IMG/VR virus record: IMGVR_UViG_3300042558_001045
Span: 1-34,168 of that record
DNA length: 34,168 nucleotides
Origin: a virus
Reading direction: 5' to 3' (one strand)
The notes beneath the pieces were generated by a model, which saw only the letters and a list, made by a program, of their open reading frames with translations, ran no database searches and was not told the DNA's origin. Within the stretch, counting starts at the first letter, position 1. Every line of letters starts with the position of its first letter. Shown one piece after another: positions 1-34,168 of the stretch. Both the position numbers and the translations under genes were made by a program.

Positions 1-69
1 CAGCCCCCTTGCGTCTGACTTCATAATCTTTTTCAATTCATTTTCGAAATCTTCGGTTATGTTATCCAT
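1..69 (-). CDS. Partial gene, unknown product (N-terminal 23 residues)
   Basis: This is the beginning of a minus-strand gene cut by the window edge. It starts at ATG (67-69) and reads MDNITEDFENELKKIMKSDA with no stop. The start overlaps the end of the upstream nuclease gene by 8 bp, the tight spacing seen across this operon, which supports it as a real gene. The visible part is acidic and probably helical. Too little is present to name it. Its place after a RecB-like nuclease suggests it belongs to the same recombination or replication operon, which is inference. Confidence 0.55.
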   Translation of the reverse strand, partial: MDNITEDFENELKKIMKSDARGL

Positions 70-673
70 AATTGTAATCATTTAAATACCTTTCATAAAC
101 CTTACTTATTTCCTTACAAGTCTGCTCAATAAGTACAATGGCTTTGAGTAAGTCATCCATTTCAAAGGTATGGTTTAATTCGTAACTTTCACCCGTAAAA
201 GATAAGCCGTTTTTTGTCATCTTTGTTCCCAGCCAATTGATTTGGCTTTCTGGAATCGTGTCACCGTTTACAAACATTGCCAGGGCGTACACTTTCATTT
301 GAAGGCTTGTTTTCAACGTCTCCATTGTCCACGGTTTTCCTGAGGTTTTAAAATCAATAACCCGGTTGTTCTCCCTGTCCCATGCGTCGATATAACCAAC
401 GACTTGAATATCGTTAATACTCAGGCTTATTGGTTTCTCAGCCTCCAAACCTTTGAAGCCTTGTATTTTGTCAATGTAAAAATCGGGAAAGGTTTCCATG
501 ATTATGCCGTTTTTGATAAACGCTTCCGTATCCTCGGCAAATTGTTTGCCAAAGTCCATGTAAATGGATGGTTCCTCAGGAAGGTTTAAAAAGTAACGAT
601 TAATGTACTTTTGACGGTCAGAGTACCAAAGATTAATCTGGCTGACTGATATATATTTTTTTGGAAGGAGCAT
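62..673 (-). CDS. PD-(D/E)XK nuclease, RecB/Cas4-like
   Basis: A 203-residue protein with the RecB-family nuclease pattern. An N-terminal SxSQINLWY segment with a later FGKQFAE stretch matches the family's substrate-side motif. GYID (93-96) is followed by VIDFKTS (105-111), giving D96, D107 and K109 as likely metal and catalytic residues. QMKVYALA (125-132) supplies the QxxxY motif (Q125, Y129). Such stand-alone phage nucleases act as exonucleases in recombination or DNA-end processing. There is no Cas4-like cysteine cluster, so an iron-sulfur cluster is not expected. It starts at ATG with no Shine-Dalgarno sequence. It lies two bases from the preceding small gene and overlaps the next one. 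The family call is solid; the precise role is inferred. Confidence 0.85.
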   Translation of the reverse strand: MLLPKKYISVSQINLWYSDRQKYINRYFLNLPEEPSIYMDFGKQFAEDTEAFIKNGIIMETFPDFYIDKIQGFKGLEAEKPISLSINDIQVVGYIDAWDRENNRVIDFKTSGKPWTMETLKTSLQMKVYALAMFVNGDTIPESQINWLGTKMTKNGLSFTGESYELNHTFEMDDLLKAIVLIEQTCKEISKVYERYLNDYNYG

Positions 674-675
674 GG

Positions 676-951
676 TTATTTGTTTTTATTAGGGTTAAAA
701 TTTTCAGCACCATCAAACCAACCTTCTTTATAAGCCATATTTATTTTATCTTCATAAAATGCAATTGCTTGGTTCTTAAAATCCATTTTACCTTTCATAT
801 AAGCCTTTTCAATTTCCTCGTCATACATTTTCTTTGCCTCATTCAAAGCATCGACAATGGCTTTGTATTCTGATTCGTAAAACTCGGAGGCGTCCAATAC
901 CTTATCGTAAAAGTATTCCAACGACGTTTCTTTTTCTTCTTGGTTTTCCAT
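676..951 (-). CDS. Small unknown protein, helical and charged
   Basis: I take the start at MENQEEKETS (ATG 949-951), giving 91 residues. A longer reading would run back through a terminator-like hairpin, which is unlikely to be translated. The protein is rich in Glu, Lys and Tyr, with a central segment that looks like a continuous helix (YKAIVDALNEAKKMYDEEIE). It ends NPNKNK. I do not recognise a family. It stops two bases before the PD-(D/E)XK nuclease begins, so the two are probably co-translated, and a role as an accessory to the nuclease is possible but unproven. Confidence 0.6.
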   Translation of the reverse strand: MENQEEKETSLEYFYDKVLDASEFYESEYKAIVDALNEAKKMYDEEIEKAYMKGKMDFKNQAIAFYEDKINMAYKEGWFDGAENFNPNKNK

Positions 952-975
952 GGTTCTTTTGTTTTGCGGCGCGGT

Positions 976-1003
976 AAAACCCCAGCCATGTTTCAGGCTG
1001 GGG
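976..1003 (-). terminator. Perfect 8-bp hairpin, possible weak terminator
   Basis: CCCCAGCC (980-987) and GGCTGGGG (996-1003) form an 8-bp GC-rich stem around an 8-nt loop. Read on the minus strand the stem is followed by only four T (976-979), so termination may be partial. It sits between the OB-fold-like gene and the 91-residue gene. A processing or attenuation site is an alternative. Confidence 0.5.
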
Positions 1004-1022
1004 AAAAAACGTACCAAATTGA

Positions 1023-1481
1023 TTAAAAATATTTTCCGATTTGAATAAAGATCGTGGCGGCGGCTGGTTGCGCCTGGGCAGGCTCCAGCCCCGAGGCTTG
1101 CAACTGGTGAAATATGTCAGCATAAACCGAAGTCATTAACGTCGCCTTTTCCGTGATTTCCTCAGGTGTCATTTTACCGTTGCTTTTAGGGGGTACATTT
1201 GCCGCCTGCTGCACGTTTGCGCCTTCGGTGGGTGTTTGTACCTTTTCAGGTATTTCGTTCGCTGTAAGCATATCGAATGCGACTTTATAACTTTTGCCGT
1301 CGTGGATAATGGTGACGGCGTCGTCTTTCTTCAATGCCATTAACTTTGTATCGTCTGCTTTTCCGTAAACGCGCGCCTCAGTGCCGTTGTCCAATGTAAT
1401 GACGGCGTTAATGGATGGTCCGTATTGACCTTCGAACACTTTGCCCGCCGTGTATTTAACCTTGCCTTTTAGAATATTCAT
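1023..1481 (-). CDS. Unknown protein, possible OB-fold nucleic-acid-binding
   Basis: A 152-residue protein if started at MNILKGKVKYTAGK (ATG 1479-1481). An upstream Met would add 19 residues that merely overlap the previous gene. Residues 4-70 alternate short beta-like segments (KGKVKYT, NAVITLDNG, EARVYGK, DAVTIIHDG, SYKVAF), as expected for an OB fold. A Pro/Gln/Ala-rich linker follows, then a helical C-terminus with the segment LEPAQAQPAAATIFIQIGKY. In this position, beside a RecB-type nuclease, a single-strand-binding or recombination-accessory protein would fit, but this is inference from shape and context. The gene starts 26 bp inside the end of its upstream neighbour. Confidence 0.6.
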   Translation of the reverse strand: MNILKGKVKYTAGKVFEGQYGPSINAVITLDNGTEARVYGKADDTKLMALKKDDAVTIIHDGKSYKVAFDMLTANEIPEKVQTPTEGANVQQAANVPPKSNGKMTPEEITEKATLMTSVYADIFHQLQASGLEPAQAQPAAATIFIQIGKYF

Positions 1482-1716
1482 GACCCATATTAATTTGAAA
1501 ATTTTGAGAATCGTACCACATTTGTTTTTTGTGGTCACTTATTGCCTTCCAGTCTATTTCCTGATCGTATTTTATTTTCTTACCCGTCCAAAAGTATTTT
1601 TCTATTTCACCCACTCCGCGTTCCCTCCACCATTTTTTCAGGTGAAGGGGTTCAACGATATGCGAAGGGCAAATACTCAATGAGGCATTGAGCGCGAAGT
1701 CTTGTATATTAATCAT
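1456..1716 (-). CDS. Small unknown protein (86 aa)
   Basis: The start at MINIQDFAL (ATG 1714-1716) is set by an ATGA overlap with the stop codon of the upstream gene. The protein is basic and Trp-rich (HLKKWWRERGVGEIEKYFW), which could be a short helical DNA-contacting unit, but no known domain is evident. It overlaps the following OB-fold-like gene by 26 bp, typical of coupled translation in this operon. Confidence 0.6.
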   Translation of the reverse strand: MINIQDFALNASLSICPSHIVEPLHLKKWWRERGVGEIEKYFWTGKKIKYDQEIDWKAISDHKKQMWYDSQNFQINMGHEYSKRQG

Positions 1717-2063
1717 CTTGCTGCGGTTATTTGTTGGCATTTAATAATAGCGATTTTGCAACGAGCAATTATTTCAATTCTTAACTTATTTATACCAGTA
1801 TCCAATGCTTTTTCTTCTTTACTTTCCATGTTTTGTAATATTGTTTTAATCATGTCAAGATAATGGTCATGATTGGACTCCTTATGAAATATTACATAAG
1901 CCTCAATTATACGCTGGGCGTAAATCCAAAAGTCTAACACCGTTAAAAAGTCGGCGCGCGCCTCATTCCTTAATCTTTCGTTTTCGCCTTCAAGATACTT
2001 GATTCTCAACTCGTAATAACGGGTAAGCGCGTTGTCGGTTAATGTGGTTTTTAAAGCTTCCAT
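1713..2063 (-). CDS. Unknown helical protein (116 aa)
   Basis: This 116-residue protein looks almost entirely alpha-helical. A charged segment near residues 16-40 (YYELRIKYLEGENERLRNEA) has the heptad look of a short coiled coil. It ends GCQQITAAR-like, with two Cys in the last 15 residues. No family is recognised. It is coupled to the next gene by ATGA and follows the 87-residue gene after 14 bp, so it belongs to the same small-gene operon. Confidence 0.6.
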   Translation of the reverse strand: MEALKTTLTDNALTRYYELRIKYLEGENERLRNEARADFLTVLDFWIYAQRIIEAYVIFHKESNHDHYLDMIKTILQNMESKEEKALDTGINKLRIEIIARCKIAIIKCQQITAAR

Positions 2064-2077
2064 TTTTTGGTTTGTTT

Positions 2078-2341
2078 TTAAAGTGATTGATTTGTTAAAA
2101 TTGTCCAGTCCATTTCATTCTCAGCTACAAGGGGCATGAGATTGTAACGGGTGATTTTTGGATATAATTCAAGGTCAATGTCCGCTGGCTCAAATGTCCA
2201 GCCGTGTATCTCCATGTTATCCTCAGGCGAATGCGGTGACGTTTGCCCGTACAAGCCGAAGCCGTGGGAAAAAGTCACGTGTACAAAGTGACCTTTCTTT
2301 TTATCGATGGTACATTTGCATGTGTATTTTGTAATATTCAT
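2078..2341 (-). CDS. Unknown protein (87 aa), beta-rich
   Basis: A small protein that opens with a beta-hairpin-like stretch (MNITKYTCKCTIDKKKGHFV), with two Cys spaced CxC and several His residues. The rest (HVTFSHGFGLYG, TFEPADIDLELYP) is mostly extended. A zinc site is conceivable from the Cys and His content, but no classical finger spacing is present. No family is recognised. It lies in the leftward early operon between two other small genes. Confidence 0.55.
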   Translation of the reverse strand: MNITKYTCKCTIDKKKGHFVHVTFSHGFGLYGQTSPHSPEDNMEIHGWTFEPADIDLELYPKITRYNLMPLVAENEMDWTILTNQSL

Positions 2342-2376
2342 TTTGGTAAGTTTTTAAAGGTGGAAAAATGGAGTGG

Positions 2377-2595
2377 TTAGCTCCATGATTCTTGAACCTT
2401 TTTAATGTCCTGGTCTAATTTGTTTAGATACTCATTTGCCATTCTTGCAACTATTGGCATTTTATTTGCCTCCCATTCTTCGTCGGTGCAACCCTGAGAT
2501 TTTACCGCGTGGTAAACAGTTTTTACAAATGCTGCATCGGCTACTAATTCGTGAACCTTGTCAAAGTGGTTTTTTAATTCATTCATTGTCATCAT
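2377..2595 (-). CDS. Unknown small helical protein (72 aa)
   Basis: The start is uncertain because ATG occurs at 2595, 2592 and 2586 (MMTMNELK). The longest form gives 72 residues. It is helical and acidic, with a Cys-containing turn (SQGCTDEEWEAN) and a C-terminal helix (YLNKLDQDIKKVQESW). This is the first gene after a strong leftward terminator, so it should have its own promoter in the AT-rich stretch 2596-2674. I see no clean TAnnTTTG there. Confidence 0.55.
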   Translation of the reverse strand: MMTMNELKNHFDKVHELVADAAFVKTVYHAVKSQGCTDEEWEANKMPIVARMANEYLNKLDQDIKKVQESWS

Positions 2596-2674
2596 GATAA
2601 TTGGCTTTTGTTATTTTCAATACGTAAATTTAAATATAATTATTTGAATAAAAAAATATTTACAAAAATAAATT

Positions 2675-2707
2675 AAAAAAAAGTGAGGCATAATTTCTAT
2701 GCCCCAC
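2675..2707 (-). terminator. Rho-independent terminator of the replication operon
   Basis: On the minus strand GTGGGGCATA pairs with TATGCCTCAC through ten pairs (plus-strand arms 2698-2707 and 2683-2692), with one G-U wobble and a 5-nt loop. Eight T follow (2675-2682). The wobble pairs only on the minus strand, which sets the direction. It closes the unit containing the replication initiator and its downstream neighbour. Confidence 0.85.
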
Positions 2708-2731
2708 CAAAACAAAACCAAATTATGAAAC

Positions 2732-3466
2732 TTATCTTAGCAACACCTTGCGCCAGACGGCTAACTTGTAAGCAAGTGCGCGGGCACGGGGCATATTTCC
2801 TTCTTCAATTTTCCTCATGTGGTTCTTGCGATCAATTAAATTATCTGAATCGGGCTTTTCCTGCTTTGCCATTTCCTGAGCCTCAAGCCACAAGGCTTCC
2901 TTTTCCCCTTCCTTCCATTCATTGATATAACCACGCTTAACGCATTCGTCGTACCAAAATACGGGTATTTCTTCCAATGGCTTTTGAAAGTTTTTCAACT
3001 TGTTATCAAAGTCCTTATCGTATTCCTCAGCCACTTTACCCAGGCGTTTAATGCGATCTTCTTCTTCTTTCTTCGCCTGAATGTCGGAATCCATGGCAAA
3101 GTATATCTTTTGCCTCCATGTTATATAAGCCGTTAATATTCGACCAATGGCATGAAGGTCAACTTTGCCGTATAATTTGTGGTCATTAATATCAAGTTCT
3201 TGTTTTGCAAACTTTTCAAATGCCAATTTAATTTCATCGACGGCAAGTAACTTGTAATTTGAAATAAAGTCGGTGACTTCCATTAAGTGCTCTGGCTTTG
3301 GCTCAATGCCATACACGGGGAGAAGTTGGCTTAATGTTTGGGCAATCTTCGGGATGGCTTCCTTTGTACCTGTTTTAAAAATCCTTAATTCGCGGTTCTG
3401 GATAACAAGCTGCACGTCTTGTATTTTTTCTTCGACGCGGTTGGCAATCATTGGTAAATTGTTCAT
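2732..3466 (-). CDS. Probable replication-associated protein, unknown family
   Basis: A 244-residue protein directly downstream (15 bp) of the DnaD-like initiator and just before the operon terminator. It looks helical throughout. The central part reads ISNYKLLAVDEIKLAFEKFA, then YGKVDLHAIGRILTAYITWR, then a long charged helix (KKEEEDRIKRLGKVAEEYDK). The C-terminus is basic (KLAVWRKVLLR). I cannot find a Walker A motif, so it is not a DnaC-type ATPase. In phages a gene in this place often encodes a helicase loader or a partner of the initiator. That role is inferred only from context. Confidence 0.55.
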   Translation of the reverse strand: MNNLPMIANRVEEKIQDVQLVIQNRELRIFKTGTKEAIPKIAQTLSQLLPVYGIEPKPEHLMEVTDFISNYKLLAVDEIKLAFEKFAKQELDINDHKLYGKVDLHAIGRILTAYITWRQKIYFAMDSDIQAKKEEEDRIKRLGKVAEEYDKDFDNKLKNFQKPLEEIPVFWYDECVKRGYINEWKEGEKEALWLEAQEMAKQEKPDSDNLIDRKNHMRKIEEGNMPRARALAYKLAVWRKVLLR

Positions 3467-3481
3467 AATTGGTTGTTTTTA

Positions 3482-4477
3482 TTAATCTTGAAACTTTGCC
3501 ATTCTTTCGGCAAGCAATTCTTGTAATTTATCATTATACGCCTTGTCCTTTGCCGCTGGGCTTGTCGTTTGATACGCGGTAAATATCTTTGAGGCTTGTC
3601 CGTAAATGTTTGCAATGGTGAAATTTGCCCTCAGCCATTTGTCATTCAGGTTCCATGCCGCTTGAATAAACACCTTCAACGCCTCAAGGCTATCGCCCTG
3701 TCTGTGTATTTTGTCAATGTATTGCATAAGAAATTTCATTTGACCCGCGTCTTTGGGCATCATGATGTAATGTCCATTCTGGTCAGTCGGATACGCGGCG
3801 CCAGATAAGTTTTCGAAGGTTTGGCAAAACACGGAGAAGGCGGCGTAAGTGGGGGAGGGAATCTTTTCTTTTTCTTTTTTCGCGGAACTTTTTTCTTTTT
3901 CTAACTGTGTTATTAAAGTAAATGGATTAACCTTTTTACTTTGGTTAATTTCATTTTCAGTAATTTCAATTTTTTCAAATTCGGTAAAATCAGAATGATT
4001 TTCAATATTATCTGAGTTAGTAAATGTATTTAGTACTTGGTTAGCAACTGGTATAGGTTCGCCCTTTCGTGAAAATCGATTTGCCCTTTTGGAAATATCC
4101 ATTTGCCCATTTGGTAAAATGGTATTTCCCTTTTGGTCAAATCCATTATCTGGTAAATGAAAGTTATCTGAAAGGTATAAATCTTCGTTAACAAAGGCAT
4201 ACCAAATCGTTCTGTCGTAACCGATTTTATTATAATTACCTTTTATTAAAATACCTTTATCGACAAGGCTTTCAATAATCCTTCGCACTTGCTTTTCGCT
4301 CCAAAAGGTAAAATACAAACCAAGTGACTTATTTGTATTATACGTCCAATACTTACCATCATTAAAATTATTTCCATTAGCCTTATTTAACCTTATCCAA
4401 AATTGGAAGGATTTTATCATAATGGCTTCGTCAATACCGTAACGATTAGCAAATTCAACGTTAAATGAAAACTCCAT
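3482..4477 (-). CDS. DnaD-like replication initiator / replisome organiser
   Basis: A 331-residue protein with a winged-helix N-terminus. Residues about 20-105 include LNKANGNNFNDGKYWTYNT and SEKQVRRIIESLVDKGILIK, then a wing ending RTIWYAF. This is the usual layout of phage replication initiators that bind iterons and recruit the helicase. Residues about 110-225 form a low-complexity Asn/Glu/Lys linker. The C-terminal 100 residues (FENLSGAAYPTD to the end) form a helical domain with AAWNLNDKWLRANFTIANIY, reminiscent of DnaD/DnaB-type domains. The DNA encoding the linker carries a 22-bp-period repeat array, as in lambda O. The gene is preceded by a structured leader RNA that ends only 10 nt before the ATG, so expression is probably controlled there. 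Confidence 0.75.
   Translation of the reverse strand: MEFSFNVEFANRYGIDEAIMIKSFQFWIRLNKANGNNFNDGKYWTYNTNKSLGLYFTFWSEKQVRRIIESLVDKGILIKGNYNKIGYDRTIWYAFVNEDLYLSDNFHLPDNGFDQKGNTILPNGQMDISKRANRFSRKGEPIPVANQVLNTFTNSDNIENHSDFTEFEKIEITENEINQSKKVNPFTLITQLEKEKSSAKKEKEKIPSPTYAAFSVFCQTFENLSGAAYPTDQNGHYIMMPKDAGQMKFLMQYIDKIHRQGDSLEALKVFIQAAWNLNDKWLRANFTIANIYGQASKIFTAYQTTSPAAKDKAYNDKLQELLAERMAKFQD
4057..4166. repeat. Iteron-like array, candidate replication origin
   Basis: Imperfect repeats with core TTTGCCCTTTTGG recur every 22 bp. The CCC triplets begin at 4062, 4084, 4106 and 4128. Copies start at 4057, 4079, 4101 and 4123, with a degenerate fifth at 4145. Since 22 is not a multiple of three, the repeat is read in changing frames and cannot be explained by a repeated peptide; selection on DNA is implied. 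Twenty-two base pairs is about two helical turns, as expected for protein-bound iterons. AT-rich DNA (about 3890-4030) adjoins and could be the unwinding element. The location inside the initiator gene's linker matches lambda-type origins. Function is inferred. Confidence 0.7.
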
Positions 4478-4480
4478 AAG

Positions 4481-4586
4481 TTATAATAAAAAATGCCCAA
4501 CGAGTAGGAGTTCATTGGGCAATGTGAACAATGCGGATATTGTCCCGAAGTTCTTTTGAATCGCTCCTACCTGATTCAAAAGAATA
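4481..4586 (-). ncRNA. Three-hairpin leader RNA with kissing loops, copy 1
   Basis: Reading the minus strand, hairpin 1 has a 12-bp stem (arms 4573-4584 and 4551-4562, loop GCTCCTACCT on plus). Hairpin 2 has a 7-bp stem (4539-4545 with 4526-4532) with a G-U wobble. Hairpin 3 has a 10-bp stem (4512-4521 with 4494-4503), also with a G-U wobble, followed by six U (4488-4493). The loop of hairpin 1 contains GUAGGAG and the loop of hairpin 3 contains CUCCUAC, perfectly complementary over 7 nt. The wobbles pair only on this strand. The initiator ATG follows 10 nt after the U-tract. It resembles an attenuator or self-terminated small RNA. I know no named family for it. Confidence 0.75.
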
Positions 4587-4588
4587 AC

Positions 4589-4596
4589 CAAAGATA
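4589..4596 (-). promoter_or_regulatory. Bacteroidetes-type -7 box upstream of leader RNA copy 1
   Basis: The minus strand reads TATCTTTG, an exact TAnnTTTG -7 element. It lies 4 bp before hairpin 1, so transcription would begin at or just before the hairpin. A TTTG (4609-4612) lies upstream but only 12 bp away, too close for a normal -33 element. The promoter is therefore supported mainly by the -7 box and by the same arrangement at copy 2. Confidence 0.6.
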
Positions 4597-4612
4597 ATAA
4601 ATATTTGGCAAA

Positions 4613-5182
4613 TTATATATAATATTTTGCTTCGCCTTCACCTTTTGACCAGTCAGCCAAAATAACACCTTTCTCAATTAACTTATTAACGGTTATGCAA
4701 TTAAAATGTGAGCCGCCGTCTTTTGTGTTAAATTTGTCTGTTGGATAAGCAAAGATTGATTTGTCTTTAAACTCTGGAAGCCTGATTAATTTGCGTAAAT
4801 CGTAAATAATATATCTGCTTATATTATCCTTTTCCTCGTCATAAAAACAATAAAAATAAAACCATGATTTATTGAGTGAAGAAAACTCCAAAAGTTTTTC
4901 GTACTCAGATTTTACCTCAGGGTTTTGGCTTCTTGTTTTAATCGTAATGTCAATAATGTCTCCGTACTTTTTTCGTGCCCTGTGACTTATTTTAAACTCA
5001 GGAATATTTACAAATAAGTCAATAGCGTTAATGGTATCGTCATATTTTCCAGATTCCTTAATAAATTCGACCAACGATATTTTATAAAGTCCTTGATTGA
5101 AAAATTTTGAAATATGCTCCTTTGCCTCTGGAAGGCTTTTGTCTGAGTACTTTCTAAATTCTTTATAATTAACACTTACCAT
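4613..5182 (-). CDS. Unknown protein overlapping the DNA methyltransferase gene
   Basis: A 189-residue protein starting at MVSVNYKEFRKYSDKSLP (ATG 5180-5182). The start overlaps the methyltransferase stop by 14 bp, so the two are translationally coupled. The N-terminal 60 residues are helical. The centre has KYGDIIDITIKTRS, where an acidic residue precedes a beta strand ending in Lys, a faint echo of a PD-(D/E)XK core, but the usual D/E-x-K acid is a Thr here. The C-terminus contains SHFNCITVNKLIEKG. As the gene directly follows a DNA methyltransferase it could be a restriction partner or an accessory of it. That is context only; no catalytic motif is certain. Confidence 0.6.
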   Translation of the reverse strand: MVSVNYKEFRKYSDKSLPEAKEHISKFFNQGLYKISLVEFIKESGKYDDTINAIDLFVNIPEFKISHRARKKYGDIIDITIKTRSQNPEVKSEYEKLLEFSSLNKSWFYFYCFYDEEKDNISRYIIYDLRKLIRLPEFKDKSIFAYPTDKFNTKDGGSHFNCITVNKLIEKGVILADWSKGEGEAKYYI

Positions 5183-6437
5183 CTTCAAGTCTTTTTAAAG
5201 TTATCTTATAATTTTGTTCGTCAATTTCGCATCCAATGAAATTTCTTTTTAATTGATTTGCCGCAATGACAGTTGAGCCACTTCCAAGGAAAGGATCGAA
5301 AATTGTTTCATTGACGTTGGTACTATTTTCAATGAGTTGCTTAATTAAATCAACGGGCTTTTGAGTGTTATGAAATCTTTCATCATTAAATCTGCATTGA
5401 ATTATATTTTTGGGTCTTGATAAAAATTCCCTGTTGCCTCCAGCGAAAACAATCATTTCATAAGAGCTCGAATAATTCCCTTTTAAGTCACCCATTCCCA
5501 TGAATAATTTATCCCATATTATGAGGTTCTTGATTTGAAAATGCTTTGAAATAATTGCATTGAATTGAGGATATATTTTCCAGTTACAAAAAATGTAAAT
5601 GTGTGCATTGTCTTTTAATTTGCTTTTTACTTCAAGTAACATTTCATCAAGCAAAAGCAAAGCATCGTCAATGTTTCCATCGTTTTCAATCTTGCGGCTC
5701 AGTTGATTGTCATACGCGCCAAATTGAATGTCAACGCCGTAGGGTGGGTCGGTTATTAAACAGTCAATACTTTTATCCTCAATGGTTTTAATAAACTCGA
5801 TACAATTTCCATGAAAAATATTTGTATTGCTTTCGTAAACTTTTTCAATTATCTCAATCGCCTTTTGCGTTTTTGATTGTTCATTCTCCTCCTTCTTGAT
5901 TTCCTTAAATGCCTCGTTTATGCTTATTTGCCCAGTGCTTACCTTTGCCTTGATTTCGGGGGAGGCGGTGGCTTCAATCTTCTTTACCTTGCTTATCGTA
6001 TCATGTGAAACGTTCGCAACTTTACCTAATTTATACCTTGTCTCATTTTCTAATTTATTTCCTTCCGCAGATTTCTGCGGAAGCAAAATACCTCCTTGTC
6101 CTCCTTTTTGCTTTTCCTTTGCTTTCTCATTGTAAACGCCTTCAAGATGCAAGGCTAAAACACTCCGTTGATAATTGTTTAAATTCCTTCTCCCGAATTG
6201 ATTTACAATCATCCAAACCTTTACCGTTAAAATATCTGGAAATTCCTTTTCCACGGTTTCAAAGTCAATGTCGTATTCCTGAGCAATCCTGTACCTGTTG
6301 TGTCCATCGACTAAAATACCGTTCCATGTCACCAATGGGTCGCGTATTCCTTCTTCAAGAATATTACGTTCCAGTTGCTTAAATTCCTCACTTGTTAACG
6401 GTGGGATTAAGACTTCAAGTTCTTTTAATATTTGCAT
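5169..6437 (-). CDS. ParB-like domain fused to DNA (N6/N4) methyltransferase
   Basis: A 422-residue two-domain protein starting at MQILKELEVLIPPL (ATG 6435-6437); a longer frame begins at TTG inside the leader RNA and is rejected. Residues 1-95 form a ParB/sulfiredoxin-like domain (ILVDGHNRYRIAQEY, 41-55, is the nucleotide-binding signature). Residues about 132-160 look like a helix-turn-helix (YKLGKVANVSHDTISKVKKI). Residues 200-422 form a beta-class amino-methyltransferase, with motif IV DPPYG (230-234) before motif I DPFLGSGST (381-389). It would methylate adenine N6 or cytosine N4 in phage DNA, to evade host restriction or mark the genome. This fusion type is common in phages. A structured RNA leader ends 6 nt before the start codon. 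Confidence 0.9.
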   Translation of the reverse strand: MQILKELEVLIPPLTSEEFKQLERNILEEGIRDPLVTWNGILVDGHNRYRIAQEYDIDFETVEKEFPDILTVKVWMIVNQFGRRNLNNYQRSVLALHLEGVYNEKAKEKQKGGQGGILLPQKSAEGNKLENETRYKLGKVANVSHDTISKVKKIEATASPEIKAKVSTGQISINEAFKEIKKEENEQSKTQKAIEIIEKVYESNTNIFHGNCIEFIKTIEDKSIDCLITDPPYGVDIQFGAYDNQLSRKIENDGNIDDALLLLDEMLLEVKSKLKDNAHIYIFCNWKIYPQFNAIISKHFQIKNLIIWDKLFMGMGDLKGNYSSSYEMIVFAGGNREFLSRPKNIIQCRFNDERFHNTQKPVDLIKQLIENSTNVNETIFDPFLGSGSTVIAANQLKRNFIGCEIDEQNYKITLKRLEDGKC

Positions 6438-6443
6438 GAGTAT

Positions 6444-6543
6444 AAAAAAAAATTGCCAACGAGTAGCAGTTCGTTGGCAAAGGGTTAGAACAATGGTTTG
6501 TTCCAATTTCCTTTTGAATACCTGCTACGCCATTCAAAAGAAC
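6444..6543 (-). ncRNA. Three-hairpin leader RNA with kissing loops, copy 2
   Basis: The order matches copy 1. Hairpin 1 has an 11-bp stem (6532-6542 with 6509-6519) including a G-U wobble. Hairpin 2 has a 6-bp stem (6498-6503 with 6488-6493). Hairpin 3 is a perfect 10-bp stem (6471-6480 with 6453-6462) followed by nine U (6444-6452). The loop of hairpin 1 contains GUAGCAG and that of hairpin 3 CUGCUAC, again a perfect 7-nt complement. Compared with copy 1, the fifth base of the loop motif and its partner both changed (C-G to G-C), and two pairs in stem 3 covary. The ParB-methyltransferase ATG starts 6 nt after the U-tract. Confidence 0.8.
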
Positions 6544-6547
6544 ATTA

Positions 6548-6555
6548 CAAATATA
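6548..6555 (-). promoter_or_regulatory. Bacteroidetes-type -7 box upstream of leader RNA copy 2
   Basis: The minus strand reads TATATTTG, an exact TAnnTTTG -7 element, 5 bp before hairpin 1. It sits 11 bp past the stop codon of the 42-residue gene. No clear -33 TTG is visible upstream. The equal position relative to hairpin 1 in both copies supports a real transcription start at the foot of the structure. Confidence 0.65.
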
Positions 6556-6566
6556 CAAAATATTAA

Positions 6567-6695
6567 TTACTTTCTCCTTCTTTTTTTCCACGGCGGATTC
6601 CCCAGTGCGCTTTGCATTTCCATGTATTTTACCACGGCTGGCGGTGTTTCGTATGTCAAAACCTTGTCCAATGCTGCCTTAATATAATTTGCCAT
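6567..6695 (-). CDS. Small basic peptide (42 aa), unknown
   Basis: A short gene beginning MANYIKAALDKVLTYETPPA and ending in a strongly basic tail, WKKRRRK. It starts 4 bp after the methyltransferase stop codon and is followed closely by the promoter of leader RNA copy 2. The operon-like spacing and an ordered helix-then-basic-tail composition argue for a real gene. The tail could bind nucleic acid. No family can be named at this length. Confidence 0.55.
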   Translation of the reverse strand: MANYIKAALDKVLTYETPPAVVKYMEMQSALGNPPWKKRRRK

Positions 6696-6699
6696 ACCT

Positions 6700-7308
6700 T
6701 TACTTTTTCTCCCGTTTCACGAACAAAAGCCCCCACGGCGTTACCTCCGTCGCTTCCCTCAGCAAGTCAAAACCGTGTCGATGAAACAAGGCAACCCATT
6801 CGTCCTTTTGCTTCAGGTTAATATGTCCCCATTCAATGTCGAACGCTGGATCGGCTGAGGCATGAGGAGTGGACGTAAAATAAAAATACTTTTTACAGGT
6901 CTTGTAAAGGATTGGCATGACAAAGCTAATTTGTTCGTCGGTCATGTGTTCAAAGACTTCGGTGGAGTAAATGGCATCGTATGAACCATGAGTCTTTAAT
7001 TCATATCTTCCTAACTGGTATTTCGTCACCCATTTGGCAAGTAAATATCTCCCTGGGTCAATGCCCTTGCTTATTGCAAATTCCCTTTCATACGGGTTAA
7101 TGTCATACCCAACGTGTTTATACAAGCCCACGCGCTGGCAGGCGGATAAAAAGAATCCAAGTCCTGATCCGAACTCAAACACGGATTCACACCCCATGAT
7201 TTGCAAAACCCTTGCGCCGTTGGTATGCAAGGAAACAAGGGGTTCGTAGTCGCGCGTGGTAAAACCAAGTTCAACGGATTTGTCAAAAAAAAATTTGTTA
7301 TCAATCAT
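6700..7308 (-). CDS. Class I SAM-dependent methyltransferase
   Basis: A 202-residue Rossmann-type methyltransferase. Motif I is FEFGSGLGFF (44-53), the ribose-binding acid is in GYDINPYE (67-74, D69), and the motif near residue 110 reads YDAIYSTEVFEHM, typical of the Methyltransf_11/23 group. Position 185 onward (ATEVTPWGLLFVKR) matches the family's last beta strands. The substrate cannot be read from sequence. Phage members often act on sugars, nucleotides or surface glycans. The start at MIDNKFFF (ATG 7306-7308) has an A/T-rich leader. A set of 10-11-bp repeats lies 50 bp upstream. Confidence 0.8.
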   Translation of the reverse strand: MIDNKFFFDKSVELGFTTRDYEPLVSLHTNGARVLQIMGCESVFEFGSGLGFFLSACQRVGLYKHVGYDINPYEREFAISKGIDPGRYLLAKWVTKYQLGRYELKTHGSYDAIYSTEVFEHMTDEQISFVMPILYKTCKKYFYFTSTPHASADPAFDIEWGHINLKQKDEWVALFHRHGFDLLREATEVTPWGLLFVKREKK

Positions 7309-7357
7309 TTGTTTTGTTTTTTATTACCATGTTCCTGAGGTTAGGAATAAGGTTTAA

Positions 7358-7403
7358 TTTTAAGAGAGGTTAAGAGAGATTTATTAGAGATTTAAGAGAG
7401 GTT
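7358..7403. repeat. Tandem 10-11-bp repeats (TTAAGAGAG type)
   Basis: TTAAGAGAG occurs at 7360, 7370 and 7392, with a variant TTATTAGAGA at 7381-7390. The spacing is 10, about 11 and 11 bp, close to one helical turn. The array lies between tRNA-like RNA 1 and the methyltransferase start. A protein operator or a pyrimidine-rich RNA signal in the minus-strand transcript (CTCTCTTAA repeated) are both possible. Confidence 0.6.
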
Positions 7404-7410
7404 TAAAAAG

Positions 7411-7512
7411 TAGTCAGAACGGGATTCGAACCCGCAAGTGGTACACCCAATTAATTCAGTTCCACCATCTGAATGTATTTAGGATGTGCGTCTACCATTC
7501 CGCCACCTGACT
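7411..7512 (-). tRNA. tRNA-like RNA 1 (Leu-type D arm, non-canonical anticodon region)
   Basis: The acceptor stem AGTCAGG/TCTGACT has 7 pairs including one G-U. It is followed by a D arm reading TGGCGGAATGGTAGACGC, as in class II tRNA-Leu, and a T arm GCGGG-TTCGAAT-CCCGT. The 52 nt between D and T stems are about 18 longer than normal. They fold as ACATCC with GGGTGT enclosing a perfect ATTCAG/CTGAAT hairpin, or as CATC/GATG with a 13-nt loop. I cannot draw a 5-bp stem with a 7-nt loop and U33, so no anticodon is assigned. No CCA is encoded. It may be a true tRNA with an insertion, a decayed one, or a tRNA mimic. Confidence 0.6.
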
Positions 7513-7521
7513 AAGTTAATA

Positions 7522-7779
7522 TTAATTAACAGGATATAAAATCAAAATTCTTGGTTTCGACTTTATTTCCTGCCATTCTTTATCTGACATATCAGCTTCA
7601 TCTGAAGTCCATCCAATTGAATAAACATCCCCTGACCATGTATTATAAGGAATGTAAACAGCATCTGAGTCAACACCTTTAAGTGGACTATACCCGTTAC
7701 CCTCACTATCTTTTTGTAAAACCACTTCCATTTCGTCAGGAAGATTTGCGATTGATTCTTTTAATTGTTTAATATTCAT
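7522..7779 (-). CDS. Small acidic protein (85 aa), unknown
   Basis: The protein begins MNIKQLKESIANLPDEMEVV, a pattern seen in many small phage and bacterial proteins that open with a helix then a strand (KQLxxxLxxLPDDxEV). A short beta-rich body follows (AVYIPYNTW, DVYSIGWTSDEAD), ending PRILILYPVN. It is acidic overall. The function is unknown. The gene is placed between two tRNA-like RNAs and probably shares their transcript from the promoter at 8135-8142. Confidence 0.65.
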   Translation of the reverse strand: MNIKQLKESIANLPDEMEVVLQKDSEGNGYSPLKGVDSDAVYIPYNTWSGDVYSIGWTSDEADMSDKEWQEIKSKPRILILYPVN

Positions 7780-7795
7780 AACCTTAATTTTTTAG

Positions 7796-7918
7796 CAGCA
7801 AGAACAGGAATCGAACCCGTACGAGTATCTCCCTACTTTTTTTTGTTAAGGAAGTATAACCTTGGGCTACGATACTCCACCCATCCGACTTGTGCGTCTA
7901 CCATTCCGCCATCTTGCT
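7796..7918 (-). tRNA. tRNA-like RNA 2 (extended middle region)
   Basis: A perfect 7-bp acceptor stem AGCAAGA/TCTTGCT flanks the same D arm as RNA 1 (TGGCGGAATGGTAGACGC) and a T arm ACGGG-TTCGATT-CCTGT. The middle is 73 nt, about twice the normal length. Its strongest element is GAGTATC pairing with GATACTC near the T arm, like a very long variable arm. The 16 nt that remain for the anticodon arm do not form a stem. No anticodon can be assigned and no CCA is encoded. Sharing the D-arm sequence with RNA 1 suggests common origin. Confidence 0.55.
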
Positions 7919-7985
7919 AAAATTTACACCGTTCCATCCCTTTATCAACGCACGGTGCCAGCATTGCTCAACCTTCGGGTGGTAA

Positions 7986-8058
7986 GTACAAGGGTGGGAT
8001 TTGAACCCACAATGTCAGCCGCGGTCGCCGCTTTGCGCTACCCATCCGCCACCTTGCT
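7986..8058 (-). tRNA. tRNA-like RNA 3 (normal length, no U33)
   Basis: It has the normal tRNA length (73 nt with discriminator). The T arm is perfect (GTGGG-TTCAAAT-CCCAC) and the D arm reads TGGCGGATGGGTAGCGC. The acceptor AGCAAGG/CCTTGTA has five Watson-Crick pairs, one G-U and an A-A mismatch at the end. The anticodon region (AAGCGGCGACCGCGGCT) is very GC-rich, does not pair as a 5-bp stem and has no T where U33 should be. The 67-nt spacer to RNA 2 contains a CACCGT/ACGGTG hairpin (7927-7957). Confidence 0.5.
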
Positions 8059-8134
8059 AATTTGCAAGTGAAGGAATCTAATCTTCGTCTTTTTGCCGTC
8101 GCAAAACATTTTAACACTAAACTAACTTGCGCCA

Positions 8135-8142
8135 CAAAGATA
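8135..8142 (-). promoter_or_regulatory. Leftward promoter (-7 box) for the tRNA-like / early operon
   Basis: The minus strand reads TATCTTTG, an exact TAnnTTTG. It lies 76 bp before tRNA-like RNA 3 and only 28 bp from the rightward SSB promoter, so the two form a divergent pair in an AT-rich stretch. No -33 TTG is obvious. It is the only good candidate for starting the leftward transcript. Confidence 0.5.
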
Positions 8143-8170
8143 TAAATATATTCTTAAAAAATATTTTAAA

Positions 8171-8198
8171 TTTGATAACAAAAATAATATTATATTTG
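8171..8198 (+). promoter_or_regulatory. Rightward promoter of the SSB operon
   Basis: TTTG (8171-8174) and TATATTTG (8191-8198) match the Bacteroidetes -33 and -7 elements, with 16 bp between them, slightly short of the usual spacing. The SSB ATG follows 19 bp after the -7 box. The leader is A-rich without a Shine-Dalgarno sequence. Confidence 0.7.
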
Positions 8199-8217
8199 CA
8201 GAAAGAAAATAAAAACA

Positions 8218-8595
8218 ATGATAAAATTAATAGTTGCGGGTCGCCTTGGTACAGATGCTGAAATCAAGTCCGTTGGTGATACAACCGTTTGTTCTTTCTC
8301 CGTGGCACATACGGAAAAGACATTTGGAAACAATCCAACGGAAAAGACGGTTTGGGTGACGTGTTCAATGTGGGGTGACCGTGGTTCCAAACTTGCGCCT
8401 CATTTGGTAAAGGGTACGTATGTCGTAGTCGAAGGAACAGGTGGGGTTAATGCGTACATGAAGAACGGAGAACCAACGGGCGTTATTCGTTGCATGGTAA
8501 ATAACATTGAATTTGGAGGCAAGGCAACGCCTGGGGAGAACAACCCGAAGATGACAAATGAAACAACGGTAAAAGACGAATCACTCCCATTTTAA
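8218..8595 (+). CDS. ssb: Single-stranded DNA-binding protein
   Basis: A 125-residue SSB. The N-terminal 100 residues form the OB fold: it opens MIKLIVAGRLGTDAEIKSVG, then VCSFSVAHTEK, then TVWVTCSMWGDRGSKLAPHL and GTYVVVEGTG, in the usual order. A short flexible linker precedes the acidic tip DESLPF, the conserved tail through which SSB recruits replication and repair proteins. It coats single-stranded DNA during phage replication. It is the first gene of the rightward operon, with a good promoter just upstream. Confidence 0.95.
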   Translation: MIKLIVAGRLGTDAEIKSVGDTTVCSFSVAHTEKTFGNNPTEKTVWVTCSMWGDRGSKLAPHLVKGTYVVVEGTGGVNAYMKNGEPTGVIRCMVNNIEFGGKATPGENNPKMTNETTVKDESLPF

Positions 8596-8820
8596 ATGAC
8601 ACCTGAGTATCAAAAGCAGTATCGGGAGAATATGACCGAGTACCAAAAGCAAAAGCAAAGGGAATATTTTAGGCTTTATCACCAGAATCAATCACCTGAA
8701 AAGAAGGCTGAGAAAAGCATTAGGAATAAAGCGTGGTATCAAGCGAACAAAGAGAGGGTTAATAAATACCAAATGGAACGTTATTACAGATTAAAAGAAC
8801 AAAAAAATGAATGTCAATAA
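8596..8820 (+). CDS. Unknown basic helical protein (74 aa)
   Basis: It begins directly after the SSB stop codon (ATG 8596). It is rich in Gln, Lys, Tyr and Arg, with repeated YQKQ-type segments (PEYQKQYRENMTEYQKQKQR) and KAWYQANKERVNKY. The latter resembles the helical linker found beside HNH or zinc-binding units in phage proteins, but no HNH or Cys motif is present here. It could bind nucleic acid given its charge. No function is known. Confidence 0.6.
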   Translation: MTPEYQKQYRENMTEYQKQKQREYFRLYHQNQSPEKKAEKSIRNKAWYQANKERVNKYQMERYYRLKEQKNECQ

Positions 8821-8980
8821 ACCAGCCGCCGCCGTGTTTTCGGTAAGCTATCGGGACGAAAAAATAAGGAAAAAATTGCTTGATTTGCAATTTCAACTTT
8901 GGAAGGAAACAAACGTCAAACACTCGATGGAGGAGGTTTTAAACCTTTTATTGGACACATACCAAAAACAAAGTAAATGA
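8807..8980 (+). CDS. Small unknown protein (57 aa)
   Basis: A 57-residue gene beginning MNVNKPAAAVFSVSYRDEKI. It overlaps the previous gene by 14 bp, and its TGA stop overlaps the start of the glycosyltransferase as ATGA. These couplings at both ends make it a real gene despite its size. A short strand (AVFSVSYRDE) followed by a helix (SMEEVLNLLLDTYQKQ) resembles a ribbon-helix-helix-like or dimerisation unit, but the match is too weak to name. Confidence 0.65.
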   Translation: MNVNKPAAAVFSVSYRDEKIRKKLLDLQFQLWKETNVKHSMEEVLNLLLDTYQKQSK

Positions 8981-9981
8981 GGTTAGGCATTGTCACCAAT
9001 TTAACCAGTCCAACGACCGATTATTATCGTTCCGTTAATCCATTCATGCGGCTTCGCTCCCAGATGATAAATCTTCATATTACTTACCTTAATCCTGAGA
9101 CGGTAAAGTGGTATGATTTTTACGACGTTGACGTTATCCTGTTTCAACGGCCCAATGGTGACGGAATGTTATCAATGATCGCGGAGGCGAAGAAGATGGG
9201 TAAAAAAATCATTCTTGACCACGACGATTTATTACATGAGGTTAACGCTGCGAATCCAGCGTCGGCACACTTCGGTAAAACGCAGGTAAAAGAATCTGTT
9301 GAAAAGGCTTTCAAGTATGCCGATTATATAATCGTTTCAACGCCGTACCTCAAAGAGTTTTACAAACAATTCTTTGACGAAAGTAAAATAATGGTTATTC
9401 CTAACGCTATTGACTTTCAAGTGACGCCACTTTGTCCCGTGTCACCTGATAAACTTGAGGCAAAGATTAAACGCGTGTTGTGGCGTGGAAGCATGACACA
9501 CATTGAGGATTTAAAAACCGTGGATATATTTTGGCATTATGTCAGCAGCCGCAAGGACACAGAGGTTGCATTTATTGGTATTCCTGAGTGGTTGGGCAAA
9601 ACGCTTTACCCAAATGTAAAGGTCATACCGTGGAACAATTCCTTGTTTCAATACTTTGAGCTCATTAAAAACAGTGCGGCACATTACGCCGTGTTCCCGT
9701 TGACAAATGACAATTTTAACCAAAGTAAGTCGAATAACTTTGCGATGGAGATGCTTGTCACTGGTTGCGTTCCTTATGCACCGAAGGAAATAACGGAGTT
9801 CAATGTCCCAGGCGTGCGGTTGTACGAGGGCAACGACGATTTAAGCGGACAATTTGAAAAGGCGTTGGAAAAGGACGGGGATTATTTTAATCATTTGCAG
9901 GCTGGGAGAAAATGGCTTTTGACTGAGCGAAATCTTCTCACCGTCAACAACAAACGTAAACAAGTGTTAAAAAGTATATGA
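8977..9981 (+). CDS. GT-B fold glycosyltransferase (family 4-like)
   Basis: A 334-residue protein with two Rossmann-like halves. The N-terminal half has MRLGIVTNLTSPTTDYYRS, then DVDVILFQRP and KKIILDHDDLL. The inter-domain region has YIIVSTPYLKEFY and MVIPNAIDF, the segment that usually precedes the donor-binding half. The C-terminal half has RVLWRGSMTHIEDL and SNNFAMEMLVTGCVP, where the glutamate (E in AMEM) is the family's nucleotide-sugar-binding acid. It should transfer a sugar from a nucleotide donor. The acceptor may be modified phage DNA, because a ParB-like protein and a TET-associated-type glycosyltransferase follow, or a host glycan. It is coupled to the next gene by ATGA. Confidence 0.85.
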   Translation: MRLGIVTNLTSPTTDYYRSVNPFMRLRSQMINLHITYLNPETVKWYDFYDVDVILFQRPNGDGMLSMIAEAKKMGKKIILDHDDLLHEVNAANPASAHFGKTQVKESVEKAFKYADYIIVSTPYLKEFYKQFFDESKIMVIPNAIDFQVTPLCPVSPDKLEAKIKRVLWRGSMTHIEDLKTVDIFWHYVSSRKDTEVAFIGIPEWLGKTLYPNVKVIPWNNSLFQYFELIKNSAAHYAVFPLTNDNFNQSKSNNFAMEMLVTGCVPYAPKEITEFNVPGVRLYEGNDDLSGQFEKALEKDGDYFNHLQAGRKWLLTERNLLTVNNKRKQVLKSI

Positions 9982-10526
9982 AGCTAAAGGATATAAAACC
10001 AAACCCGAACAACCCACGCGTCCTAAGGGACGACAAGTTTCAAAAGCTAAAGCAAAGCATACAGGAGTTTCCAAAGATGCTATCGCTTCGCCCGATGGTC
10101 ATTGACGAAAATAACGTGGTACTCGGGGGAAACATGAGGCTTCGCGCCTTGCAAGAACTTGGATTTACGGACGTGGATGAAACATGGGTAAAGCGAAGCA
10201 GCGATTTAACTGAGGAGGAAAAGAAGCGGTTTATCATTGCGGACAATGTAGCATTTGGAGAATGGGACTGGGATACACTGGCGAACGATTGGGACGTGGT
10301 GGACTTGGAAGCGTGGGGCATGGAGATACCGAATTGGTCGGCAGGTTCAGAATTAAACACAATGAATGAAGATGAATTGGATATTAATGAAGAGTTTGAC
10401 CCTGTTGGTAATTCAAAAGGATTGCATCGTATTATTTTTATTTTTGATAATGAAGATTTAGCAGCCGAATGGTATGATAAAAATAAGATGAAATATGATT
10501 ATAAAAATTTGGTGGTGACGATGTAG
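9978..10526 (+). CDS. ParB-like nuclease-fold protein without methyltransferase domain
   Basis: Residues 1-115 form a ParB N-terminal domain (LKDIKPNPNNPRVLRDDKF, then VVLGGNMRLRALQELGF, carrying the GGNxRxxA nucleotide-binding signature, then EEEKKRFIIADNVAFGEWDW). In many phages this domain is fused to a DNA methyltransferase. Here the protein is only 182 residues. It continues with an acidic linker and a short C-terminal unit (GLHRIIFIFDNEDLAAEWYD). Base composition falls sharply from about 10350 onward, so the C-terminal part may have been acquired with the AT-rich gene that follows. It may bind DNA or modified bases; the role is unknown. Confidence 0.85.
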   Translation: MKLKDIKPNPNNPRVLRDDKFQKLKQSIQEFPKMLSLRPMVIDENNVVLGGNMRLRALQELGFTDVDETWVKRSSDLTEEEKKRFIIADNVAFGEWDWDTLANDWDVVDLEAWGMEIPNWSAGSELNTMNEDELDINEEFDPVGNSKGLHRIIFIFDNEDLAAEWYDKNKMKYDYKNLVVTM

Positions 10527-10556
10527 GGGTATGGCACGTTAATTTAAGTACAAAAT

Positions 10557-11348
10557 ATGCAAAATAAATTCCCTGTTTACATAATTAGCAAAGGAAGATT
10601 TGACGTTACAATGACTGCAAATTTATTTGAAGCAGATAACTTAGATTATTTAATAGCAGTTGAGCCACAAGAATATGATAGTTATGTAAATAAATTGGGA
10701 AAAGAAAGGGTGTTAAAATTACCTTTTGCAAATTTAGGACTTGGAAGTTTTCCTGCAAGAAATTTTTGTTGGGAGCATTCGATAAAATTAGGATATACGC
10801 ATCATTGGTTATTTGACGATAACATAACATCTTTTTATAAATGGATTAATGGAAAAAGATGTCAAATAAAAGACATAAAAACATCTTTGTCATATATTGA
10901 AAATTACACATTAAAAAATAATATTGATTTGGGAGGATTTGAGGAATATAATTTTGTTAGAAAAATACCTAAAAAACCTTTTAAAAATAATTGTCATATT
11001 TATTCAGCATTGTTAATAAAAAATAGTTTGCCTTATCGGTGGAGACTTAAATATAATGAGGATGTAGATTTGTGTTTACAAGTATTACATAATGGAGGTA
11101 GTACTGGAAGTTGTGTTTATTATACAATTAATAAAGTAAGTACGTCCAAAAAAATGAAAGGAGGGAATCAAGATGAATTATACAAAGGCAATGACCCAAA
11201 AAAGAAACTTTTAAAAGCAAAAATGTTAGAGGCACAGTGGCCGCAATATGCAAAAACTGTAATACGTTTTAACCGTATTCATCATTTTGTTGATTGGAAA
11301 GTTTTTAAAAATAATGGAATCAATTCTCGTTTAAATCTCGAATCATGA
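10557..11348 (+). CDS. TET-associated-type glycosyltransferase (DNA hypermodification)
   Basis: A 263-residue protein with the pattern of the TET-associated glycosyltransferase (TAGT/GREB1-related) family: PVYIISKGR (6-14), VEPQEY (35-40), LPFANLGLGSFPARN (55-69), WLFDDNI (84-90) and SLPYRWRLKYNEDVDLCL (157-174), then KGGNQDELY. The acidic FDDN and NED sites fit metal and nucleotide-sugar binding. Known relatives are linked to glycosylating hydroxymethylated cytosine in phage DNA made by TET-type dioxygenases. No TET-like gene is in this window. The gene is much richer in A+T than its neighbours, suggesting transfer. It is coupled to the small terminase by ATGA. Confidence 0.8.
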   Translation: MQNKFPVYIISKGRFDVTMTANLFEADNLDYLIAVEPQEYDSYVNKLGKERVLKLPFANLGLGSFPARNFCWEHSIKLGYTHHWLFDDNITSFYKWINGKRCQIKDIKTSLSYIENYTLKNNIDLGGFEEYNFVRKIPKKPFKNNCHIYSALLIKNSLPYRWRLKYNEDVDLCLQVLHNGGSTGSCVYYTINKVSTSKKMKGGNQDELYKGNDPKKKLLKAKMLEAQWPQYAKTVIRFNRIHHFVDWKVFKNNGINSRLNLES

Positions 11349-11653
11349 GGGAAGGAAAACACGGAGGCAAATTGAAATCAGGAAACACGGTTGGAACAGG
11401 TCGCCCTAAAAAACTTCCCGCCCTTGACCTTATCATGGCAAATGTCATGGGTCAGGAAAAAGACGGTATTACCGCAGCCGAGGCAATTATCATGAAGCTA
11501 AGGGAACAGGCGGCAAAGGGTGACATCAAGGCGGCTCAGTTGCTCCTTGACCGTGCTTATGGCAAGGCAAAGCAAAACATTGATATCACGACGCAGGGGG
11601 AAAAGGTGACCGTGCCAACGATTATATTTACAAAGGATGGAGATAAAAGTTAG
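11345..11653 (+). CDS. Probable terminase small subunit
   Basis: A 102-residue basic protein directly before the large terminase, which begins 17 bp inside its end. The N-terminus is Gly/Lys-rich (GKHGGKLKSGNTVGTGRPKK). The centre has LREQAAKGDIKAAQLLLDRA, the helical unit typical of small DNA-binding packaging proteins in phages and prophages. It would recognise the packaging site and deliver DNA to the large subunit. The position is the strongest evidence. It is shorter than many small subunits. Confidence 0.7.
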   Translation: MREGKHGGKLKSGNTVGTGRPKKLPALDLIMANVMGQEKDGITAAEAIIMKLREQAAKGDIKAAQLLLDRAYGKAKQNIDITTQGEKVTVPTIIFTKDGDKS

Positions 11654-12866
11654 TGACAAATACCAAGCCCTTTGGCAACCGCGGACGCGTTACTTCCTCA
11701 TCACGGGTGGACGTGGTTCGGCAAAGTCTTTCACCGTGGGGCTTTGGGCTTGTAATATGTTACTTGCTTACAAAAATTGGAAGGTACTGTTTACAAGGTA
11801 CACGTTATCAAGCGCCAACATTTCCGTTATCCCTGAGTTCAGGGAAAAGATTGACTTGCTTGGCGTGGGTGACGAGTTCAACATGACGAACGCGCAAATT
11901 GGTCACAAGGTTACAAAGAGTGAAATAATCTTTTCAGGAATCAAAACAAGTTCAGGAAATCAAACGGCAAAGTTAAAGTCAATACCTGGGCTCAATGTTT
12001 TCATCGTGGACGAGGCTGAGGAATTCGTAAGCGAAAAGGACTTCGATACCATTGACGAATCCATTCGTATGCCTGACACCCCTAACCTTGTTATCCTTGT
12101 CATGAACCCGCAAGACGTGGAGCATTGGATTTGGAAACGTTGGTTTGAAAAGTCGCACCGCATGGAGACGATTGACGGGCATTCAATCCCGATAAGCACG
12201 CATGAGGACATAACGCATATTCATACGACGTACCTTGACAATTACCATAATATAAGCAAGGATTACATCGCAAAGATTGAGGCGATTAAAAGCAAGTCAC
12301 CTGAGGCATACGCGCACAGGTTTTTGGGCAAGTGGCTGGATAAGAAACATGGCGTAATATTTCCAAACTGGGTGGAGGGCGAATTTGATACAAGCCTACC
12401 TTTCGCCTACGGGCTTGACTTCGGATTTTATCCAGACCCCTTGGCGCTTGTCAAAGTTGCGGTTGATACCACGGCAAATAAGATTTATGTAAAGGAAATC
12501 ATTTACGAACAAAGCCTTTCTTATGACATGGTTGTTACAAAGATTAGGAATGAGGTTGAAACGGATGCTATGATTGTTGCTGATACAAGTGAGCCACGTT
12601 TGATTGACGCGCTTTTGTCAAACGGAATCAATGTGAATAAAACGGAAAAGTACGCTGGCAGCGTGGTTGACGGAATAAAACGAATGCTTGATTTTACGAT
12701 TGTTGTAACAGAGGAATCGTATAATTTAAAGTTTGAATTAAGGAATTATATTTGGAATGACAAGAAATCTTCAACGCCAATGGATATGCATCAGCACGGG
12801 ATTGACGGAGTTCGCTATGCCTCACTTCGTTTAATGCAAGGCTCTGATTCACTTGCGCATAATTAA
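11637..12866 (+). CDS. terL: Terminase large subunit (ATPase-nuclease)
   Basis: A 409-residue packaging motor of the PBSX-like terminase family. Walker A is GGRGSAKS (24-31) and Walker B is VFIVDEAEE (about 120-128), followed by the coupling segment VILVMNPQD. The C-terminal nuclease domain starts near AYGLDFGFYPDP, which provides the first metal-binding Asp. IVADTSEPRLID and HQHGIDGVRYA give further conserved acids. It cuts concatemeric DNA and pumps it into proheads by ATP hydrolysis. The ATG at 11637 overlaps the small subunit gene. The length is normal for this group. Confidence 0.95.
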   Translation: MEIKVSDKYQALWQPRTRYFLITGGRGSAKSFTVGLWACNMLLAYKNWKVLFTRYTLSSANISVIPEFREKIDLLGVGDEFNMTNAQIGHKVTKSEIIFSGIKTSSGNQTAKLKSIPGLNVFIVDEAEEFVSEKDFDTIDESIRMPDTPNLVILVMNPQDVEHWIWKRWFEKSHRMETIDGHSIPISTHEDITHIHTTYLDNYHNISKDYIAKIEAIKSKSPEAYAHRFLGKWLDKKHGVIFPNWVEGEFDTSLPFAYGLDFGFYPDPLALVKVAVDTTANKIYVKEIIYEQSLSYDMVVTKIRNEVETDAMIVADTSEPRLIDALLSNGINVNKTEKYAGSVVDGIKRMLDFTIVVTEESYNLKFELRNYIWNDKKSSTPMDMHQHGIDGVRYASLRLMQGSDSLAHN

Positions 12867-12872
12867 AAAGAC

Positions 12873-13097
12873 ATGACACCAAAAGAAAAAGCAGAGGAAT
12901 TAGTAAATAAATTTAGTGAACGCAGAAAAATTTTAACAGAAACAAAAGGCTGGGTGGAATATATTGATTCATCCAAGGCAAAAGGACACGCGTTGACTGC
13001 GGTTGATGAAATTTTAAAATGTGCTATTTGGAAACATAATAGCATTGAACACACTAATTTTTGGAAAGAAGTAAAAAAAGAAATACAAAACCTATGA
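12873..13097 (+). CDS. Tandem-array small protein, copy 1 (MTPKEKAEEL type)
   Basis: A 74-residue protein that opens MTPKEKAEELVNKFSERRKI and ends FWKEVKKEIQNL. The same ends recur in the next two genes. The centre carries KAKGHALTAVDEILKCAIW, conserved in type (K-x-A-x-x-AVDE) between copies 1 and 2. It is a compact helical protein of unknown function. Its stop overlaps the start of copy 2 as ATGA. Many Bacteroidetes phages carry such short proteins, and they may be structural accessories or regulators. Confidence 0.7.
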   Translation: MTPKEKAEELVNKFSERRKILTETKGWVEYIDSSKAKGHALTAVDEILKCAIWKHNSIEHTNFWKEVKKEIQNL

Positions 13098-13312
13098 CAC
13101 CAAAAGAAAAAGCAGAGGAGTTAATTGATAAGTTCAGGAATGAAATAACCTCATTTTTAGGCGATAACATGAAAAAAAATAATGCTAAAAAATGCGCCTT
13201 GGTTGCCGTGGATGAGTTAATAAAAATCCATTATCTTTTAACGGCTACACATGACACATCCCCTTCCATTAATTATTGGAAAGAAGTAAAAAAAGAAATA
13301 CAAAACCTATGA
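13094..13312 (+). CDS. Tandem-array small protein, copy 2
   Basis: A 72-residue paralogue starting at MTPKEKAEELIDKFRNEITS; an earlier Met in the same frame lies inside copy 1 and is rejected because of the ATGA overlap here. The core KKCALVAVDELIKIHYLL matches copy 1, and the end YWKEVKKEIQNL is nearly identical. The first and last stretches are almost the same DNA as in copy 1, so the duplication is either recent or kept uniform by recombination. Confidence 0.7.
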   Translation: MTPKEKAEELIDKFRNEITSFLGDNMKKNNAKKCALVAVDELIKIHYLLTATHDTSPSINYWKEVKKEIQNL

Positions 13313-13536
13313 CGCCAAAAGAAAAAGCAGAGGAATTATTCACCCATTACCACAACCTTATTCAAAGCATCGGAGGCGAACTTGGACAGGAGATCCTTGT
13401 TTCAATCCTTGCAAAGCAAAGCGCCTTGTTTACCGCACGGGAGGTTATGAAAGAAAAATGGAACATTGAGGTAGAAGGCAGCGAAGATGAATATTATTGG
13501 TGGGAAGAGGTTGAACACGAAATAGAAAGTATATGA
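13309..13536 (+). CDS. Tandem-array small protein, copy 3 (diverged)
   Basis: A 75-residue paralogue starting MTPKEKAEELFTHYHNLIQS. The middle (LAKQSALFTAREVMKEKWNI) is diverged from copies 1 and 2 but keeps the A-x-x-A-x-x-E helix. The end is YYWWEEVEHEIESI, acidic where the others are basic. Both ends keep ATGA overlaps. The function is unknown. Confidence 0.7.
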   Translation: MTPKEKAEELFTHYHNLIQSIGGELGQEILVSILAKQSALFTAREVMKEKWNIEVEGSEDEYYWWEEVEHEIESI

Positions 13537-13589
13537 CACCAAAGGACAAAGCAAGGGAATTGCATTTAAAAAATATCATAACGAAATGA
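13533..13589 (+). pseudogene. Tandem-array copy 4, decayed or frameshifted remnant (18 aa)
   Basis: It starts like the other copies (MTPKDKAREL), with ATGA overlap to copy 3, but runs to a stop after 18 codons. At 13565-13571 the in-frame string T TTA AAA (TTTAAAA) is a classical -1 slippery heptamer. A -1 shift there would read on as KKYHNEMTNNEKAHYIIDLI, joining the next gene, and KYHNE resembles KFRNE of copy 2. It may be a dead copy, a short coupler peptide or the start of a frameshifted fusion. Confidence 0.5.
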
Positions 13590-13885
13590 CAAACAACGAA
13601 AAGGCTCACTATATCATTGACTTGATTAAGGTGATAACACTTGAAATTGAGGAATACCCCATGCGAAGGAAACAACTTCTTTTGCTTCGTTCTCACTTGG
13701 AAAAGGCGGTACGGTTGACGGGCACAGGAATGTACAGGGAATTAAAAAGACCTGAATCATTGCCATTGGTGAGCCATGAAAAAGTATTAACCCCAAAGGT
13801 TAATGAAAATCAAAAGAACATTGAGCCGAGCGCAAGCATCGCAGATAACATTCCAGAACCAACAAGAAAAAGCAAGCGAAAATAA
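13586..13885 (+). CDS. Unknown protein (99 aa), possibly frameshift-fused to array copy 4
   Basis: It begins MTNNEKAHYIIDLIKVITLE, with its ATG overlapping the copy 4 stop. A helical N-terminal half (YPMRRKQLLLLRSHLEKAVR) is followed by a Pro/Ser/Lys-rich C-terminus ending PEPTRKSKRK. The frame is open upstream to copy 4 in the -1 sense, so a longer product is possible. No family is recognised. The next gene starts at its stop codon (TAATG). Confidence 0.65.
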   Translation: MTNNEKAHYIIDLIKVITLEIEEYPMRRKQLLLLRSHLEKAVRLTGTGMYRELKRPESLPLVSHEKVLTPKVNENQKNIEPSASIADNIPEPTRKSKRK

Positions 13886-14778
13886 TGGTACAATTTCATT
13901 TAAGCCACTCCGATACAAAGTATTTTTATCCTGAGACCGCCGCGGATATAACGTTGGAACAATACGTTTATTTCCACAAGTTTATCCTTCCTCAATACCC
14001 TGAGGTTGAACTTGACGCATTGATTGCACAAAAGCAAATGAAGGCAGCGTATGAAAAGATCAAACCCTATGTAAAGAAGTTGGGCATTGACTTGAAAACA
14101 ACGCCGACGGACGTCGTGCAAGAATTGGAAATAATCCTTTTGACAAATAATGTCAAAGACAATGTACGTCGTTTCCTTCCAGCATTGATTGACCAATTCA
14201 ACGCAAATCAAAAGGCATTGGACAAGTGCCTTGAAATCATGGACGAAGTCTGGGAGGCTCAGGTAAAATACCCGTACATGGCAAAGGTGGTAAATTATTT
14301 CACGGGCATTCCCCTTGACGCCTGTTATGGCAAGGTTGCGGAAAGTCTGGAGTTAAAATATTTGACTTATATGTTTTCAAAGATACTCAATGCGATAAGC
14401 GTACCCGAAGAACTTAAGTATAAACAGATTTATGACTTCAACGAAACATTGTATTATCTTCCTGATAAGCTAATGGCAAAATCCACGTTGCTTGAATTCG
14501 CGGAAGCAGCCCAATTTGACAAGGGGCGCAAGGCGATTGAAAACAATGATGCGCAAGGCTTGCTTCATGTCATCGCCGTGTTGCTCAGGAAAAAAGATGA
14601 GGCGTACAGTGACGAGGTATTTCAACGTAATTGCATTGACTTTTTAAAATTGCCTTTACAAGTTGGCTTTGAAATTGGTTTTTTTTTGACGAAGTTAAGC
14701 GAGAGTTATCAAGTCGATTTGCAGACCTCTATGCTTCGCAAGGCGATGGAAAGTATGCCGCAGCTTCAAGACAACTGA
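13885..14778 (+). CDS. Tail assembly chaperone-like protein (zero-frame product)
   Basis: A 297-residue helical protein. The N-terminus (FHLSHSDTKYFYPETAADIT, then LEQYVYFHKFILP) resembles the small strand-then-helix start of phage tail or baseplate assembly factors. Near the end it reads through a run of nine T (14679-14687) in FEIGFFLTKL. A -1 slip there opens a second frame that continues to 14963. This two-product layout is the hallmark of tail assembly chaperones (lambda G/GT type), although here the tape measure gene is 6.6 kb further on and not adjacent. The name is therefore an inference from the frameshift and position. Confidence 0.55.
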   Translation: MVQFHLSHSDTKYFYPETAADITLEQYVYFHKFILPQYPEVELDALIAQKQMKAAYEKIKPYVKKLGIDLKTTPTDVVQELEIILLTNNVKDNVRRFLPALIDQFNANQKALDKCLEIMDEVWEAQVKYPYMAKVVNYFTGIPLDACYGKVAESLELKYLTYMFSKILNAISVPEELKYKQIYDFNETLYYLPDKLMAKSTLLEFAEAAQFDKGRKAIENNDAQGLLHVIAVLLRKKDEAYSDEVFQRNCIDFLKLPLQVGFEIGFFLTKLSESYQVDLQTSMLRKAMESMPQLQDN

Positions 14779-14963
14779 ATGATAAATACGGTTGGTACTT
14801 GACGATTAAGAAAATAGCTGAGTGCGGATTGTTTAACTTGGCAGGCTTGACGCCCTTACAATCAAGCGAAAAGGCAAATTTGTACGAGGTATTTCAATAC
14901 CTTGCGAGCAAAGCGGCTGAGGATAATCTTTACAATGAGATACAAAAGCAAAGTAAAAAATGA
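14685..14963 (+). CDS. -1 frameshift extension of the chaperone-like gene
   Basis: After a -1 slip on T9 (14679-14687) the reading goes FDEVKRELSSRFADLYASQG, then SRQLNDKYGWYLTIKKIAEC and LTPLQSSEKANLYEVFQYLA, ending QKQSKK at a TGA (14961-14963). It has no good start codon of its own at the 5' end but reads as ordinary coding sequence. Its stop overlaps the next ATG as ATGA, like most gene pairs here. The fused product would have about 359 residues. A homopolymer assembly error that split a single gene is the main alternative. Confidence 0.65.
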   Translation, partial: FDEVKRELSSRFADLYASQGDGKYAAASRQLNDKYGWYLTIKKIAECGLFNLAGLTPLQSSEKANLYEVFQYLASKAAEDNLYNEIQKQSKK

Positions 14964-16579
14964 ACATCAGGGAAATAAGCGACATTTTCAAAGATACCGC
15001 GGATAACATAACGGCGATAAAAAGCTACAATTTCGGTTGGGCTTCCGACCGTGTTCGACAGGGAAACACTGAGGACTTTCAAGAATTGAACGAGTTTCCG
15101 CGCGTTTTCTTTTCCGTGCCAACGATAACAGGCTCGGACCAAACAAGGAAACAAGACACGTATCAAGTGACCATTTTCTTTGACGATTTACTTGGATACG
15201 ATAACGAGGGCGATGAAGACCCGACGTTACAAATTGACAAATGGGCAAATCTTCAACAGTATGCAAATTACTTTGTACAAAGGCTGAATAAGATTAAGCA
15301 AAGCATTTTACCCAATTACCTTTTTATTCCCGAAGCGCCGTCGATTACCTTTGATTCCTTTACGGGCCTTCAAAGAATGATTACCGTGCAACTTAGTTTT
15401 AATTTAGTCGTTCCCACGAATTGCGACCCTGGCGTTATCGCGTTGGTTCAGTGTATTGCAAACATTGTAACATCGAGCAACTTGACCGCATCATTGACCA
15501 CGGTGTTGAAATTTGCCGCAAGTTTGGAAGCACGGGCAACGGTGACGGCTGACATTAACTTTGTTCAAAAGGCGCAAGCTAATTTATCCGCTTTAGGATC
15601 ATTGACGGGTGATATTAACTTTGTGCAAAAGGCGCAAGCCTCCTTGTTAACGTCGGCAAATGTAAACGCATCGGCATTGATTAGCAAGTTGCCGCAAGCC
15701 TCCTTGTTAGCCACTGGGACAACAACGGCAGATTTGACGGTAAATGCGCCTTCGGCTGAAATATCAGTTGATTACCTTGTAGTTGCTGGTGGTGGAGGAG
15801 GTGGTGGTTTTGGTGGTGGAGGTGCTGGAGGTTACAGGAATTTTAGTAGTCAATTTATAATCTTAAATCAAAACTATTCAGTTATTGTTGGTGCTGGCGG
15901 CAGTGGTTCTAGTTCTGGTGGTGCAAGAGGATCTAATGGTTCTAATTCTAATTTTAACATTATAACATCAAATGGTGGAGGAGGTGGTGGTTCTTTTAGT
16001 GGCACTAATAACGCAGGCTTAAATGGTGGTTCTGGTGGCGGTGGTGGTTCCTTTAATTTTAATCCTTTTATTGGAGTTTTAGGTGGTAGTGGAAATACAC
16101 CTATTACGTCTCCTTCTCAAGGAAATAATGGTGGTAATGGCGCCCCTACGGGAGCTGCAAGTTGTGGAGCTGGTGGTGGAGCTGGTGTAAATGGTGGTAG
16201 TGCTTCTGGTAGCATTCCAGGTAATGGAGGGAATGGAATAAGTACTAATATTTCAGGAAGTTTATTAGTATATGCTGGTGGTGGTGGTGGTAGTGCTGGT
16301 TCTGGTACTGGAGGTTCTGGAGGTTCTGGAGGTGGTGGAAAAGGTAGAGGATCTACAGAATCTATAAATGGTACTGTAAATACTGGAGGAGGAGGTGGTG
16401 CTGGATATAATACTCCTGGTTCATCTGGCGGTTCAGGAATTATAATAATAAAAATACCAGACACAAAAACCGCAACATTTAGCTCTGGTGTTACTCAAAC
16501 AACGGTAACGTCTGGTGGATATAAAATAATAACAATAACGGCAACAACAACAACTTCTGAAACCGTAACATTTAGTTAA
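14960..16579 (+). CDS. Tail protein fused to polyglycine-rich adhesin
   Basis: A 539-residue three-part protein. Residues 1-155 form an alpha/beta domain (MNIREISDIFKDTADNITAI, then TYQVTIFFDDLLGYDNEGDE, then MITVQLSFNLVVP) like small tail-terminator or baseplate components. Residues about 168-265 are 20-residue repeats (INFVQKAQANLSALGS type). Residues about 275-505 form a glycine-rich domain that opens VDYLVVAGGGGGGGFGGGG and closes with SGIIIIKIP, matching phage Gly_rich receptor-binding domains expected to fold as packed polyglycine-II helices. A beta tail follows (TVTSGGYKIITITATTT). It probably recognises the host surface at the tail tip. The glycine codons are mostly GGT and GGA, and the domain may have been exchanged. 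Confidence 0.8.
   Translation: MNIREISDIFKDTADNITAIKSYNFGWASDRVRQGNTEDFQELNEFPRVFFSVPTITGSDQTRKQDTYQVTIFFDDLLGYDNEGDEDPTLQIDKWANLQQYANYFVQRLNKIKQSILPNYLFIPEAPSITFDSFTGLQRMITVQLSFNLVVPTNCDPGVIALVQCIANIVTSSNLTASLTTVLKFAASLEARATVTADINFVQKAQANLSALGSLTGDINFVQKAQASLLTSANVNASALISKLPQASLLATGTTTADLTVNAPSAEISVDYLVVAGGGGGGGFGGGGAGGYRNFSSQFIILNQNYSVIVGAGGSGSSSGGARGSNGSNSNFNIITSNGGGGGGSFSGTNNAGLNGGSGGGGGSFNFNPFIGVLGGSGNTPITSPSQGNNGGNGAPTGAASCGAGGGAGVNGGSASGSIPGNGGNGISTNISGSLLVYAGGGGGSAGSGTGGSGGSGGGGKGRGSTESINGTVNTGGGGGAGYNTPGSSGGSGIIIIKIPDTKTATFSSGVTQTTVTSGGYKIITITATTTTSETVTFS
15554..15713 (+). repeat. 60-bp tandem repeats coding 20-residue units
   Basis: ATTAACTTTGTKCAAAAGGC occurs at 15554 and 15614, 60 bp apart, and GCAAGCCTCCTTGTTA at 15634 and 15694, again 60 bp apart. 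Together they give about three overlapping 20-codon units between the tail domain and the glycine-rich adhesin, a likely spacer or stalk able to change length by slippage. Confidence 0.75.
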
Positions 16580-16580
16580 T

Positions 16581-16976
16581 ATGGCACACTTTGCAAAATT
16601 AAACGCTGAAAATTATGTAGTCTTTGTAACCGTAGCAAGGGACGAAGATGAACATAGAGAAGTAGAAATTAGCCAACAAACAGGTGAAATTTACAAAAGA
16701 ACATCATACAACACTAATGGTGGCATTCATTATTTTAATGGAATACCAAGTGAAAACCAAAGTAAAGCATTTAGAAAAAACTATGCGGGCATTGGTTACT
16801 ATTACGACGAACAAAGAGATGCATTTATACCACCAAAACCTTATGCATCTTGGATACTAAATGAATTCTCTTGCCTATGGGAATCACCTGTACCTTATCC
16901 TAACGATGATAATATGTATATATGGAATGAGGAAATAGGAAATTGGGAATTAAATACAGAATTTAACCTTAACTAA
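16581..16976 (+). CDS. Virion-associated protein, widespread in aquatic phages
   Basis: A 131-residue protein with the pattern MAHFAKLNAENYVVFVTVAR, then QTGEIYKRTSYNTNGGIHYF, then KAFRKNYAGIGYYYDEQRDA and FIPPKPYASWILNEFSCLWE. I recognise this as a family common in phages from marine and fresh water, usually near tail fibre genes and of unknown exact function. It starts one base after the adhesin stop codon, so a role as an adhesin-associated tip or fibre protein is likely. The composition is more AT-rich than the tail genes that follow. Confidence 0.75.
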   Translation: MAHFAKLNAENYVVFVTVARDEDEHREVEISQQTGEIYKRTSYNTNGGIHYFNGIPSENQSKAFRKNYAGIGYYYDEQRDAFIPPKPYASWILNEFSCLWESPVPYPNDDNMYIWNEEIGNWELNTEFNLN

Positions 16977-16987
16977 AAATAAATATC

Positions 16988-17377
16988 ATGGCTTTTTCAA
17001 ATTACATGGAAAATGAGATACTTGACTGGATTAACGGCGGAGCGTTCCCGACGCCGCCTACGGCGACATGGGTACAATTATTCAACGGAAATCCAACGGA
17101 CACGGGCACAGGTGGCACGGCTCTTTATACGCGCGCCTCGGTTGCTGCAGGCGGTTGGACAACAACCACGGGAAGCACGGCAACGATAAGCAACACGGCG
17201 GCGTTGACGATTACCACAAGTGCATCACCTTCGGCGGTGGCTGATTACGTGGGCGTCTTTGATTCCTCGGCGGCTGGAAACCTTTTGTTTCATGGATTAT
17301 TAACCACGTCAAAAACCATTGCGGTTGGTGATGAAGTGAAATTCAATGCCTTAGCGCTCACCTTGCGCGTTGATTAA
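16988..17377 (+). CDS. Small structural protein, likely tail fibre or tip component
   Basis: A 129-residue beta-rich protein (MAFSNYMENEILDWINGGAF, then ATWVQLFNGNPTDTGTGGTA, then ADYVGVFDSSAAGNLLFHGL, ending VGDEVKFNALALTLRVD). This pattern, with a helix first, then VxLFxxxPxDxG and a final VGDxVxFxxxxLxL, is typical of a small phage virion protein family found with tail genes. The exact place in the particle is unknown. A strong terminator follows its stop codon. Confidence 0.75.
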   Translation: MAFSNYMENEILDWINGGAFPTPPTATWVQLFNGNPTDTGTGGTALYTRASVAAGGWTTTTGSTATISNTAALTITTSASPSAVADYVGVFDSSAAGNLLFHGLLTTSKTIAVGDEVKFNALALTLRVD

Positions 17378-17385
17378 AAAAACAC

Positions 17386-17410
17386 GGTAGCCCTTCGGGG
17401 TTACCTTTTT
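17386..17410 (+). terminator. Rho-independent terminator with UUCG tetraloop
   Basis: GGTAGCCC (17386-17393), the loop TTCG and GGGTTACC (17398-17405) form an 8-bp stem with one G-U, followed by five T. It lies between the stop codon at 17377 and the next ATG at 17415, in the middle of the late region. It should reduce read-through from the fibre genes into the connector and tail genes. Confidence 0.85.
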
Positions 17411-17414
17411 CATT

Positions 17415-17942
17415 ATGGAGAAAGAGTTACAAAAGTTAGCGGATGACATTGCGCAAATGGCGATTGACGCCGTGGCGAATGAATGGAAAGCACAAGGGCA
17501 CAACTTGACAGGGGCAGCGATTAAGAACATGGAGACGGTTATTCGCATGGAAACCGATAAGATTATCATTGAAGGCTTTGTTCCTGATTACATGGCGATA
17601 AACAACTCAGGGGTCACGGCGGCACGGATTCCTTATTACCCAGGTAGCGGACGGAAGGAAAGCGAATACATTAAAGGGCTGATGAAATACGCAAAACAAA
17701 GGTTTGGCGCTTCCGATAAAGAAGCAAAGTCAATAGCCTTCGCCATTGCAAGTAAACATAAGAAAGAAGGAATGCCAACGATTAAAAGTCAAAAGCATTC
17801 AAAGACGGGAAAACGCACGGGCTTCATTGAACAGGCACTTGAAAAGAAGGAGGCTGAAATGGCTGACTTGATAAACATGGCGATTACATATAGCATTGAA
17901 ACAACGGTTGAAACATTTTACAAATCAATACTTAACAGATGA
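17415..17942 (+). CDS. Head-tail/tail completion protein, HK97 gp10-like
   Basis: A 175-residue protein with an N-terminal helix (LADDIAQMAIDAVANEWKAQ), then NLTGAAIKNMETVI, IIEGFVPDYMAINNSGVTAA, a loop with SGRKES, KSIAFAIASKHKKEGMPTIK and TGFIEQALEKKEAE. This resembles the gp10-type tail completion fold seen in HK97-like phages. It would act at the head-tail joint or tail terminator. It begins directly after a terminator, so it must rely on read-through or a promoter I cannot see. It overlaps the next gene by 4 bp. Confidence 0.6.
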   Translation: MEKELQKLADDIAQMAIDAVANEWKAQGHNLTGAAIKNMETVIRMETDKIIIEGFVPDYMAINNSGVTAARIPYYPGSGRKESEYIKGLMKYAKQRFGASDKEAKSIAFAIASKHKKEGMPTIKSQKHSKTGKRTGFIEQALEKKEAEMADLINMAITYSIETTVETFYKSILNR

Positions 17943-19141
17943 GTTACACGATAAACCCTGATACCATATCAAGTTCCCTTTACCCCGTGGCTTTTCGCTC
18001 CATTGAACCCTCAGGCGTTATCCAGCAGCAAGTAAATGTTTACCTTGACGGAACTCTTGAAGGCTCATTCTTAGCAGCCCAAACGGGAACAAGTGGAACG
18101 TCGGCGGTTTTTGACACAAATGTCCAATCGTTCTTGATTACGCAACTTGCACCAAAGACAAACGCCAAAACAAGTTTTTTCGGAAATCTTTACGGGTTTA
18201 GCCTTACAAATAATACCGACGTTATTTCATCATTGTATTGCACGGCGTTTAATCAAACAATTAATTCATCGGGCTTTGTTGTTACCTCCACGGCTTCGCA
18301 AAGTAGCACCACGGCATACGTTTTGCCTTCCTTGTTTGTCGATGGGGAATATGATTTAGGTGACTTTTATCAACCGTCGGCGAATCCTTTCTTATTCCTT
18401 ACACAAAGGAATGATTTTATAAAATGCAATTCCTCAGGTAATATATTTTTAAGTTACTTGGGACGTGGGACAAATGCGGCTCAATTTGAATTTTATTTTA
18501 AGTCAGGAAGCTCAGCCGTTACCATTGTTGACAATTTAAACTCCACGGCAAACAATGACTTATATTCATTGTCCGCTGGTGTATCAAATATATTTGGGAA
18601 CACTGCCATATTTCACGCTGGCAATTTTCCAACGAACCCAGATTTATACGATTATTACGATGTTTCCGTTGGTGTTTACTCAGGTGCATACACGCGCCTA
18701 AGCGAAAGGCAACGCATTTACATTTATCCAAATTGTAATGATAACATTGAGCTTCATTGGTTTGGTAAACATGGCGGCGCAGAAAGTTACCAGTTCACAG
18801 GCTTAATGATTGATAAGCAAACAAGCAACGCGGACACGATTAACCTTGCGCAACGGTGGAACATTGCCGCAAGTCCAAAGGCTAACACGTTTGATAAAAA
18901 TGTAATTAAAGTTAATCAAAGGTCAAACAAAAGTAAGACGGTCACGGTGGCGGTAAGTCATGAAGATGCGTTGTACATTGCCACAATGTTTAACAGTCCT
19001 GAGGTGTACATTATTGAGAATGGCAAATATGTAAATGTTACCATTGCCAACGGGGAAATAAACACGGATAACAACAGGGCGACGGATATTGGTGTTTCAT
19101 TTGAAATTATTTACCAAAATACGCCAGTCGCTCAGCTATGA
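17939..19141 (+). CDS. Virion structural protein, probable tail/baseplate
   Basis: A 400-residue beta-rich protein. It opens MSYTINPDTISSSLYPVAFR and contains ERQRIYIYPNCNDNIELHWF with GKHGGAESYQFTGL, a segment resembling distal tail components. The C-terminal domain (KTVTVAVSHEDALYIATMFN, then PEVYIIENGKYVNVTIANGE) has the compact beta layout of a tube-joining or Dit-like unit. It lies between a connector-like gene and a large tail protein and overlaps the latter by 4 bp. The specific role is inferred from position. Confidence 0.6.
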   Translation: MSYTINPDTISSSLYPVAFRSIEPSGVIQQQVNVYLDGTLEGSFLAAQTGTSGTSAVFDTNVQSFLITQLAPKTNAKTSFFGNLYGFSLTNNTDVISSLYCTAFNQTINSSGFVVTSTASQSSTTAYVLPSLFVDGEYDLGDFYQPSANPFLFLTQRNDFIKCNSSGNIFLSYLGRGTNAAQFEFYFKSGSSAVTIVDNLNSTANNDLYSLSAGVSNIFGNTAIFHAGNFPTNPDLYDYYDVSVGVYSGAYTRLSERQRIYIYPNCNDNIELHWFGKHGGAESYQFTGLMIDKQTSNADTINLAQRWNIAASPKANTFDKNVIKVNQRSNKSKTVTVAVSHEDALYIATMFNSPEVYIIENGKYVNVTIANGEINTDNNRATDIGVSFEIIYQNTPVAQL

Positions 19142-21573
19142 TAAAATTATTTATAAATAATCAAGAAGTCGATTTAAACCAAAAGGATGTTAATGTAACC
19201 ATTGATTATTCCATTGAGAACATTGAACTTGGTAACATATCGGGCGCGCACTCGAAAAGGAATGTAACATTACCAGGCACAAAGACAAACATAGAAATAT
19301 TTGAAAACATTGAGACGCCAAACGTCATTGTTAACAATGCTTACAAGTTATTACCCGCACGGCTGGAGGCAAATGGCGTTCCAATTCTCACGGGAAAAGC
19401 ACGGTTGGATTCAGGTGAATTAAATGCGATGAACCACGGATTCAAGGCGAATAATTACAAGGTCGCATTGATTGGAAACAACGCAGATTGGTTTGCCGAC
19501 GTGGGTAATATCTTAGTCAGGTCACTTGGTTGGCAGGATATAACCGTTTCCACGGCAACGGTTAAAACGAATTACAATCCATTGACGTCGGAACATTGCT
19601 TCATCTTGATGAAATGGAAAGCGTGGGAAAACGAAACGTACATTGTTGACAATGAGTTGACGCCTGCCATTTTCATTTGGCAAATATTGGAAAAGGCTTT
19701 TCAAAATAAAGGATACCAATTAAACAGTATTTTCAAAACAGATCCTTTTTCCCGCTTGATTATTCCCATGGGTCTTAACTTAGATGCTGATTATATTGCG
19801 GATTTTGTAAACATGAGAGCTTCCAATCCTTCGCCTTCATCATTCGTTTATTCTGCGGGTGATTACGGCACGGTTGACATTGCATTCACAAACGAAACAA
19901 CGTCACCTAACTTTGATACGGGTGGCAATTACTCAGGCGGCGTTTACACCGTTCCAATTAATGCTTTATACGAGTTGATTGCTGAGTTAAACGTTAACTT
20001 AACGGCTTCAATCGGTGACATAAACCAATTCGCAGAACTCATTCTTTTCTTTGAGGTTAATGGAAACAACGTTTCAACGTATGATTTGACAAATGAAACA
20101 TCATTGAATGATTCCATTGCCCTTGAGTTCCTTGGGGACTTGGTCGCAGGGGACTTAGTTAAAATGCGGTTGAGGTACGAGAACGTAACCTTTAGCCTTA
20201 CCATTGATGGTTCTTTGTCCGTGGTTGCGCAAAAGGAAGGATTAGAGCAAGGTGAAACGGTGAACTTGGAATACATTATACCTAATTCATGGTATGTAAA
20301 GGATATTATCGCAGACTTAACAACCATTTTCAATCTTGCATGGGAAACCGACGTATTAAGCAAACAAGTGTATGCATACCCAAAGGACAATTATACGGTA
20401 AGGTACAGGGCAAACGCAAGCGGAGCGATTACCCTTACAACCTTTGACGGTTTTTTTAAGGACACGAATAAGTACGATTTGAATACCCGTGACATTGATG
20501 GAAGTGAATTGACGATATTAGATAATTATAAATCAAGTCAGGTGCTGGCATACGCCACGGACGACGATACAACAAACAAAGAGGAGGCAAGGCGCGGCGT
20601 TAACATTTATTCAGGTGGTTACAATTTCCCAGAGGACAGATTCCCGAGTGGCATTGAATTTTTATATACAAAGTTCTTTGCAAAAGCGATTCATATAAAC
20701 GACGTTGCCATTACCACGGGTGGAACATACGGGGCGCAGATGCCCCTTGTTTTCGGTGACGATTATAACACCGTGCCAGATGCTGAACCCAATTATAACT
20801 TGGCACCTCGTTTGCTTTATTACGCAGGAAGGCGCAACGGCTTAGACGGGTATGTTCGTTTGTTCGATGAAGCAAGTTCAGCGGCTTCGGCTTTTGATTT
20901 TCCAGCGGCTTTCATGGTAAATTACAATGACCCGAGCGGCGGAGATTTTAACCTTTCTTTTTCCGACGAAGTCACAAATTATACAAATGTGATGCAAGGC
21001 GTTTTCAAAACTTTTCACTTGCAAACTTATAAACGCATTGAACTTGGTAAGCAATACACGACCTTTGTCAAATGGGAAAACAAGGACATAACGCAACTGT
21101 CATTCAGGCGCAAGGGAATGATTGGAAGTTCAAATTTCATCATTCAAGAATTGGAATACAATCCCAAAAGCAATAGCCCAGCGCGCACCGTTATCTTATA
21201 CGACGAAAAGCCAAATGTAAATGATTTAAACAAAGTATCAAATACGATTACTTTGGCAGGCGCACCGCCGCAAGGTGGCACTGTGACAGGATCTGGCAGC
21301 GGATTGGTTGGAGCAAATGGAGCGACGGTAAACATTCAGTTGTCTTATACGCCGTTCCTTAACTCGATGACCAACGTACTTGTCTTGGCGGTTAACTCAG
21401 GCATAACGCAGGTAAGTAACACGAATGCAAATGTACTTGTATTCCAGAACGGGCAAAAGTTGATACCAACGATTCAATATATTATCGGTGGTTCAACCAT
21501 TGGAATCAATGTGGATACCCATTACGATGGGGCAAATTATGAAGTTATTGTAAACGGCGTAACAAAAGGATAA
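19138..21573 (+). CDS. Large tail/baseplate protein (811 aa)
   Basis: The protein starts MIKLFINNQEVDLNQKDVNV, a hub-like beta domain that in Bacteroidetes phages begins large tail-tip proteins. It continues with ISGAHSKRNVTLPGTKTNIE and VPILTGKARLDSG. The middle has repeated beta sandwiches (about 220-370), and TTIFNLAWETDVLSKQVYAY near 395-415 resembles hub domains. The last 100 residues (GTVTGSGSGLVGANGATVNI onward) look like a fibre-type beta domain. It probably forms the tail tip or hub beneath the tape measure. It overlaps the tape measure gene by one base (TAATG). Confidence 0.65.
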   Translation: MIKLFINNQEVDLNQKDVNVTIDYSIENIELGNISGAHSKRNVTLPGTKTNIEIFENIETPNVIVNNAYKLLPARLEANGVPILTGKARLDSGELNAMNHGFKANNYKVALIGNNADWFADVGNILVRSLGWQDITVSTATVKTNYNPLTSEHCFILMKWKAWENETYIVDNELTPAIFIWQILEKAFQNKGYQLNSIFKTDPFSRLIIPMGLNLDADYIADFVNMRASNPSPSSFVYSAGDYGTVDIAFTNETTSPNFDTGGNYSGGVYTVPINALYELIAELNVNLTASIGDINQFAELILFFEVNGNNVSTYDLTNETSLNDSIALEFLGDLVAGDLVKMRLRYENVTFSLTIDGSLSVVAQKEGLEQGETVNLEYIIPNSWYVKDIIADLTTIFNLAWETDVLSKQVYAYPKDNYTVRYRANASGAITLTTFDGFFKDTNKYDLNTRDIDGSELTILDNYKSSQVLAYATDDDTTNKEEARRGVNIYSGGYNFPEDRFPSGIEFLYTKFFAKAIHINDVAITTGGTYGAQMPLVFGDDYNTVPDAEPNYNLAPRLLYYAGRRNGLDGYVRLFDEASSAASAFDFPAAFMVNYNDPSGGDFNLSFSDEVTNYTNVMQGVFKTFHLQTYKRIELGKQYTTFVKWENKDITQLSFRRKGMIGSSNFIIQELEYNPKSNSPARTVILYDEKPNVNDLNKVSNTITLAGAPPQGGTVTGSGSGLVGANGATVNIQLSYTPFLNSMTNVLVLAVNSGITQVSNTNANVLVFQNGQKLIPTIQYIIGGSTIGINVDTHYDGANYEVIVNGVTKG

Positions 21574-24500
21574 TGGCACAAGTAATAGGTTTTCAAATAC
21601 AAATAGACGGCTTAGGTAAAACGGTTGAAACGGCAACAGAATTAAAAAGAGCCATTGCCGACGTAAACGCGGAACTCAAGAAAACAACCGACGTTCAAGA
21701 AATCAAGAAACTTGAGACAAAGTTGGTTGACTTGAAGGCGGCGCAAATGGAGGTCAACAAAGTTGTTAAGGAACAAATCAAAAGCCGCAACGAAGAAATA
21801 ACCGCGACTGACAAAGCCAACGGGGCTTATCGAAAGTTAAGCAAAGAATTAAATGACCAGCGTAACCGATACAAGGACTTGGCGGCGGCTGAGCAGGAAT
21901 CAAGTCAGGAGGCAAAAGACCTTCTTGTAAGTATCAACAACCTTGATAAAAAACTAAAGGGCATTGATGCCACGGTTGGACAATTTCAAAGAAACGTTGG
22001 TGGTTATACTGAGGCATTGGGGCAATTTTTCCCGAAGCTTGGAGGTACGATTGGCGATGTTACAGGATTGGTTGGTGATTTATCTATGGGCTTCGCAAAC
22101 CTTGGTAAAACAACGGGGGCTGCAAACATTGGATTAGGCGCGGTTGGTTTAGCATTAACGGCATTTAATGCAATCAGCGGAATTATAGGAGATCTTAATC
22201 AGGCGGCAAAAGAAATAAATGACCTTAAATTAGCCTTAGAAAACTTTGGCGTTGCTTCCGAAGACCTTGACCTTGTTTCGTCCCGTGCCAAAACGATTGG
22301 CGAGGTATTTAAAACAAATGCAGATGACATTGCGGCGGCGGCAAATACATTAAAAAATGAATTTGGAGTATCATTTGAAGAAGCTTTTGACGCGATTGAA
22401 AAAGGTTTTTTAAAGGGTGCGGATTCTCAGGGTAATTTCCTTCAACAATTAAAGGAATATCCCGCGCAATTTGCGGCAGCTAATTTGAGTATTGAGGAAT
22501 TTTTAGCCGTTTCAATCGACGCTGCAAACAAAGGAGTATTTGACGACAAGGCTTTAGATGCTATTAAGGAATTTGGAATAACAGTTAAGGAACAATTATC
22601 TGGTACAAGGGATGCTTTTATTGGTGCATTTGGCGAAGAGTTTACAAATCAATTATTCAATAATTTAAATAGCGGTGCAATATCAAGTGGACAGGCTTTA
22701 AAGATTGTAACAGACGAAATAAAAAACAGTGGTGTATCTGGTAAAGAATTACAAACATTAATATCAACTCTTTTCAAGTCTGCTGGTGAGGATGCTGGCG
22801 ATTATGTTTTAACACTTGGTGACGTTGTAAGCAATACGGATAAATTATTTGAGGCAGACACAAATCTTCAAAAGCAAGTCAAAGAGAATTTAAAAGTCAC
22901 TCAGGCGAACAATTTAGCAACGGCGAAATATTCGGAATCGGTTGCAGATGCTGAAATAAGAAGAAAGGAATTTACCGACGGTTTAAGTAAACTTGGAAAA
23001 GTTTTATTTGACGTGGTTATATTTTTTGTTCAACCTTTGCTATCAGCATTTAATGCCGTGGTCGATGGTTTTGGAAAAGGTTACGACGCCATTAAATTTA
23101 TAGCCGATGAAGGTTCAAGAATAATATCTAAAAGCTTTTCAAAGAATAGTGAAAAAGAATTAAAGGCAGTTGAAACAGCGAATAAAAAGAAACTTGATGC
23201 AGAAAAGAAACTTCAGGATGATATAAATAAAGTTGGTGGTAAAGCCTTTTTGGAAAATGAGGCAAGGGCTGAAAAAATAAGGGAGGCGGCGTTAAACAAA
23301 AGTAAGGCAGACGCGGCGGCGTTATTAAATACAGAAGACGGATTAAATCAAGCGCTTGCCGATAAAAAGAAAAAGCGTGGAAGCTTGGTTTTTGGTACTC
23401 CAGAATTTAAAAAGGTTGAATCAGAAATTAAACAACTTGAAAAGGAATTAGAAAAATTTAACCCATCTAAGGCAGGTTCAAAGGGTGGTGAAAAGTTTGT
23501 AAAGTCATTCACCGAAGGTTCACTTGCAGAACTTGAAAACCAACGCTCCGAATTACAAAGCGCGTTTTCAAACGCCGTGGTTGGATCGGGGACACAGAAA
23601 GAACTTGCGGTAAAGTTGAACGCAATTAATAATCAAATCAAAACGGCGGTTGAACAACAAAACCAAATATTAGCCGATGCAACGCGTGGTAACTTGCTTA
23701 ACAACTTGAAAAACGCTGAGCAACTTGCGACGCTTCCGTTGACCACAAAGCCGCCTGAGTTATTAAAAAAGGAGGTTGAAGATATTCAGAAAGTATTTAA
23801 AGAGGTTACAAAAAACGCAGACGACTTTAGGGACGAACAAAGAAAAAAGGAAGAGGAAGATTTAGAGGAACGCGCAAAGAGAATCGAAACTTATTTGCAA
23901 ACCGCTTCTTTAGTAACCGACTTTTTCTCCACGGTTCAGCAAGCGCGTTTTAAAAAGGATGCTGACCAATTAAACGAACAAATTGAATTAACAGAAGAAA
24001 ACATTGCAACGCTTGAAGCCAAAGCAGAAAAGGCAAGTGGATTAAAAAAGAGAAGATTAGAAAAAGAGATTGTTCAAGAAAAAGCATTGTTGGACGCAAG
24101 AAACAAAGAAGCCGAAGCATTGCAATTAAAGGCGGCGAAGGCTGAAAAGAAAATTGCCATTATGCAATCAATCATTCAGGGCGCTTTGGCGGTAAACAGG
24201 GCTTTAGCCGTTCCACCTGGTCCGCCATTTACTATTGGCTCAGCAATTACCGCAGGTGTTTTCGCAGGCATACAAACTGCGACGATTATCGCTCAGCCCC
24301 TTGCCGAAGGTGGCGTTGTAACAGGGCAACGGGTGAATCAAAAGCAAAACATACCAACGCGGTCAAATGGTGACAATGTACTTGCATACGTTAAACGCGG
24401 TGAGGTTGTATTGAATCAACGTCAACAAAGTTTATTAGGCGGTTCTCCGACGTTCAGGAAACTTGGTATCAAAGGTTTCGCGGAGGGTGGCATGGTTCCA

Positions 24501-24686
24501 CCGATTAACCCACCTATACAAGGCATGAGTTTACAAGGTAACATGAATGAATTTTTACAAGTCATGGAGGCAAAGACCGACGCGATAAACAACAGGATTG
24601 ACAGGTTGCAGGCATACGTTGTGAGTGAGGATATTGCGCGCGATCTTGCTGAGGGAAACAAGTTGAAAATAAACGCCACTTTATAA
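21573..24686 (+). CDS. Tail tape measure protein
   Basis: A 1037-residue protein, the longest here. It has a coiled-coil N-terminus (residues 1-135, for example LKRAIADVNAELKKTTDVQE). A glycine-rich hydrophobic stretch near 178-210 (IGLGAVGLALTAFNAISGII) and a second near 880-910 (GSAITAGVFAGIQTATIIAQ) fit the membrane-active segments of tape measures. Long Lys/Glu-rich coiled coils (about 500-640 and 740-870) lie between them. The C-terminal part has a GEVVLNQRQQ motif usual in Bacteroidetes phage tape measures. It sets tail length and leaves the tail during DNA ejection. A length near 1040 residues suggests a tail of roughly 150 nm by the usual 0.15 nm per residue. Confidence 0.9.
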   Translation: MAQVIGFQIQIDGLGKTVETATELKRAIADVNAELKKTTDVQEIKKLETKLVDLKAAQMEVNKVVKEQIKSRNEEITATDKANGAYRKLSKELNDQRNRYKDLAAAEQESSQEAKDLLVSINNLDKKLKGIDATVGQFQRNVGGYTEALGQFFPKLGGTIGDVTGLVGDLSMGFANLGKTTGAANIGLGAVGLALTAFNAISGIIGDLNQAAKEINDLKLALENFGVASEDLDLVSSRAKTIGEVFKTNADDIAAAANTLKNEFGVSFEEAFDAIEKGFLKGADSQGNFLQQLKEYPAQFAAANLSIEEFLAVSIDAANKGVFDDKALDAIKEFGITVKEQLSGTRDAFIGAFGEEFTNQLFNNLNSGAISSGQALKIVTDEIKNSGVSGKELQTLISTLFKSAGEDAGDYVLTLGDVVSNTDKLFEADTNLQKQVKENLKVTQANNLATAKYSESVADAEIRRKEFTDGLSKLGKVLFDVVIFFVQPLLSAFNAVVDGFGKGYDAIKFIADEGSRIISKSFSKNSEKELKAVETANKKKLDAEKKLQDDINKVGGKAFLENEARAEKIREAALNKSKADAAALLNTEDGLNQALADKKKKRGSLVFGTPEFKKVESEIKQLEKELEKFNPSKAGSKGGEKFVKSFTEGSLAELENQRSELQSAFSNAVVGSGTQKELAVKLNAINNQIKTAVEQQNQILADATRGNLLNNLKNAEQLATLPLTTKPPELLKKEVEDIQKVFKEVTKNADDFRDEQRKKEEEDLEERAKRIETYLQTASLVTDFFSTVQQARFKKDADQLNEQIELTEENIATLEAKAEKASGLKKRRLEKEIVQEKALLDARNKEAEALQLKAAKAEKKIAIMQSIIQGALAVNRALAVPPGPPFTIGSAITAGVFAGIQTATIIAQPLAEGGVVTGQRVNQKQNIPTRSNGDNVLAYVKRGEVVLNQRQQSLLGGSPTFRKLGIKGFAEGGMVPPINPPIQGMSLQGNMNEFLQVMEAKTDAINNRIDRLQAYVVSEDIARDLAEGNKLKINATL

Positions 24687-24950
24687 ATGTGTAATTGTAT
24701 GAAAACGGATAACATTTGGGGAGAACTTGGTTCTCGAATACCTGAGGAATACAAGGCGCAAGTTACCGCCACGGTAAACAGGACTTACAGGGTTTTGAGC
24801 ATTGACCCAAATGATATGGATTATTTGTTCAATGTTTATAACAACTTTGTTAATCACTATGAGCCTGAGCGGCGAAATTGTCCCGCGTGTCGGACAAAAG
24901 TAGTCGGTAAAATGAGGCAAATAGTACAATATTGGAACGAAAATGGATGA
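24687..24950 (+). CDS. Small unknown protein with CxxC (87 aa)
   Basis: It begins right after the tape measure stop codon with MCNCMKTDNIWGELG; a start at the second Met (MKTDNIW) is equally possible. The protein has a CPAC motif near residue 68 (RRNCPACRTKVVGK) and a CxC near the N-terminus, so metal binding is possible though only loosely supported. It overlaps the next gene by 8 bp. The function is unknown. Confidence 0.6.
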   Translation: MCNCMKTDNIWGELGSRIPEEYKAQVTATVNRTYRVLSIDPNDMDYLFNVYNNFVNHYEPERRNCPACRTKVVGKMRQIVQYWNENG

Positions 24951-25293
24951 ATTTGAAATGATTAATGAGGATTTATTACAGGATTTTACGCATGAAATCC
25001 TAAATAAATACAGTGCATTTTGCCAAAAGGAAGGTATTACGCCCAGTTTTTTTCATCTTATTTCCTTCCTCGTTAAAACCGACGTGGTAAAGGAAAAGAC
25101 GGTTGCGAAATATATGGTCATGCACCTTTACCCAAATAGCCTTTATTCAAATGATTCAAAGATGGATGCCATGATGGAAATAAGCATACGAACGGGAATA
25201 AGTAAGAAGCATGTTTATAACATGGTTCAGCACCCTGAGCGGTTTGGTTATCAAATCAAGCAAAAAAGAAAAGATAAAAACGATACCGAGTAA
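24943..25293 (+). CDS. Unknown helical protein (116 aa), HTH-like C-terminus
   Basis: An acidic helical N-terminus (EMINEDLLQDFTHEILNKYS) is followed by TPSFFHLISFLVKTDVVKEK. The end carries RTGISKKHVYNMVQHPERFG, whose IS-K-HVYN part looks like a recognition helix. It could be a small regulator or a structural accessory. The gap of 26 bp to the protease gene is AT-rich and holds no promoter I can define. Confidence 0.6.
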   Translation: MDEFEMINEDLLQDFTHEILNKYSAFCQKEGITPSFFHLISFLVKTDVVKEKTVAKYMVMHLYPNSLYSNDSKMDAMMEISIRTGISKKHVYNMVQHPERFGYQIKQKRKDKNDTE

Positions 25294-25319
25294 TTTTGTA
25301 AATAAATTATTTTTCTTTT

Positions 25320-26699
25320 ATGACATACGCCGATTATCCAGATGCCGCAAAAAACAACGCACGACGCGCACTTGACCACAAGGAAAAGAATGGGTCAGAC
25401 TGCGGAACGCTTGTCGGCTGGCAACGGGCAAATCAAATCGCCAACGGTGAAGGATTAAGCGAAGAAACGGTTCAGCGTACTTATTCCTTTTTAAGCCGCG
25501 CGGAAACGTATGACCAGGGGAAATACTTTGATGAAGATGGGTCTGAAATCTGCGGCTCAGTAATGTACGACGCATGGGGTGGAAGTGCTATGAGGGTTTG
25601 GGCTGAGGCGAAATACAAGGCGATTCAAAAGGACAAAGCAAAAAACATGGCAAAAGTAAGTATAGATATTTTAGGTGAAATTTCGGAATCGGTTAATTCT
25701 TACAACTCGGTAAGGGCAAAGATTAACCAGGCGAACGGGCAACCAATTAATTTAACAATATCCTCAGGCGGTGGCAGCGTCACCGAAGGAATGGGTATTG
25801 CTGACTTAGTTGCAAATTACCCCGAAGAAACCACGGCAACAGGAATCGGACTCGTCGCGAGTATTGCAACGGTTGTACTGTTGGCGGCTGACAATGTTAA
25901 GATGACTGAGAACGCCTTCATGATGATTCACCGCCCTTGGAGTTATACGATGGGTAACGCCGACGAACTTGAGGCAACGGCTGAGTTATTGGACAAAATG
26001 GAAGCAAAGTTACTTGATATTTACACGGCTTCGGTTATTAAACGCAAAGGAGACCAAAAGAACCTAAAAGAAATTATTACGAATATGATGGCAGCTGAAA
26101 CATGGCTGACCGCTCAGGAAGCATTGGAATTTGGCTTCATTGATGAAATTGTGAAAGTTGGCGAAAAAAACATAGATATGTTACCGTTGCAAAATAGCCT
26201 AAACAAGTTCTTAAATGTTCCAGCCGCATTATTAACAAACACAAAAAAAGAAGATGAAATGGGTAGTTCTATTTTAGAAAAAATCAAATCCCTTCTTAAT
26301 AGCATAGATGAAACTCCACCCGTGGAAAATGTTATTGAGGAGGAGAAAGTAATTGAGGAGCCTGAGATGGATGAAGTCGAAAAAGCTATTTCCATGTTAA
26401 AGGAGAAAGGTTACATTGTAATGTCACCCGATGAAATGGATGCCATTAACTCAAAGCAAAAAGAGGAAATGGAATCAATGTACAAAAAGACCGACGAACA
26501 AAAGAACTCAATCAATGAAATTGAAACGGTTCTTGAAACATTGGGCAATGAATTGGTTGCACTCAGGGCGCAAGTAAAAAAAGGCGTTGGACTTCCTTCG
26601 GGCGGCTCAGCCCATGAAAAGGTTCAAGAAACAAAAGCGAAATCGAGTTACTTTGATTCTTTCGCTTCATTAGTTCAATCTAAAATCTCACAAAGATAA
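25320..26699 (+). CDS. ClpP-type prohead protease fused to scaffold domain
   Basis: A 459-residue three-part protein. Residues 1-105 (YPDAAKNNARRALDHKEKNG, then LVGWQRANQIANGEGLSEET) form a small phage domain often joined to head proteases. Residues 110-290 are a ClpP/S14-like serine protease: SSGGGSVTEGMG (148-159), the nucleophile Ser181 in GLVASIATVV and His204 in MMIHRPW. Residues 310-459 are acidic then coiled coil (VEKAISMLKEKGYIVMSPDE, then INEIETVLETLGNELVALRA), as in scaffold domains. The scaffold would guide capsid assembly and be cleaved by the protease during maturation. It is coupled to the next gene by TAATG. Confidence 0.85.
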   Translation: MTYADYPDAAKNNARRALDHKEKNGSDCGTLVGWQRANQIANGEGLSEETVQRTYSFLSRAETYDQGKYFDEDGSEICGSVMYDAWGGSAMRVWAEAKYKAIQKDKAKNMAKVSIDILGEISESVNSYNSVRAKINQANGQPINLTISSGGGSVTEGMGIADLVANYPEETTATGIGLVASIATVVLLAADNVKMTENAFMMIHRPWSYTMGNADELEATAELLDKMEAKLLDIYTASVIKRKGDQKNLKEIITNMMAAETWLTAQEALEFGFIDEIVKVGEKNIDMLPLQNSLNKFLNVPAALLTNTKKEDEMGSSILEKIKSLLNSIDETPPVENVIEEEKVIEEPEMDEVEKAISMLKEKGYIVMSPDEMDAINSKQKEEMESMYKKTDEQKNSINEIETVLETLGNELVALRAQVKKGVGLPSGGSAHEKVQETKAKSSYFDSFASLVQSKISQR

Positions 26700-27160
26700 T
26701 GGCAACAGCAAACGTCAATGGTTTTCTCGATTCAAATACATACGTCGGGCAAAACAGTTTAAACCGCACCAACCCGTATGCCAACGCGCAAGGAATAAAC
26801 GCGGAGCAATTATACGGTATCGATACCTTCGAGGATCGCATTCCCGTTTCCTTAACCTATGGCACTTCCACGGCTGGCAATCGCTTGAGCATTGCACCGT
26901 TGACAGGCGTAACAAGTGCAAGTGATTTTTACAAAGTTACCGTCGTTGACGAATCAGGTAACGAGGCTTACGCCAACTGGCAATCCTCAGCACCAACGGC
27001 AATTTTACAGATAACAACCACGGCGTTGAATAAAGGCAACGATTGGAAGGTGTTATTTGCAACGGCAGCGGCTGGAGCAAAAACCGAGTTTTCATTTGTG
27101 ATTGAAGATTCATTGGTTCTTACCAATACGTCTGCAACCATTTCTTACCCAAATCTTTAA
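26699..27160 (+). CDS. Probable head decoration protein
   Basis: A 153-residue beta-rich protein (GIDTFEDRIPVSLTYGTSTA, then TGVTSASDFYKVTVVDESGN) located between the protease-scaffold and the major capsid protein, where many phages encode a capsid cement protein. It lacks Cys. The call rests on position, size and composition. Confidence 0.55.
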   Translation: MATANVNGFLDSNTYVGQNSLNRTNPYANAQGINAEQLYGIDTFEDRIPVSLTYGTSTAGNRLSIAPLTGVTSASDFYKVTVVDESGNEAYANWQSSAPTAILQITTTALNKGNDWKVLFATAAAGAKTEFSFVIEDSLVLTNTSATISYPNL

Positions 27161-27172
27161 AATTAAAAACAA

Positions 27173-28156
27173 ATGGCATTAGTTGAAATAAGCCAACTTG
27201 ACGTATCTTTCAGAGGTACGGAGGCAAATAACATTTTTTTAGAGCCTGTTTTCTTTGACGATGATTTACGCGGACAATTCCGTGTACTTGGTAACGTTGC
27301 GAATAAAAAGAAAATGGTTTTCGTTCAACAGTTGGAAAACATTGTACGTAAATACTCAGGCTGCGGATTTAATCCCGTTGGCTCGGTTGACATTTATCAG
27401 CGCACCATCGACGTTGAAAAAATGAAGGTTGATTTAGAAATGTGCTGGGATGAATTTGAGGATACCGTTTTTGAAGAGTTGTTAAAAACGGGCACAAGAC
27501 TTCCAGATGTTTCGGGTACATTGATTGAAAACATTCTTTTAACCCGTACACAACAGGCGATAAGAAACGACATTACCCGTCTTTCTTACTTCGGCGACCA
27601 GTCAAGTAATAACCCTAACTTTGATTCACTTGATGGTTTTTGGACTGTTTATTATCCTCAGTTGGTTGCAGACGATTTAGTACCACGCGCAAACACAGGC
27701 TCAGGTTCTGACCTTTCGTCTGGTGACGGCTTTGGCATTCTTCGCGCGGTGTATGACCAAGCACCATTGCAGTTGAAAGGTTTACCTGCCAATCAAAAGG
27801 TATTCAATGTTACGCAAAGCGTTTATTCTCAGCTTCGCGAGGACATTGAAAACGGCGGTGGCGGTGACTACGGTTTATTGCAATTAATCAACGGGGTTGA
27901 GCAATTTACCTTCCGTGGCGTTCCTGTGATTCCTCAATTCCGTTGGGACGATATTGCAACAGGACTTGGAACAACAAAGCCTCACTACGTTGAATATACC
28001 ACGCCTCAAAACAAGGTGCTTGCGACGGACGTGTTAAGCCCTGAAACGGCTTTGGAACTTTGGTACGACCAGAAGGACGAAAAGGTGTATATCAAGGCAC
28101 GCTTCAAAATGGGCGTTAATTATATTCACCATTCATTAATTAGCTTAGGCTACTAA
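27173..28156 (+). CDS. Major capsid protein
   Basis: A 327-residue HK97-type capsid candidate. Typical features include an extended N-arm (MALVEISQLDVSFRGTEANN), the E-loop or spine region with DVEKMKVDLEMCWDEFEDTV, and the axial domain with LPANQKVFNVTQSVYSQLRE, FRGVPVIPQFRWDD and a C-terminal DEKVYIKARFKMGVNY. It follows the protease-scaffold and decoration candidates. It has no long cleaved N-terminal delta domain, consistent with a separate scaffold encoded in the gene before. Confidence 0.85.
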   Translation: MALVEISQLDVSFRGTEANNIFLEPVFFDDDLRGQFRVLGNVANKKKMVFVQQLENIVRKYSGCGFNPVGSVDIYQRTIDVEKMKVDLEMCWDEFEDTVFEELLKTGTRLPDVSGTLIENILLTRTQQAIRNDITRLSYFGDQSSNNPNFDSLDGFWTVYYPQLVADDLVPRANTGSGSDLSSGDGFGILRAVYDQAPLQLKGLPANQKVFNVTQSVYSQLREDIENGGGGDYGLLQLINGVEQFTFRGVPVIPQFRWDDIATGLGTTKPHYVEYTTPQNKVLATDVLSPETALELWYDQKDEKVYIKARFKMGVNYIHHSLISLGY

Positions 28157-28166
28157 TAAAAAACGA

Positions 28167-28715
28167 ATGAGCGCAATAACAAGCGGTTGGCTTAATGAGT
28201 GTATTAACGGAACGTGCGCAGGTGGTATTGGCAAACTTTACATTGCCAATGCTAACCAAGTCGCAAGCGTTACCAACAACGCCTCAGGAGCAACCACGGC
28301 AATAGCCATGACCTCCACGGCTGGCGTATTTTACGAAATTGAATTCAGGGACAATTCAGGAGCATTCACGGAAACGGTGACGCAGGATCCTGATACTTTG
28401 TCGGTAGCTATCGAGCAAAGTTTAACGGGAGTTATAAATTGCCGCGACCAGGAATTAAGAAACCTTATTCAAGACATGGCAAATCAGGCGTGCGGCTTGG
28501 TTTGTGTACACGTTGAAAACACGGGTAACTATTGGATTTGGGGCGTTGAAACCATTGGGGCAAAGAAAAGGGTTGCAAGGTTGACAAGTGCGGAAGGTTT
28601 ATCGGGTGCATTGTTTACCGATTCAAACCAAGAGACGCTTACCATTACTTGCAGAACAACGGAGAAAGCAAGGTTTATTGTTAACGGCGCAACAGTAATG
28701 GGCGCTTTAGATTAA
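28167..28715 (+). CDS. Virion structural protein, possible tail tube
   Basis: A 182-residue beta-rich protein. It opens with SGWLNECINGTCAGGIGKLY, followed by IANANQVASV, a start that I associate with a structural protein family of Bacteroidetes phages encoded near capsid genes. A compact domain follows (GVFYEIEFRDNSGAFTETVT, then VCVHVENTGNYWIWGVETIG). The size suits a tail tube or a head-neck protein. Four of its Cys are in the first third or centre. The role is inferred. Confidence 0.55.
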   Translation: MSAITSGWLNECINGTCAGGIGKLYIANANQVASVTNNASGATTAIAMTSTAGVFYEIEFRDNSGAFTETVTQDPDTLSVAIEQSLTGVINCRDQELRNLIQDMANQACGLVCVHVENTGNYWIWGVETIGAKKRVARLTSAEGLSGALFTDSNQETLTITCRTTEKARFIVNGATVMGALD

Positions 28716-28723
28716 TAAAAAGT

Positions 28724-28960
28724 ATGATAGTTAGAGATAAAAGCAAACAAATGCTTTACGTTGGGGCAGACCTTTCGGGCAAAGCAGGCATTATTCGAAA
28801 AACTATCGGCGAACTTTCACAAAACGAATTGAGGGCTTGGTACACATCAAGCCCTCAGACCGTTGGGCAACACGTCATTTATACCCCTGAGAAAAAAAGC
28901 TATGAGCCAACAATTAAAGAAAATACAGGCAGTCCCGAACAGGAACAACAGGGTAAGTAA
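28724..28960 (+). CDS. Small unknown protein (78 aa)
   Basis: It begins MIVRDKSKQMLYVGADLSGK, with a strand-rich front half, a short helix (TIGELSQNELRAWYTSSPQT) and a charged disordered tail (KENTGSPEQEQQGK). Its last 59 bp overlap the portal gene in another frame. The overlap is long, so either the portal starts a little later or the tail of this gene is genuinely dual coding. Confidence 0.55.
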   Translation: MIVRDKSKQMLYVGADLSGKAGIIRKTIGELSQNELRAWYTSSPQTVGQHVIYTPEKKSYEPTIKENTGSPEQEQQGK

Positions 28961-30311
28961 ACGGAATCAAAGCCCTTTACTTGCCTCGGTTACCTTAGAT
29001 ACCTCCAATACCATGCTTGTAAAGGAGGATATTTTTAACGAGCCGTCACGGGAGAGGCTTGATTTCACAGGGGCAAAGTGGGTAAGGTTCTTCACGCAAA
29101 AAGACGACTTTTTAAAGAGCCTTATAGCCATTGTAAATAATTCGCCGACGTTACGAAGAATAATCGAAGATAAAACAAATATGGTTGTCGGTGACGGCTT
29201 TATTCCCATGAAGGGTAAGGCAAATACATTGCTTACCACGTCAATGAAGGGTGAGGTTATCACCGACGATTCTTTAAATGAAATTGAGGATGTTATTTCA
29301 CAGGTTAATTTACATGGTCAAAATCTGCAGGAGGTTTTGGCTCAACTTGCGTTTGACTATGATGCTTTTGGAAATAGCTTTTGCGAAATTGTTAAAGGCA
29401 AAGTAGGCAGCGAACCATTTACTTATATTTATCATGTACCCGTTTACAACATTGGTATTCGAAAAGCGGAAGCGGATCAGATTATAAAATCGGTTGGCAT
29501 TTACGACAACTGGGAAGAAGTGCCACTTACCACCGACGGCGTGTTTTATGAAAGCGAAGGATTTAGAGAGGTACCAATGTACCCAGACTTTAAGAAATTT
29601 GAAGACGGAACGCAAAGAAGCGTTATCCATGTAAAGCAATACGCGGCGGGCTATTTTTACTTTGGCTTACCTGAGTGGATTGGCGCAAAGATGTGGGCTG
29701 AAATGGAATACAGGATTCAGCGATTTAATACAAGTAAATTTGAAAACGGCTTCATGCCTTCGGGTATCATGCAATTTTTCGGCTCAATTACACCAGCTGA
29801 GGCAAAGAAATTGGTTGAAGGAATAGAAAGCAAGTTCACAGGCATGGCAAATAATCATAAGTTATTTGTACAAGTTCTAAGGGACGAAAAATTAAAAGCA
29901 AATTGGATTCCGACCTCAAAAGAAAATGAGGGCGAATTTTTAAACTTGCAAAACTTGGCAGCCTCGGCGATTGTTGTGGCGAACAGATGGAGCAAGTCAC
30001 TTGCAGGCTTCGCAACCGCGGGGCAACTTGGAAGCAATCAACAGATACGTCAGGAAATGGAGTACTTACAAAGTACGGTTATCAAACCGCGCCAAAACTT
30101 GATGTTATCTAAAATCATAAATCCTTATTTAGCCGAAATTGGGCTTTATAACCCAGCCTTAAAAGACGTTCAATTCTCAATATCAAATACTTTACCCGTG
30201 TCTTTCATGGGTGATATTGCGGTTGAGGATAATTTGACGCAAGACGAAAAGAGGGAAATATTAGGTTATTCACCAATCGAAATAAATGAGCCAATTAATA
30301 CAACCATCTGA
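28902..30311 (+). CDS. Portal protein
   Basis: A 469-residue protein from MSQQLKKIQAVPNRN (ATG 28902); the longer frame begins at TTG and is less likely. Features are FTQKDDFLKSLIAIVNNSPT and the portal-like central part YDAFGNSFCEIVKGKVG, YIYHVPVYNIGIRKAE, then YFYFGLPEWIGAKMWAEMEY and MQFFGSITPAEAKKLVEGIE, ending with QQIRQEMEYLQSTVIKPRQN. The order and length match phage portals that form the dodecameric DNA gate at the capsid vertex. Here it comes after the capsid gene, not before. It overlaps the next gene by 26 bp. Confidence 0.85.
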   Translation: MSQQLKKIQAVPNRNNRVSKRNQSPLLASVTLDTSNTMLVKEDIFNEPSRERLDFTGAKWVRFFTQKDDFLKSLIAIVNNSPTLRRIIEDKTNMVVGDGFIPMKGKANTLLTTSMKGEVITDDSLNEIEDVISQVNLHGQNLQEVLAQLAFDYDAFGNSFCEIVKGKVGSEPFTYIYHVPVYNIGIRKAEADQIIKSVGIYDNWEEVPLTTDGVFYESEGFREVPMYPDFKKFEDGTQRSVIHVKQYAAGYFYFGLPEWIGAKMWAEMEYRIQRFNTSKFENGFMPSGIMQFFGSITPAEAKKLVEGIESKFTGMANNHKLFVQVLRDEKLKANWIPTSKENEGEFLNLQNLAASAIVVANRWSKSLAGFATAGQLGSNQQIRQEMEYLQSTVIKPRQNLMLSKIINPYLAEIGLYNPALKDVQFSISNTLPVSFMGDIAVEDNLTQDEKREILGYSPIEINEPINTTI

Positions 30312-30825
30312 GGTCATAAGCGGCGGTGTTGCAAGACCAACGCCTGCTGACATACGCCTTGATAAGTCATTGATAAGCCCTCACATTCAAGACGCGGAAT
30401 ACCGTTGGATAATTCCCGCCGTTGGCTTAACGTTTTACGATGCCCTTGTTGCTGACAAAGGAAGCTCCACGGCGTTTACATCGACGGCTTATCAAAACCT
30501 TTGGAATGACCAATTAAAATCCTTTTGCGCCAACGCGGTTCTTTACGAGGCAGCGCCTTACATGGTGATGCAACTTGGAACAAATGGACTTTATACATTG
30601 GATAACGAATACGGGCAAAACGTGGGCGTTGAAGGATTGAAATTTTATCAAGATACTTTGTTACAAAGGTTAGAGGTAAAGAAGAAAAGAATCAAAGATT
30701 ATTTATGCACTTGCGCAACGAACCTTCTTGGATTTATCCCCAGCGCCGTGGGTTGTCCTGAGGCAACTTGCGACGAGGACGAAGAAATATTTGATATTTA
30801 TAATACAATGGGAATAGTACTATGA
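30286..30825 (+). CDS. Head-tail connector protein
   Basis: A 179-residue, mostly helical protein (DKSLISPHIQDAEYRWIIPA, then VGLTFYDALVADKG, then NDQLKSFCANAVLYEAAPYM and LYTLDNEYGQNVGVEGLKFY). It has the length and helical make-up of gp6/gp15-like connectors that dock under the portal. It directly follows and overlaps the portal gene, which supports the call. A Cys-rich tail (DYLCTCATNL, VGCPEATC) is unusual for the group. Confidence 0.7.
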   Translation: MSQLIQPSEVISGGVARPTPADIRLDKSLISPHIQDAEYRWIIPAVGLTFYDALVADKGSSTAFTSTAYQNLWNDQLKSFCANAVLYEAAPYMVMQLGTNGLYTLDNEYGQNVGVEGLKFYQDTLLQRLEVKKKRIKDYLCTCATNLLGFIPSAVGCPEATCDEDEEIFDIYNTMGIVL

Positions 30826-32933
30826 GTGAAATAAAACCAAAGAAAGAAAGACGTTTTTTAAAAACATTGGGGCGCGTGGGTGAAATATTGGTGGAACAAG
30901 TATTGCTTAAACTGGGGAGTAGCATAATTAGAAAGATTGGAGGTAAAAAAACTTTGCCTTCAATTCTTTTTATATTCCTTTCGTTTACCCTCTTTGCTCA
31001 GTACCCAAACACATTAAACAAACAACGACTTGGTTTTCAAACCACGGGCGACGGGCTTGTTTGGCGTGGTGCATTGTCCGACACGGCTTCCATCCAACCG
31101 ATAAACAACCAAAACGCCTGGGTTATTCTTGATACCATTAACCTTAAATTTTATACGTTTGATTTTACTTCCAACGTTTGGAACTTGATTGGCGGTGGTT
31201 CAGCGGCTTTCACGCAACCAGTTGATTCCTTGTTTTTCAATGTCAATGTACCGACAAACAATGTTGACACGGCAAAAATGCGTTGGGATTCGGATTTGGC
31301 TACGGTGGTGCTTGGATTAAATGACAATGTTCCAAACGAATTAGGATTCAAAAACTTTTGGTTAGTTAAGAATCAAACAGGCGCAACCATTACCAAAGGT
31401 AGCCTTGTTTACGCCAATGGCACGGTTGGTTCGAGTGGAAGAATAACCGTTGCTAAATTTATCGCCAATGGTTCAATAGATGCAAAATATTTACTTGGAA
31501 TAACGGCTCATGATTTGACAGATGGTGAGGATGGATATGTTATTTCGTTTGGCAAAATACGACAAGTTAACACAGATACCTTTGCGGCTGGCGCAATCCT
31601 TTACCCTTCGCCAACGGTGGCAGGTGTTTGGACAGATATTGAACCCATTGCGCCAAATCTTGATATGCCTATTGGCTTTTGTATAAATAGCCATGCAAAT
31701 AACGGAACAATCGCAATACGCGTGGCATCGGGTTATAAATTGAATGAGCTTCATGATGTTGCTATTTCATCACCTATTGAAAATTCATCTTTGTATTATA
31801 AAGGTGGACTTTGGAGGGATACAACGGCTGTATTGTTAACAAGTGACACGGCTTCCATGCTTACAAATTACTTGCGCACGGGCACGGCGGCTTCAACGTA
31901 TGTTCCATTGAATACTGAATCTACAATGAACGCAACGCTTAATATAAATGGTAATTTAAATATGGGTAGTGGGGGAGTTATTTCAACGCCTATTTTATCT
32001 GCTGGGACAATCATAAAACAAGGTGGTACATCGTCGCAATTTCTTAAAGCAAATGGTGATGTCGATTCAAGTACTTATCTTACAACAGGGTCAGCGGCGT
32101 CAACTTATTTGCCATTGACAGGGGGAACATTAAGCGGTGATTTAGGTATTTCTAAAAGTAGTAATTCAATTTTAAGATTATCTTCAGCAGACGCTGGAAG
32201 CTATGGAAAGCTAATATTTTCTTCAAATAATGGTAGTTTTTTAAATTACGGTGCATCGATTGAATCATCTGGTGATGGTGTAGGAGTTGATGTTGGTAGT
32301 TTAAATTTTCTTACAGGATTTGGAACGGTAAGAACAAATCGAATGACTATAACACCTTCAGGTAATTTAAGTATTATAAATAGTGCTACAATCGGCGGCA
32401 CCCTCGGTGTAACAAGCGCAACGACATTGTCCGCACCGCTTACCGTTAATTCCTCAGCCGTGTTCAATGAGGGCTCAACTGATTCCGACTTCCGCGTGGA
32501 AAGTGAAGCCAACGCAAACATGCTTTTCGTGGATGCCTCAACAAGCAGGGTGGGCATTGGAACAAACGCGCCGACAAAGACGCTTGATGTTAATGGGCAG
32601 GTAAGAATAAACACGGTAACGGCAACGCCGACAAGTTTACTTGGAAAAGATGGAAGCAATGTGGTGGGGGAGGTTACTGACATTAATCAAAGTGGCGTTA
32701 TGAAAGTAGGAGGAATAACCGCAACGACTAATAGTGTCGGAAATATAAATGTTGCTCATGGTTTATCTTACACGCCTTCAAAAGTTATTGCGACCATTGC
32801 ACAATTAAATAGTTATGTTATAGTTGTCAGGGGCATTACTTCTTCAAATTTAGAATTTAGAATATACGATTCAACCACGGGAGTAGGCTTAGATACTGTG
32901 TCCGTTGGGTTCTTTTGGATTGCTTTTAAATAA
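30822..32933 (+). CDS. Tail fibre/spike-like protein with internal signal-peptide-like segment
   Basis: A 703-residue protein. Residues 1-43 are basic and helical (MSEIKPKKERRFLKTLGRVG, then QVLLKLGSSIIRKIGGKK). A hydrophobic stretch ending in FAQ follows (LPSILFIFLSFTLFAQ, about 45-60), which looks like a secretion signal preceded by a long cytosolic tail. The rest is a beta-rich fibre: Ser/Thr/Gly-rich repeats (STYLTTGSAASTYLPLTGGT), then VGIGTNAPTKTLDVNGQVRI, typical of phage tail fibres, and a short C-terminal beta domain. Two genes fused by assembly are possible. It overlaps the connector gene by 4 bp. Confidence 0.7.
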   Translation: MSEIKPKKERRFLKTLGRVGEILVEQVLLKLGSSIIRKIGGKKTLPSILFIFLSFTLFAQYPNTLNKQRLGFQTTGDGLVWRGALSDTASIQPINNQNAWVILDTINLKFYTFDFTSNVWNLIGGGSAAFTQPVDSLFFNVNVPTNNVDTAKMRWDSDLATVVLGLNDNVPNELGFKNFWLVKNQTGATITKGSLVYANGTVGSSGRITVAKFIANGSIDAKYLLGITAHDLTDGEDGYVISFGKIRQVNTDTFAAGAILYPSPTVAGVWTDIEPIAPNLDMPIGFCINSHANNGTIAIRVASGYKLNELHDVAISSPIENSSLYYKGGLWRDTTAVLLTSDTASMLTNYLRTGTAASTYVPLNTESTMNATLNINGNLNMGSGGVISTPILSAGTIIKQGGTSSQFLKANGDVDSSTYLTTGSAASTYLPLTGGTLSGDLGISKSSNSILRLSSADAGSYGKLIFSSNNGSFLNYGASIESSGDGVGVDVGSLNFLTGFGTVRTNRMTITPSGNLSIINSATIGGTLGVTSATTLSAPLTVNSSAVFNEGSTDSDFRVESEANANMLFVDASTSRVGIGTNAPTKTLDVNGQVRINTVTATPTSLLGKDGSNVVGEVTDINQSGVMKVGGITATTNSVGNINVAHGLSYTPSKVIATIAQLNSYVIVVRGITSSNLEFRIYDSTTGVGLDTVSVGFFWIAFK

Positions 32934-32939
32934 ACACAC

Positions 32940-33533
32940 ATGAAAAAAATATTATTCCTTATCCTTTTCCCGTTGTATTCCTTTGCTCAGGATACAATAA
33001 TTATCAAAAAGGTATTTATTGACCCTGACACGGTCTGGCAGGTAAAGCAAATTACCGACGCGGATAATTCAAGTTTAACCGTGTTTGCTGATTCAAATCT
33101 CATTGTCCCTTTTCTTACTAATGACCTGGTTGACGATTCCCGTAAAATGGCTGATGCCTTAAATTTACTTGAAAGGCAAAACAAGTTTATTGCAAGTGCG
33201 AACAAGTTAGACAAGTCATTGAGCAACGGAAAAATACAAGGCTCATTTGATTATTTGCAAGAACAATTTAAAAGGTTTTGGACAGGCAATTATCAAGCCA
33301 TTGCCAACGGAACAAAGGTTGTGGCAGGGGCTGAAATATTTGTAAATCAAGCGGGAAGCCTGAGGATTAAAATAGGTGAATCTTTGAATAGACCTTTGGT
33401 TATTATTTCTGACACGTATGGGTATATTTTAAATTATCCCAATCAAGGCGATAGAATGGTTATTTATTTAACGAAGGCAAATGTTTTCAAAGACTTTGAT
33501 AATAAATTAATCCTGAGAAAAACAAAGCAATGA
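32940..33533 (+). CDS. Secreted or periplasmic protein, unknown
   Basis: A 197-residue protein with a clear N-terminal signal peptide (MKKILFLILFPLYSFAQ, cleavage probably after AQ). The mature part is mixed: IKKVFIDPDTVWQVKQ, a helical middle (RKMADALNLLERQNKFIASA), then beta strands (GSLRIKIGESLNRPLVIISD). No enzyme motif is seen. It lies between the fibre-like gene and the holin, so it could be exported to the periplasm or surface during infection, or belong to a virion appendage. It is coupled to the holin gene by ATGA. Confidence 0.65.
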   Translation: MKKILFLILFPLYSFAQDTIIIKKVFIDPDTVWQVKQITDADNSSLTVFADSNLIVPFLTNDLVDDSRKMADALNLLERQNKFIASANKLDKSLSNGKIQGSFDYLQEQFKRFWTGNYQAIANGTKVVAGAEIFVNQAGSLRIKIGESLNRPLVIISDTYGYILNYPNQGDRMVIYLTKANVFKDFDNKLILRKTKQ

Positions 33534-33934
33534 AAGCAACCTTAATAAACTTTTTGCATCTTGGATGGGAAAAAATAACATATGCCATTTGTTGCGGCTG
33601 GATATTTTCATTTTTCATACCAATAAAAGGATTTTTGATATTTACGGTATTCGTGGTTTTTGCCGATATGGCTACGGGAATCCTCGCAGCAAAGAAAGAG
33701 CAACAAAAGATAAATAGCAAAGGCCTTTATCGTACAATGGAAAAAATAGTCGTTTATTTCTGTGGCATCCTGATATTCGAGGGTGCAAGAAATACTTTTT
33801 CCCTTCCGTTCAACATAACGTACATGGCAGCGTTTTTAATTGCAACGGTGGAGCTTTATTCTATTTCGGAAAATATTAAACGCATAACAGGCGTAAACCT
33901 TGGCGTTTTAATCACACGTTTTTTTAATCGTTAA
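33530..33934 (+). CDS. Holin (phage holin family 4-like)
   Basis: A 134-residue membrane protein. Hydrophobic segments lie at about 18-30 (YAICCGWIFSFFI), 34-53 (FLIFTVFVVFADMATGILAA), 72-84 (IVVYFCGILIFEG) and 95-110 (ITYMAAFLIATVELYS). The pattern ADMATGILAAKK followed by NSKGLYRTMEKIVVYF is the signature of the holin 4/toxin-secretion holin family. It forms the lesions that release endolysin. No endolysin is seen within the window and it may lie just beyond the right edge. Confidence 0.85.
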   Translation: MKATLINFLHLGWEKITYAICCGWIFSFFIPIKGFLIFTVFVVFADMATGILAAKKEQQKINSKGLYRTMEKIVVYFCGILIFEGARNTFSLPFNITYMAAFLIATVELYSISENIKRITGVNLGVLITRFFNR

Positions 33935-33944
33935 AATAAATAAT

Positions 33945-34168
33945 ATGCAGACTAATTTAAAAGAGGCATTGAAAAATGCAGATGGGATAAAGTCACCAAT
34001 GGGTGACGTGGCTTGTTACTCAATGAACTTTGCGGAGCTTGCTTCGGAAATAAACGTTCATCTTGAGGGCAACAAAGTTAAATTCACCTGGCGCGAATAT
34101 ATCCAACTTGCTCAAATCATTTGGGACAAAATAAAGGAGACATCGAGGGAATGCGCTGGGAAGGAAAT
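33945..34168 (+). CDS. Partial gene, unknown product
   Basis: A gene starting MQTNLKEALKNADGIKSPMG (ATG 33945-33947) that runs off the window after 74 codons. It contains YSMNFAELASEINVHLEGNK and FTWREYIQLAQIIWDKIKET. The visible part is helical and shows no lysozyme or amidase motif. It follows the holin by 10 bp. Too incomplete to name. Confidence 0.6.
   Translation, partial: MQTNLKEALKNADGIKSPMGDVACYSMNFAELASEINVHLEGNKVKFTWREYIQLAQIIWDKIKETSRECAGKE

Follow-up and report, generated by a model that had tools for sequence, protein, structure and literature searches.

In the phage DNA analysed here we found two copies of a leader of about 95 nt, which belong to an undescribed RNA family. In this family the loop of a 5'-terminal hairpin (H1) is complementary to the loop of a terminator-type hairpin (H3) lying downstream, and both the selection acting on this loop-loop pairing and the structure that presents it are well supported. 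As to its role, we lean with moderate confidence towards a cis-acting attenuator of early mRNA, in which H1 would kiss the intrinsic-terminator hairpin H3 and so set the level of read-through. The window, i.e. the whole stretch of 34,168 nucleotides that was analysed, is a virus record (IMG/VR IMGVR_UViG_3300042558_001045), whose best terminase matches are to phages of Riemerella and Nonlabens; together with the promoter type, these matches point to a Bacteroidota host.

Both elements are located on the minus strand, copy 1 at 4596-4475 and copy 2 at 6555-6435, and their parts come in identical order: a TAnnTTTG -7 box, the 5'-terminal H1, a short H2, a GC-rich H3, a U-tract and, a few bases past it, the ATG (Table 1). 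This shared order had been described in the initial annotation, and every element of it was confirmed. The same holds for the exact complementarity of the two loops over 7 nt: in copy 1, H1 and H3 carry GUAGGAG and CUCCUAC, and in copy 2 they carry GUAGCAG and CUGCUAC, so that the copies differ by one compensated pair. A descriptor that demanded exact complementarity of 7-nt loops, two stems of 8 or more and a T-run matched only these two elements in the window, while 100 dinucleotide shuffles gave 0.04 matches per window, and none when the promoter box was included. Between the methylase gene and the leader of the replication initiator lies a gene for a 191-aa protein (4613-5188, minus strand), for which no Pfam or PHROG match was found.

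Table 1. Parts of the two leader copies and the genes that follow them (window coordinates).
Feature	Position	Strand	Remarks
Copy 1, -7 promoter box	4589..4596	-	TATCTTTG
Copy 1, hairpin H1	4551..4584	-	12 bp, 5'-terminal; in the 53-sequence alignment 96% of cells paired, 9/12 pairs with double changes
Copy 1, H1 loop	4564..4570	-	GUAGGAG, kissing strand 1
Copy 1, hairpin H2	4526..4545	-	spacer hairpin; folds in 53/53 aligned sequences
Copy 1, hairpin H3	4494..4521	-	terminator-type stem, 10 bp; in the 53-sequence alignment 97.7% paired, 10/10 pairs with double changes
Copy 1, H3 loop	4504..4510	-	CUCCUAC, kissing strand 2
Copy 1, U-tract	4488..4493	-	intrinsic-terminator-like site; family: T 74-100% over 8 positions
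Copy 1, start codon	4477	-	ATG
Gene behind copy 1	3482..4477	-	replication initiator, DnaD-like helicase-loader type; PHROG 11233, E 4e-31
Copy 2, -7 promoter box	6548..6555	-	TATATTTG
Copy 2, hairpin H1	6509..6542	-
Copy 2, H1 loop	6522..6528	-	GUAGCAG
Copy 2, hairpin H2	6485..6506	-
Copy 2, hairpin H3	6453..6480	-	terminator-type
Copy 2, H3 loop	6463..6469	-	CUGCUAC
Copy 2, U-tract	6444..6452	-
Copy 2, start codon	6437	-	ATG
Gene behind copy 2	5169..6437	-	ParB-like / N6-N4 DNA methyltransferase fusion

The element is a family that extends across dozens of viral contigs, far beyond one duplication. More than 200 viral loci were collected through relatives of the rep, methylase and HNH proteins and through DNA patterns of H1. 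A first alignment comprised 53 distinct elements, chosen partly by loop complementarity; the loop-loop helix, tested in it as a pseudoknot, was 100% Watson-Crick paired, with double changes at 7/7 pairs. The covariation score observed in this alignment was reached by 0/500 shuffles, and in RNAalifold only H1 and H3 appeared. Because the 53 members had been picked partly by loop complementarity, we built a covariance model from which the loop pairing was omitted. This loop-blind model recognised 89 distinct sense-strand members among the collected loci, scoring roughly 65-110 bits, as against less than 38 bits for matches on the opposite strand. Homologues that keep the stems and lose the loop complementarity were the case that the initial annotation had named as telling against its proposal of a selected RNA tertiary contact. 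Among the 89 members, 88 have at least seven perfect Watson-Crick loop pairs, and the single exception (L253) retains six pairs beside one G-A mismatch, so that the proposal is supported.

The loop letters themselves are far from constant. The one compensated pair that separates the window copies grows to 18 loop types among the 89 homologues, and at least 24 changes of type were counted on a tree built with the loops masked. Within the scored region, L126 and L103 differ by a single compensated loop pair (CTAGACA/TGTCTAG versus GTAGACA/TGTCTAC), and some other near-identical element pairs likewise differ in this way only. The loop helix contains no G-U pair in the 98 cells of its 14 distinct versions, while the stems have 37 in 559; this can be explained by the fact that non-Watson-Crick pairs destabilise an RNA interloop helix (PMC10907184). 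A tendency of stem G-U pairs to favour the minus strand had been noted for the window copies, and it holds among the homologues, where most stem G-U pairs fall on the transcribed strand (81 G-U versus 16 A-C cells).

The position of the element is as regular as its fold. TAnnTTTG is the -7 motif that belongs to the primary sigma factor of Bacteroidota (PMC7366714). A TA..TTT[G/A] box ends 17-19 nt before the H1 loop in each of the unique elements tabulated; as the tabulation script required an upstream box and left its distance free, the finding here is the constant distance and not the presence of the box. H1 starts at the expected transcription start. All 89 members lie directly upstream of an ORF in sense orientation, and the distance from the base of H3 to the ATG is 12-31 nt (median 15, mostly 13-17), whatever gene family follows. 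The genes behind the leaders fall into several unrelated families, among them four or more kinds of replication or helix-turn-helix protein, the ParB-methylase, an AP2/HNH endonuclease and others, and the leader is thus a cassette moving between genes. The leader is absent from methylase homologues of 76% identity that stand in a different gene context (L197-L200), and it thus tracks operon position, not the methylase. Upstream of a distant ParB-methylase relative (L211:2330-2500) there is a different structured stretch, CCCCCGGCAGGG ... GCGGGGTTTTTT, which may be an unrelated leader of analogous kind.

H3 and the U-tract have the canonical shape of an intrinsic terminator. The 10-bp stem is followed at once by a T-rich tract of 8 nt with almost no G or C, although in a few members the U-tract is poor (L030/L039, GGGCGTTCTCATTTTT; L055). 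For comparison with H3, an ordinary strong intrinsic terminator (GGGGCATAgaaaTTATGCCTC + T8) is located at about 2650-2725 on the minus strand of the window, and in the same place in several relatives. Judging from its terminator-like sequence, H3 would terminate transcription in vivo, and since there is no room for another promoter between the U-tract and the ATG, expression of the gene would have to pass through it. A stable hairpin placed directly before a U-tract, between promoter and start codon, is what a terminator attenuator has. However, neither a conserved, mutually exclusive antiterminator pairing nor a sensor such as an aptamer or a leader peptide was found in the family, and therefore we say that the leader works like an attenuator and do not file it as a classical one.

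The main rival to the attenuator is a structural 5' UTR acting in mRNA stability or translation. According to this explanation the rod formed by the kissing H1 and H3 protects the 5' end against nucleases, and a hairpin 15 nt before the AUG assists in placing the ribosome, with no termination in vivo. The start of H1 at the expected transcription start is in line with this idea, the tight spacing between H3 and the ATG could equally mean a translational role, and structure near the start codon does tune translation in Flavobacterium (PMC6847099). On the other hand, an 8-nt U-tract at the base of a stem is the signature of an intrinsic terminator, and this tract follows the stem rather than the ATG, as the U-run begins at the H3 stem base even in members whose ATG is 29-31 nt away. 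Moreover, the leaders carry U at -12 and -13 (97% at -13), two positions at which A is preferred in Flavobacterium translation (PMC6847099), and thus a terminator fits better than a translation enhancer. Taking both sides together, we consider the structural 5' UTR possible, yet unlikely.

The attenuator that we favour would work as follows. Host RNA polymerase with the primary sigma factor would start a few bases before H1, making H1 the 5'-terminal hairpin of a leader of about 95 nt on an early phage mRNA. H2 would hold H1 and H3 apart, H3 with its U-tract would terminate transcription a few bases short of the start codon, and the gene would be expressed only by read-through. RNA polymerase hides about 14 nt of RNA. 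With this geometry the H3 loop would emerge while the polymerase stands on the U-tract, and the kissing complex of the two 7-nt loops could thus form at the moment of the termination decision. By setting the fraction of read-through, the kiss would fix how strongly rep, the methylase gene and other early genes are expressed. We expect the kiss to alter read-through, in either direction: kiss and stem can coexist, since a helix of seven base pairs bridges the deep groove at close enough range, and so the kiss could also speed closure of the stem. Neither an aptamer nor a leader peptide nor an alternative pairing is conserved in the family, so that the leader may do no more than provide a set-point.

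When two leaders reside in one genome, each appears to be suited to pair with itself. In all 21 two-copy contigs the predicted pairing in cis (-7.6 to -11.2 kcal/mol) exceeds that between co-resident leaders (-5.4 kcal/mol or weaker) by several kcal/mol, which argues for independent leaders. The two copies share a loop in none of these contigs (0/21), an observation with little statistical power, since the sets of loops found at the two loci differ for the most part. Divergence of the loops may keep the leaders independent. One could go further and imagine a self-addressed, modular leader, whose 5' hairpin controls the terminator of the same RNA through a kiss of 7 bp and whose loop pair is a freely rewritable address, selected against cross-talk with co-resident or superinfecting relatives; the family would then comprise about 18 orthogonal regulators. 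We regard this extension as doubtful.

Covariation by itself does not separate intramolecular from intermolecular pairing, and explanations in which the loops meet in trans have to be weighed as well. The element could be a stand-alone small RNA of about 95 nt that pairs through its loops with its own copies or with those of superinfecting relatives, as an immunity or copy-number determinant like the P4 CI RNA, the gene nearby being a matter of compactness. The unit is indeed complete from promoter to terminator, and its loop helix diversifies while staying strictly complementary, like the specificity loops of antisense systems; the difference between loops in the two-copy contigs would also agree, were it not statistically uninformative. 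However, the two loops belong to one molecule and lie about 60 nt from each other, so that the contact in cis should prevail; the window has no other hairpin that combines such a loop with a comparable stem and terminator, and the constrained distance to an ORF in 89/89 members speaks against a gene that is near only by chance. We therefore regard a trans-acting RNA as improbable. Kissing between molecules that builds multimers, in the manner of the phi29 packaging RNA, is very improbable: two complementary loops per RNA can in principle form rings, and covariation alone is compatible with them, but the conserved spacer of 22-32 nt with H2 suits an intramolecular bridge, Rfam gives no match, and the two copies per genome have different loops and lie beside early genes, not packaging genes. 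A DNA-level signal (an origin or protein-binding inverted repeats) has just as little in its favour, for although one copy precedes the replication initiator and the loop pairs in the alignment are free of G-U, the stem G-U pairs lie mostly on one strand, the promoter and U-tract are fixed, and many copies precede non-replication genes.

The claim of the initial annotation that no known family has this layout also stood up to searching. No Rfam 15 family, Flavo-1, c4 antisense and the riboswitches included, matched at the gathering threshold, and a permissive search gave a best E of 0.039, far below any gathering score. The isolate phages and plasmids searched contained no copy, only short chance matches. 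In bacterial genomes the H1 pattern picked out 15 loci, which were rejected as chance-like, since their model scores reached at most 32.4 bits against the floor of roughly 65 bits of real members. The covariance model found nothing in 395 Bacteroidota genomes and 296 genomes of one family, a weak negative, the fast filter scoring 9-12 candidates per genome. Neither did the literature searched contain a description of a phage leader with a kissing-loop terminator.

The closest workings are those of the cobalamin riboswitch kissing loop, the P4 CI RNA and the pT181 attenuators, each with a defining feature that the leader lacks or may lack. In the cobalamin riboswitch (L5-L13), as in the leader, loop-loop kissing in cis connects an upstream domain with the expression-platform hairpin (PMC10907184). 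The leader, however, lacks a ligand-binding core, and its loop letters are hypervariable; we rejected a riboswitch with a kissing expression platform because the unpaired nucleotides that would bind a ligand are not conserved, the family conservation line having no unpaired core. The CI RNA of satellite phage P4, with seqA and seqC, is likewise a phage RNA preceding replication genes, in which complementary segments within a single transcript govern premature termination (PMC4825925). CI is processed and acts in trans as an antisense RNA in lysogeny, whereas the leader pairs a hairpin loop with a terminator loop on one short RNA. No integrase or repressor was found among the window proteins scanned, which cover part of the ORFs. 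Attenuators of the pT181 type share with the leader a promoter-proximal hairpin, an intrinsic terminator preceding a rep gene, recognition between loops and a specificity that resides in the loop region (PMC3753616). Their partner, though, is transcribed as antisense RNA from the opposite strand, while the partner loop of the leader is on the same transcript. A plasmid-type antisense RNA (ColE1 RNAI, pT181 RNAI) was rejected in view of both loops being on one transcript with one promoter, and of the low opposite-strand scores.

Two further systems are similar in part. The pRNA of phi29, likewise a small RNA of a phage, also has two hairpin loops that are complementary. Its pairing, though, joins separate molecules, and it does not serve as a terminator-bearing mRNA leader; the phage leader, for its part, has no Rfam match. 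In the leader of the replication initiator gene repZ of IncI/IncB plasmids there is, as here, a long-range loop pairing, a pseudoknot that opens a Shine-Dalgarno site and works with a leader peptide and an antisense RNA. By comparison, the phage family has no conserved leader ORF, and Bacteroidota do not use Shine-Dalgarno sites (PMC6847099).

Several other features of the window deserve mention. Two tRNA-like genes on the minus strand, at 8062-8131 and 7411-7512, gave 41.9 and 35.4 bits with Rfam and were not called by ARAGORN; the latter has a long insert or variable arm, and similar tRNA matches occur in the related contigs L222, L239 and L250. Glycosyltransferase genes are located at 8977-9981 and 10557-11348 on the plus strand. 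The second matches the beta-glucosyl-HMC-alpha-glucosyltransferase family, and this match, taken with the ParB-methylase, hints at modified phage DNA. At 12873-13536 (plus strand) three consecutive, overlapping small ORFs have a common motif, MTPKEKAEEL, near their start and resemble tandem duplicates.

The family described here is thus absent from Rfam and comes with unusually clean evidence for a tertiary contact: 18 loop types and at least 24 changes of type, with hardly an exception, and neither a ligand nor a leader peptide nor an antisense partner that would account for the contact. It would reveal by what means phages of Bacteroidota, in which Shine-Dalgarno signals are not used, set their early-gene dosage. 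Since nature has provided a library of kissing-loop pairs on a constant scaffold, one can test directly how a kiss affects an intrinsic terminator. If the loop pair does serve as an address, the family would in addition offer about 18 kissing-loop regulators that are naturally orthogonal.
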